Shown in pieces: positions 1 through 64,000 of a stretch of DNA of 64,000 nt (position 1 is the first letter of the stretch; each line of letters begins with the position of its first letter). This DNA comes from Microbacterium sp. LWO13-1.2 (GTDB lineage Bacteria; Actinomycetota; Actinomycetes; Actinomycetales; Microbacteriaceae). A model generated the notes under the pieces. It was not told the origin of the DNA and did no database searches. It saw nothing but the letters and a program-made list of their open reading frames with translations. The stretch lies in NCBI RefSeq assembly GCF_038397725.1, contig NZ_CP151634.1:2046001-2110000 (forward strand). The letters are read 5' to 3'. Both the position numbers and the translations under genes were made by a program.

Positions 1-382
1 GGCATGGGCCGGCGAGAACTGTGGTCTCCTGCTCCGTGGCCTCAAGCGTGAGGACGTCGAGCGCGGCCAGGTCGTCGTCAAGCCGGGTTCGGTTACGCCG
101 CACACCGACTTCGAGGGCACCGCGTACATCCTGTCCAAGGATGAGGGTGGGCGTCACAACCCGTTCTACACGAACTACCGCCCGCAGTTCTACTTCCGCA
201 CCACCGACGTCACCGGCGTCATCTCGCTGCCCGAGGGCACCGAGATGGTCATGCCCGGCGACACCACCGACATGACGGTCGCGCTGATCCAGCCGATCGC
301 CATGGAGGAGGGCCTCGGCTTCGCCATCCGTGAGGGTGGACGCACCGTCGGCGCCGGTACGGTCACGAAGATCATCAAGTAA
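1..382 (+). CDS. tuf: Elongation factor Tu, C-terminal part (5' end outside window)
   Basis: The open frame from base 2 to the TAA at 380-382 encodes the last 126 residues of EF-Tu, the GTPase that carries aminoacyl-tRNA to the ribosome. Only domains 2/3 are visible. Diagnostic stretches are [16 protein letters not shown], then the domain 3 segment [20 protein letters not shown], and the end [15 protein letters not shown]. The start lies left of the window. A strong terminator hairpin follows at once, so this is the end of the str-type operon (rpsL-rpsG-fusA-tuf in relatives). Identification is firm. Confidence 0.97.
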
Positions 383-401
383 GCATCTGCTTCCTCGCAA
401 A

Positions 402-430
402 GGGGTCGGGCCTTCGGGTCCGGCCCCTTT
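402..430 (+). terminator. Intrinsic terminator after tuf
   Basis: An 11-bp GC-rich stem (402-412 with 417-427, two G-U pairs) closes a TTCG tetraloop and is followed by TTT. It lies 20 bases after the tuf stop codon. Confidence 0.85.
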
Positions 431-532
431 GTCGTATCCCCGAGCATGGGGGTTCCCTTTTGGGGGCGCGCCCATGCAGAATAAGTGAGAGTTGACGGGA
501 CCGTCGGCTGCAGACACCTCATAGGGGGACAC

Positions 533-757
533 ATGGGTATCCAGGAATCGTTCAACGGCGCCGTCGACAAGGGCAAGGAACTCTTCGAGCAGAACCGCGA
601 CAAGATCGAAGAGGCCGTCAAGAGCGAGCAGGCAGAGGACGTCAGCGACAAGGTCCTCGACGGCGTCGCCGACTTCGCGAAGAAGATCGCACCGGGTGCG
701 TCGGACAAGATCGATGAGATCCGCGACAACGCCGACAAGGCCGTCGGCAACGAGTAG
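533..757 (+). CDS. Small helical protein resembling the Rv0909/MT0933 antitoxin family
   Basis: A 74-residue, highly charged, probably all-helical protein beginning [23 protein letters not shown] 533 is chosen because AGGGGGA lies just upstream; an upstream in-frame GTG has no such site. The pattern (MGI start, repeated D/K/E-rich amphipathic helices, an ending with DKADKAV-type repeats) resembles the actinobacterial MT0933-like antitoxin family. No toxin gene is next to it, so a toxin-antitoxin role is not supported here. A generic stress protein of similar composition is an alternative. It is monocistronic, with its own terminator downstream. Confidence 0.7.
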
Positions 758-776
758 CAGTCGGACCACACGCGTC

Positions 777-813
777 GAACGGCGGCTCATCCCCTCGGGA
801 TGGGCCGCCGTTC
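777..813 (+). terminator. Intrinsic terminator after the antitoxin-like gene
   Basis: A 17-bp stem (777-793 with 797-813, one G-U pair) with a 3-base loop CTC, 20 bases after the stop codon. The T-run is poor, as often in high-GC actinobacteria. Confidence 0.75.
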
Positions 814-1594
814 TGCTGCGTGTGGCGACACTCGCGGCGAGATACTCGCGCTGAGGGCATGCTGCCCACTAACATGATGCTGACCGCCTGGGGTTCTTGC
901 GGTCACGGATAGTCGAAGGGGTTCGGCAATCCACACTCGCGCGGCTCGCCGCGCACGATCTGGGGACGACGATTTTGGGGATCATCGTACGACGCATGCG
1001 CATTCGGCGCTTCGTCGTCTCCATGCCCGCGCAGTGTTTTGCTGCGCCCTCGATCGAGGGTCTCGACGTCCCTTCACGTCTGGATCCTCGCGTTCGATGC
1101 CTCCCCCTCGCATCGGACGCTCCCCAGGCAGGGCGAGGCATGGGGATGCCTCGCCCTGCCGTTGGGTGACACCCGGATCCACTGCGCTGCAGCGCTCGGA
1201 GGCGGCACCGAAGCGAGTGCGACACGCCCGGGTTTGCGCAAGTGAAATCAGGCATGGCAGAATAGACAGGTTCGACATTTCGGCTGTGCCTCGCGTGCGC
1301 CGGATCACCATCATGGCAGTGCATAGGCGGCGTCCTCTCTCACGAGAACGATGCAGGGATCTAGGCCGCGGGTGGCAGGACAACCCCGACACCTCCTCAC
1401 GGAGGCTCTGCCGTGCGCGGCAGGCTCGGGATCCGCTTGTCGAGAGATCGGCGGGCTGACAGTAGAACAGTGGTGCAGCAGATCGACTCGCGAGTCGTTC
1501 GAGTGCCGAGGCGCGAACAGCGTCGACGTGCGTCCAATGCCCCAGGGTCACCCGGCCCAGGACGGTAAGACGCTTTATAGAGAGTGAACAGACA
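814..1594 (+). promoter_or_regulatory. Gene-free region holding the S10 operon promoter and structured leader
   Basis: No convincing gene lies in these 780 bases; the open frames here lack ribosomal or other recognisable content. Visible structure includes: a GCGCAG/CTGCGC hairpin at 1029-1047 running into the palindrome CCCTCGATCGAGGG (1047-1060); a perfect 14-bp stem at 1127-1140/1147-1160; hairpins at 1392-1405 and 1408-1423; and the palindrome CGACTCGCGAGTCG at 1484-1497. A promoter candidate is TTGCGC (1234-1239), 18 bases, CAGAAT (1258-1263). If that promoter is used, the rpsJ leader is about 330 bases and contains the last three structures. Confidence 0.5.
1127..1160. other. Perfect 14-bp hairpin in the rpsJ upstream region
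   Basis: GGCAGGGCGAGGCA (1127-1140) pairs perfectly with 1147-1160 around a six-base loop TGGGGA. No T-run follows. It lies upstream of the candidate S10 promoter, so it may end read-through from the left or be a DNA-level site. Confidence 0.55.
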
Positions 1595-1903
1595 ATGGCG
1601 GGACAGAAAATCCGCATTCGCCTGAAGTCGTATGACCACGAGGTCATCGACTCGTCGGCGCGCAAGATCGTCGACACCGTGACCCGTGCGGGCGCGACCG
1701 TCGTAGGCCCCGTGCCGCTTCCGACCGAGAAGAACGTCGTGTGCGTCATCCGGTCGCCGCACAAGTACAAGGACAGCCGCGAGCACTTCGAGATGCGCAC
1801 CCACAAGCGTCTGATCGACATCGTCGACCCGACGCCCAAGGCTGTCGACTCGCTGATGCGTCTCGACCTTCCGGCTGACGTCAACATCGAGATCAAGCTC
1901 TGA
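1595..1903 (+). CDS. rpsJ: 30S ribosomal protein S10
   Basis: 102 residues, the usual S10 length, starting [19 protein letters not shown] and containing the conserved [20 protein letters not shown] block. S10 assembles in the 30S head and, in bacteria generally, also partners NusB in antitermination. It is the first gene of the S10 cluster, 8 bases ahead of rplC, and preceded by an unusually long gene-free leader. Confidence 0.98.
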
Positions 1904-1911
1904 GGATCGAC

Positions 1912-2571
1912 ATGGCTGACATCAACGCAAAGATTTCCAAGGGAATGCTGGGCACGAAGCTCGGCATGACCCAGGTGTGGAACGAGAGCGGCAAGCTCGT
2001 TCCCGTCACCGTCATCGAGCTGTCCCCGAACGTGGTCACCCAGCTCCGCACGCCCGAGAAGGACGGCTACAAGGCCGTTCAGATCGCGTACGGACAGATC
2101 GACCCGCGCAAGGTGAACAAGCCGCTCACCGCTCACTTCGAGGCTGCCGGCGTCACGCCGCGTCGCCACGTCACCGAGATCCGCACGGCGGATGCTGCTG
2201 ACTACACGCTTGGTCAGGAGCTCACGGTCGACGGTGTCTTCGAGGCCGGCCAGCTGGTCGACGTCGTCGGCACGAGCAAGGGCAAGGGCACCGCGGGTGT
2301 CATGAAGCGCCACAACTTCAAGGGCGTTTCGGCATCCCACGGTTCGCACCGCAACCACCGCAAGCCCGGCTCGATCGGCGCATCGTCGACCCCGAGCCGC
2401 GTCTTCAAGGGCATGCGCATGGCCGGCCGTATGGGTGGCGAGCGCGTGACCGTCCTCAACCTCACGGTGCACGCCATCGACATCGAGAAGGGACTCATGC
2501 TCGTCAAGGGCGCCGTCCCCGGTGCTCGTGGCCGCATCGTTTACGTCCGCAACGCAGTGAAGGGGGCCTAG
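1912..2571 (+). CDS. rplC: 50S ribosomal protein L3
   Basis: 219 residues with the L3 signature segments [17 protein letters not shown] and [17 protein letters not shown], the long loop that reaches the peptidyl-transferase centre. L3 is a primary 23S rRNA binder that starts 50S assembly. It begins [21 protein letters not shown], a few residues longer at the N-terminus than E. coli L3. It follows rpsJ by 8 bases and precedes rplD by 3. Confidence 0.98.
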
Positions 2572-2574
2572 TCC

Positions 2575-3237
2575 ATGGCTGACTCGACTCTCGCGCTCGA
2601 CGTCCTCAACGCAGACGGCAAGAAGGCAGGCTCCATCGAGCTTCCCGCCGCGCTGTTCGACGTCAAGACGAATATCCCGCTCATCCACCAGGTCGTCGTC
2701 GCGCAGCGCGCGGCAGCACGCCAGGGCACCCACTCGACCAAGCGTCGCGGTGAGGTCTCCGGTGCCGGCCGCAAGCCCTTCAAGCAGAAGGGCACGGGTA
2801 ACGCCCGTCAGGGCTCGATCCGCGCGCCGCACATGACCGGCGGTGGTGTCGTGCACGGCCCCAAGCCGCGCGACTACTCGCAGCGCACCCCCAAGAAGAT
2901 GATCGCGGCCGCCCTGCTGGGCTCGCTGAGCGATCGTTTCCGCGGGAACCGCATCCACGCCATCGAGTCCTTCGGGATCGACGGCACGCCTTCGACCAAG
3001 ACCGCCGTGAGCTTCCTCACGAACGTCGTGTCGTCGAAGAACGTGCTCGTCGTGATCGAGCGCGACGACGACGTGACGCTGAAGAGCATCCGCAACCTGT
3101 CGAACCTGCACGTGCTGACGTTCGACCAGCTCAACGCCTACGACGTGCTCGTCTCCGACGACATCGTCTTCACCCAGGCCGCACTCGAGGCGTTCATCGC
3201 TTCGAAGTCCGGTGCAACCAAGGAGGTCTCGGCATGA
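2575..3237 (+). CDS. rplD: 50S ribosomal protein L4
   Basis: 220 residues. The positively charged loop with [20 protein letters not shown], which lines the exit tunnel and carries macrolide-resistance positions in other species, is intact. In E. coli L4 represses the S10 operon; whether that happens here is unknown. The last codons overlap rplW (ATGA at 3234-3237), so translation is coupled. Confidence 0.98.
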
Positions 3238-3557
3238 GCGAGCAGGCAACTGTCCTCCAGACGGCCCTGAACAAGGACCCGCGCGACATCATCCTGAAGC
3301 CGGTCGTGTCTGAGAAGAGCTACGGTCTGATCGATGAGGGTAAGTACACCTTCCTCGTCGACCCGCGCGCTACGAAGACCGAGATCAAGCTCGCCATCGA
3401 GAAGATCTTCGGCGTCAAGGTCGCATCGGTCAACACGATCAACCGGGTCGGCAAGGCCCGCCGCACCCGCTTCGGCACTGGCAAGCGCAAGGACACCAAG
3501 CGCGCCATCGTGTCCCTGAAGTCGGGCACCATCGACATCTTCACGGCCGTCGGCTGA
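3234..3557 (+). CDS. rplW: 50S ribosomal protein L23
   Basis: 107 residues with the L23 core [19 protein letters not shown] and the [18 protein letters not shown] segment. L23 sits at the tunnel exit and is the docking site for trigger factor and SRP. The start overlaps the rplD stop by 4 bases. An N-terminal lead of about 15 residues precedes the core, common in actinobacteria. Confidence 0.97.
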
Positions 3558-3577
3558 CCGGGGGATAAGGACTAATA

Positions 3578-4417
3578 ATGGCTATTCGCAAGTACAAGCC
3601 CACGACCCCGGGCCGTCGAGGCTCGTCGGTGGCTGACTTCGCCGAGATCACTCGATCGACGCCGGAGAAGTCGCTGCTGCGCCCGCTCTCGAAGACCGGT
3701 GGTCGTAACAACCAGGGCCGCATCACGACCCGTCACATCGGTGGTGGCCACAAGCGCCAGTACCGTGTCATCGACTTCCGTCGCAATGACAAGGACGGCG
3801 TCAACGCCAAGGTCGCTCACATCGAGTACGACCCCAACCGCACGGCACGCATCGCGCTGCTGCACTACTTCGACGGCGAGAAGCGCTACATCGTGGCGCC
3901 GAACAAGCTGAAGCAGGGCGACATCGTCGAGTCGGGTCCCGGGGCTGACATCAAGCCGGGTAACAACCTCCCGCTGAAGAACATCCCCACGGGTACCGTC
4001 ATCCACATGATCGAGCTCCGCCCCGGCGGCGGCGCGAAGATGGCACGTTCGGCCGGAGCATCCGTCCGTCTCGTCGCCAAGGACGGTCCCTACGCTCAGC
4101 TGCGTCTGCCCTCGGGCGAGATCCGCAACGTCGATGTGCGCTGCCGCGCCACCATCGGCGAGGTCGGCAACGCCGAGCAGTCGAACATCAACTGGGGTAA
4201 GGCCGGCCGTAAGCGCTGGCTGGGCGTCCGCCCGACCGTTCGTGGTGTTGCGATGAACCCTGTCGACCACCCGCACGGTGGTGGTGAGGGTAAGACCTCT
4301 GGTGGCCGTCACCCGGTCACCCCGTGGGGGCAGGCCGAAGGCCGTACCCGTCACGCCAACAAGGAAAGCGACAAGTACATCGTGCGTCGCCGTAACGCCG
4401 GCAAGAAGCGCAAGTAG
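3578..4417 (+). CDS. rplB: 50S ribosomal protein L2
   Basis: 279 residues, typical size. It contains the near-invariant segment [13 protein letters not shown], whose histidine lies close to the peptidyl-transferase centre, and [22 protein letters not shown] near the N-terminus. L2 is needed for subunit association. It follows rplW by 20 bases with a GGGGATAAGGA Shine-Dalgarno region. Confidence 0.98.
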
Positions 4418-4429
4418 GAGTAGAAGAAG

Positions 4430-4711
4430 ATGCCACGCAGTCTTAAGAAGGGCCCCTTCGTCGACGAGCACCTGCTTCGCAAGGTTGTCGTCCAGAACGA
4501 GGCGGGTACGAAGAACGTCATCAAGACCTGGTCACGTCGTTCCATGATCATCCCGGCAATGCTGGGTCACACGATCGCGGTCCACGACGGTCGCAAGCAC
4601 ATTCCTGTGTTCGTGACGGAGACCATGGTCGGTCACAAACTGGGCGAGTTCTCGCCCACCCGCACCTTCCGCGGCCACGAGAAGGACGACAAGAAGGGCC
4701 GCCGCCGCTGA
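4430..4711 (+). CDS. rpsS: 30S ribosomal protein S19
   Basis: 93 residues starting [19 protein letters not shown], with the [20 protein letters not shown] core. S19 binds the 30S head and contacts L5 in bridge B1b. Length and order (rplB-rpsS-rplV) are canonical. Confidence 0.98.
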
Positions 4712-4736
4712 CGCGGGGGCGATAGAGGAGAGAGAA

Positions 4737-5135
4737 ATGGTGGAGTCCATCGCACGCGTGCGACACATCCGCGTGACCCCTCAGAAGGCTCGTCGTGTCG
4801 TCGCGCTCATCAAGGGCAAGCAGGCCCAGGAGGCTCTTGCGATCTTGAAGTTCGCAGCGCAGAGCGCCAGTGAGCCGATCTACAAGCTTGTCGCGTCGGC
4901 CATGGCCAACGCGCAGGTCAAGGCGGATCGTGACGGCGAATACCTCGACGAGCAGGACCTGTACGTGGCGAATGCCTACGTAGACGAGGGCGCGACGCTC
5001 AAGCGTTTCCGCCCCCGTGCACAGGGTCGCGCTTTCCAGATCAAGAAGCGCACGAGCCACATCACGGTCGTGCTCTCGACGCCGGAGGCTGCCAAGGCAG
5101 TTGACGGCGACAGCAACAAGAAGGCGAGCAAGTAA
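4737..5135 (+). CDS. rplV: 50S ribosomal protein L22
   Basis: 132 residues with [17 protein letters not shown] and the extended hairpin [20 protein letters not shown] that reaches into the exit tunnel. A Lys-rich tail of about 12 residues ([10 protein letters not shown] end) extends the usual 110-120 residues. A GGAG-rich ribosome site precedes ATG 4737. The stop overlaps the rpsC start by one base. Confidence 0.97.
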
Positions 5136-5893
5136 TGGGACAGAAGGTAAACCCGTACGGCTTCCGTCTCGGTATCACCACTGACCACGTATCGCGTTGG
5201 TTCTCGGATTCGACGAAGAAGGGTCAGCGTTACGCCGACTACGTCGCCGAGGACATCAAGATCCGTCGTCTGCTGCAGACGCAGCTCGACCGCGCCGGCG
5301 TCTCGAACATCGAGATCGAGCGCACCCGTGACCGCGTCCGCGTCGACATTCACACCGCCCGTCCGGGCATCGTGATCGGTCGCCGTGGCGCCGAGGCCGA
5401 GCGCATCCGCGGCGACCTCGAGAAGCTCTCGGGCAAGCAGATCCAGCTGAACATCCTCGAGGTCAAGAACCCCGAGGCTGACGCTCAGCTCGTCGCGCAG
5501 GGTGTCGCCGAGCAGCTCTCTGCTCGTGTGGCGTTCCGTCGTGCGATGCGCAAGGGCATGCAGGGCGCGCAGCGCGCTGGTGCCAAGGGCATCCGCATCC
5601 AGGTCTCCGGCCGCCTCGGCGGCGCCGAGATGAGCCGTTCGGAGTTCTACCGCGAGGGTCGTGTGCCGCTGCACACGCTGCGCGCGAACATCGACTACGG
5701 CTTCTACGAGGCGAAGACCACCTTCGGCCGCATCGGCGTGAAGGTCTGGATCTACAAGGGCGATCTCACCAACAAGGAGCTCGCACGCGAGCAGGCCAAC
5801 GCGCCGAAGTCCCGCGGTCGCGATGACCGTGGTGGCGACCGTCGCCGCGGACCTCGCAACGAGGCCCCCGTCGCAGAAGGAGCGTCTGCCTGA
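5135..5893 (+). CDS. rpsC: 30S ribosomal protein S3
   Basis: 252 residues. It starts [15 protein letters not shown] and has a type II KH domain with the loop [10 protein letters not shown] near residues 71-80; the KH loop normally helps bind mRNA at the entry channel. The C-terminal 30 residues ([13 protein letters not shown] region) are an Arg/Gly/Asp-rich extension of the kind common in actinobacterial S3. Start and stop each overlap the neighbouring gene by one base. Confidence 0.98.
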
Positions 5894-6312
5894 TGCTTAT
5901 TCCCCGCAAGGTCAAGTACCGCAAGCAGCATCACCCCAAGCGTGATGGCCAGGCCACCGGTGGCACGAAGGTCTCCTTCGGCGACTTCGGCATCCAGGCA
6001 CTCACGCCCGCTTATGTGACGAACCGTCAGATCGAGTCCGCTCGTATCGCGATGACCCGCCACATCAAGCGTGGTGGCAAGGTGTGGATCAACATCTACC
6101 CCGACCGTCCGCTCACGAAGAAGCCGGCCGAAACCCGCATGGGTTCCGGTAAGGGTTCCCCCGAGTGGTGGGTCGCAAACGTCAAGCCGGGTCGCGTCCT
6201 CTTCGAGGTCGCAGGCGTCAACGAGGAACTCGCCCGCGAGGCCCTCACCCGTGCAATTCACAAGCTGCCGCTCAAGGCACGCATCATCAAGCGCGAGGAG
6301 GGCGACGCGTAA
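5893..6312 (+). CDS. rplP: 50S ribosomal protein L16
   Basis: 139 residues starting [19 protein letters not shown], with [20 protein letters not shown] and [20 protein letters not shown]16 organises the A-site tRNA elbow region of the 50S. The Arg that is hydroxylated in some bacteria lies in the RMGSGKG segment. Start and stop share single bases with rpsC and rpmC. Confidence 0.98.
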
Positions 6313-6629
6313 TGGCGATCGGCACCAAGGAGCTCGCTCCGGCAGAGCTCGACACGTTCGAAGACCAGCGCCTCGTTGAGGAGCTGCGTAAGGCCAAGGA
6401 GGAGCTGTTCAACCTCCGTTTCCAGTCGGCCACCGGCCAGCTGGAGAGCCACGGCCGCATCCGCGCCGTCAAGCGCGACATCGCGCGCCTCTACACCGTG
6501 ATCCGCGAACGCGAGCTGGGCATCCGTGCGACGCCCGCTCCGGTCGAGGCTCCGGTCAAGAAGGCGACCAAGTCGAAGGCGAAGAAGGCGGACTCCGCCG
6601 ACGACGCCGTGAAGGAAGAGGCTGAGTGA
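6312..6629 (+). CDS. rpmC: 50S ribosomal protein L29 with C-terminal tail
   Basis: 105 residues. ATG 6312 overlaps the rplP stop by one base. The L29 helical hairpin spans about residues 8-75 ([20 protein letters not shown] and the [20 protein letters not shown] segment). The remaining 30 or so residues are a charged Lys/Ala/Glu-rich tail (ending AVKEEAE) beyond the 65-75 residues of E. coli-type L29. L29 sits beside L23 at the tunnel exit. Confidence 0.95.
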
Positions 6630-6973
6630 TGGCCACCGAGAAGAAGGTCGCGGAGAAGCCCGCGACGAAGAAGGCAGAGGCCGTCGTCGAGCATGCAGCT
6701 CACGATGTGCGTGACGCCGAAGCGCGTGGGTACCGCAAGTCCCGCCGCGGCTACGTCGTCAGCGACAAGATGGACAAGACCATCGTCGTCGAGGTCGAAG
6801 ACCGCGTGAAGCACCCGCTGTACGGCAAGGTCATCCGCCGCACCTCCAAGGTCAAGGCGCACGATGAGACGAACTCCGCCGGCATCGGCGACCTCGTCCT
6901 CATCAACGAGACCCGGCCGCTGAGCGCCACCAAGAACTGGCGTCTGGTGGAGATTCTGGAGAAGGCCAAGTGA
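6629..6973 (+). CDS. rpsQ: 30S ribosomal protein S17 with N-terminal extension
   Basis: 114 residues from ATG 6629, which overlaps the rpmC stop as TGATG; a GTG at 6626 is a possible alternative. S17 proper (about 80 residues, an OB fold binding 16S rRNA) begins near [20 protein letters not shown]. The first 33 residues form an Ala/Lys/Glu-rich extension. The end [17 protein letters not shown]-type block and [20 protein letters not shown] are standard. Confidence 0.95.
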
Positions 6974-7338
6974 TTCAGCAGGAGTCCCGCCTCAAGGTCG
7001 CCGACAACACCGGCGCCAAGGAACTGCTCACCATCCGCGTTCTCGGTGGCTCGCGCCGCCGCTACGCAGGTCTCGGTGACACGATCGTCGCCACCGTCAA
7101 GGACGCGATCCCCGGTGGCAACGTGAAGAAGGGTGACGTCGTCAAGGCGGTCATCGTTCGCACCAAGAAGGAGGTCCGTCGTCCCGACGGCTCCTACATC
7201 AAGTTCGACGAGAACGCCGCCGTCATCCTGAAGAACGACGGGGAGCCCCGCGGCACCCGCATCTTCGGACCGGTCGGCCGTGAGCTTCGCGACAAGAAGT
7301 TCATGAAGATCGTCTCGCTCGCGCCGGAGGTTATCTGA
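6970..7338 (+). CDS. rplN: 50S ribosomal protein L14
   Basis: 122 residues, exactly the usual length, starting [20 protein letters not shown] from a GTG codon at 6970 that overlaps the rpsQ stop (GTGA). The end [20 protein letters not shown] is canonical. L14 forms bridges B5 and B8 and is the docking site for RsfS. Confidence 0.98.
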
Positions 7339-7340
7339 TC

Positions 7341-7700
7341 ATGGCGAACATCAAGAAGGGTGACCTGGTTCAGGTCATCACGGGCGCCAAGCCCGAGCGC
7401 GGCGGCGACCGCGGCAAGCAGGGCAAGGTCCTCGAGATCCTGTCCGGGCAGAACCGCGTCATCGTCGAGGGTGTGAACTACGTCACCAAGCACACGCGTG
7501 TCGGTCAGACGCAGCGCGGCACCAAGACGGGCGGCGTCGAGACTGTCGAGGCACCCATCCACATTTCCAACGTCGCTGTCGTCGACCCCTCCACCAAGAA
7601 GCCGACTCGTGTCGGCCACCGGGTCGAGGAGCAGGTCAAGGACGGCGTGAAGCGCAACGTTCGCGTTCGCTTCGCGAAGAAGTCAGGTAAGGACCTCTGA
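7341..7700 (+). CDS. rplX: 50S ribosomal protein L24
   Basis: 119 residues with the KOW motif near the N-terminus ([20 protein letters not shown]). L24 is one of the two assembly-initiating 50S proteins. It starts 2 bases after rplN, and its last base overlaps the rplE start. Confidence 0.97.
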
Positions 7701-8290
7701 TGAGCACCGACACTGCCGCGCCGGCTGGCAAGATCCAGCCGCGCCTGAAGCAGAAGTACAAGGCCGAGATCCAGCAGAAGCTGCAGGAAGAATTCGGCTA
7801 CAGCAACGTGATGCAGATCCCCGGTCTGGTCAAGGTCGTCGTCAACACCGGTGTCGGTGAGGCAGCTCGCGACAGCAAGGTGATCGATGGTGCGGTCGAC
7901 GACCTCACCAAGATCACCGGCCAGAAGCCGATCGTCACGAAGGCCCGGAAGTCCATCGCGCAGTTCAAGCTGCGCGAGGGCCAGGCCATCGGCGCGCACG
8001 TCACCCTCCGTGGTGACCGCGCGTGGGAGTTCCTGGACCGTCTGGTCACGCTGGCGCTTCCCCGTATCCGCGACTTCCGTGGCCTTTCGGCCAAGCAGTT
8101 CGACGGCAACGGCAACTACACCTTCGGTCTCCAGGAGCAGAGCGTGTTCCACGAGATCGATCAGGACAAGATCGACCGCGTACGCGGCTTCGACATCACC
8201 GTGGTCACCACGGCGAAGACGGATGACGAGGGTCGGGCTCTGCTCCGTCACATCGGATTCCCCTTCAAGACCGACGACGCGCAGGCGTAA
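7700..8290 (+). CDS. rplE: 50S ribosomal protein L5
   Basis: 196 residues. It has the L5 core [20 protein letters not shown], the [20 protein letters not shown] block and [21 protein letters not shown]5 binds 5S rRNA and touches P-site tRNA. About 15 leading residues ([17 protein letters not shown]) precede the conserved region. In many actinobacteria a small rpsN gene follows directly; here a 154-base spacer with repeats follows instead. Confidence 0.98.
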
Positions 8291-8292
8291 CC

Positions 8293-8357
8293 CTTCGACA
8301 GGCTCAGGGACCTCACCGGTCACTGAGCCTGTCGTTCGGTCACTGAACATGTCGAAG
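8293..8357. repeat. Inverted-repeat element (TTCGACAGGCTCAG type) between rplE and rpsH
   Basis: CGACAGGCTCAG (8296-8307) pairs perfectly with CTGAGCCTGTCG (8323-8334). A degenerate further copy CTGAACATGTCGAAG (8343-8357) can pair with CTTCGACAGGCTCAG as well. From memory, such TTCGACA(A/G)GCTCAGG palindromes are scattered in intergenic DNA of many Microbacteriaceae. The dispersed nature cannot be shown from this window alone. Confidence 0.6.
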
Positions 8358-8363
8358 TGGCCG

Positions 8364-8369
8364 TACAAT
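8364..8369 (+). promoter_or_regulatory. Candidate -10 element for an internal promoter upstream of rpsH
   Basis: TACAAT lies 75 bases before the rpsH start in the spacer that interrupts the spc operon. No good -35 hexamer is seen 16-18 bases upstream, so this is only a candidate. Confidence 0.3.
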
Positions 8370-8444
8370 TGAAGATTGCGTGCTCATCGCAGGCCGGCTG
8401 TCGTGTAACGGCAGTCGGAACCTCATGAACAAAGGAAAACAACA

Positions 8445-8843
8445 ATGACAATGACAGACCCGGTCGCAGACATGCTGACCCGTCTGCGCAACGCGAACTC
8501 GGCACACCACGATTCCGTGACGCTGCCGTCGAGCAAGCTGAAGACGCACATCGCCGCGATCCTCCTTCAGGAGGGATACATCGCCAGCTGGGAGACCTCT
8601 GAGGCTCGTGTCGGGCAGAGCCTGACCCTGCAGCTGAAGTACGGCCCCAACCGTGAGCGGTCGATCGCGGGCATCAAGCGCGTGTCGAAGCCCGGCCTCC
8701 GCGTCTACGCGAAGTCGACGGAACTCCCCAAGGTCCTCGGCGGCCTCGGCGTGGCCATCCTGTCCACCTCCTCCGGTCTCCTCACTGACCGTCAGGCAGA
8801 GCAGAAGGGCGTGGGCGGAGAAGTTCTCGCCTACGTGTGGTAA
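8445..8843 (+). CDS. rpsH: 30S ribosomal protein S8
   Basis: 132 residues starting [20 protein letters not shown], typical of S8, with the C-terminal rRNA-binding part [26 protein letters not shown] lies 9 bases before ATG 8445. S8 folds the central domain of 16S rRNA and in E. coli represses the spc operon. It reopens the gene series after a 154-base gap from which rpsN is absent. Confidence 0.97.
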
Positions 8844-8849
8844 TTCATC

Positions 8850-9386
8850 ATGTCGCGTATTGGACGACTTCCCATCGAGGTTCCCGCGGGCGTGACCGTT
8901 TCGGTCGACGGCCGTGAGATCGCGGTGAAGGGCCCCAAGGGTGAGCTCACCCTGACGGTCGCCAACCCCATCGAGGTCGCGGTCGAGGAGGGCCAGGTTC
9001 TGGTCACCCGTCCCGACGACGAGCGTGAGTCGCGGTCGCTGCACGGCCTGACCCGCACGCTCATCAACAACAACATCATCGGCGTGACCCAGGGTTACAC
9101 CAAGGGTCTTGAGGTTGTCGGTACCGGTTACCGCGTGGCGCAGAAGGGCAGCTCGGTCGAGTTCGCCCTCGGCTTCTCGCACCCGGTCCTGATCGACCCG
9201 CCCGCCGGGATCACCCTCACGGTCGAAGGCACCAACAAGGTCACCGTGAGTGGCATCGACAAGCAGGCTGTCGGCGAGGCAGCTGCGAACATCCGCAAGA
9301 TCCGCAAGCCCGAGCCGTACAAGGGCAAGGGTGTGCGCTACGCCGGCGAGATCGTGCGTCGCAAGGCCGGAAAGAGTGGTAAGTAA
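8850..9386 (+). CDS. rplF: 50S ribosomal protein L6
   Basis: 178 residues, starting [17 protein letters not shown] and ending with [20 protein letters not shown]. The family hallmark KPEPYKGKG(I/V)RY is present. L6 lies near the sarcin-ricin loop and the factor-binding site. It follows rpsH by 6 bases. Confidence 0.98.
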
Positions 9387-9388
9387 CC

Positions 9389-9748
9389 ATGGCTCTCAAG
9401 TCAAAGTCTGACGCCCGCGCGCGTCGTCACGCCCGCCTTCGCAAGAAGGTCGTCGGCACCGAGGCGCGTCCGCGTCTCGTCGTCAACCGCTCGGCTCGCC
9501 ACGTCTTCGTGCAGCTCGTCGACGACAGCAAGGGTCACACCGTGGCGTCGGCATCGACGCTCGAGACCGACCTGCGCTCGCTCGAGGGTGACAAGACCGC
9601 CAAGGCCCGCAAGGTCGGCGAGCTTCTCGCCGAGCGTGCGAAGGCTGCCGGCGTTTCCGAGGCGGTGTTCGACCGTGGTGGCAACCGCTACGCAGGTCGT
9701 GTCGCTGCCATCGCCGATGGCGCCCGTGAAGGGGGGCTGGCACTGTGA
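9389..9748 (+). CDS. rplR: 50S ribosomal protein L18
   Basis: 119 residues with [20 protein letters not shown] and the end [21 protein letters not shown]18 binds 5S rRNA with L5. Its stop overlaps the rpsE GTG start (GTGA at 9745-9748). Confidence 0.98.
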
Positions 9749-10461
9749 GTGACAACAAGGAGAACGAAGTGACCGAAACGGCTGCTGCCGCTCCCGAGAC
9801 GGCTGCTGTCGTCTCCGAGACGGCTGCCGGCACGACGCAGGCGGAGCCCGCTCGCGAAGGTCGCCGTGGCGGCGGTCGTGGCGAGCGCAACCAGGGCGGT
9901 CGTGACCGCAACTCGCGTGACCGCGGCGACAACCAGTTCCTGGAGCGTGTCGTCACCATCAACCGCGTCTCGAAGGTCGTCAAGGGTGGTCGTCGCTTCA
10001 GCTTCACCGCTCTCGTCGTCGTCGGTGACGGCAACGGTCTGGTCGGCGTCGGCTACGGCAAGGCCCGCGAGGTCCCTCTGGCGATCTCGAAGGGTGTCGA
10101 AGAGGCCAAGCGCAACTTCTTCCGCGTTCCGCGCGTCGGCAGCACCATCCCGCACCCCGTGCAGGGTGAGGCCGCTGCTGGTGTGGTGCTCCTGCGCCCC
10201 GCCTCGGGTGGTACCGGTGTTATCGCCGGTGGCCCCGTTCGCGCCGTCCTCGAGTGCGCCGGTATCCACGACGTGCTCTCGAAGTCGCTCGGTTCGTCGA
10301 ACACGATCAACATCGTGCACGCGACGGTCGCGGCCCTGAAGCAGCTCGAGGAGCCCCGTGCGGTCGCCGCACGTCGTGGCCTCGAGTTCGACCAGGTCGC
10401 CCCGGCGCGTCTTGTCCGCGCGGAGGCCGAGGCCATCGCCGCACAGAAGGTAGGTGCCTGA
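9745..10461 (+). CDS. rpsE: 30S ribosomal protein S5 with acidic/Gly-Arg N-terminal extension
   Basis: 238 residues from GTG 9745. The S5 double-stranded-RNA-like domain starts near residue 63 ([20 protein letters not shown]) and includes [13 protein letters not shown] and the C-terminal fold with [16 protein letters not shown]. The first 60 residues are an Ala/Glu/Thr-rich then Arg/Gly-rich extension. A GTG at 9769 preceded by AGGAGAA is a possible internal start. S5 contributes to decoding accuracy in the 30S body. Confidence 0.96.
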
Positions 10462-10646
10462 TGGCCGCCCGGCTGAAGGTCACACAGATCAAGTCCAAGG
10501 TGAGCGAGAAGCAGAACCAGCGTGACACGCTGCGCAGCCTCGGTCTTAAGCGCATCGGTGACAGCACCGTTCGCCCCGACGACGCGCAGAATCGCGGATA
10601 CGTCAAGACCGTCGCACACCTCGTCAAGGTTGAGGAGATCGACTAA
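10461..10646 (+). CDS. rpmD: 50S ribosomal protein L30
   Basis: 61 residues, the usual size, starting [20 protein letters not shown] and containing [23 protein letters not shown] 10461 overlaps the rpsE stop (TGATG) and the stop overlaps the rplO start (TAATG). Confidence 0.97.
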
Positions 10647-11299
10647 TGGCTGAGAAGAACGACGCCGTCGAGGCCGAGAAGGCCCCGAAGAAGGCTGCCG
10701 CTCCCAAGGCTGCTGCTGAGAAGAAGCCCGCGGCTAAGAAGCCTGCAGCGAAGAAGGCACCGGCTACGTCCGCTGCCGCCGACGCTGCGGCTGACAAGCC
10801 CGCAGCGAAGAAGCCCGCCGCCAAGAAGGCAACGCCGGCGAAGGATGCTCCGGCATCCCGCCCCGGCGTGCTGAAGGTGCACCACCTGCGTCCGGTCCCC
10901 GGATCCAACACCGCGAAGACCCGTGTCGGTCGCGGTGAGGGCTCCAAGGGCAAGACCGCCGGTCGCGGCACGAAGGGCACCAAGGCCCGCAACACCGTGC
11001 GCGTCGGATTCGAGGGTGGGCAGATGCCGCTGCACATGCGCACCCCGAAGCTGCGCGGCTTCAAGAACCCGTTCCGCGTCGAGTACCAGGTCGTGAACCT
11101 GGAGAAGCTCGCGGAACTGTACCCCAAGGGTGGCGACGTCACCATCAGCGACCTGGTCGCCAAGGGTGCTGTTCGCAAGAACGAGAAGGTCAAGGTTCTC
11201 GGAGACGGCGACATCGCCGTCAAGCTCACCGTCACGGTCGACAAGGTCTCGGGTTCTGCCGAGCAGAAGATCGTGGCTGCGGGCGGATCCGTCAAGTAG
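10646..11299 (+). CDS. rplO: 50S ribosomal protein L15 with Lys/Ala-rich histone-H1-like N-terminal extension
   Basis: 217 residues against about 145-150 for a standard L15. The ribosomal core starts near residue 75 ([20 protein letters not shown]) and has the [17 protein letters not shown] block and [18 protein letters not shown]. Residues 1-72 are almost only K, A, P, E and D with repeated [10 protein letters not shown] units, resembling histone H1 or HupB tails. The reading frame is continuous and the start is fixed by the TAATG overlap with rpmD, so this is not a miscalled start. A terminator follows. Confidence 0.95.
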
Positions 11300-11305
11300 C
11301 CAGTG

Positions 11306-11343
11306 CACAAGAGGGGTCGGAGAATTCTCCGGCCCCTCTTGTG
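11306..11343 (+). terminator. Terminator between rplO and secY
   Basis: A 19-bp inverted repeat (11306-11324 with 11325-11343, one G-U pair) begins 6 bases after the rplO stop. The hairpin tip contains GAATTC. It would split the spc operon so that secY needs read-through or its own promoter. Confidence 0.75.
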
Positions 11344-11402
11344 GGTTACCCTGGTCTTTCAGCCGCCCTGCAGGGGCGGCAACCTTTTCAGGAGGAACGC
11401 CC

Positions 11403-12725
11403 TTGTTTAGCGCTATCGCGCGGATCTTCCGCACGCCCGACTTGCGACGGAAGATCGGTTTCACACTGGCGATCATCGCCATCTACCGATTCGGCTCCAA
11501 CGTCCCGGCCCCGTTCGTGCACTTCCCCAACGTTGAGGAGTGCCTCGCCGAGAACGCCGGCGCCGATGGACTGCTCGGGCTCGTCAACCTCTTCTCGGGT
11601 GGCGCGCTGCTGCAGCTCTCGATCTTCGCGCTGGGCGTCATGCCCTACATCACGGCGACGATCATCACGCAGCTCCTGCGCGTGGTCATTCCGCACTTCG
11701 AAGCGCTGCACAAAGAGGGCCAGGCCGGTCAGGGCAAGCTGACCCAGTACACCCGCTACCTCACGATCGCGCTCGCGCTGCTCCAGTCGACGACGCTGAT
11801 CACCGTGGCACGCAGCGGCCAGCTCTTCGGCAACACCGACATCGCGGCGTGCCAGAACCTGCTCACGAACGACGTGTGGTGGGCGCAGCTGCTCATCATC
11901 ATGACGATGACCGCCGGAACCGGCCTCATCATGTGGTTCGCCGAGCTCGTCACCGAGCGCGGCATCGGCAACGGCATGTCCCTGCTGATCTTCACCTCGA
12001 TCGCAGCGACGTTCCCGTCCGCGATGTGGCTGATCTGGGAGTCGCGTGGCTTCGAGGTCTTCCTCCTCGTCCTCGCCGTCGGCATCGTCGTGATGGGTCT
12101 CGTGGTCTTCGTCGAGCAGTCGCAGCGCCGCATCCCGGTGCAGTACGCCAAGCGCATGGTCGGACGCCGCACATACGGCGGCACCAACACGTACATCCCG
12201 ATCAAGGTGAACATGGCGGGCGTGATCCCCGTGATCTTCGCCTCCTCGCTGCTGTACATCCCGATGCTGGTCGCGCAGTTCAACACCCCGCAGGATGGCT
12301 CAGCGCCGCCGGCCTGGGTGACCTGGATCTCGACGCACTTCGCCACGGGCGACCAGCCGTTCTACATGGCTGTCTACTTCCTGCTGATCATCGGCTTCAC
12401 CTACTTCTACGTGGCGATCACGTTCAACCCGGTCGAGGTCGCGGACAACATGAAGAAGTACGGCGGCTTCATCCCGGGCATCCGCGCCGGACGTCCGACC
12501 GCCGAGTACCTCGACTACGTGCTCACCCGCATCACGCTGCCTGGCTCCCTCTACCTGGGTCTCATCGCGCTGATCCCGCTCGTGGCTCTGGCCACGGTGG
12601 GCGCCAACCAGAACTTCCCGTTCGGCGGCGCATCGATCCTCATCATCGTCGGTGTGGGTCTCGAGACGGTCAAGCAGATCGACGCGCAGCTGCAGCAGCG
12701 ACACTACGAAGGGCTCCTCCGATGA
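11403..12725 (+). CDS. secY: Preprotein translocase subunit SecY
   Basis: 440 residues from a TTG start at 11403, chosen because an optimal AGGAGG (11390-11395) lies 7 bases upstream and the protein then starts MFSAIARIFRTPDLRRKIGF, the normal SecY N-terminus. Longer in-frame extensions run into rplO. Ten hydrophobic segments are visible, with the conserved IYRFGSNVPAPF, GALLQLSIFALGVMPYITA and RRTYGGTNTYIPIKVNMAG segments. It forms the protein-conducting channel with SecE/SecG. The stop overlaps adk by 4 bases. Confidence 0.97.
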   Translation: MFSAIARIFRTPDLRRKIGFTLAIIAIYRFGSNVPAPFVHFPNVEECLAENAGADGLLGLVNLFSGGALLQLSIFALGVMPYITATIITQLLRVVIPHFEALHKEGQAGQGKLTQYTRYLTIALALLQSTTLITVARSGQLFGNTDIAACQNLLTNDVWWAQLLIIMTMTAGTGLIMWFAELVTERGIGNGMSLLIFTSIAATFPSAMWLIWESRGFEVFLLVLAVGIVVMGLVVFVEQSQRRIPVQYAKRMVGRRTYGGTNTYIPIKVNMAGVIPVIFASSLLYIPMLVAQFNTPQDGSAPPAWVTWISTHFATGDQPFYMAVYFLLIIGFTYFYVAITFNPVEVADNMKKYGGFIPGIRAGRPTAEYLDYVLTRITLPGSLYLGLIALIPLVALATVGANQNFPFGGASILIIVGVGLETVKQIDAQLQQRHYEGLLR

Positions 12726-13318
12726 CAGCATCCGCTCGTCTCCTCATCGTCGGCCCGCAGGGTTCCGGCAAGGGCACGCAGGGCGTGCGCATCGCCGAGT
12801 CCTACGGAATCCCGGTCGTATCCACCGGCGACATCTTCCGGGCGAACATCAAGGCGGGAACGCCCCTCGGCCAGCAGGTCACGGCCATCCTCGACAAGGG
12901 CGACCTCGTCCCGGACGAGCTGACGAGCGAGATCGTCCGTGACCGTCTTTCGCAGGACGATGCTGCGCACGGATTCCTCCTCGACGGCTACCCGCGCAAT
13001 ACGGCGCAGGTGGCGCACCTGGATGCATTCCTGAGCGGCCGCGGCGAGTCCCTCGACGCAGTCATCCTGCTGGATGTTCCGCGTGACGAGAGCATGGAGC
13101 GCCTGCGGCTGCGGGCGAGCGAGCAGGGGCGTTCGGATGACACGGAAGATGCGATCGCGCATCGTCTGGACATCTACGAGCGCGAGACTGCGCCGATCCT
13201 CGAGGCGTACGGTGACAAGAACATCGTCGACCGCATCGATGGTGTCGGCTCGCTCGACGAGATCACCGAGCGCATCGTCGCCGCGCTGGACGCGCGCGGC
13301 CTGCGCGTCGCGGTCTGA
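12722..13318 (+). CDS. adk: Adenylate kinase (short form)
   Basis: 198 residues. The P-loop GPQGSGKGTQG lies near residue 10, with DGYPRN (about residues 85-90) and the LID replaced by a short loop around RASEQGRSDDTEDAIAHR, so it is the short type without a zinc-binding LID. It converts AMP plus ATP to two ADP. The ATGA overlap with secY and the 9-base gap to map keep the classic secY-adk-map order. Confidence 0.97.
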   Translation: MTASARLLIVGPQGSGKGTQGVRIAESYGIPVVSTGDIFRANIKAGTPLGQQVTAILDKGDLVPDELTSEIVRDRLSQDDAAHGFLLDGYPRNTAQVAHLDAFLSGRGESLDAVILLDVPRDESMERLRLRASEQGRSDDTEDAIAHRLDIYERETAPILEAYGDKNIVDRIDGVGSLDEITERIVAALDARGLRVAV

Positions 13319-13327
13319 GCCGACGCG

Positions 13328-14176
13328 ATGTTCCGCCGGTCGATCTACAAGACTCCCACCCAGCTTCGGGCCATGGTGGAGCCTGGACTGATCACGGCAG
13401 CAGCGCTGGATACCATTCGTCCCCTGATCCGCGCCGGGGTGACGACCCTCGAGCTCGACGCGGCGGCGAACCGTGCGATCCTCGAACGCGGGGCCGAGTC
13501 CAACTTCCAGCTGGTCCGCGGATACCATCACACGATCTGCGTCTCCGTGAACGAGCAGGTCGTGCACGGTATCCCGAGCGACCGTGTGCTGCAGCCGGGT
13601 GACATCGTCTCGGTCGACTGCGGGGCGCAGTTCCAGGGCTGGAACGGCGACAGCGCGATCACCGTCGTGATCCCCGACCCGTCGCGCGCCGATCTCGTCG
13701 CGCAGCGCGAGGAACTCTCGCGCGTCACCGAGGGGTCGATGTGGGCCGGTATCGCGACGATGGCGACGGCGTCGCACCTCGGCGACGTCGGCGCAGCCAT
13801 TCAGGACTACATCGAGGCGCAGGGATCCTCTGCGGTGACGGGGGAGCCGTACGGCATCCTCCGCGAGTACGTCGGACACGGCATCGGGCGCAAGATGCAC
13901 GAGGCGCCGAGCGTGTTCAACTACCGGACGCCGGATCCCGGTGCCGAGGTGAAGCCGGGCCTGGTCGTCGCCATCGAGCCGATGGTCACAGCCGGCGGCG
14001 AGTTGACGTTCGTCGAGGATGATGACTGGACCGTCTCGACCATCGACGGCACCGACGGCTCGCACTGGGAGCACAGCGTGGCTGTGCACGACGGTGGCAT
14101 CTGGGTGCTGACGGCGCCTGATGGCGGCGCTGAGGGGCTGGCGCCGTTCGGCGTCACTCCGGTGCCCGTCGCCTAG
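13328..14176 (+). CDS. map: Type I methionine aminopeptidase
   Basis: 282 residues. All pita-bread catalytic residues are present: His80, metal ligands Asp97 (VDCGA), Asp108 (GDSA), His184 (GHGIGRKMHE), Glu217 (AIEPM) and Glu248 (WEHSVAV). It removes the initiator Met after deformylation. It is encoded 9 bases after adk. The C-terminus has about 25 residues past the catalytic core. Confidence 0.97.
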   Translation: MFRRSIYKTPTQLRAMVEPGLITAAALDTIRPLIRAGVTTLELDAAANRAILERGAESNFQLVRGYHHTICVSVNEQVVHGIPSDRVLQPGDIVSVDCGAQFQGWNGDSAITVVIPDPSRADLVAQREELSRVTEGSMWAGIATMATASHLGDVGAAIQDYIEAQGSSAVTGEPYGILREYVGHGIGRKMHEAPSVFNYRTPDPGAEVKPGLVVAIEPMVTAGGELTFVEDDDWTVSTIDGTDGSHWEHSVAVHDGGIWVLTAPDGGAEGLAPFGVTPVPVA

Positions 14177-14309
14177 AACTGCGCAGCTCCAGGCGCTCAC
14201 AAGAGGCGCATAGGCGCGCCGGGCAAAATAAGATCGTAGGGTGCGCGCTGCGCACGGAGACTTCAGTCGGGTTCGCGCTTCGGGCGAACCTCGAGAGAAA
14301 CGGAACGCA

Positions 14310-14993
14310 ATGGCCGCTGCGAAGGGCAACACCACCAACTGGTTCGCCATCTGGATATCGATCGCCGTGGTCGTCGTCCTCGTCGGACTCGGCGGCCTCG
14401 TCGTCTTCCTGAACAACATGGCCACCGCTCCTGGTGCCGCTCCGAAGAGCGACATCGTCAACGAGGAGACCGGCGCGATCTCCTTCGGCACCGGCGAGGA
14501 AGTCGTCGACACGTACGTCGACTTCATGTGCCCCGCCTGCAACGCTTTCGAGGGTCAGTTCGGCGAACAGCTTCAGAGCGCAGCGGCGGACAATGAGATC
14601 ACCCTCAACATCCACCCGATCTCGATTCTCGACCGCCTGTCGCAGAACACGAACTACTCGACGCGGGCAGCGAATGCGGCGTACTGCGTCGCGGAAGACG
14701 CTCCCGACGCCTTCTTGGACTTCTTCAACCTTCTGTACGCGAACCAGCCGGCGGAGAACTCCACCGGTCTGACGGATGACGAACTCGCGGCCTTTGCTGA
14801 GCAGGCGGGGTCCGCTGGAGCGGCTGACTGCATCGCGGACGGCACCTTCAGCGACTTCGTCGCGGACCGTACGCCCGAGACGCCTCCGGGCCCGCAGGGC
14901 ATCAGCACGCCGACGGTCACCATCAACGGAGAGCGTCTCGACCTGCAGGCCGGCGGAGCCGCGGAACTCGCGAAGCTCCTTGGCATCGGCTGA
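14310..14993 (+). CDS. Membrane-anchored DsbA-like thioredoxin-fold protein
   Basis: 227 residues from ATG 14310, which gives a short cytoplasmic lead and one membrane anchor (IWISIAVVVVLVGLGGLVVF, about residues 12-32). The extracytoplasmic part is a DsbA-type thioredoxin domain with the active-site motif CPAC (DFMCPACNAF). The late GISTPTVTINGERLD segment supplies the cis-Pro (TPT). It is probably a disulfide oxidoreductase or isomerase outside the membrane. The position between map and infA is, as I recall, common in Microbacteriaceae. An upstream in-frame ATG at 14241 has no ribosome site. Confidence 0.88.
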   Translation: MAAAKGNTTNWFAIWISIAVVVVLVGLGGLVVFLNNMATAPGAAPKSDIVNEETGAISFGTGEEVVDTYVDFMCPACNAFEGQFGEQLQSAAADNEITLNIHPISILDRLSQNTNYSTRAANAAYCVAEDAPDAFLDFFNLLYANQPAENSTGLTDDELAAFAEQAGSAGAADCIADGTFSDFVADRTPETPPGPQGISTPTVTINGERLDLQAGGAAELAKLLGIG

Positions 14994-15010
14994 TCAACAG
15001 ACGCGAGGAG

Positions 15011-15040
15011 GGCGGGCCCGCACAGCGCGGGTCCGCCTTT
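15011..15040 (+). terminator. Terminator after the DsbA-like gene
   Basis: GGCGGGCCCGC (15011-15021) pairs with 15027-15037 with one G-U pair, loop ACAGC, then TTT. It lies 17 bases past the stop. Confidence 0.8.
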
Positions 15041-15197
15041 CCCACGCCGGGGTGTCCGCATTTGCCGGATGCCCCGCCGTCAGATACCATGGATCTTTGG
15101 TGCCTTGCGCCTTGATTCGGCGTGTCTGAATCGGCGAAGCATCAATATCCAATCACCCACCGCAGATCGACCGGTCTGCAGAAGCGTCAGCGAGGCT

Positions 15198-15419
15198 ATG
15201 GCTAAGAAAGACGGTGTCATCGAGATCGAGGGCGTGATCTCCGAGGCGCTGCCCAACGCGATGTTCCGCGTTGAGCTCGCCAACGGGCACAAGGTCCTTG
15301 CAACGATTTCCGGAAAGATGCGGCAGAACTACATCCGCATCATCCCCGAGGACCGCGTGGTCGTGGAGCTCAGCCCCTACGACCTGACGCGCGGTCGTAT
15401 CGTCTACCGCTACCGCTGA
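15198..15419 (+). CDS. infA: Translation initiation factor IF-1
   Basis: 73 residues, nearly identical in pattern to all bacterial IF-1: [20 protein letters not shown] at the start, then [20 protein letters not shown] and the end [12 protein letters not shown] 15198 is chosen to match the family length. IF-1 covers the 30S A site during initiation. It lies 68 bases before rpmJ. Confidence 0.98.
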
Positions 15420-15487
15420 TCGGTCGAGAAGTAACGGCCTGATTCCGCGGAGCGGGGTCGGTACGAAGACAGCGAACAGGAAACATC

Positions 15488-15604
15488 ATGAAGGTCAACC
15501 CCAGCGTCAAGCCCATCTGCGATCACTGCAAGGTGATCCGCCGTCACGGCCGCGTCATGGTGATCTGCAAGAGCAACCCGCGCCACAAGCAGCGTCAGGG
15601 CTGA
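15488..15604 (+). CDS. rpmJ: 50S ribosomal protein L36 (zinc-binding form)
   Basis: 38 residues from ATG 15488: [20 protein letters not shown] at the start and [13 protein letters not shown] at the end. The CxxC, third Cys and His that hold zinc are all present, so this is the C+ form. The infA-rpmJ-rpsM-rpsK order is canonical. Confidence 0.98.
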
Positions 15605-15735
15605 TCTTTCAGATCCCCCAGCACAACTGAATACACAACAGGCAGGATCAGAATCCGCGCAAGCGGGGGACACCTCGGGGCAGAGGCCCGGGCACCGATC
15701 CTGCTCCACACCTCTACAACACTCAGGAGAGTCGC
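15605..15735 (+). promoter_or_regulatory. Structured leader upstream of rpsM
   Basis: The 131-base spacer carries GCAGGATC (15642-15649) complementary to GATCCTGC (15697-15704), enclosing GC-rich smaller stems. It could be a ribosomal-protein leader or simply a processing site. No gene is seen in it. Confidence 0.4.
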
Positions 15736-16110
<375 letters not shown>

Positions 16111-16142
16111 GCAGCGGCCCCAGGGACTAGGAGAACACTTTC

Positions 16143-16541
16143 ATGGCTGCACCCAAGGCCGCCGCGCGCAAGCCGCGCCGCAAGGAAAAGAAGAACATCG
16201 CGCTGGGCCAGGCCCACATCAAGTCGACGTTCAACAACACGATCGTCTCGATCACCGACCCGTCCGGCGCTGTCATCAGCTGGGCATCGTCCGGTGGAGT
16301 GGGCTTCAAGGGCTCGCGCAAGTCGACCCCGTACGCGGCCGGCATGGCCGCCGAGTCGGCTGCTCGTCAGGCGCAGGAGCACGGCGTCAAGAAGGTCGAC
16401 GTCTTCGTGAAGGGTCCGGGCTCCGGTCGCGAGACCGCGATCCGCTCGCTGACCGCTGCCGGCCTCGAGGTCGGCTCGATCCAGGACGTGACGCCGCAGG
16501 CTCACAACGGCTGCCGTCCGCCGAAGCGCCGCCGCGTCTGA
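16143..16541 (+). CDS. rpsK: 30S ribosomal protein S11
   Basis: 132 residues with [36 protein letters not shown] and the end [18 protein letters not shown]. It sits on the 30S platform near the exit-site mRNA. In most actinobacteria rpsD follows; here a hairpin and rpoA follow instead. Confidence 0.98.
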
Positions 16542-16548
16542 TCCGGCA

Positions 16549-16594
16549 ATGACGAGGGATGCTTCGGCATCCCTCGTCATGCCCGCGTGCGGGC
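16549..16594 (+). terminator. Double hairpin between rpsK and rpoA
   Basis: A perfect 14-bp stem (16549-16562 with 16567-16580) with a TTCG tetraloop is followed directly by GCCCGC-GT-GCGGGC (16581-16594). There is no T-run, so it may act as an attenuator or partial terminator, lowering rpoA relative to the ribosomal genes, or as an RNA processing site. Confidence 0.6.
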
Positions 16595-16662
16595 ACTGAT
16601 TCAACTAAAGACCTCACCCACCACATGTCATATAGCGGTCATGTGATCGAAAGGAACACAGA

Positions 16663-17652
16663 GTGCTTATTGCACAGCGTCCCACACTCATCGAGGAAAA
16701 GATCGTCGAGAACCGGAGCCGGTTCATCATCGAGCCTCTGGAGCCCGGCTTCGGATACACGATCGGCAACTCGCTGCGTCGCAGCCTGCTGTCGTCGATC
16801 CCCGGTGCCGCTGTCACCAGCGTTCGCCTCGACGGTGTGCTGCACGAGTTCAGCACCATCCCCGGCGTGAAGGAGGATGTCACCGAGATCATCCTCAACA
16901 TCAAGCAGCTCGTCGTCTCGAGCGAGCGCGATGAGCCCATCACGGCTTACCTGCGCAAGACCGGTTCTGGCGAAGTGACCGCTGCAGACATCTCGGCTCC
17001 GGCCGGTGTCGAGGTGCACAACCCCGAGCTCGTCATCGCGACCCTGAACGACACCGCGAAGTTCGAACTCGAGCTCACGATCGAGCGCGGCCGTGGCTAT
17101 GTCTCGGCGACGCAGAACCGCAACGAGTACGCCGAGGCCGGTCAGATCCCGATCGACTCGATCTACTCGCCGGTCCTGAAGGTCAGCTACCGGGTCGAGG
17201 CGACTCGTGCCGGTGAGCGCACCGACTTCGACAAGCTCATCCTCGACGTCGAGACCAAGTCCTCGATGCTTCCGCGCGACGCTGTCGCGTCGGCCGCGAA
17301 GACGCTCACCGAGCTGTTCGGTCTCGCCCGCGAGCTGAACGTCGAGGCCGAGGGCATCGAGATCGGCCCGGCGCCGGTCGAGGCGGTGAGCTCCAGCGAG
17401 CTCTCCATGCCGATCGAAGACCTCGACCTGTCGGTCCGCTCGTACAACTGCCTCAAGCGTGAAGGCATCAACACGGTGTCCGAGCTCGTCGCCCTCTCGG
17501 AGACGCAGCTCATGAACATCCGCAACTTCGGCCAGAAGTCGGTCGACGAGGTGCGCGACAAGCTCATCTCGCTCGGTCTGTCGCTCAAGGATTCGGTGCC
17601 CGGTTTCGACGGCGCCCACTTCTACGGCGGCAGCGAAGACGAGTCCTTCTGA
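16663..17652 (+). CDS. rpoA: RNA polymerase alpha subunit
   Basis: 329 residues from GTG 16663, with AAAGGA upstream. The N-terminal assembly domain begins [20 protein letters not shown] and has [20 protein letters not shown]. The C-terminal DNA- and activator-binding domain covers about residues 250-315 ([19 protein letters not shown], then [11 protein letters not shown]). It is joined to rplQ by a 34-base spacer. Confidence 0.98.
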
Positions 17653-17686
17653 CCTTCCCGAAATTCTGACCAGGAGTTAGTCAACT

Positions 17687-18364
17687 ATGCCTAAGCCCAC
17701 CAAGGGTCCCCGCCTCGGAGGCGGCCCCGCACACGAGCGCCTGATGCTTGCCAACCTCGCGGCGGCGCTCTACACCCACAAGTCGATCAAGACGACCGAG
17801 ACCAAGGCCAAGCGCCTTCGTCCGCTCGCCGAGCGACTCATCACCTTCGCCAAGCGCGGCGACCTGCACGCACGCCGTCGCGTGCTGTCGGTCATCGGTG
17901 ACAAGGAAGTCGTACACATCCTTTTCGCCGAGATCGCGCCGCTGGTTGCAGACCGTGAGGGCGGCTACACCCGCATCACGAAGGTCGGCAACCGTAAGGG
18001 CGACAACGCTCCGATGGCTGTGATCGAGCTCGTTCTCGAGCCCGTCACCCCGAAGGCGAAGTCGACCAAGAAGGCTGCTGCTGCCCCGAAGGCTGCGGAG
18101 AAGCCGGCCGAGGAGGCCCCCGTCGAGGAGGCCGCGGAGGAGACCGCTGCTCCTGCCGCGTTCGCCGCCGCAGAGTTCGGTGACGACTCGGCAGAGCCGC
18201 TCGAAGACGGTTCCGCTCCCGAGGGCTTCGACATCAAGGGCAACAAGGACTCGATGAAGTTCCACCGCCCCGATGGCCAGTGGTACGACGCCACCGTCGC
18301 CGAGGTGTGGTTCCGCACCGCTGAGGCCGCTGAAGCCGCAGGTTTCGTCGAGGCCGGCAAGTAA
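17687..18364 (+). CDS. rplQ: 50S ribosomal protein L17 with long C-terminal extension
   Basis: 225 residues. The ribosomal part is the first 120 residues ([20 protein letters not shown] at the start). A Lys/Ala/Glu-rich linker covers about 121-165. The tail has a conserved-looking segment with [20 protein letters not shown] and [16 protein letters not shown]. Comparable KGN-SM-H-AEVWF-AGF tails are known to me from other actinobacterial proteins, including L17, so the tail looks like a real small domain and not random sequence. The downstream hairpin ends the ribosomal superoperon. Confidence 0.95.
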
Positions 18365-18379
18365 GCCACAGCTTCACAA

Positions 18380-18421
18380 CGAAGAAGCCCGCCCACCCTT
18401 CGGGGTCGGCGGGCTTCTTCG
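18380..18421. terminator. Bidirectional terminator between rplQ and the acyl-CoA ligase
   Basis: CGAAGAAGCCCGCC (18380-18393) pairs with 18408-18421, with an inner ACCC-TTCG-GGGT hairpin. The A-rich and T-rich ends let it work in both directions, fitting the convergent genes. Confidence 0.88.
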
Positions 18422-18436
18422 CGTTCGTGGCGCGAG

Positions 18437-20011
18437 TCAGCGGGCGCGAAGGTCCTTGCGCAGGATCTTCCCGGCAGCGGACTTCGGGATCGCATCGATG
18501 AACTCCACCTGGCGCACTTTCTCGTGCGGTGCGACCTTCGCCGTGACGTGAGCCATCACTGCATCCGCGTCGATCTCCGCGCCCTGCTGCACGACGACGA
18601 ATGCCTTCGGCACTTCCTGCCCGTCGCTGTCGAGTGCCCCGATGACGGCGGCATCGGCGATGGCCGGATGCTCGAGGAGTACGGCTTCCAGTACCGCAGG
18701 CGCGACCTGGTACCCCTTGTATTTGATGAGCTCCTTCAGGCGGTCGACGATCCGGAAGATGCCGTCGGCGGACGCCGTCGCCACATCGCCCGTGTGCAGC
18801 CAGCCGTCGGTGTCGAGCATCTCGGCGGTGGCCTCGGGGCGATTGAGGTAACCGCTCATCACCTGCGGCCCGCGCACCCACAGCTCGCCGGGTGCGCTGA
18901 CTCCGTCGGCAGAGGCTGGGACGTCTGCTCCCGATTCGGGATCGACCAGCCGCGCTTCTGTGTTCGGGACGAGCGGGCCGATCGACGACTTGTCGACGTC
19001 GTGGCGTTCTGCGGGGATCAGGGTGACCGCCGGGCTGGTCTCGGTCATGCCGTAGCCCTGGACGACCGTGCAGCCGAGTCTGTTCGCCACGGCAGCAGCC
19101 AGGGCGCCGTCCAGCGGCGCTGCGCCCGAGAAGATCACATCGACGGCGGAGAGATCGTACTGGTCGATGATCGGATGCTTCGCGAGGGCCACGGCGATCG
19201 GCGGGGCGACGAAGACCCAGGTCGTGCGATGCTCGCTGATGATGCGGAGGAACTCGGGCAGATCGAACTTCGGCATCGTCACCAGGGACGCACGCTGCCG
19301 CAGCGCGAAGTTCAGAAGTACGGTCATCCCGTAGATGTGGAAGAAGGGGAGCACGGCGAGCAGTCGGTCGGTCTCATCCACGCTCAGGACGGGGCGGCAC
19401 TGTGCGACGTTCGCCACGAGATTGCGGTGCGTGAGCATGACGCCCTTGGGCCTGCCGGTCGTTCCCGAGGAGTACGGCAGAACGGCGAGATGCGTGGCCG
19501 GATCGAATGTCACCTCCGGTGCGCCCTGGCCTTCACCGAGAAGGGCAGGGAGAGACGGATGGCCCTCGGCGCCATCGAGCACGATCACGTGATCCGCATC
19601 CATGCCCACCTTCTCGGCCGCTGCTTTCGCGCCGGCCAGGAGTGGCGAGACGGTGACAAGCCAGGTCGCCTCTGCGTCGACGAGCTGATTGGCGATCTCC
19701 TCCGGCGTGTAGAGCGAGTTGATGGTCGTCGCGGTTGCGCCGGACCGCAGGATGCCGTGGAAGACGGTGGCGAAGGCGGGGATGTTCGGGCAGAGCAGGC
19801 CGATCGTGGTGCCCACTCCGACTCCGCGAGCAGCGAGTGCACCCGCGAAGAGGTCGATCTGACCGATCAGCTGACGATAGGAGGTCTCCGCGCCACTGGT
19901 TCCGTCGACGATGGCGACAGCATTCAGTCGCGACTCCTCCAGGTCTCCGAAGAGATAGTCGTACACGGAGACATCGGGGATGTCCACGTCGGGGAACGAA
20001 CTGCGATGCAT
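18437..20011 (-). CDS. AMP-forming acyl/aryl-CoA ligase (4-coumarate-CoA ligase-like)
   Basis: 524 residues. ATG 20011 is chosen because GGAG lies 5 bases upstream and the protein then begins MHRSSFPDVDIPDVSVYDYL; a longer in-frame reading lacks a ribosome site. Adenylation motifs are clear: YSSGTTGRPKGVMLTHRN (A3), GYGMTETSP (A5), GWLHTGDVA (A7), DRLKELIKYKGYQVAP (A8), and PKSAAGKILRKDLR with the catalytic Lys (A10). It activates a carboxylic acid to its AMP ester, then the CoA thioester; the domain order matches plant 4CL and bacterial fatty/aryl-CoA ligases. The substrate cannot be read from sequence. It is monocistronic and convergent with rplQ. Confidence 0.92.
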   Translation of the reverse strand: MHRSSFPDVDIPDVSVYDYLFGDLEESRLNAVAIVDGTSGAETSYRQLIGQIDLFAGALAARGVGVGTTIGLLCPNIPAFATVFHGILRSGATATTINSLYTPEEIANQLVDAEATWLVTVSPLLAGAKAAAEKVGMDADHVIVLDGAEGHPSLPALLGEGQGAPEVTFDPATHLAVLPYSSGTTGRPKGVMLTHRNLVANVAQCRPVLSVDETDRLLAVLPFFHIYGMTVLLNFALRQRASLVTMPKFDLPEFLRIISEHRTTWVFVAPPIAVALAKHPIIDQYDLSAVDVIFSGAAPLDGALAAAVANRLGCTVVQGYGMTETSPAVTLIPAERHDVDKSSIGPLVPNTEARLVDPESGADVPASADGVSAPGELWVRGPQVMSGYLNRPEATAEMLDTDGWLHTGDVATASADGIFRIVDRLKELIKYKGYQVAPAVLEAVLLEHPAIADAAVIGALDSDGQEVPKAFVVVQQGAEIDADAVMAHVTAKVAPHEKVRQVEFIDAIPKSAAGKILRKDLRAR

Positions 20012-20112
20012 GTGATCTCCTTTGACCGAACCGAACGACGGACCTCTCCGACGATGCGATTCAGTGTCGCATAGATCGACACTGCGTCCCAAGGGTCATT
20101 CCGGCGACCCGC

Positions 20113-21336
20113 TCAGAGGGGGCGGACGTCCGTTGCCTCGTGCGCGCGGTAGCGCGTGCTCGGGCGCCCCTTGGTCGTGTAGTCGAGCGCACGGAGCGCG
20201 CGGCCGGAGCCGGCGAGATGCTCCAGGTAGCGACGGGCGCTCACTCGGGAGATCTGCACGTCCTCCCCGATTTCGCTGGCCGAGGCATTCGGCCGAGCAG
20301 AGAGCGCAGACACGACCCGATCCAACGTCTCGGCGCTGAGTCCCTTGGGTACCCCGAACCGCTGACGGAACGCGATGATCGCGTCGGCCGTCTCGACCCT
20401 GCGCACGACATCGTGCAGTTCGGTGTGATCGCGCAGCAGCAGCGTCGCCTCGACGCCCTCGCCGTCGACGATGCTGCCGGTGCTGCGGGCGACGAGCACA
20501 TGCGAGCCGACGATCACAGGGCGTCCTGCGGGCTCGCCTTCGCGGAGAACCGCCATCAGTTCGTCGCCCAGCACGCTGTCGGCATCCGCATCGGTGATGT
20601 CCACGGCATCCCTGCCGAGGAACCTCGCGGCCGCATCGTTGACGAGCGTGACGCGGCCCTCAGCGCTGACCGTGATCACGCCCTCGCTGAGGCGGTGCAG
20701 GGTGGTCTCCTGATTCTTCACGAGCGCGGCGATCTGGTGGGGTTCCAGACTGTAGATCCGGCGCCGGATGACGGAGGTCACCCATGCCGATCCCAATACG
20801 CCGAGCACGGCGGCGGCGAGCATCGCCGAGATCAGCCAGGTGAGGTTGCTCAGGAACTCGGCGTTCAACTCCGATTCGAGGATGCCGACCGATGCCGTGC
20901 CGATGACGTCGCCGTCCTCGTCGCGGATCGGCACCTTCACGCGCCACGACGTGCCGAGCGTGCCGGTCTGGGTACCGACGTAGATCTCACCGGAGAGCGG
21001 AACGGACGCATCGGTCGACACCTCCTCGCCGATGCGGTCGGGATTCGGGTGGGAATAGCGGATGCCGTCGGCATTGGCCACGACGACGTACGCGAGATCG
21101 GACGCTTCACGGATGACCTCGGCGACGGGCTGGATCGCGGCCGACGGGTCGATGTCATCGAACGCATCGAGAACGGTCGGCAGCGAGGCGACCGATTGTG
21201 CCACCGCCTGCATCCGCTCCTTGTAGGCCTCCCGGAGCGCATTCTCCTGGAAGGCTCCGGCCACGATGCCGGTCGCCAGGGTCACCAGGAACACGATCAG
21301 CGCCTGGAGCAGGAGCAGCTGTACGCGGAGCGTCAT
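20113..21336 (-). CDS. Membrane sensor-regulator fusion: Cache-TM-PAS front of a CitA/DcuS kinase joined to a CitB/DcuR DNA-binding domain
   Basis: 407 residues from ATG 21336 (AGGTGG 8 bases upstream). Residues 7-27 and 166-190 are membrane segments. Between them is an extracytoplasmic Cache domain with the CitA-like RYSHPNPDRIG motif (93-103). Residues 208-305 are a PAS domain ending LLLRDHTEL, where CitA-family kinases normally continue into the dimerisation helix. Instead the protein passes within about 20 residues to VPKGLSAETLDRVV and the helix-turn-helix ISRVSARRYLEHL, then GRPSTRYR, the C-terminal domain of CitB/DcuR-type response regulators. No phosphoacceptor His, ATPase or receiver domain exists. 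It is divergent from tctCBA, which it probably controls in response to an external carboxylate. One uninterrupted frame argues against a sequencing error. Confidence 0.9.
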   Translation of the reverse strand: MTLRVQLLLLQALIVFLVTLATGIVAGAFQENALREAYKERMQAVAQSVASLPTVLDAFDDIDPSAAIQPVAEVIREASDLAYVVVANADGIRYSHPNPDRIGEEVSTDASVPLSGEIYVGTQTGTLGTSWRVKVPIRDEDGDVIGTASVGILESELNAEFLSNLTWLISAMLAAAVLGVLGSAWVTSVIRRRIYSLEPHQIAALVKNQETTLHRLSEGVITVSAEGRVTLVNDAAARFLGRDAVDITDADADSVLGDELMAVLREGEPAGRPVIVGSHVLVARSTGSIVDGEGVEATLLLRDHTELHDVVRRVETADAIIAFRQRFGVPKGLSAETLDRVVSALSARPNASASEIGEDVQISRVSARRYLEHLAGSGRALRALDYTTKGRPSTRYRAHEATDVRPL

Positions 21337-21404
21337 CTTCGAAGCCACCTGACCATTGTCGCGCGGTGCCGGGGCGCTCGCGAGGCCTGGAGATGTCCGT
21401 CGAC

Positions 21405-21444
21405 GACCAATAGTTCCGAAAGCGGGACCAATGGTTTCCGAAGC
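21405..21444. promoter_or_regulatory. Two 19-bp direct repeats, putative operator of the fusion regulator
   Basis: GACCAATAGTTCCGAAAGC (21405-21423) and GACCAATGGTTTCCGAAGC (21426-21444) agree at 15 of 19 positions and start 21 bp apart, two helical turns. They end at the -35-like hexamer of the tctC promoter, the usual place for an activator. Confidence 0.6.
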
Positions 21445-21473
21445 TTGAGCAGCAGCATCCGCCCTCTTACGGT
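21445..21473 (+). promoter_or_regulatory. Candidate tctC promoter
   Basis: TTGAGC (21445-21450), 17 bases, TACGGT (21468-21473), 36 bases before the tctC start. The weak hexamers fit an activated promoter. Confidence 0.45.
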
Positions 21474-21509
21474 TGCGGACAGCAATCACGAACGCTCAAG
21501 GAGGAGCGC

Positions 21510-22529
21510 ATGAAGAAGACACGCACCGGCATCCTGGCCGCACTCGCCACAGCCACAGCCCTGGTATTGACCTCTTGTGCCGGCGGGACGACACCCGCCG
21601 CCGATGAAGAAGGACCCGAAGAGGCGGTGTCGATCACCGACGTCTCCATCGTGGTCCCCGCAGATCCGGGCGGAGGCTGGGATCAGACCGGCCGCGCCAT
21701 GTCGGAGCTGCTGACGGGCGAGAAGATCGTCGACTCGGCACCGGTCACGAACGTCGGCGGCGCCGGCGGCACCGTCGGCCTCGCACAGCTCGCCAACCAG
21801 AAGGACCCGAACACGCTCATGGTGATGGGCCTGGTCATGGTCGGCGCCGTGGAGACGAACGCCTCTGCGGTGCGGATCGAGGACATGACGCCCATCGCCC
21901 GGCTGACCGATGAGCCACTGGTCGTCGTCGTGCCGGCCGACTCGAAATACGACACGCTCGAGGACCTGGTCGAGGACATCGTCGACAAGGGGCAGGCGAT
22001 CACCATCACGGGCGGCTCCGCCGGCGGCGCCGACCACATCCTCGCCGGACTCATGCTGGAGGCGGCCGGGCTCGATGGAGCCGAGATCGCTGAGAAGCTC
22101 AACTACACGCCGAACTCCGGCGGTGGCGAGGCGACGACGCTGATCCTCGGTGGGAAGGTCGCCGCCGGCATCTCCGGCGTCGGCGAGTTCCTGCAGCACA
22201 TCGAGGCCGGCACCATGAAGGCGCTCGCGGTCTCATCCGAGAAGCCCGTCGAGCAGCTCCCAGATGTGGACACCATCACGGATGCCGGCTACGACGTCGT
22301 GCTCACCAACTGGCGCGGAGTGATCGCACCCGGAGGAATCGACGACGCCAGCCGTGCCGAACTCGAGCGGATCGTCACCGAGCTGCACGACTCCGAGGCG
22401 TGGGCCGCAGAGCTGGAGACCCGTGGATGGGCCGACGCCTTCCTCACCGGGGCGGAGTTCGATGACTTCCTGACCGGCAACATCGAGGAAGTCACGGCGA
22501 CCCTGAAGAACATCGGATTGGTCGGCTGA
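21510..22529 (+). CDS. tctC: Tripartite tricarboxylate transporter, substrate-binding lipoprotein (TctC)
   Basis: 339 residues. A lipoprotein signal peptide is clear (MKKTRTGILAALATATALVL then the lipobox LTSC at about residues 20-24). The mature part is a TctC/BugT-type binding protein with PADPGGGWDQTGRAMSELL and NVGGAGGTVGLAQL, family hallmarks of the dicarboxylate-binding cleft. GGAGG lies ahead of ATG 21510. It delivers a di- or tricarboxylate to TctBA, encoded directly downstream. Confidence 0.95.
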   Translation: MKKTRTGILAALATATALVLTSCAGGTTPAADEEGPEEAVSITDVSIVVPADPGGGWDQTGRAMSELLTGEKIVDSAPVTNVGGAGGTVGLAQLANQKDPNTLMVMGLVMVGAVETNASAVRIEDMTPIARLTDEPLVVVVPADSKYDTLEDLVEDIVDKGQAITITGGSAGGADHILAGLMLEAAGLDGAEIAEKLNYTPNSGGGEATTLILGGKVAAGISGVGEFLQHIEAGTMKALAVSSEKPVEQLPDVDTITDAGYDVVLTNWRGVIAPGGIDDASRAELERIVTELHDSEAWAAELETRGWADAFLTGAEFDDFLTGNIEEVTATLKNIGLVG

Positions 22530-22530
22530 C

Positions 22531-23094
22531 ATGACCACGGGGTCTCCGGGAACGGGACCCGACAGCGTACGGGCCGGTACGAACCGGCCCGTACGGCTCG
22601 TCGCCTCCCTCCCGATCGGCGAACTCGTCTTCGCCGCACTCATGGTCGCGCTCGGCGTCTTCGCCCTCGTCGGCGTCTTCGCGATCCACGTCCCGGTCGG
22701 CGCGCACGTCGGGCCGCGGGTCTTTCCGATCTTCGTCGCCGTGATCCTGCTCGGTGCCGCGCTCGCGGTGCTCGTCGGCATCCTCCGCGGACAGCGTGGC
22801 GTGCCGGAAGGCGGTGAGGACATCGATCAGAGCCTGCCGACCGACTGGCTCACCCTGCTCAAGATCACCGGTCTGGTCGTGGCGCACCTGCTGCTCATCG
22901 AACCCATTGGCTGGGTTCCGGCAGCCGCTCTGCTGTTCGGCGGGGTCGCGTGGTCGCTCGGGGCCAAGCGCTGGTGGATGGCGCTCCTCATCGGGACCGG
23001 GCTCGCCCTCGTCATCCAGATCGTGTTCGGTGGCCTGCTCGGGCTTTCGCTGCCCTGGGGTCCGGCGCTCGAGTGGCTGGGAAGGATGTTCTGA
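22531..23094 (+). CDS. tctB: Tripartite tricarboxylate transporter, small membrane subunit (TctB)
   Basis: 187 residues with about four membrane helices, starting one base after the tctC stop. The segment [20 protein letters not shown] and the late [15 protein letters not shown] are typical of TctB. About 25 residues precede the first helix. The stop overlaps tctA (TGATG). Confidence 0.92.
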
Positions 23095-24641
23095 TGGACA
23101 GCTGGACTCTGCTCCTCGAGGGCTTCGCGACCGCTCTGCAGCCGCAGTACCTCGCCTTCGCCTTCTTCGGCGTGCTGGTCGGCACCGCCGTCGGCGTGCT
23201 CCCCGGTATCGGTCCCGCCATGACGGTGGCGCTGCTGCTGCCGCTGACCAACACTCTCGATCCGGCGGCCGCCCTGATCACCTTCGCCGGCATCTACTAC
23301 GGCGGAATGTACGGCGGTTCGACCACCAGCATCCTGCTGAACACCCCAGGGGAATCGGCCTCGATCGTCACCGCGATCGAGGGGAACAAGATGGCGAAGC
23401 TGGGGCGGGGTGCCGCGGCGCTCGCCACTGCCGCCCTCGGATCCTTCGTGGCCGGCACTCTTGCGACCGTCGGGCTGACGCTGCTGGCACCGGTCCTTGC
23501 ACAGTTCGCGGTGAACCTCGGGCCTGCGGACTACGTTGCCCTGATCGTGATCGCGTTCATCACCGTCGGCGCACTGATCGGATCGTCGGTATCGCGCGGA
23601 ATGCTGTCGCTCGGCGTCGGCCTCTTCCTCGGTCTCGTCGGCACGGACACGCTGTCCGGTCAGCAGCGCTACACGCTGGGGCTGCTTCCGTTGTCGGACG
23701 GCATCGACGTCGTGCTCATCGCGGTCGGCCTGTTCGCGGTGGGGGAGACGCTGTACATCGCCGCGCGGTTGCGCCACGGCGGCGTCTCCGTCATTCCCGT
23801 CACCCGCGGCCGGAGCAACAGGATGACCAGGGACGACTGGCGCCGCTCCTGGAAGCCGTGGTTGCGCGGAACTGCGATCGGCTTCCCGATCGGCACGATC
23901 CCCGCGGGTGGTGCGGATGTGGCGACCTTCCTCTCGTACGCGACGGAGCGCAAGCTCTCTCGCCACAAGGAGGAGTTCGGCCATGGGGCGATCGAGGGCG
24001 TCGCAGGTCCGGAGTCGGCGAACAACGCGGCGGCCGCCGGCGTGCTGGTGCCTCTGCTGACGCTCGGCCTGCCGACGACGGCGACGGCCGCGATCATCCT
24101 CACCGCGTTCCAGTCCTACGGGCTGCAGCCGGGTCCGATGCTCTTCCAGAGCCAGTCCACCCTGGTGTGGGCGCTGATCGCGAGCCTCTACATCGGCAAT
24201 GTCATCCTGATCGTGCTCAACCTGCCGCTGGTGGGCATGTGGGTGAAGCTGCTGCAGATCCCGCGGCCGTATCTCTATGCCGGCATCCTGATGTTCGCCG
24301 CTTTCGGGGCGTTCGCGCTGAACTTCTCGGTCGTGGACATCCTGATCCTGCTGGTCATCGGCGTGCTCGGCTATTTCATGCGACGCTACGGGTTCCCGGT
24401 CGCGCCGCTCGTGGTGGGCACGATCCTCGGCCCGATGGGGGAGGAACAGCTGCGCAAGGCGCTGCAGTTGAGTCAGGGCGACGTGACGACGCTGATCGCG
24501 CAGCCGTTCGCGGCGATCGCGTATGCGCTGCTCGCGTTGCTGATCGTGGGCGGGCTGTGGCTGCGCCGGCGGCAGCGACGGTACGAACAGGCGCTGACCG
24601 AGTCGATCGCCGTGCCGATCAAGGCCGATTCGGAAGTCTGA
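23094..24641 (+). CDS. tctA: Tripartite tricarboxylate transporter, large permease subunit (TctA)
   Basis: 515 residues from ATG 23094, which overlaps the tctB stop by one base. The TctA signature [20 protein letters not shown] and [20 protein letters not shown] lie in the first 85 residues. The repeated signature [16 protein letters not shown] and the [10 protein letters not shown] segment follow in the second half. About 11-12 membrane helices are visible. It forms the proton- or sodium-driven permease with TctB and the TctC receptor. Confidence 0.96.
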
Positions 24642-24647
24642 ATCGTC

Positions 24648-24684
24648 GCGCGCCCTGCCCTCCCGACGGGAGGACAGGGCGCGC
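24648..24684 (+). terminator. Terminator after tctA
   Basis: A 16-17 bp GC-rich stem with one mismatch (24648-24664 with 24668-24684) and a 3-base loop begins 6 bases after the tctA stop. No T-run follows. Confidence 0.65.
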
Positions 24685-24701
24685 GGGGCTAGGCTGGAGA
24701 C

Positions 24702-25502
24702 GTGATGGATGTCGCAGCTTCGCCGCGCCGCGGGGCTCGGGCCTACGCGGCTTTCGTGGTCATCGGGCTGCTCGCCGGTCTTCTCTCCGGACTCTTCGGC
24801 GTCGGCGGCGGCACCGTCATCGTGCCCCTGCTGGTGCTGCTTCTGCAGTTCGATCAGCGCATCGCGGCCGGCACCTCGCTCGCAGCGATCGTGCCGACGG
24901 CTACGGTCGGCGTGGTCTCTTATGCGGTGTCGGGTTCGGTGGCCTGGGTCCCCGCGATCATCCTCGCGGCCGGTGCGGTGGTGGGTGCCCAGATCGGCAC
25001 CTGGCTGCTGCCGCGGATCTCGCAGACGGCGCTGAGGTGGGGCTTCTTCGGGTTCCTGGTCGTCGTCATCGCGAGCCTGTTCCTGGTGATCCCTTCTCGA
25101 GATGCCGCCTTCGCGCTCACCTGGTGGAGCGGAATCGCACTCGTCGCCGTCGGCGTCGGCGCCGGGCTCCTCGCCGGCCTGATCGGCGTCGGCGGCGGTG
25201 TGATCGTCGTTCCCGTGCTCATGCTGGCGTTCGGGACGAGCGACCTGGTCGCCAAGGGCACGTCGCTGCTGATGATGATTCCGACGGCCGTCTCCGGCAC
25301 CGTCGGCAATATCCGGCATCGAAACGTCGACCTGATCGCCGCGGCGGTGATCGGCGCCTCCGCCTGCACGACGACCGCACTCGGCGCGTGGTTGGCGACG
25401 ATCATCGATCCGGCGGCGGGCAACATGCTGTTCGCGGCATATCTCGTCGTGATCGCTGCGCAGATGGCGATGAAAGCCATCCGCGGACGCAAGCGGGGCT
25501 GA
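24702..25502 (+). CDS. TauE/SafE-family (sulfite/organosulfonate exporter type) membrane protein
   Basis: 266 residues from GTG 24702 (265 from ATG 24705). The TauE/SafE double repeat is clear: GLLSGLFGVGGGTVIVPLLV near residue 30 and GLIGVGGGVIVVPVLMLAFG near 160, each followed by A(A/K)GTSL. About eight membrane segments. The family moves sulfite, sulfoacetate or other anions; the substrate here is unknown. TAGGCT (24690-24695) lies 6 bases before the GTG, suggesting a leaderless mRNA starting there; alternatively GGAGA serves the ATG. Confidence 0.88.
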   Translation: MMDVAASPRRGARAYAAFVVIGLLAGLLSGLFGVGGGTVIVPLLVLLLQFDQRIAAGTSLAAIVPTATVGVVSYAVSGSVAWVPAIILAAGAVVGAQIGTWLLPRISQTALRWGFFGFLVVVIASLFLVIPSRDAAFALTWWSGIALVAVGVGAGLLAGLIGVGGGVIVVPVLMLAFGTSDLVAKGTSLLMMIPTAVSGTVGNIRHRNVDLIAAAVIGASACTTTALGAWLATIIDPAAGNMLFAAYLVVIAAQMAMKAIRGRKRG

Positions 25503-25518
25503 GCGCGCACTCGGGCTC

Positions 25519-25558
25519 GAGGATGAAGGAATCTTCATCCTCACCTCATGCAGGCATC
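25519..25558. promoter_or_regulatory. Inverted repeat plus TCAT-type direct repeats upstream of the two-component operon
   Basis: GAGGATGAAG (25519-25528) pairs perfectly with CTTCATCCTC (25533-25542). The right arm continues as TTCATCC-TCAC-CTCATGC-AGG-CATCATG, three TCAT-like repeats with about 11-bp phasing, the pattern of an OmpR-family binding site. It lies 25-65 bases before the first gene, so autoregulation by the response regulator at 27400 is likely. Confidence 0.5.
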
Positions 25559-25582
25559 ATGATCGCCCAGCAGGATGGTCGT

Positions 25583-25843
25583 ATGACCTCCGCACGACGC
25601 ATCCTGATCCCGGGCGCTCTGATCGCACTTCCGGTGGCCTTCGCCGTGGGCATCGTGGCGCACGCGCAGATGCCCGCAGCTCCGCGGCTGCCGGACGCGC
25701 CGGTCACGGTGCAGCTGGCTTCGCCGACGCCGGTCACTCCGGCCCCGCCGGCGCCGCAGGTAGAACCCGCGCCTGCACCACCGGCCGCTCCGGCGCCGGG
25801 TGTTCCCGGCGACGACGACGATGACGAGGGCGACGATGACTGA
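25583..25843 (+). CDS. Small membrane-anchored protein, Pro/Ala-rich with a poly-Asp tail
   Basis: 86 residues from ATG 25583 (AGGA 8 bases upstream). One membrane segment or uncleaved signal (ILIPGALIALPVAFAVGIVA, about residues 7-26) is followed by a Pro-rich stretch with repeated APP/APAP and the end DDDDDEGDDD. No family is recognised. The stop overlaps the histidine kinase start by 8 bases, so it is translated with it. The acidic end, probably outside the cell, could bind divalent metal or cationic compounds and modulate the kinase; this is inference. Confidence 0.75.
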   Translation: MTSARRILIPGALIALPVAFAVGIVAHAQMPAAPRLPDAPVTVQLASPTPVTPAPPAPQVEPAPAPPAAPAPGVPGDDDDDEGDDD

Positions 25844-27398
25844 TCCGCTGGTCGACCTGCACCAGGTCGCCGAGACCGACGACGTCCGCGTCGGCCGGCC
25901 GGGCACTCCGCTGCGCACCCTGCGTGCCCGGTCGATGCCCGCCCGCTGGAGGATCACCGCCTGGATCATCCTCAGCACGATGGTCACGCTCGTCGCGGTG
26001 GGCATGATCGGCCGCAGCATCTTCGTGGCCGGCGTGGAGCGGGCGGCGAACACCGAGATCGAACAGGAAGCCGATGAGTTCATCCGGTTCTCGGAGAAGG
26101 CCGGGGCAGAGGGGCTCTCCACTCCGGAGCAGCTCCTGCAGGAATACGTGGCGCGGCAGGTGCTGCACGACGAGGTCGTCGTCGGAATCGTCGACGGGTC
26201 GATCGTCGCGGTGGCGAACGGCCTCACGGGAGCGAACTCGGTGAGCGGCGGTTCCGCAGAGGTGCCGGGTGGTGACGGACTCGTCGGCCGGCTGCTGGAC
26301 TCGAATGCGGCATCCGGTGTCGTCGAGACCGGAGACACCGGACCCGCGCGATGGGGACGGCTGGAGTTCACGTCGGGCGACAGCGGCGGGACGCTGATGA
26401 TCCTGCAGTTCACGCAGGATGCTCGAGCTCAGGTCGACGAGAGCTTCACCGGGATCGCCTGGGCCGCCCTCCTCGGCCTGCTGCTCAGTTCGGGAGTCGC
26501 ATGGCTCGTCGCCGGTCAGATCCTCGCGCCGGTGCGCGACGTCTACCGCGTCGCGCGCGACATCGGCGAGCACGATCTCACCGCCCGCGTGCCGGTGGAC
26601 GGCAGCGACGACATCGCGGCCGTCGCGACGACTTTCAACCAGATGCTCGATCGACTCGAGGCCGTCCATGCCACGCAGCAGAGATTCGTCGACGATGCGG
26701 GTCACGAACTGCGCACCCCGATCACGATCGTTCGCGGCCACCTGGAACTGCTCAGCGACGACCCTGAGGAGCGCAAGGCCACGCTGCGGCTGATCAGCGA
26801 CGAACTCGATCGGATGAGCCGCATCGTCACCGACCTGCTCGTCCTCGCCCGCGCGCAGCAACCGGACTTCGTCCGCGTCGCATCGTGTGATGTGACCGCG
26901 CTCACGCTCGACATCGAGGCGAAGGCGCAGGCGCTCGGTGCTCGACGATGGCAACTGATGGAGGTCGCCGAGGGCAGCGTCCGCCTCGATCCGCAGCGCG
27001 TCACCCAAGCCGTTCTGCAGTTCGCGGCCAACGCGGTGCAGGTGACCGATGAGGACGACCGCATTCGGATGGGCTCCCGCTTCGAAGGAGACGGCACCGA
27101 GCGGTTGCTGCGGCTCTGGGTGCAGGACACCGGCCCTGGCGTGCTCGCGGAGGATGCGGAGCGGATCTTCGAGCGCTTCGTCCGCGGCTCCGCTCGCGGC
27201 GACACGGTCGGGCGGCATGGCTCGGGCCTCGGGCTCGCCATCGTGCGCGCGATCACCGACGGCCACGGCGGATCGGCCTGGGTCGACAGCGTCCCGGGCG
27301 AGGGCGCCACTTTCGGAATCGACATCCCGGCGCCGATCGACGCACGGGAATCGGCTGCCGGCGAACGGTCGCCGGCGCTCATCGCAGAGAGGAACTGA
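25836..27398 (+). CDS. Sensor histidine kinase with HAMP domain
   Basis: 520 residues from ATG 25836 (GAGGG upstream), overlapping the preceding gene. Membrane segments at about 40-66 and 206-226 flank an extracytoplasmic sensor region with no recognised fold. HAMP about 228-280, then the phosphoacceptor His290 (DDAGHELRTP), N-box Asn399, G1 DTGPGV (431-436) and G2 GSGLGL (462-467). All catalytic motifs are intact. It is followed after one base by its OmpR-type partner. The signal is unknown; the DASS transporter and glycerate kinase downstream suggest an organic acid. Confidence 0.95.
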   Translation: MTDPLVDLHQVAETDDVRVGRPGTPLRTLRARSMPARWRITAWIILSTMVTLVAVGMIGRSIFVAGVERAANTEIEQEADEFIRFSEKAGAEGLSTPEQLLQEYVARQVLHDEVVVGIVDGSIVAVANGLTGANSVSGGSAEVPGGDGLVGRLLDSNAASGVVETGDTGPARWGRLEFTSGDSGGTLMILQFTQDARAQVDESFTGIAWAALLGLLLSSGVAWLVAGQILAPVRDVYRVARDIGEHDLTARVPVDGSDDIAAVATTFNQMLDRLEAVHATQQRFVDDAGHELRTPITIVRGHLELLSDDPEERKATLRLISDELDRMSRIVTDLLVLARAQQPDFVRVASCDVTALTLDIEAKAQALGARRWQLMEVAEGSVRLDPQRVTQAVLQFAANAVQVTDEDDRIRMGSRFEGDGTERLLRLWVQDTGPGVLAEDAERIFERFVRGSARGDTVGRHGSGLGLAIVRAITDGHGGSAWVDSVPGEGATFGIDIPAPIDARESAAGERSPALIAERN

Positions 27399-27399
27399 G

Positions 27400-28059
27400 A
27401 TGCGGACCATCCTCATCGCGGAAGACGACCCGCACATCGTTTCGTTCGTGCGGCGTGGTCTGCGCGCCGCCGGATACGACACCGCGGAGGCGGCGGATGG
27501 CGAGACGGCCCTCATCCTCGCGCGCGGCGGGACGTTCGATCTGGTGCTGCTGGACATCGGCCTCGGCGGAATGGACGGCTTCGACGTCCTCGCTCACCTC
27601 CGAGGGGAGGGCGTCACCACTCCCGTGATCGTGCTGACGGCGCGTGATTCGGTGATCGACACCGTCCGTGGTCTGGAGAGCGGAGCCAACGACTACGTCA
27701 CCAAGCCCTTCCAGTTCGCGGAGCTTCTCGCTCGGGTGCGACTGCGCATCGGAGACGGAGAAGGACGAGCATCCGGTCCCGTGCTCGCACACGGCGACGT
27801 GCACGTGGATGTGCGAGCGCGTCGTGTGACAGTGGGCGGCGAGATGCGGGAGCTCACCTCGCGCGAGTTCGCACTGCTGGAGGTGTTCATCGAGAACGCG
27901 GGGCAGGTGCTCTCCCGCGACCAGCTGATCGGTCACGTCTGGGGTATGGATTTCGATCCCGCGTCGAACGTCGTGGACGTGTACGTGCGGGCGTTGCGGG
28001 GCAAGATCGGCGCAGACCGCATCGAGACCGTGCGCGGGGCGGGATATCGACTGCGATGA
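27400..28059 (+). CDS. OmpR/PhoB-family response regulator
   Basis: 219 residues. Receiver domain with Asp9/Asp10, phosphoacceptor Asp52 (LLDIGL), Thr80 and Lys102. Winged helix from about 125 to the end with RELTSREFALLEVFIENAGQ and VVDVYVRALRGKIG. It starts one base after the kinase and its stop overlaps the transporter start (ATGA at 28056). It probably controls this operon through the repeat at 25519-25558. Confidence 0.96.
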   Translation: MRTILIAEDDPHIVSFVRRGLRAAGYDTAEAADGETALILARGGTFDLVLLDIGLGGMDGFDVLAHLRGEGVTTPVIVLTARDSVIDTVRGLESGANDYVTKPFQFAELLARVRLRIGDGEGRASGPVLAHGDVHVDVRARRVTVGGEMRELTSREFALLEVFIENAGQVLSRDQLIGHVWGMDFDPASNVVDVYVRALRGKIGADRIETVRGAGYRLR

Positions 28060-29729
28060 GCACCCTGATCGACTCCCGAACCGGCGTGAACTCGACGACT
28101 CCCGAGATCCTGGAGCCGCCGACCGAGCGTCCGAAGCATGTGCGTTTCGCGACCATCCCTCCGGTCAGGATGTCCGGCGCCGGCCGCTCCCTGCCCGAGC
28201 GCGCACCGCAACTCCGCGATCGCCCGGCACCGCCGCGTTCCCGGGCGATCGGCGGGCGGGACCGGATGCGTCGCGTCATCGCACTCGTGGCGCTCGCCGC
28301 CGTACTGGCTGCCGGTGCCGCGATGGCCCTGTCGGCGGCCGGGGCGCCCGTGTCCACCGCTGCCGGTGCTGCGGGCGGCCTCACGGTGCCGGTCGCCATC
28401 ACCGTGACCGTGTTCCTCCTCGCCGTCTGGGCGTGGACCGCGACCCGACTGGACGACACCCTGGTCTCCCTCCTCGCAGCGCTCGCCTTGATCGCCACCG
28501 GAGTGCTCCCGGTCGACACGTTCTTCGCCTCCCTCGGGGACCCGACGATCTGGCTGCTGATCGGCGCGTTCGTGATCGCGGCAGGAGTGACTTCGTCTGG
28601 CCTCGCGATGCGCGGCGCCGCCCACCTGCTGCGTCGGGCGCGCAGTCCGCGAGCGCTGTTCCACCTCACGACCGTCGCCCTGACCCTCACGGCGTTCGCA
28701 GTGCCGGCGACATCCGGTCGGGCCGCTCTCGCCATCCCGGTCTTCACTGCAGTGGCAGCAGTCCTCGCGGGCCGCGAGAAGCTGGTGAAGGCGCTCGCGC
28801 TGCTCTTCCCGACGGTCATCCTGCTTTCGGCCGCGGCATCCCTCCTCGGGGCCGGCGCGCACATCATCACCAACCAGCTGCTGGTCGCCGCCGGCGGTGA
28901 AGGGTTCACCTTCCTCAGCTGGTTGTGGTTCGGGCTGCCGGTGGCGGTGATCTCCTCGCACCTCGCCTGCGAGATCATCCTGTGGCGGTTCACCGATCGC
29001 CCCGATCGCGCCGGCCGGCTGCGGATCGGTCTCGCCGATTTCGAACGCACCGCGCCGATGCCGGTGACCGGGCCGCTGCGGGCCGATGAATGGCGGGCGA
29101 CGGCGCTGCTGGCCGGCGTGATCGTGCTCTGGAGCACAGAGCCGCTGCATCAGCTCTCCCCGGCACTCGTCGCTCTGCTCGGCGCGGTCGCCGCGGTCTC
29201 GCCGGTGATCGGCTGCACGCGTCTTCCCGCGGCTGTGGCGAAGGTGCCGTGGGGGCTGCTCCTCTTCCTCGCCGCGACGCTCGCGCTGGCATCCGCGCTC
29301 ACCGAGACGGGTGCGGCGGTCTGGCTGAGCGGGTCCGCCCTCGCCCCGCTCGCGGGATTGGGTGCGGGCGGGGGCATCGCCTTCATCCTCGTGGTGATCG
29401 GACTCTCGATCGCCGCGCATCTGCTCATCCCGTCGCGGTCGGCGCGTTCGGCCGCGGTCATCCCGGTGGTGATCGCGCTCGCGCCAGGTCTCGGCGTCGA
29501 GCCCATGGCGGCCGCGTTCGCGTCGACGGTGGCTGCGGGCTTCTGCCATACCCTGCCGAGTTCGGCCAAACCGGTGGCGATGTTCGCCGATCCCGCCGCC
29601 GTCCCCGGCGGGTTCGCACCGCGCGACCTGCGACGGCTCTCCATCGTCCTGGCGCCGATGATGTTCGCCCTGGTCGCGGTCTGCGCGTTCTGGATCTGGC
29701 CGGCGATGGGAATGCCGCTCATGCGCTGA
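28056..29729 (+). CDS. SLC13/DASS-family divalent-anion (di/tricarboxylate) transporter
   Basis: 557 residues. The first 70 residues are a polar cytoplasmic lead unusual for the family. The rest has about 12-13 membrane segments. Family-type signatures include SLGDPTIWLLIGAFVIAAGV, the first SNT-like region (VPATSGRAALAIPV) and the second near [20 protein letters not shown], where the usual Ser-Asn-Thr is only partly kept. It is translationally coupled to the response regulator, unusual for a transporter, suggesting direct regulatory linkage. The substrate is probably a C4-C6 carboxylate, or glycerate given the next gene. Confidence 0.85.
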   Translation: MSTLIDSRTGVNSTTPEILEPPTERPKHVRFATIPPVRMSGAGRSLPERAPQLRDRPAPPRSRAIGGRDRMRRVIALVALAAVLAAGAAMALSAAGAPVSTAAGAAGGLTVPVAITVTVFLLAVWAWTATRLDDTLVSLLAALALIATGVLPVDTFFASLGDPTIWLLIGAFVIAAGVTSSGLAMRGAAHLLRRARSPRALFHLTTVALTLTAFAVPATSGRAALAIPVFTAVAAVLAGREKLVKALALLFPTVILLSAAASLLGAGAHIITNQLLVAAGGEGFTFLSWLWFGLPVAVISSHLACEIILWRFTDRPDRAGRLRIGLADFERTAPMPVTGPLRADEWRATALLAGVIVLWSTEPLHQLSPALVALLGAVAAVSPVIGCTRLPAAVAKVPWGLLLFLAATLALASALTETGAAVWLSGSALAPLAGLGAGGGIAFILVVIGLSIAAHLLIPSRSARSAAVIPVVIALAPGLGVEPMAAAFASTVAAGFCHTLPSSAKPVAMFADPAAVPGGFAPRDLRRLSIVLAPMMFALVAVCAFWIWPAMGMPLMR

Positions 29730-29828
29730 GCATCCGCGCCTCACCCGGGTCCGCACCGCGTACCCGTTGTTCGTCGTGCCCGTCGAAGGGCACTCCGCCC
29801 CTGCCCACGTCGTATCGAAGGAGAACAC

Positions 29829-31031
29829 ATGTCCATCCACATCCCGCAACGCATCCTCGTCGCACCGAGCGGATTCAAGGAGAGCCTCAGCGCCGAGACC
29901 GTCGCACATGCCATCGCATCCGGCATCCGCCGGGTCATCCCCGGCGTGCAGGTGGACGAGTTCCCGGTTCCGGACGGAGGTGAGGGCACCGCACTGGCGC
30001 TCGCCGCGGCGACCGGCGGCGACGTCGTGCCGGCGCGAGTCACCGGTCCGGTCGGAGTCGCCGTCGATGCGCACTGGGCGCGACTCGGAGGCGCCGCCAC
30101 CGGGACCGCGGTCGTCGAGATGGCAGCGGCGGCCGGCCTGCGCCTGGTGCCCCGCGATCGCCGCGACCCCGGCGAGACCACGACCTACGGGGTCGGTGAG
30201 CTGATCGTCGCCGCCCTGGACGACGGTGCAGAGCGCATCGTGATCGGATGCGGCGACTCGGGCACCAGCGACGGCGGTGCGGGTGCGCTGCAGGCACTCG
30301 GAGCGCGGATCCTCGACCGCGACGGGATTCCGCTCCCGCGTGGCGGCCGGCACTTGACCGAGGCGGCCGCACTCGATCTCGCAGGGTTGCATCCGCGTCT
30401 CGGCGACGTCGAGATCGTGCTCGCCTGCAACATCCACAACGTGCTGTGCGGGCCGCGGGGCGTCGCGCGGGTGTTCGGCCCGCAGAAGGGCGCGACTCCG
30501 ATCCAGGTGGAACTGCTGTCGACGGCGCTGGACGCCTGGGCTGCCCTTCTCGAGGCGCAGTCGCCTTTCGGGGGTGCGATGGATGTCCGCACCGGCGCCG
30601 GAACGGGCGCGTCCGGGGGACTCGGCGCCGGTCTCGCCGCAGTGCTCGGGGCCCGGCTCGCGCCGCGTTTCGAGGTGCTGCTCGACAGCGGACTTCTGCC
30701 GACGTCGCTCGACGACTTGATCGCGAAGGCCGACCTGGTCATCACGGCGGAGGGCGCCATCGACTTCCAGACTCCGCGCGGCAAGGTCCCCGCCGAGGTG
30801 GCGATGCGGGCGCGGGTGGAGGGCGTTCCGGTACTGGGAATCGCCGGATCCCTCGGCGCAGGAGCGCCGGCCGTGCACGACATCGGCATCGGCGCGATCG
30901 CCTCGATCCTGACCGTCCCGATGGAGCTCGAGCAGGCTGTCGAACAGGGGGAGGAACTGCTGCGCGATGCCGCAGAGCGATGCATGCGGCTCGTGATGCT
31001 CGGATCGGCACTGTCGGCGAGGGCGGCGTGA
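29829..31031 (+). CDS. Glycerate kinase
   Basis: 400 residues of the GlxK/GarK family, which make 2-phosphoglycerate from D-glycerate. Conserved segments: ILVAPSGFKESLSAE near the N-terminus, FPVPDGGEGTALAL, CGDSGTSDGGAGALQALGA, GPQKGATP, and TAEGAIDFQTPRGKVPAEVA with GIAGSLG at the C-terminus. GAAGGAG lies before ATG 29829. The 99-base spacer after the transporter gene holds a small hairpin (GTGCCC 29776-29781 with GGGCAC 29788-29793). Confidence 0.94.
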   Translation: MSIHIPQRILVAPSGFKESLSAETVAHAIASGIRRVIPGVQVDEFPVPDGGEGTALALAAATGGDVVPARVTGPVGVAVDAHWARLGGAATGTAVVEMAAAAGLRLVPRDRRDPGETTTYGVGELIVAALDDGAERIVIGCGDSGTSDGGAGALQALGARILDRDGIPLPRGGRHLTEAAALDLAGLHPRLGDVEIVLACNIHNVLCGPRGVARVFGPQKGATPIQVELLSTALDAWAALLEAQSPFGGAMDVRTGAGTGASGGLGAGLAAVLGARLAPRFEVLLDSGLLPTSLDDLIAKADLVITAEGAIDFQTPRGKVPAEVAMRARVEGVPVLGIAGSLGAGAPAVHDIGIGAIASILTVPMELEQAVEQGEELLRDAAERCMRLVMLGSALSARAA

Positions 31032-31103
31032 GATCAGGGCGGGGTCGGCGTGAGGTCGGCGTGCAGGGAACCCCGCGAGTCACCGTCTCGATAGACTCGA
31101 ACG

Positions 31104-31565
31104 GTGCCCGTGAACTCAGAATTGGTCGGCCGGGAGTTCCCGCCGACAGCCCCGTACCTCGTCGGACGTGAGAAGGTGCGCGAGTTCGCGCGCGCCGTCT
31201 TCGCCGATGCGCCGCAGCACACCGACGTGAGCGCGGCACGCGCCGCAGGTTTCGCCGACGTGGTCGCCCCGCCCACGTTCGCGATGGTGGTCCAGGATCA
31301 CACCCTGCAGCAGCTGCTGGCCGAACCCGATTCGGGAATCGTTCTCGCGCGGACCATCCACGCCGAGCAGCGCTTCACCTACTCGCGCCCGATCGTGGCC
31401 GGCGACGAGCTGACCGCACAGTTGAAGGTCACCGGCATCCGGATGATGGCCGGCAACGCGTTGATCACCAGCGACGCCGAGATCACGGATGCCGAAGGCT
31501 CGCATGTCGTGACGGCGACCAGCGTTCTGCTGGTCGGCTCCGATGAAGAAGGAGAGGGGCAGTGA
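31104..31565 (+). CDS. MaoC-like dehydratase, HadA-type (FAS1-like N-terminal family)
   Basis: 153 residues from GTG 31104, a single hot-dog domain with SELVGREFPPTAPYLVGREK and DVVAPPTFAMVV, as in HadA/UPF0336 proteins. These pair with a second MaoC subunit to hydrate or dehydrate acyl-thioesters; the partner is encoded directly downstream. TAGACT (31092-31097) is 6 bases before the GTG and there is no Shine-Dalgarno, so the mRNA is probably leaderless. Neighbourhood with murB is a conserved actinobacterial arrangement. The physiological substrate outside mycolic-acid producers is unknown. Confidence 0.87.
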   Translation: MPVNSELVGREFPPTAPYLVGREKVREFARAVFADAPQHTDVSAARAAGFADVVAPPTFAMVVQDHTLQQLLAEPDSGIVLARTIHAEQRFTYSRPIVAGDELTAQLKVTGIRMMAGNALITSDAEITDAEGSHVVTATSVLLVGSDEEGEGQ

Positions 31566-31963
31566 TGGCCTACACCGTCGGAGACACCATCGCCGAGCGC
31601 ACCGTGCACCTCACCCGTGAGTCGCTGGTCCGCTACGCCGGAGCATCCGGAGACTTCAACCCGATCCACTACCGCGATGACGTCGCGGCATCCGTCGGTC
31701 TTCCCGGAGTGCTCGCGCACGGCATGCTGACCATGGGCATCGGATCCTCGGTCGTGCTCGCCGCACTCGAGCCGGGCGCCCGCATCCTCGACTACGGCGT
31801 GCGCTTCACCAAGCCGGTCGTCGTCGATCCCGTCACCGGCGCAGACGTGCACGTGCTGGCCACCGTCGGAGCGGTCGACGAGGCGTCCACGCGGATCGAC
31901 CTGAAGGTGACCTTCAACGACGCGACCGTACTGGTCAAGGCGCAGCTGCGCGTCGCGGTCTGA
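31565..31963 (+). CDS. MaoC-like hydratase, HadB-type
   Basis: 132 residues from ATG 31565, overlapping the previous stop by one base. The (R)-hydratase motif is complete: YAGASGDFNPIHYRDDVAAS, with the catalytic Asp and His, followed by LPGVLAHGMLTMG. It probably provides the catalytic residues of a heterodimer with the preceding HadA-like protein. It lies 3 bases before murB. Confidence 0.92.
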   Translation: MAYTVGDTIAERTVHLTRESLVRYAGASGDFNPIHYRDDVAASVGLPGVLAHGMLTMGIGSSVVLAALEPGARILDYGVRFTKPVVVDPVTGADVHVLATVGAVDEASTRIDLKVTFNDATVLVKAQLRVAV

Positions 31964-31966
31964 CGC

Positions 31967-33112
31967 ATGGTCTTCTCGAACCCCGTGGAGATCGCCCCGA
32001 TCTCGCTGTCGGAGCTCACGACGCTGCGCACCGGAGCTGCCCCCGAGCGGATGCTGCAGGTGTCGACGTCCGCCGAACTGGTCGAGGCGCTGCGGGAGAC
32101 GTGGGCGCGCGGCGACGAATGGTTCGTGCTGGGCGGCGGTTCCAACCTCTTCGTCGGGGATGAGCCGTTCGAGGGCACCGTCATCCGGGTGCTCACCCGC
32201 GGCATCGACGAGCTCCCGTCACCGCACCAGGGGCGTGTCCGGCTGCGGGCTCAGGCCGGACACAGCTGGGATGCTCTCGTGGCGCACGCGGTCGAGCGCG
32301 GCTATGCCGGGCTGGAGGCGATGTCGGGGATCCCGGGCACGGTCGGCGCCGCTCCCGTGCAGAACATCGGAGCGTACGGCCAGGAGATCCAGGAGACCCT
32401 GGTCGAGGTCGAACTCATCGACGAGTCGACCGGCGAGATCTCGGTGGTTCCTGCGGCAGAGCTCGGACTCGGCTTCCGCACGTCGGTGCTCAAACACCAC
32501 TACGGCGGCGAGCCGCTGCGGCGCGCTGTCATCCTGTCCGTCACTGTCGACCTGCATGTCGCGAACGAGCGGGTGGTGCGCGGCGACCAGTTGCGACGGG
32601 CGCTCGGACTCCAGGACGATGCCCCGGTGCCCCTCACCTGGGTGCGCGACCGGATCCTCGCCACTCGCGCCTCGAAGGGCATGCTGCTCGACGAGCATGA
32701 CCCCGACACGCACGGCGTCGGCTCGTTCTTCCAGAACGCCGTCGTCCCGGAAGCGGTCGCGCGTGCCCTCCCGGCGGAGTGCCCGCAGTGGCCGGTCGCT
32801 CCCGACCTCGACGCGGTCACCGTCATCCCGCTCGCGTCGTACGACGGACTGCTCCCGACGCCGCGGCATGAGGCATCCGATGTGAAGGTGAGTGCGGCGT
32901 GGCTCATCGAGCAGGCCGGTATCGGCAAGGGATTCAAGCTTCCGCGCTCGCGCGCCTCGGTGTCGACCAAGCACGCTCTCGCGCTGACCAATCGCGGTGG
33001 TGCGACGGCCGGTGAGGTCGCCGAACTCGCCCGCTTCATCCAGAGTCGGGTTCATGCCGAGTTCGGCCTCGTGCTCCAGCCCGAGCCGGTGCTGGTGGGC
33101 GTCGAGCTCTAG
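31967..33112 (+). CDS. murB: UDP-N-acetylenolpyruvoylglucosamine reductase
   Basis: 381 residues, longer type I-like form. FAD-binding motif VLGGGSNLFVGDEPF, the substrate-binding GIPGTVGAAPVQNIGAYGQE, the catalytic Ser region GSFFQNAVV and the final Glu region LQPEPVLVGVEL are all present. It reduces the enolpyruvyl group to make UDP-MurNAc for peptidoglycan. Coupled to the MaoC pair by a 3-base gap. Confidence 0.96.
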   Translation: MVFSNPVEIAPISLSELTTLRTGAAPERMLQVSTSAELVEALRETWARGDEWFVLGGGSNLFVGDEPFEGTVIRVLTRGIDELPSPHQGRVRLRAQAGHSWDALVAHAVERGYAGLEAMSGIPGTVGAAPVQNIGAYGQEIQETLVEVELIDESTGEISVVPAAELGLGFRTSVLKHHYGGEPLRRAVILSVTVDLHVANERVVRGDQLRRALGLQDDAPVPLTWVRDRILATRASKGMLLDEHDPDTHGVGSFFQNAVVPEAVARALPAECPQWPVAPDLDAVTVIPLASYDGLLPTPRHEASDVKVSAAWLIEQAGIGKGFKLPRSRASVSTKHALALTNRGGATAGEVAELARFIQSRVHAEFGLVLQPEPVLVGVEL

Positions 33113-33145
33113 GTCGATCCCGCCGACGGAAGGTACGCTCGGCGC

Positions 33146-33541
33146 ATGGCCGGACTCGTCCCGTATCTATTCCTTCCCGGAACCGCCGCCGAGGCGCTGA
33201 CGTTCTATCACGGCATCTTCGGCGGCGAACTGATCCTGCACACCTACGCCGATTTCGGGCGCGCCGACGGGCCAGGCGACGCGATCGCACACGGCGAGAT
33301 CCGGGGGCCGGTCGAACTCTTCGCAGCGGATGCCGGACCCGACCAGGACGCCGCGCACATCGTCGGTGCGGTCTTCTCCCTGCTCGGGACGACGGATGCG
33401 TCCGCGCTCACGGGCTGGTTCGACGCGCTCGGCGAAGGCGGGACGGTGACCGACCCGCTGCAGAAACGGCCGTGGGGCGACTACGACGGTCAGGTCACCG
33501 ATCGCTACGGCATCCGCTGGCTCATCGGCTTCGAGGAATAG
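33146..33541 (+). CDS. VOC-superfamily (PhnB/glyoxalase-like) protein
   Basis: 131 residues, one VOC module of the PhnB type: LVPYLFLPGTAAEALTFYHG at the start, then GDAIAHGEIRG and the end WGDYDGQVTDRYGIRWLIGF. This group includes non-catalytic PhnB proteins and demethylubiquinone-methyltransferase-like homologues; enzymatic function is not assignable. TACGCT (33134-33139) lies 6 bases before ATG 33146, suggesting a leaderless mRNA. Confidence 0.88.
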   Translation: MAGLVPYLFLPGTAAEALTFYHGIFGGELILHTYADFGRADGPGDAIAHGEIRGPVELFAADAGPDQDAAHIVGAVFSLLGTTDASALTGWFDALGEGGTVTDPLQKRPWGDYDGQVTDRYGIRWLIGFEE

Positions 33542-33577
33542 CGTTCGCGCGCGCGGCCTCAAGTGCCCTGGGGATTG

Positions 33578-33672
33578 CCGAGACCCACATCTCTCGCCGA
33601 GACCCCCTGCTGCAACTGTGGGTCTCGGTGACAGCTGTGGGTCTCAGCGACTAGGGTCACAGCGACCCACAG
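33578..33672. repeat. Four-copy GAGACCC repeat with 19-bp spacing, forming nested hairpins
   Basis: CCGAGACCC occurs at 33578-33586 and 33597-33605, then its complement GGGTCTCGG at 33620-33628 and GGGTCTCAG at 33639-33647. Each pair is exactly 19 bp apart. The outer and inner copies pair, giving a nested hairpin; a further partial ACCCACAG copy lies near 33665. It sits between convergent genes, so it may terminate both and may also be a dispersed element. Confidence 0.6.
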
Positions 33673-33679
33673 TGCCGCT

Positions 33680-34879
33680 TCAGGCGAACAGGCGCTGCAG
33701 GCGCTGCACGCCCTCGAGCAATGCCTCGTCACCGAGCGCGTACGACATGCGGATGTAGCCGCTCGGCCCGAACGCCTCACCAGGCACGACCGCGACCTCG
33801 GCCTGATCGAGGATGAGGTCGGCGAGTTCGAGCGAGGTGCTCGGCGTCACGCCGCCCCAGGTGCGGCCGAGCAGGCCCTGCACGTCGGGGTAGACGTAGA
33901 ACGCGCCGAGGGGGTTCGGCACCCGCATCCCGTCGATCTTCGACAGCTCGGCGACGATGAGCTTGCGGCGGCGGTCGAACGCCTCGCGCATCTGCTCGGC
34001 CTCCGTCTGCGGGCCGTTGAGCGCCGCGATCGCGGCCTTCTGCGCCACGTTGTTCACGTTGCTGGACAGGTGCGACTGCAGGTTGCCCGCGATCTTGATC
34101 GCATCTGCGGGTCCGACCATCCAGCCCACCCGCCATCCGGTCATCGCGTAGGTCTTGGCGACGCCGTTGACCAGGATCGTCTGGCCGGCGGCATCCGGGA
34201 CCGCCTCGACGATGGAGGTCGCCTTGACGCCCTCGTAGGTGAGGTTCTGGTAGATCTCGTCCGAGATGATCCAGATGCCGTGCTCGACGGCCCACTCGCC
34301 GATCGCCTTCGTCTCTTCTGCGGTGTACACCGAACCGGTCGGGTTCGAGGGCGAGACGAAGACGAGCGCCGTGGTGCGGTCGGTGCGTGCGGCTTCGAGC
34401 TGCTCGACGGTCACCTTGTAGTCCTGGTCGGCACCCGCGAACACCTCGACCGGGATGCCGTCGGCGAGACGGATGGCTTCGGGGTACGTGGTCCAGTACG
34501 GCGCGGGCAGCAGCACCTCGTCGCCGGGGTTCACCACAGCCTGGAAGGCCTGGTAGACGGACTGCTTGCCGCCGTTGGTGACGATGACCTGGCTGGGGGA
34601 GACCTCGAGACCCGAGTCGCGCAGCGTCTTCGCGGCGATCGCTTCCCGCAGGGCGGGCAGGCCAGGAGCCGGGGTGTACCGGTAGCTCGCCGGGTCGGCG
34701 AGAGCCGTGGCCGCGGCATCCACGATGAACTGCGGCGTCGAGAAGTCCGGCTCGCCGGCCGCGTAGGAGATGATCGGCTTGCCCTCGGCCTTGAGGGCCT
34801 TGGCCTTGGCATCCACCTTGAGGGTGGCGGACTCGGCGATGGCGGACAGTTTGCGGGAGAGAGGTGCGCGTTCGGTCAC
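33680..34879 (-). CDS. PLP-dependent class I aminotransferase (aspartate aminotransferase type)
   Basis: 399 residues from GTG 34879. Fold type I signatures: [47 protein letters not shown], the PLP lysine in [20 protein letters not shown] and the final Arg in [10 protein letters not shown]. The sequence is closest to the AspC/AspB Ib-gamma group that makes aspartate from oxaloacetate. TACGCT (reading leftwards, 34892-34887) lies 7 bases before the GTG, so translation is probably leaderless. Confidence 0.94.
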
Positions 34880-35020
34880 GCCTTCGAGCGTACTCGGGTC
34901 GTCCGCTCTCGAGACGTCGGAAAGTCATGAAGATCGCCGGATCTTGAGGCTTTCGTGATCGGGCCCGGCCTTGCCGGCCTTTGGCCGGCGATTGACGGTG
35001 AGCCGATAGGCTCCATCGTC

Positions 35021-35857
35021 ATGAGCCCAGAAGCCTCGGATGACGTCACCGGTGCCGCATTCGGAGCCGCCCCGCGGCCCCAGCATCTGATCGTCACGGT
35101 TTTCGGGCGCTACGTGCGAGCGCATGGCGGGGTGATCCAGGTCGCCGATCTGATCGAGATGATGGCGGTGCTCGGCGCCGATGCTTCAGCGGTCCGCTCA
35201 GCGGTGTCACGGCTCAAGCGGCGCGGAGTGCTGGTCAGCATCCGCTCCGGCGGGGGAGCCGCGTATCGGCTTGCCGAGTCGCTGGAGGGCGTGTTCTCGG
35301 CCGGAGACCACCGCATCTTCGAGGATCGCCGCGCCCAGGCGTCGGATCCTTGGCTGCTCGCTTCGTTCAGCGTGCCCGAACGGGAGCGACCGTTGCGGCA
35401 CCAGCTGCGAAAGCTGCTCCAACGCCTCGGGTTCGGCCAGGTCAGCGGTGGGCTGTGGATCGCGCCGGGGCGGATCGCCGACGAGACCCGCACGGCGTTG
35501 CGGGGCGCAGGACTGGACGGATACGTCGAGCTCTTCCTCGGCGATCGTGTGTCGGATGAACCCCTTGTCCAGGCCGTGCGGCGCTGGTGGGATCTGCCGG
35601 CGATCGAGCCGATGTACCGGGGCTTCATCGACGGCTTCCGGCCGGTGCTGACGGCGGAGGAGACCGACCAGGAGGCGTTCGCCCTGCACGTGGGCGTCAT
35701 CACCCAGTGGCGGCGACTGACGTATCTCGACCCCGGTATCCCGCTCGAACTGCTGCCGGAGGGCTGGGTCGGCCTCGAGGCGGAGCGGCTGTTCGCCGAG
35801 CTGCATCAGCGCTTGGAGCCTGCTGCGGAACGGTTCGTTGCAGCCGTGATGAGCTGA
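35021..35857 (+). CDS. PaaX-family transcriptional regulator
   Basis: 278 residues from ATG 35021. An N-terminal winged helix (QHLIVTVFGRYVRAHGGVIQ, then SAVSRLKRRGVLVS) is followed by the PaaX middle domain (WLLASFSVPERERPLRHQLR, LQRLGFGQVSGGLWIAP) and C-terminal domain (MYRGFIDGF, YLDPGIPLELLPEGW). PaaX proteins usually repress aromatic degradation and are released by an aryl-CoA. TAGGCT (35007-35012) 8 bases upstream suggests a leaderless start. It lies directly ahead of the aryl-CoA operon and is its likely regulator. Confidence 0.93.
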   Translation: MSPEASDDVTGAAFGAAPRPQHLIVTVFGRYVRAHGGVIQVADLIEMMAVLGADASAVRSAVSRLKRRGVLVSIRSGGGAAYRLAESLEGVFSAGDHRIFEDRRAQASDPWLLASFSVPERERPLRHQLRKLLQRLGFGQVSGGLWIAPGRIADETRTALRGAGLDGYVELFLGDRVSDEPLVQAVRRWWDLPAIEPMYRGFIDGFRPVLTAEETDQEAFALHVGVITQWRRLTYLDPGIPLELLPEGWVGLEAERLFAELHQRLEPAAERFVAAVMS

Positions 35858-35871
35858 TCGATCTCCTGAAG

Positions 35872-35902
35872 ACCCCTGGTCCCGCACGGCGGGATCAGGG
35901 GT
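35872..35902 (+). terminator. Terminator after the PaaX-type gene
   Basis: A 14-bp stem (35872-35885 with 35889-35902, one G-U pair), loop ACG, followed by TTCTC. It separates the regulator from the catabolic operon. Confidence 0.75.
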
Positions 35903-35930
35903 TCTCGGTGTTCGTCGGGCCTTCTCGATA

Positions 35931-35963
35931 TTGCACTTGTGTGACGGTGGTCACGCATGTGAC
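35931..35963 (+). promoter_or_regulatory. GTGAC repeat cluster upstream of the catabolic operon
   Basis: GTGAC-GGTG-GTCAC (35941-35954) is a 14-bp palindrome. A third GTGAC half-site at 35959-35963 is 18 bp from the first. TTGCAC (35931-35936) could be a -35 with the sites lying in the spacer, fitting repression. The regulator is probably the PaaX protein, but this is untested. Confidence 0.45.
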
Positions 35964-36038
35964 ACTTCTTGAGTCGGGTTCATCGGAACCACGGCACGGC
36001 GCAGGCTGCGCCCGGGTGATGCGAGCGAAGGAGCTTCG

Positions 36039-36479
36039 ATGACCGAGAACGAACTGCGCTGGGACAGGGTTCCTCAAGTGACTCGCAGCGGAGAAGAGGA
36101 CACGCAGACCATGTCCTCCGGCGGCTGCATCCGTGTCTCCGGTGTCGGCCCTCGGCACACCGAGGCCACGAAGATCTGGTTCGGCCAGGTCTCCAACGAT
36201 CCCGGTTATCGATCGCTGCCGCACCACCACGGCGAGGCGGAGACCGGCGGATTCGTGCTGCGGGGCCAGGGGCGCATCTACTTCGGCGAGGGTTATCGCG
36301 AGTACCTCGACATGACTGCCGGGGACTGGGTGTTCGTGCCGCCGTTCATGCCGCACGTCGAGGCCAACATGTCGGTCACCGACGAACTCGTCTGGCTGAC
36401 CACTCGTACCCCGGACAACATCGTCGTCAACCTGCCCGAGGTCGACGACGCGACACTCGAGGGCTTCCGCCGCTCATGA
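36039..36479 (+). CDS. Single-domain cupin of the aryl-CoA operon
   Basis: 146 residues, one cupin barrel. Cupin motif 1 with metal ligands is complete: LPHHHGEAETGGFVLRGQGR, then motif 2 with PPFMPHVEAN. AAGGAG lies before ATG 36039. It is about half the size of gentisate or 3-hydroxyanthranilate dioxygenases that carry two cupin barrels, so ring cleavage by this protein alone is uncertain; isomerase, lyase or regulatory roles are possible. The stop overlaps the thioesterase gene (ATGA). Confidence 0.88.
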   Translation: MTENELRWDRVPQVTRSGEEDTQTMSSGGCIRVSGVGPRHTEATKIWFGQVSNDPGYRSLPHHHGEAETGGFVLRGQGRIYFGEGYREYLDMTAGDWVFVPPFMPHVEANMSVTDELVWLTTRTPDNIVVNLPEVDDATLEGFRRS

Positions 36480-37342
36480 GCACCTCCGCCGCCTTCCATA
36501 GTGCGATCGCCCTCACCGAGGTGGCGTCCGGCGAGGACGGGTACGCGTTCGAGGCGCAACCGCAGCCCGTCCCTTGGCCCAAGGCCTACGGTGGCGACAC
36601 CGTGGCGCAGAGCGTGGCGGCGGCGCTGCGCACGGTGGAGCGCGACCGTGTGCTGCACTCGGTGCACAGTTCGTTCCTCCGCGGTGTCGACATCGCCGAG
36701 CCGGTGCGCTACGACGTGGAGCTGATCCGTGACGGCCGTGGTTTCTCCACCCGTCACGTCCGCGGGCACCAGCACGGCCGGCTCGCCTTCATGGCGACGG
36801 CATCCTTCCATGTGCCGGAGGAGTTCCCCGAGCATGGACCCTCGATGCCCGATGTCCCGGGGCCCGAGACGCTGCGCACGTCTGCGGAGGCATTGTCGGG
36901 CCTCGAGGGACCCGACATCGAGTACTGGTCGCACGGGCGCAGCTTCGACATGAGGCATGTCCCTGGTCCTGTCTACGCAGAGGTCGAGGGTGAGCGCACG
37001 GCGCACCAGGCGGTGTGGGTTCGCGCTTTCGACAGGCTCGACGACGACCCGCGCACTCATCAGCTCGCTCTCGCCTACGTCTGCGATTACACGATTCTCG
37101 AGCCGATACTGCGTGTTCTGGGTCTGCCGTGGCGCGCCGAGGGACTGATCACTGCCAGCCTCGACCACGCGATGTGGTTCCACACGCCGGCCCGCGCCGA
37201 TGAATGGCTGCTCTACGCGCAGGAGAGCGCCGGTATCGCGGACGGGCGCGGCCTCGGCCTCGGCCGGTTCTTCACGATGGATGGCCGTCTGGTCGCCACG
37301 GTGGCTCAGGAGGGGATGATCCGCCCGGGTCGTCCGCTCTGA
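36476..37342 (+). CDS. TesB-type acyl-CoA thioesterase II
   Basis: 288 residues, double hot-dog fold. Family segments: QPQPVPWPKAYGGDTVAQSV, HSVHSSFLRGVD, the second-half LALAYVCDYTIL with the catalytic Asp, and SLDHAMWFHTP. It should release a free acid from an (aryl)acyl-CoA, for example the CoA ester at the end of the pathway or a stalled intermediate. Start overlaps the cupin stop by 4 bases; 31 bases separate it from the ligase gene. Confidence 0.93.
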   Translation: MSTSAAFHSAIALTEVASGEDGYAFEAQPQPVPWPKAYGGDTVAQSVAAALRTVERDRVLHSVHSSFLRGVDIAEPVRYDVELIRDGRGFSTRHVRGHQHGRLAFMATASFHVPEEFPEHGPSMPDVPGPETLRTSAEALSGLEGPDIEYWSHGRSFDMRHVPGPVYAEVEGERTAHQAVWVRAFDRLDDDPRTHQLALAYVCDYTILEPILRVLGLPWRAEGLITASLDHAMWFHTPARADEWLLYAQESAGIADGRGLGLGRFFTMDGRLVATVAQEGMIRPGRPL

Positions 37343-37373
37343 GCCCAGCCCCGTTTCCCCGAAGGGACAAGCA

Positions 37374-39035
37374 ATGCAGCTCTCCCCCTCAGCCCACCTC
37401 GACACGTTCGCGCGTGAGGCGCTGCCCCCGGCCGATCAGTGGCCGACGCTCGAATTCACGATCCCCGACGTCCAGTACGCCGAACGTCTGAACGCCGCCG
37501 TCGAACTGATCGATCGGACGATCGATCGTTTCGGGGCGGACCGCGACGCGATCGTGCTCGCCGACGGCACGACCTGGAGCTACGGTCTCTTGCAGCATCG
37601 CGCGAACCAGTTCGCGCAGGTGCTCACCGAGGATCTCGGTCTTGTGCCGGGCAACCGGGTGATGCTGCGCATGCTGAACGGCCCGTGGACCGTGGCGTGC
37701 TGGCTGGGTGCCCTCAAAGCGGGCATGGTCGTGGTCACGACGATGGTCGCATGGCGTGCGCAGGAGGTGCGCGGTATCACCGAGCGCGTGCGTCCCCGTG
37801 TCGCCGTGGTCGACCATCGCGGCCTGACGGATGCCGAAGAGGCCTTCGCCGGTCTTCCTGGAACCCCGAGGATCCTCGTGGCGGGAGGTCACCAGGATGC
37901 GCTCCTCGCCGCCTGCGATGCCAAGGACGGAGTGTTCACGCCCGTCGACACCGCGGCCGACGACGTCGCGCTGCTCGGTGCGACCAGCGGCACCACCGGC
38001 GTCCCCAAGGTGACGATGCATTTCCATCGCGACATCCTCGCCAACGCGGACACCTTCGCCAAGCACATCCTGCATCTCACGCCGGATGACGTCAGCGCGA
38101 GCACCGCCCCGCTCGCCTTCACGTTCGGACTCGGAGGCAACGTCGTGTTCCCGCTGCGCACCGGCGGCTCGATGGTGCTCGTGGAGCGCGCGACGCCCGT
38201 CGAACTGGCGAAGCTCATCCGGCCCCTCGGGATCACCGTGCTGTACACCGCTCCGACCGGCTACCGAACGGTGATCAAAGAGGGACTGGCTGACGAACTC
38301 GGCCGGCTGCGCCTCGGCGTCGCCGCCGGTGAGCACCTCACCATCTCGACCTTCGAGGCCGTCGAAGCGGCGAGCGGTCTGCGCCTGGTCAATGGAATCG
38401 GATCGACCGAGATGCTGCATGTCTTCATCTCGGCATCCGGGGACGACATCCGTCCGGGAGCCACAGGCAAGGCCGTTCCCGGCTACCGGGCTGCGGTGTT
38501 CGACGATGATGGGCGCGTCCTCGGCGCGGGAGAGCCTGGACGGCTGGGCGTCATCGGCCCGACCGGATGCCGCTACCTCGACGATGATCGCCAGCAGGTC
38601 TACGTGCACGACGGGTGGAACATCACCGGAGACACCTTCGTGATGGATGAGGACGGCTACCTCACCTTCCACGCGCGCAACGACTCGATGATCGTGACCG
38701 CCGGGTACAACGTCGGCGCCCCCGAAGTCGAGGAAGCGGTGCTCGCCCATCCCGGCGTGCTCGAGTGCGCGGTCATCGGCTGCGACGACCCGGACCGTGG
38801 CACGATCGTCGCCGCCTTCGTGGTGCCGAGGGAGGGCGTCGAACCCACCGAAGAGCTCACCGCGAGCATCCTCGAGACCGTGAAGTCGCGCCTGGCCATC
38901 TACAAGTGCCCGCGCCGCGTCGAGTACATCACCGCTCTGCCTCGCAACCCCAGCGGCAAGGTGCAGCATTTCATCCTTCGCGAACGGGCGGCTCTCGCGG
39001 CCGCGGCCGCCGAGACCATCACCCAAGGAGCCTGA
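37374..39035 (+). CDS. Aryl-CoA ligase, 2-aminobenzoate/benzoate-CoA ligase type
   Basis: 553 residues of the benzoate-CoA ligase group. Motifs: GATSGTTGVPKVTMHFHRDI (A3), NGIGSTEMLHVFISA (A5, with the STEMLH pattern of aryl ligases), GWNITGDTFVMDEDG (A7), ARNDSMIVTAGYNVGAPEVE (A8) and PRNPSGKVQHFILRE with the catalytic Lys (A10). It probably forms anthraniloyl-CoA or salicylyl-CoA, the substrate of the enzyme encoded 1 base downstream. The exact aromatic acid is not readable from sequence. Confidence 0.92.
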   Translation: MQLSPSAHLDTFAREALPPADQWPTLEFTIPDVQYAERLNAAVELIDRTIDRFGADRDAIVLADGTTWSYGLLQHRANQFAQVLTEDLGLVPGNRVMLRMLNGPWTVACWLGALKAGMVVVTTMVAWRAQEVRGITERVRPRVAVVDHRGLTDAEEAFAGLPGTPRILVAGGHQDALLAACDAKDGVFTPVDTAADDVALLGATSGTTGVPKVTMHFHRDILANADTFAKHILHLTPDDVSASTAPLAFTFGLGGNVVFPLRTGGSMVLVERATPVELAKLIRPLGITVLYTAPTGYRTVIKEGLADELGRLRLGVAAGEHLTISTFEAVEAASGLRLVNGIGSTEMLHVFISASGDDIRPGATGKAVPGYRAAVFDDDGRVLGAGEPGRLGVIGPTGCRYLDDDRQQVYVHDGWNITGDTFVMDEDGYLTFHARNDSMIVTAGYNVGAPEVEEAVLAHPGVLECAVIGCDDPDRGTIVAAFVVPREGVEPTEELTASILETVKSRLAIYKCPRRVEYITALPRNPSGKVQHFILRERAALAAAAAETITQGA

Positions 39036-39036
39036 C

Positions 39037-41427
39037 ATGCGCGTTGCCGTCATCGGCGGAGGCCCCGGAGGGCTCTACTTCGCCGCACTCATGAAGCAGC
39101 TCGATCCCAGTCACGACATCACCATCTGGGAGCGCAATGCGCCGGACGACACGTTCGGATTCGGGGTGGTCTTCAGCGACGAGACCCTCGGAGGGATCGA
39201 GAACGCGGACCCGGTGATCGCCGCTCGGATGGGCGCGCAGTTCGCCCGCTGGACGGACATCGACATCCTCTTCGGCGGGACCACGCACACCGTCGGAGGG
39301 CAGGGGTTCGCTGCGATGGGGCGCAAGGAGCTGTTGCTGCTCCTCCAGCAGCGCTGCCTCGAGCTGGGAGTGACGATCCTGTTCCGCACCGAGGCGCCGG
39401 ATCCCGCTGAGCTGATGGCCGAATACGACCTCGTACTCGCCGCCGACGGTGTGAACTCGCGGGTGCGCGCGAAGTTCGCCGAACAGTTCGTGCCGGATCT
39501 GGACCGCCGAGCGTCGAAGTACATGTGGCTCGGAACCGATCGTGTCTTCGAGGCGTTCACCTTCGCCGTGCTGCACACGCCGCACGGGGTCATGCAGTTG
39601 CACGGCTACCCGTATTCCGCTCAGGAGAGCACCTTCCTCATCGAGATGCACGAGGACGTGTGGCGGGCGGCCGGGTTCGCCGCGACCGAGAACGAGGTCT
39701 TCGCACCCGGCGTCAGCGACGACGACTCCGTCGAGAAGATCCGGGAGCTCTTCGCCGACGTGCTCGACGGACACGAGGTCCTGACGAACAACTCGAAGTG
39801 GCTGAACTTCACCACCGTCCGCAATGAGCACTGGCACCACGAGAATCTCGTGATCCTCGGTGATGCGGCGCATACGGCGCACTTCTCGATCGGCTCCGGC
39901 ACGAAGCTCGCCATGGAAGACGCGCTGGCGCTCGCCGCCTGCCTGCACGAGCACGACTCCCTCGACCGGGCACTCGAGGCTTACGAGGTCGAGCGCCGTC
40001 CGGTCGTCGCCTCCACCCAGCGCGCGGCGCAGGCGTCGCTCGAATGGTTCGAGCGGATCGGCCAGTACGCCGACCAGGATCCGCTGCAGTTCTCGTTCAA
40101 CCTGCTCACCCGCAGCCGACGGATCACGCTGGAGAATCTCGCGGTGCGCGATCCCGAGTTCGCCGCCGACATCGTGCGCGGTGCGCCGCTCACCGCCCGT
40201 GCGGCCGATGAGCCCGCGATGTTCCGCCCGCATCGCATCGGAGGGCTGGAGCTGAAGAATCGGATCGTCGTCTCGCCGATGGACATGTACTCGTCGGTCG
40301 AGGGCGTTCCCGGCGATTTCCATCTGGTCCACCTCGGGGCCAAGGCGATGGGAGGAGCGGGGCTCGTGATGACCGAGATGGTCTGCGTCTCGTCCGAAGG
40401 GCGGATCACGCCGGGCTGCGCCGGTCTCTACACCGACGAGCAGCTCGACGCCTGGAGTCGTGTGGTCTCCTACGTGCACCGGCAGTCGACGGCGAAGATC
40501 GGCGTGCAGATCGGCCACTCCGGCCGCAAGGGCTCCACCAAGCTCATGTGGGAGGGGATCGACCAGCCGCTCGCGGAGGGCAACTGGGAGACCGTCGCCC
40601 CGTCGGCGCTGCCGTATGGACGAGCGAACCAGGTTCCGCGGGAGATCGACCGTGAGGCGATGACGCGCGTGCGCGACGAGTTCGTCGCAGCCACACGCCG
40701 CGCGGCCGCCGCCGGATTCGATCTCGCAGAGCTGCACGCGGCGCACGGCTATCTGGTCTCTTCCTTCCTGTCTCCCGTCTCCAACCGGCGCACCGACGAG
40801 TACGGGGGATCGCTGGAGAACCGGCTGCGTTACCCGCTCGAGGTGTTCGACGCGATGCGGGCGGTTTGGCCTGCCGAACGCCCGTTGACCGTCAGGCTGT
40901 CCGCGGAGGATTGGATCGAGGGCGGGAACACGGTGGATGACGCCGTCGAGATCGCCCGTGCGTTCATCGCGCATGGCGCAGATGCGATCGATGTCTCCTC
41001 CGGCCAGATCGCCGAGGGGGAGCGCCCGCAGTACGGGCGCAGCTATCAGACCCCCTTTGCAGACGCGATCCGCAACCGGGTGGCGGCGGCGGCGGGTGTC
41101 ACCGTGATCGCGGTCGGTGCGATCTCCAGCCATGACGACGTCAATTCGATCCTGCTCGCCGGCCGTGCCGACATGATCGCCCTCGGACGCACGCACCTGT
41201 GGGATCCGCAATGGACGCTGCATGCGGCCGCGGATCAGGGATACCGCGGGGCCGGCGCCGACTGGGTGGCTCCGTTCCGTGCAGGATCACGCAAACCGCC
41301 TTCCGCTCGCACGGATGCCGTCCGTCCGCGTCTCTCGCTCGTGCGCGATTCGTCGAGCGTCGAGGAGACGTCGGCGCACCGTCGCTGGACGCCGCAGCCC
41401 TCGGCAGTCGACGCCTTCGCACGCTGA
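39037..41427 (+). CDS. Bifunctional aryl-CoA monooxygenase/old-yellow-enzyme fusion (2-aminobenzoyl-CoA monooxygenase/reductase or salicylyl-CoA 5-hydroxylase type)
   Basis: 796 residues in two enzymes. Residues 1-385: class A flavoprotein monooxygenase with the FAD fingerprint VIGGGPGGLYFA (5-16) and LVILGDAAHT (271-280). Residues 395-760: old-yellow-enzyme TIM barrel with FRPHRIGGLELKNRIVVSPM and QIGHSGRKGS (491-500). The same fusion in Azoarcus evansii hydroxylates and then reduces 2-aminobenzoyl-CoA to a non-aromatic 2-amino-5-oxocyclohexene carbonyl-CoA. Homologues are also called salicylyl-CoA 5-hydroxylase/oxidoreductase. It follows the CoA ligase by one base, consistent with sequential action. 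Confidence 0.93.
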   Translation: MRVAVIGGGPGGLYFAALMKQLDPSHDITIWERNAPDDTFGFGVVFSDETLGGIENADPVIAARMGAQFARWTDIDILFGGTTHTVGGQGFAAMGRKELLLLLQQRCLELGVTILFRTEAPDPAELMAEYDLVLAADGVNSRVRAKFAEQFVPDLDRRASKYMWLGTDRVFEAFTFAVLHTPHGVMQLHGYPYSAQESTFLIEMHEDVWRAAGFAATENEVFAPGVSDDDSVEKIRELFADVLDGHEVLTNNSKWLNFTTVRNEHWHHENLVILGDAAHTAHFSIGSGTKLAMEDALALAACLHEHDSLDRALEAYEVERRPVVASTQRAAQASLEWFERIGQYADQDPLQFSFNLLTRSRRITLENLAVRDPEFAADIVRGAPLTARAADEPAMFRPHRIGGLELKNRIVVSPMDMYSSVEGVPGDFHLVHLGAKAMGGAGLVMTEMVCVSSEGRITPGCAGLYTDEQLDAWSRVVSYVHRQSTAKIGVQIGHSGRKGSTKLMWEGIDQPLAEGNWETVAPSALPYGRANQVPREIDREAMTRVRDEFVAATRRAAAAGFDLAELHAAHGYLVSSFLSPVSNRRTDEYGGSLENRLRYPLEVFDAMRAVWPAERPLTVRLSAEDWIEGGNTVDDAVEIARAFIAHGADAIDVSSGQIAEGERPQYGRSYQTPFADAIRNRVAAAAGVTVIAVGAISSHDDVNSILLAGRADMIALGRTHLWDPQWTLHAAADQGYRGAGADWVAPFRAGSRKPPSARTDAVRPRLSLVRDSSSVEETSAHRRWTPQPSAVDAFAR

Positions 41428-41475
41428 CCCGCACTCCCACTGACACGCACGCACTGACACCTAAGGAGGCCGCAC

Positions 41476-41883
41476 ATGTCGCGGCAGATCATCAACCCGG
41501 ATTCTCTCGTGAAACCGCGCGGCTTCGCGCACGGAGTCCGCGCAGGAGAATTCGTCTACCTCGGCGGGCAGACGGCGATGGATGCTGCGGGGGAGATCGT
41601 CCCCGGTGGCATCGTCGAGCAGTTCGTGCAGGCGTTCTCCAACGTCCTCACCACCCTCCGGGCAGCGGGGGGTGCACCCGGCGACCTGGTCGACGTCACC
41701 ATCTACCTCACTGACGTGGACGACTACCAGCGCCACGGACGTGAGATCGGGCGGCACTGGCGCGAGATGGCAGGCACGGAGTACCCCGCGATGGCCGGAA
41801 TCGGCGTCACCCGGCTCTGGCAGCCTGAAGCACTCATCGAGATCCAGGGCGTCGCACACATCGCCGCGCCAGAGGAAGGCTGA
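41476..41883 (+). CDS. RidA-family protein lacking the canonical active-site arginine
   Basis: 135 residues with the RidA/YjgF fold (RAGEFVYLGGQTAMDAAGEI, then DLVDVTIYLTD and IEIQGVAHIA). In deaminating RidA the carboxylate-binding Arg lies in the PAR segment; here that segment reads YPAMAG, with Met106 at that place. It therefore belongs to a Rid subgroup not expected to deaminate 2-iminoacids. In this operon it may act on the enamine-like or keto CoA intermediate made by the upstream fusion enzyme. AAGGAGG precedes the start; the stop overlaps the next gene. Confidence 0.88.
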   Translation: MSRQIINPDSLVKPRGFAHGVRAGEFVYLGGQTAMDAAGEIVPGGIVEQFVQAFSNVLTTLRAAGGAPGDLVDVTIYLTDVDDYQRHGREIGRHWREMAGTEYPAMAGIGVTRLWQPEALIEIQGVAHIAAPEEG

Positions 41884-42710
41884 TGCGGCTCGCCACCGTG
41901 CGGCACGGTGACGGTACGCGTGCCGCCGTCGGCGACGATTCCGGCTGGGTGCTGCTCGAGGAGGCGGACGCCCAGGAGCTGTTCACCGATCCGGACTGGC
42001 GGGAACGGGCAGAGGCCGCCCTGCGACAGGAAGGTCGCGTCGATCTCGCCGAGACGGCATTCGCGAATCCGGTCCCGCGCCCGGCGAAGATCTTCTGCTG
42101 CGGCCTGAACTACCGCGACCACATCGTGGAGACGGGGCGGGCCGTGCCGGAGTTCCCGACGCTGTTCGCCAAGTTCGCCGACACGCTGACGGGAGCCACC
42201 GACGCGATCGTCGTCCACGACACCGAACGTCTCGACTGGGAGGCCGAGCTCGTCGTCGTGGTTGGTTCCGAAGTGCACCGGGCGGACCGCGAAAGCGCCA
42301 GCGCGGCGATCCTGGGCTACACGGTCGCGAACGACATCTCGATGCGCGACTGGCAGCAGCGCACGCTGCAGTGGTTGCAGGGGAAGGCCTTCGACGCCAC
42401 CACGCCGATCGGTCCGTGGGTGGTCACCGTCGATGATGTCGAGCCGCGTGACGGCCTGCGCATCACCTGCGAGGTGAATGGTGAACTCGTGCAGGATGCA
42501 GACACCGCGGGGATGGTCTTCGATGCCGCCGATCTGATCGCCTACGTGTCGCAGATGACGACGTTGCGACCGGGGGATCTCGTTCTCGCCGGCACGCCGG
42601 GTGGTGTCGCGCTCGGCATGGACGAGCCGCGCTGGCTTCGCGACGGCGACGTCGTGACCACGGCGATCGAGGGCATCGGCGCCCTCCGCAACAGCATCCG
42701 GTTCGAATAG
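41883..42710 (+). CDS. Fumarylacetoacetate hydrolase-family protein
   Basis: 275 residues with an N-terminal FAH lead and the catalytic FAH barrel from about residue 70. Metal-ligand and catalytic motifs: IFCCGLNYRDHIVETG, LDWEAELVVVVGSEVHRAD, YTVANDISMRDWQ, GKAFDATTPIGPW and LAGTPGGVALGM. The family cleaves C-C bonds in acylpyruvates or isomerises/decarboxylates related acids. In this operon it is the best candidate for cleaving or processing the ring-opened product. ATG 41883 overlaps the RidA stop by one base; the operon ends here with a strong hairpin. Confidence 0.93.
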   Translation: MRLATVRHGDGTRAAVGDDSGWVLLEEADAQELFTDPDWRERAEAALRQEGRVDLAETAFANPVPRPAKIFCCGLNYRDHIVETGRAVPEFPTLFAKFADTLTGATDAIVVHDTERLDWEAELVVVVGSEVHRADRESASAAILGYTVANDISMRDWQQRTLQWLQGKAFDATTPIGPWVVTVDDVEPRDGLRITCEVNGELVQDADTAGMVFDAADLIAYVSQMTTLRPGDLVLAGTPGGVALGMDEPRWLRDGDVVTTAIEGIGALRNSIRFE

Positions 42711-42721
42711 CCGCGCCGGAT

Positions 42722-42761
42722 CGACGAGGGGCCGGGGAGTGATCTCCCCGGCCCCTCGTCG
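42722..42761. terminator. Bidirectional terminator between the catabolic operon and ald
   Basis: A perfect 18-bp stem (42722-42739 with 42744-42761) with a 4-base loop TGAT lies between convergent genes. It is the strongest hairpin in the window. Confidence 0.85.
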
Positions 42762-42768
42762 TGCCCGC

Positions 42769-43863
42769 TCAGGCGAAGGCGAGACCGTGCGCCTGAGCGA
42801 CGGCCTCCAGCGTGATGCGTCCGCCCTGGATGTTGAGCCCCTTGGCCAGCGCCGCATCGTCTGCCGCGGCGCGCTCCCAGCCCTTGCCGGCGATCGCCGA
42901 GACGTAGGGGAGGGTGGCGTTCGTGAGGGCGCGGGTCGCCGTCTCCGGGACAGCTCCCGGCATGTTCGCGACGCAGTAGTAGATGGAGTCGTGCACGGCG
43001 AAGGTGGGGTCGTCATGCGTGGTCGGGCGGGAGCCCTCGAAGCATCCGCCCTGGTCGATCGCGATGTCCACCAGCACGGAGCCCGGCTTCATCGAGGCGA
43101 CCATCTCGTCGGTGACGAGCTTCGGCGCTGCGGCCCCAGGAATGAGGACGGAACCGATGACGAGATCGGCGGACGCGAGCTCCTCCGCGATGTCATAGCG
43201 GCTGGAGGCGCGCGTCTCCAGCGCTCCGCCGTAGCGATGCTCCAGCTCGCGCAGGCGCGGCAGCGAGATGTCGATCACGGTGACCTTCGAGCCGAGTCCG
43301 AGGGCGTTGGCCGCGGCATGCTCTCCTGCGACGCCGCCGCCGATCACGACGGTCTTCGCGCGAGGGGTCCCGGCGATGCCGCCGAGCAGGATGCCGCGTC
43401 CGCCCGCTGACCGCATCAGCGAGTACGAGCCCATCGTGACCGAGAGGCGGCCGGCGATCTCGCTCATCGGCACGAGCAGGGGCAGGCTGCGGTCGGGCAG
43501 CTGCACGGTCTCGTAGGCGACGGCCGTGGTGCCGGCATCGACGAGCGCCGTCGTCAGGGCCCGATCAGCGGCGAGGTGCAGGTAGGTGAAGAGCGTCAGA
43601 TCGGGGCGGAGGAATCCGTACTCCTGGGCGATCGGCTCCTTGACCTTGATCAGCAGGTCGGCTTCGCCCCATGCCTCGGCGGCGGATGACACGATCTCCG
43701 CGCCGGCTGCCCGGTACGCGTCATCATCGATGCGCGATCCCAGCCCGGCGCCCGACTGCACGAGGACGCGGTGCCCCTCGTGGACGAGGCGGTCGGCGCC
43801 GGCCGGGGTGAGGGCGACACGGCTCTCATTGTTCTTGACCTCTGTGGGTACGCCGATCTTCAT
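42769..43863 (-). CDS. ald: Alanine dehydrogenase
   Basis: 364 residues starting MKIGVPTEVKNNESRVALTP, the family signature. The substrate Lys lies in LLIKVKEP, the catalytic His in YLHLAAD, and the NAD fold has TVVIGGGVAGEHAAANALGL. It interconverts L-alanine with pyruvate and ammonia, serving nitrogen use from alanine or NAD recycling under low oxygen. The divergent Lrp-type gene at 43984 is its likely regulator. Confidence 0.96.
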   Translation of the reverse strand: MKIGVPTEVKNNESRVALTPAGADRLVHEGHRVLVQSGAGLGSRIDDDAYRAAGAEIVSSAAEAWGEADLLIKVKEPIAQEYGFLRPDLTLFTYLHLAADRALTTALVDAGTTAVAYETVQLPDRSLPLLVPMSEIAGRLSVTMGSYSLMRSAGGRGILLGGIAGTPRAKTVVIGGGVAGEHAAANALGLGSKVTVIDISLPRLRELEHRYGGALETRASSRYDIAEELASADLVIGSVLIPGAAAPKLVTDEMVASMKPGSVLVDIAIDQGGCFEGSRPTTHDDPTFAVHDSIYYCVANMPGAVPETATRALTNATLPYVSAIAGKGWERAAADDAALAKGLNIQGGRITLEAVAQAHGLAFA

Positions 43864-43983
43864 CGATCCTCCATGTGCTGAGTATGCGCGTAGTACTTCT
43901 CAAACGATCGCAGAAACATCGGTTCAGCAACAGATTCAGTGAAGAACATTCGTTGGAGCCGGGATTCCTGAATAATCATTCAC
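43864..43983. promoter_or_regulatory. Shared ald/aldR regulatory region with TTCA/TGAA half-sites
   Basis: An AT-richer 120-base spacer. TGAAT-AATC-ATTCA (43969-43982) is a perfect palindrome abutting the regulator start codon at 43984. Further half-sites TTCAG and AACATTCG occur at 43921-43950. Lrp/AsnC (AldR) proteins bind several such sites. AATAAT (43971-43976) within the palindrome can be the -10 of a leaderless regulator mRNA, giving autoregulation. Confidence 0.55.
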
Positions 43984-44493
43984 ATGAACATGCTTTCTGG
44001 GGCGGCGGCGCCGAATGGTATTCAGGGCGCGCCCCTCGACGCGATCGACGCGCAGGTCGTGAAGCTCCTCGCGGCGGACGGGCGGATGACGAACGCCGAG
44101 CTCGCCGGGCGTCTCGGTGTCGCGCCATCGACGGCGCACGCCCGGTTGCGCGCCCTCATCGACCGCGGAGTGATCACCGGATTCCACGCCAGCGTCGACG
44201 AGCGGATGCTCGGCGCCGGCCTCCAGGCGATCATCGGCGTTGTGTTGCGCCCGAGTGGGAGACGGGAGAGCATCGTCGAGTTCGCCGAACGGGTGCGGGT
44301 GCTGCCGCAGGTCATCCAGGTGTTCTTCCTCGGCGGTGACGACGACTTCCTGCTGCACATCGCCGTCGCCGACTCGTCGCAGATGCGCGAGTTCGTCCTC
44401 GAGCACCTCTCTGCACAGAGCAGCGTCGCATCGACGCGCACCAGCATCGTCTTCGACTATCACCGCAATTCGGTCGCCGCATCCTTCGAGTGA
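43984..44493 (+). CDS. Lrp/AsnC-family regulator (AldR-like)
   Basis: 169 residues. The N-terminal helix-turn-helix (LDAIDAQVVKLLAADGRMTN, AELAGRLGVAPSTAHARLRA) is followed by the RAM ligand domain (IIGVVLRPSGRRESIVEFAE, VIQVFFLGGDDDFLLHIAVA). Divergence from ald strongly suggests control by alanine or another amino acid. The start at 43984 (or 43990) overlaps its own presumed operator. Confidence 0.94.
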   Translation: MNMLSGAAAPNGIQGAPLDAIDAQVVKLLAADGRMTNAELAGRLGVAPSTAHARLRALIDRGVITGFHASVDERMLGAGLQAIIGVVLRPSGRRESIVEFAERVRVLPQVIQVFFLGGDDDFLLHIAVADSSQMREFVLEHLSAQSSVASTRTSIVFDYHRNSVAASFE

Positions 44494-44533
44494 CGCGAGC
44501 CGGTTGGTCAGCACCATCGGATCGGACCCGGCT

Positions 44534-44878
44534 TCACCCCAGGTCGTAGAGGTGGACGAGATCGGTGACGGCAATGCCTCCGGCGACCAGGACGATCGCG
44601 CCGAAGATCGCCAGGGGCAGTGGCTTCGGCGCCCGGATGAGCAACACCATCCCCACGATCAGGAGCAGCCCGAAGAACCACCATCCGAAGATGAACAGAT
44701 AGCCGGGAATCATGAAGATGAGGAGTGCTTCCGCCGGCACGGAACCGGAGATCAGCGTTGATTCGGAAGCGAGCAGCACGAGCGCTGAACCGATGACCAC
44801 GGCCGAGACGATGAAGATCGCCAGAGCGGTGACACGGCGGCGGCGTCCGGTTTCGGCGAGGGGTTCAGTCGAGGGCAT
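44534..44878 (-). CDS. Small membrane protein of unknown function
   Basis: 114 residues with about three hydrophobic helices (ALAIFIVSAVVIGSALVLLA, a GYLFIFGWWFFGLLLIVGMV segment and LAIFGAIVLVAGGIAV). No family is recognised. TAGGTT (reading leftwards, 44891-44886) lies 7 bases before ATG 44878, so a leaderless mRNA is likely. The convergent AldR gene ends 40 bases to its left. Confidence 0.75.
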   Translation of the reverse strand: MPSTEPLAETGRRRRVTALAIFIVSAVVIGSALVLLASESTLISGSVPAEALLIFMIPGYLFIFGWWFFGLLLIVGMVLLIRAPKPLPLAIFGAIVLVAGGIAVTDLVHLYDLG

Positions 44879-44945
44879 GCCATGGAACCTACTCGGATCG
44901 ATCCGATGGTGTCCGAGTTATCCACAGCCCGCTCGGGCAGAACGA

Positions 44946-44984
44946 GGCCCCTGGATGCTGCGAGTCGCGCAGCATCCAGGGGCC
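44946..44984 (-). terminator. Terminator downstream of aceA
   Basis: A perfect 16-bp stem (44946-44961 with 44969-44984) with a 7-base loop, 41 bases past the aceA stop reading leftwards. Confidence 0.78.
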
Positions 44985-45025
44985 CGATCATTCTTTGCGG
45001 GTCAGCCTTCCCCGCCGGAACGACC

Positions 45026-46621
45026 TCAGCCGAACTGGTTCATCGTGTTGTGCTGACCACCGGCCTTGAGGGCGGCGTCGCCGGCGAAGTACTCCTTGTG
45101 GTTGTCGCCGAGGTCGCTTCCGGCCATGTTCTGATGCTTGACCGTGGCGATCCCTCCGCGGATCTCCCGGCGCTGGACCCCGCTGACGTACGCGAGCATC
45201 CCCTCGTCTCCGAAGTAGCCCTTCGCGAGATCGTCGGTCGACAGCGCCGCCGTGTGGTACGTCGGGAGCGTGATCAGGTGGTGGAAGATCCCGGCGCGAG
45301 CGGAGCTGTCGCGCTGGAACGTACGGATCTTCTCGTCGGCCAGCCGTGCCAGCTCCGTGCCGTCGTACTCGACGCTCATGAGAGCGTTGCGGTCGTAGGC
45401 CGAAACGTCCTGGCCCTGCTCCACGAGCAGGTCGTACACCTGCTGACGGAAGTTCAGCGTCCAGTTGAACGACGGGCTGTTGTTGTAGACCAGCTTCGCG
45501 TTCGGGATCTCCTCGCGGATCGCGTCGACCATGCCGGCGATCTGCTCCACATGCGGCTTCTCCGTCTCGATCCACAGCAGGTCGGCGCCGTTACGCAACG
45601 ACGTGATGCAGTCGAGCACGACGCGCTCCTCACCCGTTCCTGGACGGAACTGATACAGGTTGCTGGCCAGGCGCTTCGGGCGCAGCAGCACGCCGTCGCG
45701 CTTGATCACGACGTCGCCGTTGCCGAGCTCGTCCTCCGAGATCTCTTCGACATCGAGGAACGAGTTGTACTGGTCGCCCAGGTCGCCGGGCTCGTGCGTG
45801 ACGGCCAGCTTCTGCGTGAGTCCTGCGCCGAGCGAGTCGGTGCGGGCGACGATGATGCCGTTGTCGATGCCGAGTTCGAGGAACGCGTAGCGGACCGCGT
45901 TGATCTTCGCGATGAAGTCCTCGTGCGGCACCGTGACCTTGCCGTCCTGGTGGCCGCACTGCTTCTCGTCCGAGACCTGGTTCTCGATCTGGATGGCGCA
46001 CGCGCCGGCCTCGATCATCTTCTTGGCGAGGAGGTACGTCGCCTCCGGGTTGCCGAAGCCGGCGTCGATGTCCGCGATGATCGGAACGACATGGGTCTCG
46101 TAGTTGTCGATCTGGGACTGGATGAACTCCACCGCGGTCTCATCGCCGCCGGCGCGTGCCGCGTCGAGCTGGGAGAAGAGCAGATCGAGTTCACGGGCAT
46201 CGGCCTGGCGGAGGAACGTGTAGAGCTCCTCGATCAGTGCGGGCACCGCGGTCTTCTCGTGCATCGACTGATCCGGGAGCGGGCCGAACTCGGAACGGAG
46301 CGCGGCGACCATCCACCCGGAGAGGTAGAGGTAGCGCTTGTTCGTGGTCTTCAGATGCTTCTTGATCGAGATGAGCTTCTGCTGCCCGATGAAACCGTGC
46401 CACACCCCGAGCGACTGCGTGTAGATCGATGAGTCGGCGTCGTACTCGCCCATGTCGCGTCGCATGATGTCGGCCGTGTACTGCGCGATCTCGAGTCCGG
46501 TGCGGAAACGGTTCTGCGCCCGCATCCGGGCGGCGGACTCGGCGTTGATGGCGTTCCAGCTGGAGCCGTTCGCGTCCTTCAGGGACTGGATGGCGTCGAT
46601 GTCGTTCTGATACTGGGTCAT
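45026..46621 (-). CDS. aceA: Isocitrate lyase (long form)
   Basis: 531 residues from ATG 46621 (AAGG upstream). Catalytic signature DEKQCGHQDGK with Cys222 in KQCGH (KKCGH in E. coli). Other segments: SGWMVAALRSEFGPLPDQSM, DIDAGFGNPEATYLL and the C-terminal GIFHHLITLPTYH. It is about 100 residues longer than E. coli AceA and matches the long isocitrate lyases of several actinobacteria. It splits isocitrate into glyoxylate and succinate for growth on acetate or fatty acids. Co-oriented with aceB, 28 bases downstream of it. Confidence 0.96.
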   Translation of the reverse strand: MTQYQNDIDAIQSLKDANGSSWNAINAESAARMRAQNRFRTGLEIAQYTADIMRRDMGEYDADSSIYTQSLGVWHGFIGQQKLISIKKHLKTTNKRYLYLSGWMVAALRSEFGPLPDQSMHEKTAVPALIEELYTFLRQADARELDLLFSQLDAARAGGDETAVEFIQSQIDNYETHVVPIIADIDAGFGNPEATYLLAKKMIEAGACAIQIENQVSDEKQCGHQDGKVTVPHEDFIAKINAVRYAFLELGIDNGIIVARTDSLGAGLTQKLAVTHEPGDLGDQYNSFLDVEEISEDELGNGDVVIKRDGVLLRPKRLASNLYQFRPGTGEERVVLDCITSLRNGADLLWIETEKPHVEQIAGMVDAIREEIPNAKLVYNNSPSFNWTLNFRQQVYDLLVEQGQDVSAYDRNALMSVEYDGTELARLADEKIRTFQRDSSARAGIFHHLITLPTYHTAALSTDDLAKGYFGDEGMLAYVSGVQRREIRGGIATVKHQNMAGSDLGDNHKEYFAGDAALKAGGQHNTMNQFG

Positions 46622-46649
46622 GTCATTGCCTTCGTGGGTGGGTGAACGG

Positions 46650-48305
46650 TCAGTCGGTCTCGGCGAGGTAGCGGGAGTACGCACCCAGGGTGAGGAAGGT
46701 CGGGAACTCCTCCTGCAGGGCGACCTCGCGGAAGATGTCGGCCGCGTCGTCGAAGCGATCGCCGGCCGACCTCGTGGCCTGAGCGAGCACAGTGGCGATG
46801 AGGCCCTCGACGTACTCCGGGGTGATCGCCGTGCCGTCTTCGGTGGAGCGGTCCTGGTGGATCCACTGCCATACCTGCGACCGGCTGATCTCCGCCGTCG
46901 CGGCATCCTCCATGAGGTTGTCGATCGCCACGGCGCCGAGCCCGCGCAGCCACGCTTCGAGGTAGCGGATCGCCACCGAGACGTTGTCGCGCACGCCCTG
47001 CGCGGTGATCGGTCGCCCGATGTGCAGATCCAGTAGATCGGATGCCGTCACGTGCACGTCATCACGCTGGCGGTCGACCTGGTTCGGGCGGTCGCCGAGC
47101 ACGGCGTCGAACTCGGCCTGCGCAGTCGCGATCAGGTCGGGGTGCGCCACCCAGGTGCCGTCGAAGCCGTCTCCGGCCTCGCGCTTCTTGTCGGCGGACA
47201 CCTTCTCGACGGCGCGGGCCGTCACCTCGGCGTCGCGGCGATTCGGGATGAAGGCGCTCATGCCGCCGATCGCGAAGGCGCCCCGCTTGTGGCAGGTCTT
47301 CACCAGCAGCTCGGTGTAGGCCCGCATGAAAGGCACCGTCATCGTGACCTCGCTGCGGTCGGGGAGCACGAAGCGTGCACCGCGACCGCGGTAGTTCTTG
47401 ATGATCGAGAAGATGTAGTCCCAGCGTCCGGCGTTCAGCCCTGCGCAGTGATCGCGCAGCTCGTACAGGATCTCGTCCATCTCGAACGCGGCGGGCAATG
47501 TCTCGATCAGCACCGTGGCACGGATCGTGCCGTGGGGGAGACCGATGTACTCCTCGCTGAAGGTGAAGATATCGTCCCAGAGCTTCGCCTCTTCGCTCGA
47601 CTCGATCTTGGCGATGTAGAAGTACGGTCCGCGGCCGGAGTCGATGAGCGCCTTGGCGTTGTGGAAGAAGTAGAGGCCGAAGTCGACGAGCGAGCCCGAT
47701 GCGGCCATGCGCCGACCGGAACGATCGGTGAACTCCATGTGCTTCTCGGTGAGGTGCCAGCCGCGCGGTCGCATCACGATCGTCGGCGTGCGCTCGGCGG
47801 TGACGCGATACTCCTTGCCCTCGGGGGAGGTGAAGGAGAGTTCGCCGCGGATCGCGTCCCGCAGCGACAGCTGCCCCTCGATGACGTTCTTCCAGGTGGG
47901 GCTGGTGGCGTCCTCCTGGTCGGCGAGCCAGACCCGAGCCCCGGAGTTCAGCGCGTTGATGGTCATCTTCGGATCCGTCGGCCCGGTGATCTCCACCCGG
48001 CGGTCTTCGAGCCCGGGGCCGGCGCCGGCGACGCGCCAGTCGGCATCTTCACGGATGTGCGCGGTGTCGTCGCGGAAGCGCGGGTCGTGCCCGTTCCCGA
48101 TCTCGAAGCGACGGCGCATCCGGTCGGCGAGGCGATCGTGCCGGCGGTTGGTGAAGCGGTGGTGCAGTTCAGTGAGGAAGGCGACCGCTTCGGGCGTGAG
48201 GATCTCTTCATAACGATCGCGAACGGGGCCGGTGATCTCGATCGCGGGGCCCTGCTGCGCCGTCTGGATCGGCGCGGTGAACGGGGCAGCGGTGGGAGTG
48301 GTCAT
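46650..48305 (-). CDS. aceB: Malate synthase A
   Basis: 551 residues from ATG 48305, with AAGGA upstream; an in-frame start further upstream adds 19 residues without a ribosome site. The catalytic Arg lies in TPTIVMRPRGWHLTEKH, with the acetyl-CoA/glyoxylate site segments VLIETLPAAFEMDEILYELR and GAFAIGGMSAFIPNRRD. It joins glyoxylate and acetyl-CoA to malate. The aceB-aceA unit is divergent from ramB and is probably controlled by it. Confidence 0.95.
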   Translation of the reverse strand: MTTPTAAPFTAPIQTAQQGPAIEITGPVRDRYEEILTPEAVAFLTELHHRFTNRRHDRLADRMRRRFEIGNGHDPRFRDDTAHIREDADWRVAGAGPGLEDRRVEITGPTDPKMTINALNSGARVWLADQEDATSPTWKNVIEGQLSLRDAIRGELSFTSPEGKEYRVTAERTPTIVMRPRGWHLTEKHMEFTDRSGRRMAASGSLVDFGLYFFHNAKALIDSGRGPYFYIAKIESSEEAKLWDDIFTFSEEYIGLPHGTIRATVLIETLPAAFEMDEILYELRDHCAGLNAGRWDYIFSIIKNYRGRGARFVLPDRSEVTMTVPFMRAYTELLVKTCHKRGAFAIGGMSAFIPNRRDAEVTARAVEKVSADKKREAGDGFDGTWVAHPDLIATAQAEFDAVLGDRPNQVDRQRDDVHVTASDLLDLHIGRPITAQGVRDNVSVAIRYLEAWLRGLGAVAIDNLMEDAATAEISRSQVWQWIHQDRSTEDGTAITPEYVEGLIATVLAQATRSAGDRFDDAADIFREVALQEEFPTFLTLGAYSRYLAETD

Positions 48306-48364
48306 GATGTGAGTCCTTTCGGTCGTACTCAGTCGTTGAGCTGCCGGGTGGCTTGAGACCACTC

Positions 48365-48414
48365 TGCGTGAAGTTCAGCGACCCAACTGGCCAAATCCGT
48401 TGTGAAGTTTGACC
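48365..48414. promoter_or_regulatory. Two RamB-like sites between aceB and ramB
   Basis: Reading leftwards, AAACTTCACAAC (48410-48399) and GAACTTCACGCA (48376-48365) share (A/G)AACTTCAC and are 34 bp apart. The C. glutamicum RamB site, as I recall it, is close to (A/G)AACTTTGCAAA, which the first matches at about 9 of 12. The first site also overlaps the -35 (TTGACC) of ramB, fitting autorepression. Confidence 0.5.
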
Positions 48415-48438
48415 GAAATTCTTCTTCTGTGACACAAT
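48409..48438 (+). promoter_or_regulatory. ramB promoter
   Basis: TTGACC (48409-48414), 18 bases, CACAAT (48433-48438), then 7 bases to ATG 48446. The transcript would begin at or next to the start codon. Confidence 0.65.
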
Positions 48439-48445
48439 CGGGCGC

Positions 48446-49897
48446 ATGGTCACCGTAGACACCGCAGAAGAGACCGACGCCCTCACGATCGGCCGGCGCA
48501 TCCGTCAGCTGCGCACGGCGCGGGGGATGACCCTCGATGACCTCGCCACGGCGGTCGACCGGGTGCCCAGCCAGCTCTCGATGATCGAGACCGGAAAACG
48601 CGAGCCGAAGCTCACCCAGTTGCAGGCCATCGCCCGCGCGCTCGGCGTCACCATCGACGCGCTGCTCGAAGGCGAGCCGCTCGATGAGCGAAGCGCCGTC
48701 GAGATCGCTCTGGAGCGGGCGATGAAGGGGCAGACCTTCCAGGCCCTCGGCATCGAGCCGTTCCGGATCGGCAAAGGCATGCCCACTGACGCGTTGAAAG
48801 CGCTGCTCGCCCTGCACGGCGAGATCGACCGGCTGCGCGATGAACGGGCGGCGACGCCCGAGGAGGCGCGGCGTGCGAACGTCGAGCTCCGCCACCTCAT
48901 GCGGCGCCAGGACAATCACTTCGCAGACCTCGAGACGAAGGCATCCGAGATCCTGGCCGCGGTCGGACACCCCGGCGGTCCCCTCACGCAGCGCACCGCA
49001 TCCGAGATCGCCGCGTACCTGGGGTTCACCCTGCACTACGCCCCCGACCTGCCGCAGACCACGCGCAGCGTCGCAGACCTCGCCAACGGGCGTCTGTACC
49101 TTTCCAGCCAGGTGCCGGCGAAGGGCGATGCGCGCACGGCGGTGCTGCAGGCGCTCTCGTCTCGGATGCTGGGGCATTCCGAACCCCGAAGCTACGCGGA
49201 GTTCCTGCGCCAGCGGGTCGAGACGAACTATCTCACCGGCGCCCTGCTGATCCCGGAGGCGCACGTCGTGCCCGCTTTGAAGGATGCGAAGAGCCGACGG
49301 GCGATCTCGATCGAGGATCTTCGCGATACCTACTCGGTGTCGTACGAGACCGCAGCGCACCGCTTCACGAATCTGGCGACCCGCCACCTCGACATCCCGG
49401 TGCACTTCCTGAAGGTGCACGAGTCCGGCACGATCACGAAGGCGTACGAGAACGACGATGTGAACTTTCCGACTGATCGGCTCGGCGCCATCGAGGGTCA
49501 GATGTGCTGCCGCAGGTGGACGAGCCGGGTCGTGTTCGACGAGGACGACCGCTTCAACCCGTACTACCAGTACACCGACACCGGCAACGGCACCTACTGG
49601 TGCACGGCGCGGGTCGAGTCGTCCAGTGAAGGCCTGCACTCGGTGAGCGTCGGCGTGCGCTTCGACGACACGAAATGGTTCGTGGGGCGCGACACCGCGA
49701 ATCGCGGCACATCGAAGCACTCCGTCGAGGTCTGCTGTCGACGCGCTCCCGCAGACCTCGAGCAGCGCTGGCGGGAGAACTCCTGGCCGAACGTGCGCAC
49801 GCCCCGCACTCTGCTGGCGACGCTCCCGACCGGCGCCTTTCCCGGCGTCGACACGACCGACGTGTACGAGTTCCTGGAGGCGCACGCGCCGCGGTGA
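48446..49897 (+). CDS. ramB: RamB-type regulator of acetate/glyoxylate metabolism
   Basis: 483 residues. N-terminal XRE helix-turn-helix (IGRRIRQLRTARGMTLDDLA, QLSMIETGKREPKLTQLQAI); middle IrrE-type domain (residues about 190-300); C-terminal RamB/ScfR domain with cysteines (GQMCCRRW and EVCCRRAP). This is the architecture of RamB in Corynebacterium and PrpC regulators in mycobacteria, which sense acyl-CoA metabolism. Divergence from aceBA supports the assignment. There is no Shine-Dalgarno; the promoter places the mRNA start at the ATG. Confidence 0.93.
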   Translation: MVTVDTAEETDALTIGRRIRQLRTARGMTLDDLATAVDRVPSQLSMIETGKREPKLTQLQAIARALGVTIDALLEGEPLDERSAVEIALERAMKGQTFQALGIEPFRIGKGMPTDALKALLALHGEIDRLRDERAATPEEARRANVELRHLMRRQDNHFADLETKASEILAAVGHPGGPLTQRTASEIAAYLGFTLHYAPDLPQTTRSVADLANGRLYLSSQVPAKGDARTAVLQALSSRMLGHSEPRSYAEFLRQRVETNYLTGALLIPEAHVVPALKDAKSRRAISIEDLRDTYSVSYETAAHRFTNLATRHLDIPVHFLKVHESGTITKAYENDDVNFPTDRLGAIEGQMCCRRWTSRVVFDEDDRFNPYYQYTDTGNGTYWCTARVESSSEGLHSVSVGVRFDDTKWFVGRDTANRGTSKHSVEVCCRRAPADLEQRWRENSWPNVRTPRTLLATLPTGAFPGVDTTDVYEFLEAHAPR

Positions 49898-49931
49898 GGA
49901 CGGCGCGGGGTGACCGGAAACCCGACGGATC

Positions 49932-50489
49932 TCACACGGCGAGGCCGCGGAGGACGATCTCCAACCCCCGCTCGAAAGCGGCGTCGACGTCGCCGCCCTG
50001 GCGGAATCCGCCGTTCTGCTCCATCGTGCAGAATCCGTACGCCCATGCGGTGAGGGTGCGCGCGGCCGACAGCGGGTCCTCGGGAGCGATCGCGGACACG
50101 GCGCTGAGCAGGTCGGTCATGATCGGCGCGAGCGACTCCGGCGAGGGCCCTGCCTGTGGGCCGGGGGCGCAGAACAACAGGGTCGTGATGTGGGGCGAGC
50201 GCGAGGCGAGCGCGCGCAGTGCGCGGGCGGTGCCCGCAAGGATCTCCCGCGGGTCGTCGGTGCGCGCGGCGCGGGCGGCGATGTCCGCGGTCAGCTCGGC
50301 CACGGCGTCGTCGGCGGCGAGCCGGAGCAGATCGTGGCGGTTGGCGGCGCGCTTGTAGAGGCTCGGTGCGCGGACGCCGACGGCCGCCGCGACCGAGCTC
50401 ATCGTCACGGCATCCATTCCTTCTCGTTCGGAGATCTCGCGGATCGCGCTCACCAGCGCCTCGGGCGTGACTCTCTGCGGTGCGGGCAT
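49932..50489 (-). CDS. TetR-family repressor
   Basis: 185 residues from ATG 50489, with AGGAGG 6 bases upstream. Helix-turn-helix in EGMDAVTMSSVAAAVGVRAP with SLYKRAANRHDLL; the C-terminal part resembles the WHG-type ligand domain (TLTAWAYGFCTMEQNGGF). It is divergent from the metallo-hydrolase gene across two identical-type operators, so it probably represses both. Confidence 0.93.
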   Translation of the reverse strand: MPAPQRVTPEALVSAIREISEREGMDAVTMSSVAAAVGVRAPSLYKRAANRHDLLRLAADDAVAELTADIAARAARTDDPREILAGTARALRALASRSPHITTLLFCAPGPQAGPSPESLAPIMTDLLSAVSAIAPEDPLSAARTLTAWAYGFCTMEQNGGFRQGGDVDAAFERGLEIVLRGLAV

Positions 50490-50515
50490 GTTCGTCCTCC
50501 TGCCCTCCAGCATAA

Positions 50516-50554
50516 GGCTATTGACTGTAGCCATCAAGGCTATGTACTGTAGCC
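50516..50554. promoter_or_regulatory. Tandem 17-bp TetR operators over the hydrolase promoter
   Basis: GGCTATTGACTGTAGCC (50516-50532) and GGCTATGTACTGTAGCC (50538-50554) are near-identical sites with GGCTA/TAGCC arms, 22 bp centre to centre. They contain the -35 TTGACT (50521-50526) and -10 TACTGT (50545-50550, spacer 18) of the downstream gene, so binding would block transcription directly. Confidence 0.8.
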
Positions 50555-50557
50555 AAC

Positions 50558-51256
50558 ATGACAGCTCGAATTCTCCGCATCGGCGACGACATCATCGCCG
50601 TGCACGCGATCGTGACCGAAGACGGTGTGACACTCATCGACGCGGGACTCTCCGGTGATCTACGGATGCTCCGCGAGGCACTCGCCGTTGAGGGACTCTC
50701 GCTCGACGACATCCGCGGCATCGTACTGACGCACGGCGACGCCGATCACATCGGCGTCGCGGAGCGGCTCAGGGCCGACCACGGCATTCCCGTGCACATC
50801 CACGAGGCCGACGCGGCGCTCGCGACAGGTCGCACTCCCGCGCGCGGGGTCAAAGCCGACGCCTGGAAGCTCGGGCCGTCCCTCGGTTTCCTCTGGGCGG
50901 GGATCCGACGCGGCGCTCTGCGCACACGCCACATCGCCGACGTGCGCCTGATCTCCGACAGCGACGTCTTGGATCTGCCCGGCAACCCGGAGATCATCGC
51001 GATTCCCGGACACACTCCTGGTTCGGTGGCCATCCGCATCCCGGCCGTCGACGCGCTGTTCCTCGGTGACGCGATCACCACCCGGCACGTGCTCACCGGA
51101 GTCGGCGGCGCCAGGCTCGCGCCCTTCAGCAACGACGCCGAGCAGACGCGGCAGAGCCTGGAGCGCCTTCGGGATCTTCCGGAACGGCGGATCTTCCCCG
51201 GTCACGGTCCGGAATTCCGAGGTTCCGCAGACGACCTCCTCGCCGCGCTCGGGTGA
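50558..51256 (+). CDS. Metallo-beta-lactamase-fold hydrolase
   Basis: 232 residues. The metal-binding HGDADHIG motif (GIVLTHGDADHIGVAERL), a second His in IPGHTPGSVAI, the bridging Asp in LFLGDAITT and the final His in FPGHGPEF are all present. The family includes glyoxalase II-like, quorum-quenching and other hydrolases; the substrate is unknown, probably the compound sensed by the neighbouring TetR. The -10 ends 7 bases before ATG 50558, so the mRNA is probably leaderless. Confidence 0.92.
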   Translation: MTARILRIGDDIIAVHAIVTEDGVTLIDAGLSGDLRMLREALAVEGLSLDDIRGIVLTHGDADHIGVAERLRADHGIPVHIHEADAALATGRTPARGVKADAWKLGPSLGFLWAGIRRGALRTRHIADVRLISDSDVLDLPGNPEIIAIPGHTPGSVAIRIPAVDALFLGDAITTRHVLTGVGGARLAPFSNDAEQTRQSLERLRDLPERRIFPGHGPEFRGSADDLLAALG

Positions 51257-51268
51257 GGCCGTCGCCGT

Positions 51269-52045
51269 TCACTCCGATGGGGCGGCCGGCTTCGAGGGGG
51301 AGTAACCGGGAGCGCCGGTGATGGCGGCGATCAGATCGGAGTAGGTGGCATCCGCTCCGGTGAACGAACCGTTGTTGCGCCCGTGGCGGAGGACTTCGAT
51401 CCGGTCGGCGATCGCCCGGACGTCGCTCAGATTGTGGCTGATGAACACGACGCCGAATCCGAGGTCGCGCAACCGCTCGATGTGGGTGAGCACCTCTGCT
51501 GTCTGCGAGACGCCGAGCGATGCGGTCGGCTCGTCGAGCACGACCAGTCGCGGCCTGCCGATGAGCGTGCGTGCGATCGCGATCGACTGACGTTGACCTG
51601 CCGACAGATCACGCAACAGCGACTTGATGGACGGCACGCGGATCTGGAGGTCGCGGAGCGCTTCCCGCGCCGCGAGTTCCATCTCGCCGTCTCGCAACCC
51701 GCCATGGCGCTGGAGTTCGCGACCGAGGAAGATGTTGGCGGTGACGTCGAGGTTCTCGCAGACGGCGAAGTCCTGGAACACGGTCGCGATGCCATGCTGG
51801 TGCGCGGCGGAGGGCGATGGGATCGATGTCTCGACGCCGTCGATCCTGATCACGCCGGATGCCGGCTCCAGCGCGCCGGCGATGATCTTCGCGAGCGTCG
51901 ACTTACCGGCGGCGTTGTCGCCGACCAGGCCGACGACCTCGCGTGCGCGCACGTCGAAGTTCACATCGGTGAGAGCCTTGATGGCCCCGAAGTGACGGCT
52001 GATGCCCTGCATGGACAGCAGCGGAGGCGGTGCAGGATCGTTCAT
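51269..52045 (-). CDS. Single-domain sugar ABC transporter ATPase (FrcA-like)
   Basis: 258 residues, one nucleotide-binding domain: Walker A VGDNAAGKSTLAKIIAGAL, signature DLSAGQRQSIAIARTLIG, Walker B LVVLDEPTASLG and the H-loop VFISHNLSDV. It belongs to the monosaccharide group (RbsA/MglA/FrcA) but has a single domain, whereas the MmsA next door has two. It overlaps the ROK gene by 4 bases. No second permease or binding-protein gene is visible, so its partners are elsewhere, or it substitutes within the adjacent transporter. Confidence 0.92.
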   Translation of the reverse strand: MNDPAPPPLLSMQGISRHFGAIKALTDVNFDVRAREVVGLVGDNAAGKSTLAKIIAGALEPASGVIRIDGVETSIPSPSAAHQHGIATVFQDFAVCENLDVTANIFLGRELQRHGGLRDGEMELAAREALRDLQIRVPSIKSLLRDLSAGQRQSIAIARTLIGRPRLVVLDEPTASLGVSQTAEVLTHIERLRDLGFGVVFISHNLSDVRAIADRIEVLRHGRNNGSFTGADATYSDLIAAITGAPGYSPSKPAAPSE

Positions 52046-53220
52046 GTTCGCTCCTCAAACCGTTGGAGAACGTCCGTCGTCTGAATGATCTCGACGAGCG
52101 CGCCTGCGAGAACGGAATCCGGGGGAAGTGTCGACTGCATGATCACCATCTCCCGGTGGCGACCGGTGTTGACGTGCTCGCGCACTGCCGTCGAGAAGGC
52201 GTCGAAGAACGCGTCTCCGGCCTGTGCGAGTTCTCCGCCGACGACGATGAGCCCGGTGCCGATGCCCTGAGCGAGACCGGCGACGACGCGGCCGATCGTG
52301 CTCCCCGCATCGGCGACCACGCGGCGGCAGCCCTGGTCGCCGGCCGCCGCCTGCGAGACGACGTCGCGGAACGTGAGGTTGCCGTAGTGGCTGCGCAGGG
52401 GCGCCAGCAGGGCGTTCGCTCCGACCACCGTGTCGAGACAGCCGCGCAGGCCGCAACGGCAGATCTGCCCCTGCGGATCGATCTGGATGTGGCCGATCTC
52501 GCCGGCCGTGCCGTCGGCGCCGCGATGCAACCGGGAATCGATCACGATGCCGGCACCCGTGCCGTCGGAGGCCAGGACGGTGATGCTGTCGGCGACTCCT
52601 CTGGCTGCGCCGAGCGTCGATTCGGCGAGAGCTGCCATGTTGGCGTCGTTCTCGACGATGACCGGACATCCGAGGCGCTGCGAAAGGATCGGGGCGATCG
52701 GGGCGTCCTCCCATCCCGGCATCAATCCGCTGAACGTGATCATTCCGGTGGCCGGATCGATGGGTGCGGGGATCGTGAGGCACACGCCGAGCAGCTCGTC
52801 CGGTTCAGAGCCGATCATCTGGAGCATCTCGAAGATCAGCACGGCTGTGCGGTCGAGAACGGTGTCCATGGGGTGGTCGGGAGGAAGGGGCAGTCGCCGC
52901 TCCTCGAGAATCTCCTGTGCGGTGTCGGCGATTCGTACCCGGATGGCTCGCGCCGTGACGTGGGCGGCGATGACCAGCCCGCTGCGGCGAGCCATGGTGA
53001 CCAGCTGCGCGCGACGGCCGCTGCGAGATGTCGGTCGAGTCTCGACCAGTCCGGTCAGGGAGAGTTCCTTGACGATGGCGGAGATCGTGGCCGCGGAGAG
53101 CGCGGTCGCTTCGGCGAGCTCCACCTGGGTGAGCCCGCCGAAGCGTTTGACAGCATCCACGATCTTCGCCGTGTTGGCCTCGCGTAGGGCAGATTGCGAG
53201 CCCGCCGCTGATCTGCTCAC
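52042..53220 (-). CDS. ROK-family transcriptional regulator (XylR/NagC-like)
   Basis: 392 residues from GTG 53220. N-terminal winged helix (REANTAKIVDAVKRFGGLTQ, LSAATISAIVKEL) and a ROK sugar-kinase-like domain with PVIVENDANMAALAE, GTGAGIVIDSRLHRGADGTA, GEIGHIQIDP and the zinc motif CRCGLRGCLDT. It likely represses the sugar transporter operon upstream and is released by the sugar. TAGGCT (reading leftwards, 53232-53227) is 6 bases before the GTG, suggesting its own leaderless promoter. Confidence 0.94.
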   Translation of the reverse strand: MSRSAAGSQSALREANTAKIVDAVKRFGGLTQVELAEATALSAATISAIVKELSLTGLVETRPTSRSGRRAQLVTMARRSGLVIAAHVTARAIRVRIADTAQEILEERRLPLPPDHPMDTVLDRTAVLIFEMLQMIGSEPDELLGVCLTIPAPIDPATGMITFSGLMPGWEDAPIAPILSQRLGCPVIVENDANMAALAESTLGAARGVADSITVLASDGTGAGIVIDSRLHRGADGTAGEIGHIQIDPQGQICRCGLRGCLDTVVGANALLAPLRSHYGNLTFRDVVSQAAAGDQGCRRVVADAGSTIGRVVAGLAQGIGTGLIVVGGELAQAGDAFFDAFSTAVREHVNTGRHREMVIMQSTLPPDSVLAGALVEIIQTTDVLQRFEERT

Positions 53221-53259
53221 AGCCGGAGCCTATCAGCGCACATCACCGTCACGATCGCG

Positions 53260-54492
53260 TCAGGCTGCTCGGGCAGCCCGCTTCTTGTTCCACACGTCGA
53301 ATGCGACGGCGACGAGCAGGACGAGTCCCTTGACGACCTGCTGCGTCGGCTGGTCGACACCCATCAGCTGCATCCCGTTGCTCATCACGGCCATGATCAG
53401 ACCGCCGATGATCGCGCCGCCGACACGTCCCACGCCGCCGGTGACGGCGGCACCGCCGATGAAGCACGCAGCGATCGCATCGAGTTCGAACATGTTGCCC
53501 GCCCCTGGCTGGGCGCCGTTGGTCCGGGCGGAGAAGAGCACGCCCGCGACAGCCGCGAGCATCCCCATGTTCACGAAGATCCAGAAATTGACCTTCCGGA
53601 CCTTCACGCCGGAGAGGATCGCGGCGTTCAGGTTGCCGCCGATGGCGTAGACATGGCGTCCGAACACCGTCTTCTGCGTGAGCAACGTGTAGGCGATGAT
53701 CAGTGCGGCAAGGATGATCAGCACGTACGGGAGGCCACGGCTGGCCGCCAGCTGGAAGCCGAACCACATGACGATGATGGCCACGGCGACGATCTTCAGG
53801 ACGAAGAGCGGCATCGACTCCACCGCCTGCTGGTACGCGAACTTGGCGCGCCTGCGACGAAGCTGCCAGACGGCGTAGCCGATGACGCCGATGGCGAAGA
53901 TCGCGACCGTGAAGACGTCGAACTTGATGGCGATCGAGAAGGTGAGGCCGGCGAACCCGACCGCGTAACTGCCGAGATCGACGGTGCCGAACATGCTGTT
54001 CAGGAACCCGTTCGCGATCTGGTAGTAGGTTCCGCCGAACGGCGAGAGCGAGATGTTGCCGAGGACGAGGTAGGTGAGGCCGCGGAACAGGAGCATGCCC
54101 GCGAGCGTCACGATGAACGCCGGGATCCCGACGAATGCCACCCAGAACCCCTGCCAGGCGCCGACGATGATGCCGACGACGAGAGCGGCGAGAACGCCTG
54201 CCCACCACGGCATGTCCATCCGGATCACGACCACGGCGGCCACCGCACCCGTCAGGGCGACGACCGACCCGACCGAGAGGTCGATGTGGCCGGCGATGAT
54301 CACGATCACCATGCCGATCGCCAGCACCAGGATGTACGAGTACTGCAGCACGATGTTCGTGAGGTTGCCCGGGGCGAGGAAGTTCGGGTTGAGCACCGCG
54401 AAGAAGATGACGATCGCGATGAAGGCGACGAGGATCCCGCTCTGGCGAAGGTTCCGCGTCGCGAGGTTCCAGAGGTTGCTGACGACGGTCAT
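53260..54492 (-). CDS. mmsB: Multiple-monosaccharide ABC transporter permease (MmsB/GguB/XylH type)
   Basis: 410 residues from ATG 54492; GGAAGGA lies 8 bases upstream and the start overlaps the mmsA stop by 4 bases. About 10-11 membrane segments. The permease loop [20 protein letters not shown] and the late [20 protein letters not shown] are typical of the RbsC/XylH group. The insert with about 380-410 residues and the polar [17 protein letters not shown] loop match the GguB/MmsB subtype. Confidence 0.94.
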
Positions 54493-56030
54493 CGGCCGGT
54501 TCCTTCCAAAGTCATGAGGTGCATGAGTTTCTCCTGGGTTGCTTCGGATGCGGCTACTTCGCCGGTGATGCGTCCGAAGGCAAGGGTATAGATGCGGTCG
54601 CAGACGCCGAGCAGCTCGGGGAGCTCCGAGGAGATCACCAGCACACCCTTTCCGGCCGCGACCAGTTCGTTGATGATCGTATAGATCTCGTACTTCGCGC
54701 CGACGTCGATTCCGCGCGTGGGCTCGTCGAGGATGAGGATCTCGGGTTGCGTCTCGATCCACTTGCTCAGCACGACCTTCTGCTGGTTGCCGCCGGAGAG
54801 TGTGCCGACGACGCTCAGCACGCTGGGTGCCTTGATCTTCATGCTCTCGCGGTAGCGCCCTGCGACCCGCAGTTCTTCGTTGTCGTTCACCCAGCCGGCC
54901 GTGCTGATCCGCTTCGGCGACGCCGAGGTGATGTTGTGACGGATGTCGTCGATGAGGTTCAGGCCGTAGCGCTTGCGGTCTTCCGTGGCGTAGGCGATGC
55001 CGGCGTCGATTGCCGCGCTGACGCTGCCGGTCGAGACCTCCTGGCCGCGCACGAACACGCGTCCGCTCAGGCGCTTGCCGTACGTGCCGCCGAAGACGCT
55101 CATCGCGAGCTCGGTGCGTCCGGCGCCCATGAGCCCTGCGATGCCGACGACTTCTCCTGCTCGTACGTTGAGGCTCGCGCCGGAGACGACGATACGGTCG
55201 GACTGCGTCGGGTGGCGCACGGTCCAGTCCTCGATGCGGAGGACCTCTTCGCCGATGTGCGACTCGCGTTCGGGGTAGCGATGGTCGAGATCGCGGCCCA
55301 CCATGCCACGGATGATGCGTTCCTGGGTGGCGTCCGAGTCGGACATGTCGATCGTCTCGATCGTGCGCCCGTCGCGGATCACCGTGGTCTTCTCAGCGAT
55401 GGCGGCGATCTCGTTCAGCTTGTGCGAGATGATGATCGACGTGATGCCCTGCTCTGCGCGCAGATCGCGCAGCAGCTGCAGCAGGTGCTCCGAATCGGAG
55501 TCATTCAACGCGGCCGTGGGCTCGTCCAGGATCAGCAGGCGCACGTTCTTCGCCAGCGCCTTCGCGATCTCGATCAGCTGCTGTTTGCCGACGCCGAGCT
55601 GGTTGACGTGGGTGATGGGATTCTCGGCGAGGCCGACGCGCGCGAGGAGTTCGGCTGCATCCGCGTTCGTGCGGTCCCAGTCGATCAGCCCGCTCCGCGA
55701 GAGACGCTCGTTGCCGAGGAAGATGTTCTCCGCAACGCTGAGGTGCGGTACCAGCGCGAGTTCCTGGTGAATGATGACGATGCCGTGGTGCTCGCTGTCG
55801 TTGATGCTCGAGAACCGCACCTGTTCGCCGTTGAAGATGATCTCGCCGTCGTACGTGCCGTGCGGGTAGACGCCGGACAGCACTTTCATGAGCGTGGACT
55901 TCCCCGCACCATTCTCGCCGCAGATCGCGTGGATCTCGCGCTCGTTCACGGTGAGGTTGACGCCCTGGAGCGCCTTGACGCCCGGGAATGTCTTCGTGAT
56001 GTCTCGCATCTCGAGGATGGCCTGTGACAT
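54489..56030 (-). CDS. mmsA: Multiple-monosaccharide ABC transporter ATPase (MmsA/GguA/XylG type)
   Basis: 513 residues with two nucleotide-binding domains. N-terminal domain: Walker [21 protein letters not shown], signature [16 protein letters not shown], Walker [14 protein letters not shown]-terminal domain: degenerate Walker [19 protein letters not shown], signature [15 protein letters not shown], Walker [13 protein letters not shown]. This pair of a complete and a degenerate site is normal for the family. It lies 71 bases after the binding-protein gene. Confidence 0.96.
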
Positions 56031-56101
56031 GTTCTTCCTGCCTCGATGGTGTTCGGGGTGCGCCGTGGAGCGGCGCACCCCGAACAACTCTGATGGGACT
56101 G

Positions 56102-57241
56102 TTACTCGGCCTGGCCGGACGCGACCTCTTCTGCGGTCCAGTAGCCCGAGTCGACGAGGAGCGACTCGATGGTGTCCTTGTAGACGATGTCGCTCGTGAG
56201 CAGGTACGACGGCACGACCTTCACGCCGTTGTCGTAGGTCTCGGTGTCGTTCGCCTCCGGCTCGTCGCCCGCGAGGATCGAGCTCGCGGTCTTGATCGAC
56301 TGCTCGGCCAGCTTGCGCGTGTCCTTGAAGATCGATGCGAACTGCACACCCTGGTCGATGAGCGCGACGGACGCGATCTCGGCGTCCTGTCCGGTGACCA
56401 CCGGCAGGCCGTCTGCGATCGTGGCGCCGCGGCCGTCGCCCTGGAGGGCCGTGATGATGCCTCGGGAGAGGCCGTCGTACGGCGAGAGCACACCGTCGAG
56501 CTTGGTGCCGTTGCCGTAGGACGCCGTGAGGATGTCCTCCATGCGCTTCTGCGCCGTCTCCTGCTGCCAGCGAAGGATCGCGGCCTGCTCGATCGTCGTC
56601 TGGCCGGACGGGACGTTCAGCACCTTGGAGTCGATGTACGGCTGGAGCGTGTCCATCGCACCCTTCCAGAAGAAGTGCGCGTTGTTGTCATCCAGCGAGC
56701 CGGCGAACAGCTCGATGTTGAACGGGCCGGTCGCGCCGGCCTCGCTGCCGTCTGCCTTGAGGATGCCCAGTCCGACGAGCAGAGACGTTGCCTGCTGCAC
56801 GCCGACCTCGTAGTTGTCGAACGTCACGTAGAAGTCGACGTTCTCGCTGTCGCGGATGAGCCGGTCGTAGGCGATGACCGGGATGTCGGCAGCGGCAGCC
56901 GCGTCGAGCTGGCTGGAAAGGGCGGTGCCGTCGATCGCCGCGATGATCAGGAGGTCGGCGCCCTCCGTGATCATCTGGTCGATCTGCTGGCTCTGCGTCG
57001 GGATGTCGTCGGATGCGTACTGCAGGTCGACGTCATAGCCGGCCTCTTCGAGGCCGGCCTTCACCGCGTCGCCGTCGGCGATCCAACGCTCCGATGTCTG
57101 GGTCGGCATCGAGACGCCGACCGTGACGTCCTTGGCCTCGGTGCCTCCATCGTTCCCGCCGGGGGCGGTGCTGGTGACACTGCATCCGGAGAGCACGAGT
57201 ACGGCTGCTGCCCCGAGGGCGGCGAGTGCGCGCTTCTTCAT
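56102..57241 (-). CDS. chvE: ChvE-type multiple-sugar-binding lipoprotein
   Basis: 379 residues from ATG 57241 (AAAGGAG upstream). Lipoprotein signal [20 protein letters not shown] with Cys20. Periplasmic-binding fold of the ribose/xylose group: [60 protein letters not shown] and [20 protein letters not shown]. This matches ChvE/MmsE, which bind several aldoses such as glucose, galactose, arabinose and xylose. It is the first gene of the operon. Confidence 0.94.
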
Positions 57242-57501
57242 TCGAAACTCCTTTGTCTGATCGCGCACACCACCGTGCGCGAATTCTGCGGCCGATCGGC
57301 TGGCTCGAGACGATCACCGCGATTGAACGATGCTTGAGTTCGAGACATGAAGTCAAGCGTTGTTACCGTTCCGTGATCATGCGATCGAAATGTCAAACTA
57401 GTTGACGCTAACTATCGGTAATATGGGCAAGGTCGCCAACGAATTCCCGCGGCCCCGCGTAAGGTTTCAATGAGTTCGAGAGCCGAACGCAAAGAGAGCG
57501 A
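57242..57501 (-). promoter_or_regulatory. Upstream region of the chvE operon
   Basis: 260 gene-free bases. A perfect TCGCGCAC/GTGCGCGA stem (57261-57268 with 57275-57282) lies 20 bases before the start codon. GTCAA-ACTAG-TTGAC (57392-57406) is a 15-bp near-perfect palindrome overlapping a leftward TTGACA hexamer, a candidate ROK operator/promoter. No -10 with good spacing is obvious; a leftward TTGGCG-17-GATAGT pair near 57410-57440 is a second candidate. Confidence 0.4.
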
Positions 57502-59016
57502 TCAATCCCGGGCGGTTTGGAGCAGTGTCCACAGCTCGGCGCGAGCAGGGAAGGAAGACAGTTCGACGCCCAGAATCGTGCCGGCCTGGGCGATTCTGGA
57601 ACGCAATGTGTGCCGGTGGACGGCCAGTGCCGTCGCGGCGGATTCGACCCTCGCATCGTGCTCCAGCCAACTTCGCAGCGAGCGCTCCAGCTCGGCCCCG
57701 GTCCGCCGGTCATGGTCGCGCAGCGGCGCCAACCGTGACTCGGCGACCAGCCGCGCCTCGTCGGTGGCCAGGGCACTGAGGATGCTGGAGCCGACGGTGT
57801 CCGCGAAGCGGATCGCACCCTCGCCGCTCTGCTGGCGCAGTGCAGCGAGCGCCTGGGCGTGAGCGCGAGAGAAGGCATCGTACGCCTCAGGTTCGGACAC
57901 TCCGAGGCGGATCCCGAACCGTAGGGCGACCTCGTCGAACAGCTCTTCGTCGACGGCTGACACGCAGATGGTGACGCCTTCGACGGATTCGGCGAGGAAT
58001 GCGGCGGTTCCGTGCTCCGTGCGGCGGCGTTCCCACCAGTCCGAGAGCGGTCCGACCGGGGCATCCCCGGTGACGGCGACGACCACGGGCGCGGCCGGGA
58101 TGCTGCCGAGCACCCTCCTCGCCAGCGCGGGGTCGTCGGCGAGGAGGGAGTCCAGGAGCTGAGCGTGCAGCCTTCTCCGACTGCGGGCCAGTTGTTCGCT
58201 CTGTTCCAGGGCGAGACCGGCCATGGCGATCACAGAGGTGACGACCGATCTCGCCTCCGCGTCGATGGCGTCGATCGCGAGGGCGACCACGCCGCGCAGG
58301 TGACCGCCCCGCCCGACGGTGAAGAGCATGAACGTGCGGCCGTCGATCGTCAGCGACTGGCCGGCCTCGAGACCGCGGGAGAGGATCTCCATGATCCGCA
58401 TGCCCAGTTCGTCGAGGACCGCTGCGTCGACGGCGTCCCGCGGATGCGAGACGCTCAGCGCGCCCGCGGCGTCGAACATGCCGACCCAGGCGTCGAGTCG
58501 GCGTCCGAGTTCGGCGAGAGTCGCATCGAGCCCTCGGGGGCGGAGAGCCGCGAGCGCGAGCGCACGTTGCGCGTCCAGGGCCCACGATCGCCGAGCATAT
58601 GCCTGCGCGGCGATCGCCTCGGAGTGCGCGCGCGCGACCGCGATGAACGGCGTACGGTAAGGGACTTCGAACAGGGGCATCCCGCGCGCAGCGCAGGCCG
58701 CGACGAGCTCATCGGGGATGCCGACGCGATACACCTCGGTGCCGAAGCCGAGCCCGACCACGCCGCGATCAGCGAGTCGCCCGACGTAGGTCTCGATGGC
58801 GGCGGCATCCTCGTCGGCGAACTGCGTCCCGGTCGTGAGCAGCGCGAGGTCCTCGGCGAGGAACGGGGTCGGATCCGCGAGATCCGAGCTGTGCACCCAG
58901 CGAAGAGGGCGGTCCAGCGCCGCGTCGCGGAGCGATTCGACGGGCGAGACCAAGCGCAGCCCGAGGTCGCGGCGCTGGAGCAGCGTGCGCAGTGTCGGCT
59001 GTTCCACGGCGGGCAT
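57502..59016 (-). CDS. PucR-family transcriptional regulator
   Basis: 504 residues. N-terminal PucR (purine-catabolism-type) domain (TLRTLLQRRDLGLRLVSPVE, EDLALLTTGTQFADEDAAAI, VVGLGFGTEV); middle GGDEF-like/unknown region; C-terminal PucR helix-turn-helix (ELERSLRSWLEHDARVESAA, LAVHRHTLRSRIAQAGTIL). AAGGAG lies ahead of ATG 59016. It is divergent from the GABA transaminase gene, so an amine- or GABA-responsive activator of that cluster is likely, as for GabR/PucR-type regulators elsewhere. Confidence 0.93.
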   Translation of the reverse strand: MPAVEQPTLRTLLQRRDLGLRLVSPVESLRDAALDRPLRWVHSSDLADPTPFLAEDLALLTTGTQFADEDAAAIETYVGRLADRGVVGLGFGTEVYRVGIPDELVAACAARGMPLFEVPYRTPFIAVARAHSEAIAAQAYARRSWALDAQRALALAALRPRGLDATLAELGRRLDAWVGMFDAAGALSVSHPRDAVDAAVLDELGMRIMEILSRGLEAGQSLTIDGRTFMLFTVGRGGHLRGVVALAIDAIDAEARSVVTSVIAMAGLALEQSEQLARSRRRLHAQLLDSLLADDPALARRVLGSIPAAPVVVAVTGDAPVGPLSDWWERRRTEHGTAAFLAESVEGVTICVSAVDEELFDEVALRFGIRLGVSEPEAYDAFSRAHAQALAALRQQSGEGAIRFADTVGSSILSALATDEARLVAESRLAPLRDHDRRTGAELERSLRSWLEHDARVESAATALAVHRHTLRSRIAQAGTILGVELSSFPARAELWTLLQTARD

Positions 59017-59116
59017 CGGGCTCCTTGACGCAGATATACGCTCTGGCGAACTCTCTGCTCAGATTGTACAGGCGGGCGAATGCGCGCGCATCGTCGGCGC
59101 ACCTACGCTCGCCTGC

Positions 59117-60484
59117 ATGGCACTTCTCGACACCGCAACCACCGCTGTTCCTGTCGGCGGACCCGAGCTCCCCCAAGAACGTCGTCTGGTCACCGAGCTT
59201 CCCGGCCCGCGTTCCGCGGCGATCCTGGCGCGCAAAGCGGACGCCGTCGCATCCGGCGTCGGCCACACCGTGCCCGTCGCAGCGGTCGCCGCCGGTGGCG
59301 GGGTGGTCGTCGATGCCGACGGCAACTCGCTGATCGACCTCGGCAGCGGCATCGCCGTCACCACGGTCGGAAACGCGCACCCGAAGATCGCCGCAGCCGT
59401 CGCCGCGCAGGCCGCGCAGTTCACGCACACCTGCTTCATGATCTCGCCGTACGAGTCGTACATCGAGGTGGCAGAGGCACTGAACCGGATCACCCCCGGC
59501 GACTTCGCGAAGAAGACGGCGCTGTTCAACTCCGGTGCTGAAGCCGTCGAGAACGCGATCAAGATCGCCCGCAAGCACACCGGTCGTCAGGCCGTCGTGG
59601 CCTTCGATCACGGCTACCACGGCCGCACCAACCTCACGATGGCGCTCACCGCCAAGGCGATGCCGTACAAGAGCGGCTTCGGTCCGTTCGCCCCCGAGGT
59701 CTACCGTGCCTCCGCGTCGTACCCGTTCCGCGACGGTCTCACCGGTCCTGAGGCGGCGGCTCGCGCCATCCTGCAGCTGGAGAAGCAGATCGGCGCCGAC
59801 AACCTCGCCGCGGTCATCATCGAGCCGATCCAGGGCGAGGGCGGCTTCATCGTGCCTGCTGAGGGCTTCCTCAATGCGATCGTCGACTGGTGCCGCGCGA
59901 ACGGCGTCGTCTTCATCGCCGACGAGGTGCAGACCGGCTTCGCCCGCACGGGAGCGATGTTCGCCAGCGACATCTTCGGCATCGAGCCCGACCTCATCAC
60001 GACCGCCAAGGGCATCGCCGGCGGCCTTCCGCTCGCCGCGGTCACCGGCCGCGCCGAGATCATGGACGCCTCGCACTCGGGTGGCCTCGGCGGCACCTAC
60101 GGCGGCAACCCGATCGCCTGCGCGGCAGCTCTGGCCGCGATCGACGTTTTCGAGAACGACGGGATGATCGAACGGGCTCGCGAGATCGAGACGCTCCTCA
60201 AGGGCCGGCTCGCCACGATCCAGCAGAACGACCCGCGCGTCGGAGACGTCCGCGGGCACGGTGCCATGATCGCGGCCGAGTTCGTCGATCCCGAGACGAA
60301 CGCCCCGGATGCGGCTCTCACCGCGGCCGTCGCCAAGGCCTGCATCGCGCAGGGCGTCATCGTCCTCACCTGCGGCACGTTCGGCAACGTCATCCGCTTC
60401 CTGCCTCCGCTCTCGATCGGCGACGATCTGCTCAACGAGGGCATCGACATCGTCGCTGCGGCACTCGCCGCAGTGGCTCGATAG
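59117..60484 (+). CDS. gabT: 4-aminobutyrate aminotransferase
   Basis: 455 residues from ATG 59117. Class III aminotransferase: ALFNSGAEAVENAIKIARKH, the PLP-binding VVFIADEVQTGFARTGAMFA with Asp269, and the Schiff-base Lys298 in DLITTAKGIAGGLPLAAVTG. It turns GABA and 2-oxoglutarate into succinate semialdehyde and glutamate. TACGCT (59104-59109) is 7 bases before the ATG with no Shine-Dalgarno, so the mRNA is probably leaderless. Confidence 0.95.
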   Translation: MALLDTATTAVPVGGPELPQERRLVTELPGPRSAAILARKADAVASGVGHTVPVAAVAAGGGVVVDADGNSLIDLGSGIAVTTVGNAHPKIAAAVAAQAAQFTHTCFMISPYESYIEVAEALNRITPGDFAKKTALFNSGAEAVENAIKIARKHTGRQAVVAFDHGYHGRTNLTMALTAKAMPYKSGFGPFAPEVYRASASYPFRDGLTGPEAAARAILQLEKQIGADNLAAVIIEPIQGEGGFIVPAEGFLNAIVDWCRANGVVFIADEVQTGFARTGAMFASDIFGIEPDLITTAKGIAGGLPLAAVTGRAEIMDASHSGGLGGTYGGNPIACAAALAAIDVFENDGMIERAREIETLLKGRLATIQQNDPRVGDVRGHGAMIAAEFVDPETNAPDAALTAAVAKACIAQGVIVLTCGTFGNVIRFLPPLSIGDDLLNEGIDIVAAALAAVAR

Positions 60485-60520
60485 ATCCGGGACGCGCTCA
60501 CGCGCTGACCAGCGAGACGT

Positions 60521-60561
60521 CCGGTCGCGACCCGGGTCGGGGGATTACGGGTCGCGACCGG
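60521..60561 (+). terminator. Inverted repeat after gabT
   Basis: CCGGTCGCGACCC (60521-60533) pairs perfectly with 60549-60561 around a 15-base loop. It lies between gabT and the amine oxidase gene and may be a terminator or attenuator. Confidence 0.55.
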
Positions 60562-60593
60562 CACATTCAATGAAGCCGGCACATTCAATGAAG
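60558..60593 (+). repeat. Perfect tandem 18-bp duplication before the amine oxidase start
   Basis: CCGGCACATTCAATGAAG occurs twice head to tail (60558-60575 and 60576-60593). The second copy supplies the AAGGAG ribosome site. Each copy carries an ATG in frame with the gene, so two upstream starts are possible. Confidence 0.9.
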
Positions 60594-60602
60594 GAGTTGC
60601 AG

Positions 60603-61985
60603 ATGGCTGAGATCACGCGCGATGTGCTCATCGTCGGCGCCGGAGCCGCAGGGCTCACGGCGGCGAACGACCTGCGGAAGGCCGGCCTCTCGGTCGCCGT
60701 CCTCGAGGCTCGGGACCGTGTCGGCGGACGACTCTGGACCGACGTCATCGACGGCGCGATGCTGGAGATCGGCGGACAGTGGGTATCGCCCGATCAGGAC
60801 GCGCTCATCGACACGGTCGGCGAGCTGGGGCTGGAGACCTTCAGCCGCTACCGCGACGGCGACAGCGTCTACGTCGGTCCGGACGGCACCGTCTCGCGCT
60901 TCACGGGAGAGATGTTCCCGGTCTCCGCCGCGACCGAGGGCGTCATCGCCGAGATCACGGACCGCCTCGATGCGATGGTCGCCGAGATCGACCCCGACCG
61001 CCCGTGGGAGCATCCGAACGCCGCGGAGTGGGACTCCGTCACCTGGGATGCGTGGCTGCGCGCGCAGACCGATGACGACGAGGCCGTCCGCAACCTCGCC
61101 TTCGCGACCGGCTCTGCGATGCTCACCAAGCCGACCCACGCGTTCTCATTGCTGCAGTCCCTGCTGATGGCGGCATCTGCCGGTTCCTACTCGAACCTCG
61201 TCGATGCGGACTTCATCCTCGACAAGCGCGTCGTCGGAGGGCTCCAGCAGGTGCCGCTCCTGCTCGCCGAGCGACTCGGGGACGACGTCATCCTGAACCA
61301 GCCGGTGCGAAGCCTGGCATGGGGCGATGACGGGGTGACCGCGACCACCGCCGACTACACGGTGAAGGCACGCTTCGCGATCCTCGCGCACGCGCCGGTG
61401 CTGTACAACCGGATCTCGTTCGTGCCGCCGCTGCCGCGCCGCCAGCACCAGATGCACCAGCACATCTCGATGGGCTTCGTGATCAAGGTGCACGCCGTCT
61501 ACGAACGGCCGTTCTGGCGCGAAGGCGGTCTCTCCGGTACGGCGTTCAGCCCGTACGAGATCTGCCACGAGGCCTACGACAACACCAACCACGGTGACGA
61601 GCGCGGCACGCTGGTCGGCTTCGTGTCGGACAACACCGCCGACGGCGTCTTCGAGTTGTCCGCCGAGGAGCGCAAGGAGCGCATCCTGGAATCCCTCTCG
61701 CACTACTACGGACCCGAAGCCAAGAACCCCGTCGTGTACTACGAGAGCGACTGGGGCAGCGAGGAGTGGACCCGCGGCGCGTACGCGGCGAGCTTCGACA
61801 TGGGAGGCCTGCACCGCTACGGGGCCGACCTGCGTGCCGCTGTCGGCCCGATCCACTTCGCATGCAGCGACATGGCCGGCGCCGGATACCAGCACGTCGA
61901 CGGTGCGATCCGCATGGGCCGTCTGGCGGCGTCCAGCATCCTCGCGGCCAGCCGTGAAGCCGTCGCCTCGGTCGAGGTCGGCTGA
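60603..61985 (+). CDS. Flavin monoamine oxidase (putrescine oxidase-like)
   Basis: 460 residues from ATG 60603, with AAGGAG 6 bases upstream. FAD fingerprint VLIVGAGAAGLTAANDLRKA, EARDRVGGRLWT and GGQWVSPDQDALIDTVGELG at the N-terminus; the C-terminal FAD-contact segment GAGYQHVDGAIRMGRLAAS; and TRGAYAASFDMGG. This pattern matches actinobacterial putrescine oxidase and related amine oxidases that make aldehyde, ammonia and peroxide. With gabT it would turn putrescine into GABA and onward, but the aldehyde dehydrogenase is not in the window. Stop overlaps the next gene. Confidence 0.92.
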   Translation: MAEITRDVLIVGAGAAGLTAANDLRKAGLSVAVLEARDRVGGRLWTDVIDGAMLEIGGQWVSPDQDALIDTVGELGLETFSRYRDGDSVYVGPDGTVSRFTGEMFPVSAATEGVIAEITDRLDAMVAEIDPDRPWEHPNAAEWDSVTWDAWLRAQTDDDEAVRNLAFATGSAMLTKPTHAFSLLQSLLMAASAGSYSNLVDADFILDKRVVGGLQQVPLLLAERLGDDVILNQPVRSLAWGDDGVTATTADYTVKARFAILAHAPVLYNRISFVPPLPRRQHQMHQHISMGFVIKVHAVYERPFWREGGLSGTAFSPYEICHEAYDNTNHGDERGTLVGFVSDNTADGVFELSAEERKERILESLSHYYGPEAKNPVVYYESDWGSEEWTRGAYAASFDMGGLHRYGADLRAAVGPIHFACSDMAGAGYQHVDGAIRMGRLAASSILAASREAVASVEVG

Positions 61986-62869
61986 TGACCGGCTCCATCG
62001 TCGTCGGCTACACGGCGACGGATGCCGGGGCCGATGCCGCCGCGCTCGGCGCGCGACTCGCCCGCAGCCTCGGTGCGACCCTCCACCTGGTGATCGTTCT
62101 CCCGACGGAGGGCACGCGCAGCGCCGGAGTGCCACCGGAGCGCGCCTATGAGGACCACATCCGCGCTCAGGGCCGGCAGTGGCTCAACGACGCCGTGATC
62201 CGGCTTCCGCAGGAGCTCACCCGCAGCGGGCACGTCCGCTTCGCGGAGTCGTTCGCCGAAGGGCTCATCGCCGCCGGCGAGGAGTTCGGGGCTCGCCTGA
62301 TCGTTGTCGGAGCAGCCGGTGGCGGCCTCTTCGGCCGGCACCGCCTCGGCAGCGTCGCATCCGAACTCCTGCACTCCTCGACCATCCCGGTCGCGCTCGC
62401 CCCCGTCGGTACCGCACGGCAGGACGATCACGTCGTCCCGCGGGTCACCGTGGCCGTCGGTAAGCGGCCAGGAGCAGACGCCCTGCTCGACGAGGCCGTC
62501 GCCATCGCGGCGGACAGCGGCACCGATCTCCGGCTGGTCTCGCTCGTACCCTTCGACGTGCCGCCCGGCCTCGACACCGGCGCGATCCGCCTGGTCGGCA
62601 ACGCGCATGCGCACGATGTGCTCGCCGTCGCGACCGAACTCCTCCCGGACGGCCGCACCGCCGAGATCGAAGAGGCGCCGGGCGAGAGCGTCGAAGACGC
62701 CGTCGCACACCTCTCCTGGCTTCCCGGCGAGGTCATCCTCGTCGGCTCGAGTCGGCTCGCCCAGCCGCGCCGACTCTTCCTGGGCTCCACCGCAGCGAAG
62801 ATGCTGCGCGAACTGCCCGTTCCCGTGATCGTCGTCCCGCGCACCCGCGCCGAAGCAGGAGACCTCTGA
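61985..62869 (+). CDS. Universal stress protein (two UspA domains)
   Basis: 294 residues, two UspA modules (about 1-145 and 150-290). The first has VVGYTATDAGADAAALGARL and the ATP-motif-like GLFGRHRLGSVASELL; the second ends RRLFLGSTAAKMLRELPVPV with G-2x-G-9x-G(S/T) spacing. ATG 61985 overlaps the oxidase stop and its own stop overlaps the permease start. Pairing of UspA with an APC permease is common and suggests a regulatory partner of the transporter. Confidence 0.92.
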   Translation: MTGSIVVGYTATDAGADAAALGARLARSLGATLHLVIVLPTEGTRSAGVPPERAYEDHIRAQGRQWLNDAVIRLPQELTRSGHVRFAESFAEGLIAAGEEFGARLIVVGAAGGGLFGRHRLGSVASELLHSSTIPVALAPVGTARQDDHVVPRVTVAVGKRPGADALLDEAVAIAADSGTDLRLVSLVPFDVPPGLDTGAIRLVGNAHAHDVLAVATELLPDGRTAEIEEAPGESVEDAVAHLSWLPGEVILVGSSRLAQPRRLFLGSTAAKMLRELPVPVIVVPRTRAEAGDL

Positions 62870-64000
62870 TGTCCAGCACAGAGCGGGCGACGGAGCCCGA
62901 ATCCGGAGTGACCGGCGGGATCTCCCGCAAGGGGCTGAGCGCCGGTACGGTCGGCCTCATCGGTGCCATCGTGATCGGCATCTCCTGCATCGCCCCGGCG
63001 TACACCTTCACCGCGGCCATCGGCCCCACCGCATCCGAGGTGGGTGCGCAGATCCCGGCGATCATCCTGGTCGGCTTCATCCCGATGCTGCTCGTCGCGT
63101 TCGGGTACCGCGAACTCAACAACCGGATGCCCGATTCCGGCACGTCGTTCACCTGGGCGACGCGCGCATTCGGACCGTGGATCGGCTGGATGGCCGGATG
63201 GGGACTCGTCGTCGCCACGATCCTGGTGCTGTCGAATCTCGCCGGCGTCGCGGTCGATTTCCTGTTCCTGCTGCTGTCGCAGATCACCGGCGACGCGACC
63301 ATCGCGGATCTCGCGAGCGTCACCTGGATCAACATCGGCGTCACCCTGCTGTTCATGCTCGGTGCCACTTGGATCTCCTACCGCGACATGCAGACCACGC
63401 AGAAGCTGCAGTACTGGCTGGTCGGCTTCCAGATCCTCGTCCTGGTGCTGTTCGCAGGTGCCGCGATCGTGCAGGCGGTGAGCGGGAACGGCTTCGACTT
63501 CCAGCCCTTCGACCTGAACTGGTTCAACCCGTTCGCCGTCTCGTCGTTCAGCGCGCTCGCGGCCGGCCTCTCGCTCTCGATCTTCATCTTCTGGGGGTGG
63601 GATGTCACCCTCACCATGAACGAGGAGACCAAGGACCCGGAGAAGACTCCCGGACGCGCAGCCACCCTCACCGTGATCACGATCGTCACGCTGTACCTGC
63701 TCCTCGCGGTCGCGATGATCATGTTCGCCGGTGTTGGTACAGGGGAGCTGGGGCTCGGCAACGAGGACATCCAGGAGAACGTGTTCTTCCACCTCTCCGG
63801 TCCCGTTCTCGGACCGCTCGCGTTCCTCGTCTCCCTGGCCGTGCTGACCAGTTCCGCATCGTCCCTGCAGTCGACGTTCGTCGGACCGGCTCGCACGCTC
63901 CTCGCGATGGGCCACTACGGCGCACTGCCGAAGTCGTACGCGAAGATCAGCCCGCGATTCTTCACGCCGGGCTACGCGACGATCGTCTCGGCCATCGTCG
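62869..64000 (+). CDS. APC-superfamily amino acid/amine permease (3' end outside window)
   Basis: 377 residues are visible from ATG 62869, with nine to ten membrane segments before the window ends. APC signatures: GISRKGLSAGTVGLIGAIVI, ISCIAPAYTFTAAIGPTASE, NRMPDSGTSFTWATRAFGPW and NEETKDPEKTPGRAA. It is coupled to the UspA gene (TGATG). Given gabT and the amine oxidase it probably imports GABA, putrescine or a related amine. Confidence 0.93.
   Translation, partial: MSSTERATEPESGVTGGISRKGLSAGTVGLIGAIVIGISCIAPAYTFTAAIGPTASEVGAQIPAIILVGFIPMLLVAFGYRELNNRMPDSGTSFTWATRAFGPWIGWMAGWGLVVATILVLSNLAGVAVDFLFLLLSQITGDATIADLASVTWINIGVTLLFMLGATWISYRDMQTTQKLQYWLVGFQILVLVLFAGAAIVQAVSGNGFDFQPFDLNWFNPFAVSSFSALAAGLSLSIFIFWGWDVTLTMNEETKDPEKTPGRAATLTVITIVTLYLLLAVAMIMFAGVGTGELGLGNEDIQENVFFHLSGPVLGPLAFLVSLAVLTSSASSLQSTFVGPARTLLAMGHYGALPKSYAKISPRFFTPGYATIVSAIV

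Follow-up and report, generated by a model that had tools for sequence, protein, structure and literature searches.

One deletion in a CitA-CitB operon has probably given rise to a phosphorylation-free, citrate-responsive transmembrane regulator of the tctCBA genes in Microbacterium. The regulator is encoded in the window (the whole stretch of 64,000 nucleotides of Microbacterium sp. LWO13-1.2 that was analysed) by a single gene, in which the front of a CitA/DcuS kinase and the end of a CitB/DcuR regulator form one protein. The gene and its parts are the following, with residues numbered on the encoded protein:

20113..21336, minus strand: fusion regulator gene P0001, 407 amino acids, ATG at 21336 and TGA at 20113, with full-length homologues
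21256..21318, minus strand: predicted first membrane helix, about residues 7-27 (hydropathy 2.59 at residues 7-25; modelled helix 3-50)
20851..21246, minus strand: extracytoplasmic sCache_3_2 sensor, residues 31-162 (Pfam, E 7.8e-33, over the cut-off)
20779..20835, minus strand: predicted second membrane helix, about residues 168-186 (hydropathy 2.10; modelled helix 154-195)
20422..20751, minus strand: cytoplasmic PAS domain, residues 196-305 (Pfam PAS_4; profile match to the DcuS PAS structure 2w0n, E 3.3e-10)
20347..20421, minus strand: junction, residues 306-330, with the best breakpoint near 20385
20143..20346, minus strand: CitB/DcuR-type winged HTH, residues 331-398 (NCBIfam DcuR match at residues 326-399; winged-HTH elements in the models)

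The frame of the fusion gene stays open upstream as far as 21489, and ATG 21336 was considered as the start because it is backed by the homologues. The PAS_4 match is weak (23.7 bits for a Pfam cut-off of 23.1), and none of the HATPase, HisKA/SPOB and Response_reg families of Pfam was found in the protein at E ≤ 1. In NCBIfam, the DcuS/MalK kinase model (529 positions) is matched by residues 1-315 over its positions 4-324 (score of 186.7 for a cut-off of 520), and the DcuR model (239 positions) by residues 326-399 over its positions 152-227; both matches are far under the whole-protein cut-offs, as expected of two partial proteins. The sCache_3 sensor, the PAS domain and the two (predicted) membrane helices of a DcuS/CitA kinase are present, and its phosphoacceptor helix and HATPase are missing. 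On the regulator side, the C-terminal CitB-type HTH is present and can be aligned with the regulators of two-component loci, and the N-terminal receiver with its phosphoacceptor Asp is missing. A profile of 16 fusions matches the Cache and PAS structures of CitA and DcuS in the PDB. The preliminary description, which had read the protein as a Cache sensor, two membrane helices and a PAS domain followed by a CitB/DcuR HTH, with the phosphoacceptor helix, the ATPase and the receiver all absent, is thus borne out by Pfam, NCBIfam, hydropathy and AlphaFold2.

The structure prediction proposed at that stage was produced with AlphaFold2 (59 aligned rows, mean pLDDT of 81.8, pTM of 0.45) and displays long helices at residues 3-50 and 154-195 together with the Cache, the PAS and a winged HTH (335-398), these domains being modelled with good confidence. 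A second model, based on 28 fusions alone, had a mean pLDDT of 76.4 and a pTM of 0.39. The junction was not fixed by either model (pLDDT below 50 at residues 310-327, and at residues 307-316 in the second). For the fusion model, the first PDB row was an integrative model of WalK-YycH (TM by query of 0.37), and the next match was the citrate-bound CitA Cache of Geobacillus thermodenitrificans (8bgb; rmsd of 1.0-1.3 and TM by target of 0.91-0.94, seven chains being listed).

Residues R93, S95, H96, P97, R132 and K134 are invariant in 40 distinct fusions and 43 kinases, and in the alignments the position of K134 holds K in the CitA structures and F in DcuS. Residues of the R93, H96, R132 and K134 type presumably contact citrate in CitA, and a Geobacillus CitA R93A mutant, whose mutated residue aligns with R93 of the fusion, is citrate-free by its PDB title. 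From the conservation of these residues and the match to the CitA fold, we infer that citrate or a close tricarboxylate is the probable ligand.

As announced in the preliminary description, the fusion gene faces tctCBA, from which it is separated by a putative operator:

21405..21421, plus strand: putative operator unit 1, GACCAATAGTTCCGAAA, tandem repeat
21426..21442, plus strand: putative operator unit 2, GACCAATGGTTTCCGAA, direct repeat at +21
21510..22529, plus strand: tctC, solute-binding protein, divergent from the regulator and the same neighbour in nearly all mapped relatives
22531..23094, plus strand: tctB, open reading frame, also in related loci
23094..24641, plus strand: tctA, start at about 23094, also in related loci
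24702..25502, plus strand: TSUP-type permease after tctA, shared by 29 of 30 large fusion loci (L106 lacks it)

The names tctC, tctB and tctA, given by family resemblance, and the assignment of the permease at 24702..25502 to the TSUP family are presumptive. In most related loci tctA, tctB and tctC are oriented away from a pair of kinase and regulator genes, the kinase gene coming first, and the fusion occupies nearly always the same slot beside tctC as this kinase-regulator pair in relatives; L045 is an exception in gene direction, its tctC not being divergent. The surroundings of the two kinds of loci are different: among the 30 large fusion loci, 24 have rpoA/rplQ in the vicinity, versus one of 41 other loci (L133, a broken fusion), and an acyl-CoA synthetase gene adjoins the locus in 22 of the 30 and, among the 41 others, in L133 alone. 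In the window, the acyl-CoA synthetase/rpoA-rplQ side of the fusion locus has the coordinates 18437-20011 and 16663-18364. Since the chromosome neighbourhood differs between fusion and other loci, the tct locus would have moved or been acquired by transfer; relocation before the deletion and relocation after it both fit.

In 69 two-component loci, the distance from the end of the PAS domain to the HTH is 1016-1242 nt (median of 1067; L002, L003, L049, L050 and L133 were left out of this count), and in the kinase loci with large flanks the kinase core and the receiver sit in this interval. No receiver match was obtained in the 30 large fusion loci, and no kinase core was found between PAS and HTH in fusion loci; a weak kinase-core match detected about 6 kb off in 12 of the 30 lies at the place of an unrelated sensor kinase ORF of the window (25800-27398). 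A comparison of the fusion to 19 kinase/regulator pairs placed the optimal single breakpoint before residue 318, so that the junction initially proposed at residues 306-328 was rightly placed. The kinase-derived part continues through the linker past RDHTELH and the regulator-derived part begins in the linker ahead of PKGLS, most of residues 320-328 being poorly similar to either parent.

The sensor tree was built from 40 distinct fusions, retained from 61 flagged loci, many of which were duplicates of one contig (the L032 fragment and the L051 remnant were left out), and from 43 of 74 kinases (7 partial, short or distant ones, 17 without the junction motif and 7 identical ones were removed). 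All 40 fusions form one side of one branch within the 43 kinases (SH-aLRT of 100), and their neighbours are the kinases of Pseudolysinimonas (L053, with the same sensor sequence as L108) and of genome G238. The TctC (98) and TctA (90) trees split fusion from kinase loci with one change each, long-branch warnings being obtained in both. As far as such trees can tell, all three fit a single origin of the fusion. The one in-frame deletion in a kinase-regulator operon that had been suggested beforehand is supported by these single-branch trees, by the missing 1016-1242 nt and by the shared slot.

Homologues of the same architecture, whose search had also been proposed, were looked for in 366 Microbacterium genomes (E ≤ 1e-60). 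A match was obtained in 98 of them, one per genome: a full-length fusion in 54 (identity of 71-100%), a match restricted to residues 1-3 to 315-321 within longer frames in 42, which were considered as kinase-type (gene content being confirmed in the examined loci, a subset of these 42 genomes), and a broken fusion copy in two (G181 and G184). Fusion and kinase-type match were found together in none of the 366 genomes at this threshold. More distant CitA-type kinases can occur in fusion genomes, including that of the window: at 3355820-3357744 the LWO13-1.2 genome has an ordinary CitA-CitB-type pair (L002/L003), 32% and 45% identical to the fusion halves. By record name the fusion carriers are M. 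maritypicum, M. oxydans, M. hydrocarbonoxydans, M. aurantiacum, M. azadirachtae and other Microbacterium, one fusion record carrying the title Actinomycetales bacterium SN12.

Beyond the genus, no full-length fusion was present among the matches listed for 398 genomes of the family, 396 of the order (E ≤ 1e-80) and 394 of the class (E ≤ 1e-38), three samples that overlap and contain genus members. No more than 4 to 9 first-look candidates were scored for each genome in the multi-genome searches, which are sensitive to similar fusions, those of low similarity or in other phyla being expected to escape them. A species-wide scan (one genome per species, 84,980 species), from which the above record names of fusion carriers were obtained, was based on the patterns LRDHTELH and ADAIIAFR, which reach close relatives only. 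Some of the listed matches extend beyond residue 330, as another fusion would, and 18 such places were examined: none held a sensor-HTH fusion, 13 held a kinase, a receiver and an HTH, and 5 held proteins of about 890-930 amino acids with a similar sensor and no match to kinase core, receiver or HTH.

These five proteins (L145, L146, L150, L151 and L152) belong to other actinobacterial genomes, and their ends, judged by eye, presumably resemble phosphatase/anti-sigma-factor output; given such proteins, this type of sensor may have been given a new output on more than one occasion. In some Microbacterium genomes, shorter CitA-type kinases also adjoin further copies of tctCBA (L049, 3236-4576 in minus-strand coordinates, and L050, 3429-5228), and from their sequences these appear to be another shortened receptor form, devoid of a PAS domain.

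Selection was estimated on 150 fusion pairs (identity of 86-99%) in six stretches of the gene. The median dN/dS was 0.03-0.11 in each stretch and lowest, at 0.032, in the junction, which at the level of sequence comparison shows purifying selection on the fusion. Loss of the phosphotransfer domains, together with broken copies in three genomes of the genus (L051 in G181, L032 in G184 and L133 in G042, the last one assigned by contig number and coordinates and falling short of E ≤ 1e-60), could indicate a dead relic or a dominant-negative vestige of a two-component system that was lost. Such a leftover is very improbable in view of the 54 intact copies in 366 genomes, the low dN/dS in every domain and the retention of the operator, and the pseudogene reading was rejected. 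In L051 and L133, tctC, tctB and part of tctA are missing too from the examined stretch, so that loss of the regulator goes with that of its target; G184 still has tctC, in an assembly that seems to be of poor quality. L051 (3512-4631) and L133 (4761-6685) lack the sensor end of the regulator, with different breakpoints, and retain a remnant of its HTH end. Frameshifts were noticed in the fusion (L032 and L133), in the neighbouring acyl-CoA synthetase gene (L032, L120 and L133) and in tctA (L120), and probably reflect poor assemblies in these three loci and not biology.

The segment from RDHTELH to PKGLS has 33 residues in all 40 distinct fusions. An assembly or sequencing artefact that fused two genes would account for an in-frame joint, but the recurrence of this identical joint across many separate assemblies refutes it, and its probability is so small that it can be set aside: the fusion is neither a pseudogene nor an assembly error. 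This fixed length, with 18 of the 25 junction residues invariant across the 40 fusions, also bears on whether the HTH half works after proteolytic release, as in membrane-tethered transcription factors. A membrane tether restricts the search for the operator and cleavage is compatible with the present data, but such a constrained junction is expected of an obligatory coupling between PAS and HTH, and release is held to be improbable.

The candidate operator that had been noticed at 21405-21444 proved to be a real tandem repeat, unique in the genome. The motif GACCAATRNTTNC has two exact copies in the 4,008,377 bases of the genome, both before tctC and 21 bp apart; with one mismatch allowed there are 21 more, giving 23 in total versus 16 for a reversed-pattern control. 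Operator units were counted in the intergenic regions of 40 fusion loci and 58 two-component loci, after removal of identical regions, L045, the loci lacking a tctC match and six partial or distant loci; owing to a misplaced start the regions of L110 and L063 are too short, so that the two-component count is an underestimate, and the scores are descriptive, the consensus being derived from the same sequences that it scores. Two good units (≥12/15) were found in 39 of the 40 fusion regions, with a spacing of +20 (9 regions) or +21 (30 regions), and one unit only in that of L101. A first unit scoring ≥12 was found in 26 of the 58 two-component regions. Within these 26, the second unit is equally good in 2 (L033 and L109), partial in 16 (score of 8-10, mostly at +19 or +20) and practically wanting in 8, including the nearest relatives L053 and L054. 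The motif is thus common to both kinds of loci, and the second unit is completed in the fusion clade, though not exclusively there. Some more distant loci carry another repeat. The recognition-helix stretch of the fusion, SRVSARRYLEHL, recurs unchanged in some near regulators (L053), and others deviate from it by 1-3 residues; positions 340, 389 and 397 carry a basic residue in nearly all fusions and in a minority of the near regulators, and our guess is that these residues may raise the affinity for DNA.

No promoter above threshold was detected before tctC by the promoter scan. The pattern TTGA[GA]C-N16-18-NANNGT, drawn by eye as a promoter and present in 22 of the 40 fusion intergenic regions, was dropped as evidence, and a -35-like TTGAGC was seen by eye in 20 of the 40. 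The operator ends 67 bases upstream of the tctC start, just ahead of a weak promoter-like pair recognised by eye. The ribosome-binding site of tctC lies within a small inverted repeat, CGCTCAAGGAGGAGCG (21493-21509), of which a CGCTC[AG]AGGAGGAGCG form is present in 37 of the 40 distinct fusion intergenic regions and CACTCGAGGAGGAGT-like versions in other loci; comparison of the sequences suggests paired changes between loci.

The closest system of known function is CitAB of C. glutamicum, which according to passages of PMC3353115 is required for the citrate-induced expression of citH and tctCBA, CitB binding both promoters. It has the same sensor family, HTH family and target type (tctCBA) as the fusion, but consists of two proteins with phosphotransfer, whereas the fusion is one protein without kinase or receiver. 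A wiring of the CitAB type is presumed to be the ancestral state. For MaeR, a regulator of the same family, passages of PMC5457438 report binding to direct repeats and a phosphorylation that strengthens this binding and is needed in vivo, which counts against a phosphorylation-free reading; in the fusion, dimerisation of the sensor would stand in for that phosphorylation.

Transmembrane transcription regulators (TTR) are presented in passages of PMC10269533 as widespread proteins that combine a DNA-binding domain with at least one membrane region, and hybrid TTRs, which keep a response-regulator, HATPase or HisKA domain, are proposed there to derive from two-component systems. By prediction the fusion is a TTR; it is not a hybrid one, as none of these three domains was found in it (Pfam, E ≤ 1). 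The same passages describe Rsp as a chimera of a PilS sensor and a PilR DNA-binding domain that represses pilA (PMC10269533). Rsp, for which a single species, Neisseria gonorrhoeae, is named, is described as having arisen by fusion of the two-component genes nps and npa, with no apparent role in pilE transcription. As far as these sources go, in Rsp as in the Microbacterium fusion an adjacent kinase and regulator were merged into a membrane protein with a C-terminal DNA-binding domain, whereas the domain families differ (PilS/PilR type) and the Microbacterium fusion is carried by at least 54 genomes, under purifying selection, with a linked operator and target. Given the Rsp precedent, this kind of fusion was already known. 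No description of a CitA-CitB fusion was found in the open-access literature that was searched, and the earlier supposition that the exact architecture is undescribed stands, within that literature, for the CitA/CitB version and falls for the kind. The apparent novelty lies in the CitA/CitB version, in its clade-wide spread and conservation, in an ancestral state that is still alive in the genus, and in the linked operator.

ToxR and CadC have an N-terminal OmpR-type HTH, one membrane helix and a C-terminal sensor. They share with the fusion a DNA-binding domain and a membrane helix in one protein, but membership of their group was rejected on account of the C-terminal CitB-type HTH, the two predicted helices and the Cache and PAS domains; no Trans_reg_C family is listed for the fusion in Pfam. 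The comparison with ToxR/CadC made in the preliminary description is thus retained, by prediction, for the transmembrane class (TTR) and abandoned for the topology. In soluble regulators such as PpsR, a helical linker connects a PAS domain to an HTH, and Cache and membrane helices are absent. The PpsR structures are among the fold matches of the fusion, on the PAS side, and the fusion differs from PpsR by its Cache and its membrane helices.

In the proposed mechanism, the deletion would span from the end of the kinase PAS linker to the linker ahead of the regulator HTH, and its product would be a dimer located in the membrane. Citrate or a close tricarboxylate would bind the extracytoplasmic Cache, and the signal would reach the junction by way of the second membrane helix and the PAS; the junction would place the two HTH domains on the tandem operator upstream of tctC, whose repeat of 20-21 bp would be about two DNA turns. 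We infer that the fusion most likely activates tctCBA, an argument by analogy since no promoter passed the threshold and the -35-like element is seen in just those 20 regions. Conversely, it could be a ligand-controlled repressor, keeping tctCBA off until the ligand releases it: the anatomy of the fusion leaves the sign of control open to repression, and Rsp, the closest fusion precedent, is a repressor of pilA in the cited passages. Repression is rather unlikely, as the C. glutamicum relative activates tctCBA and the position of the operator is activator-like, with the reserve that the promoter there is weak and drawn by eye.

The preferred reading of a phosphorylation-free, probably activating regulator can be extended to the whole clade. 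A two-component system would then have been converted by deletion and fixed clade-wide, with the junction as a new coupling element and an operator remodelled to two full units 20-21 bp apart, while sister species keep the pair beside tctC; the arguments for and against this broader statement are considered as evenly balanced. In the usual account, two-component systems arise from one-component systems. The Microbacterium locus would represent the reverse route, with both states living in one genus beside the same target and an operator that is still recognisable. If true, it provides a natural series for the conversion of a two-component into a one-component system, and a natural experiment on the worth of phosphotransfer, on the direct control of an HTH by a Cache-PAS sensor, and on the adaptation of a DNA site to a regulator newly tied to the membrane. 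A short and portable membrane device that links the sensing of extracellular carboxylates to a promoter could be designed on this model. In one branch of Microbacterium, a pair of carboxylate-sensing proteins would have become a single membrane protein, and the pathway shortened, apparently without phosphate transfer.
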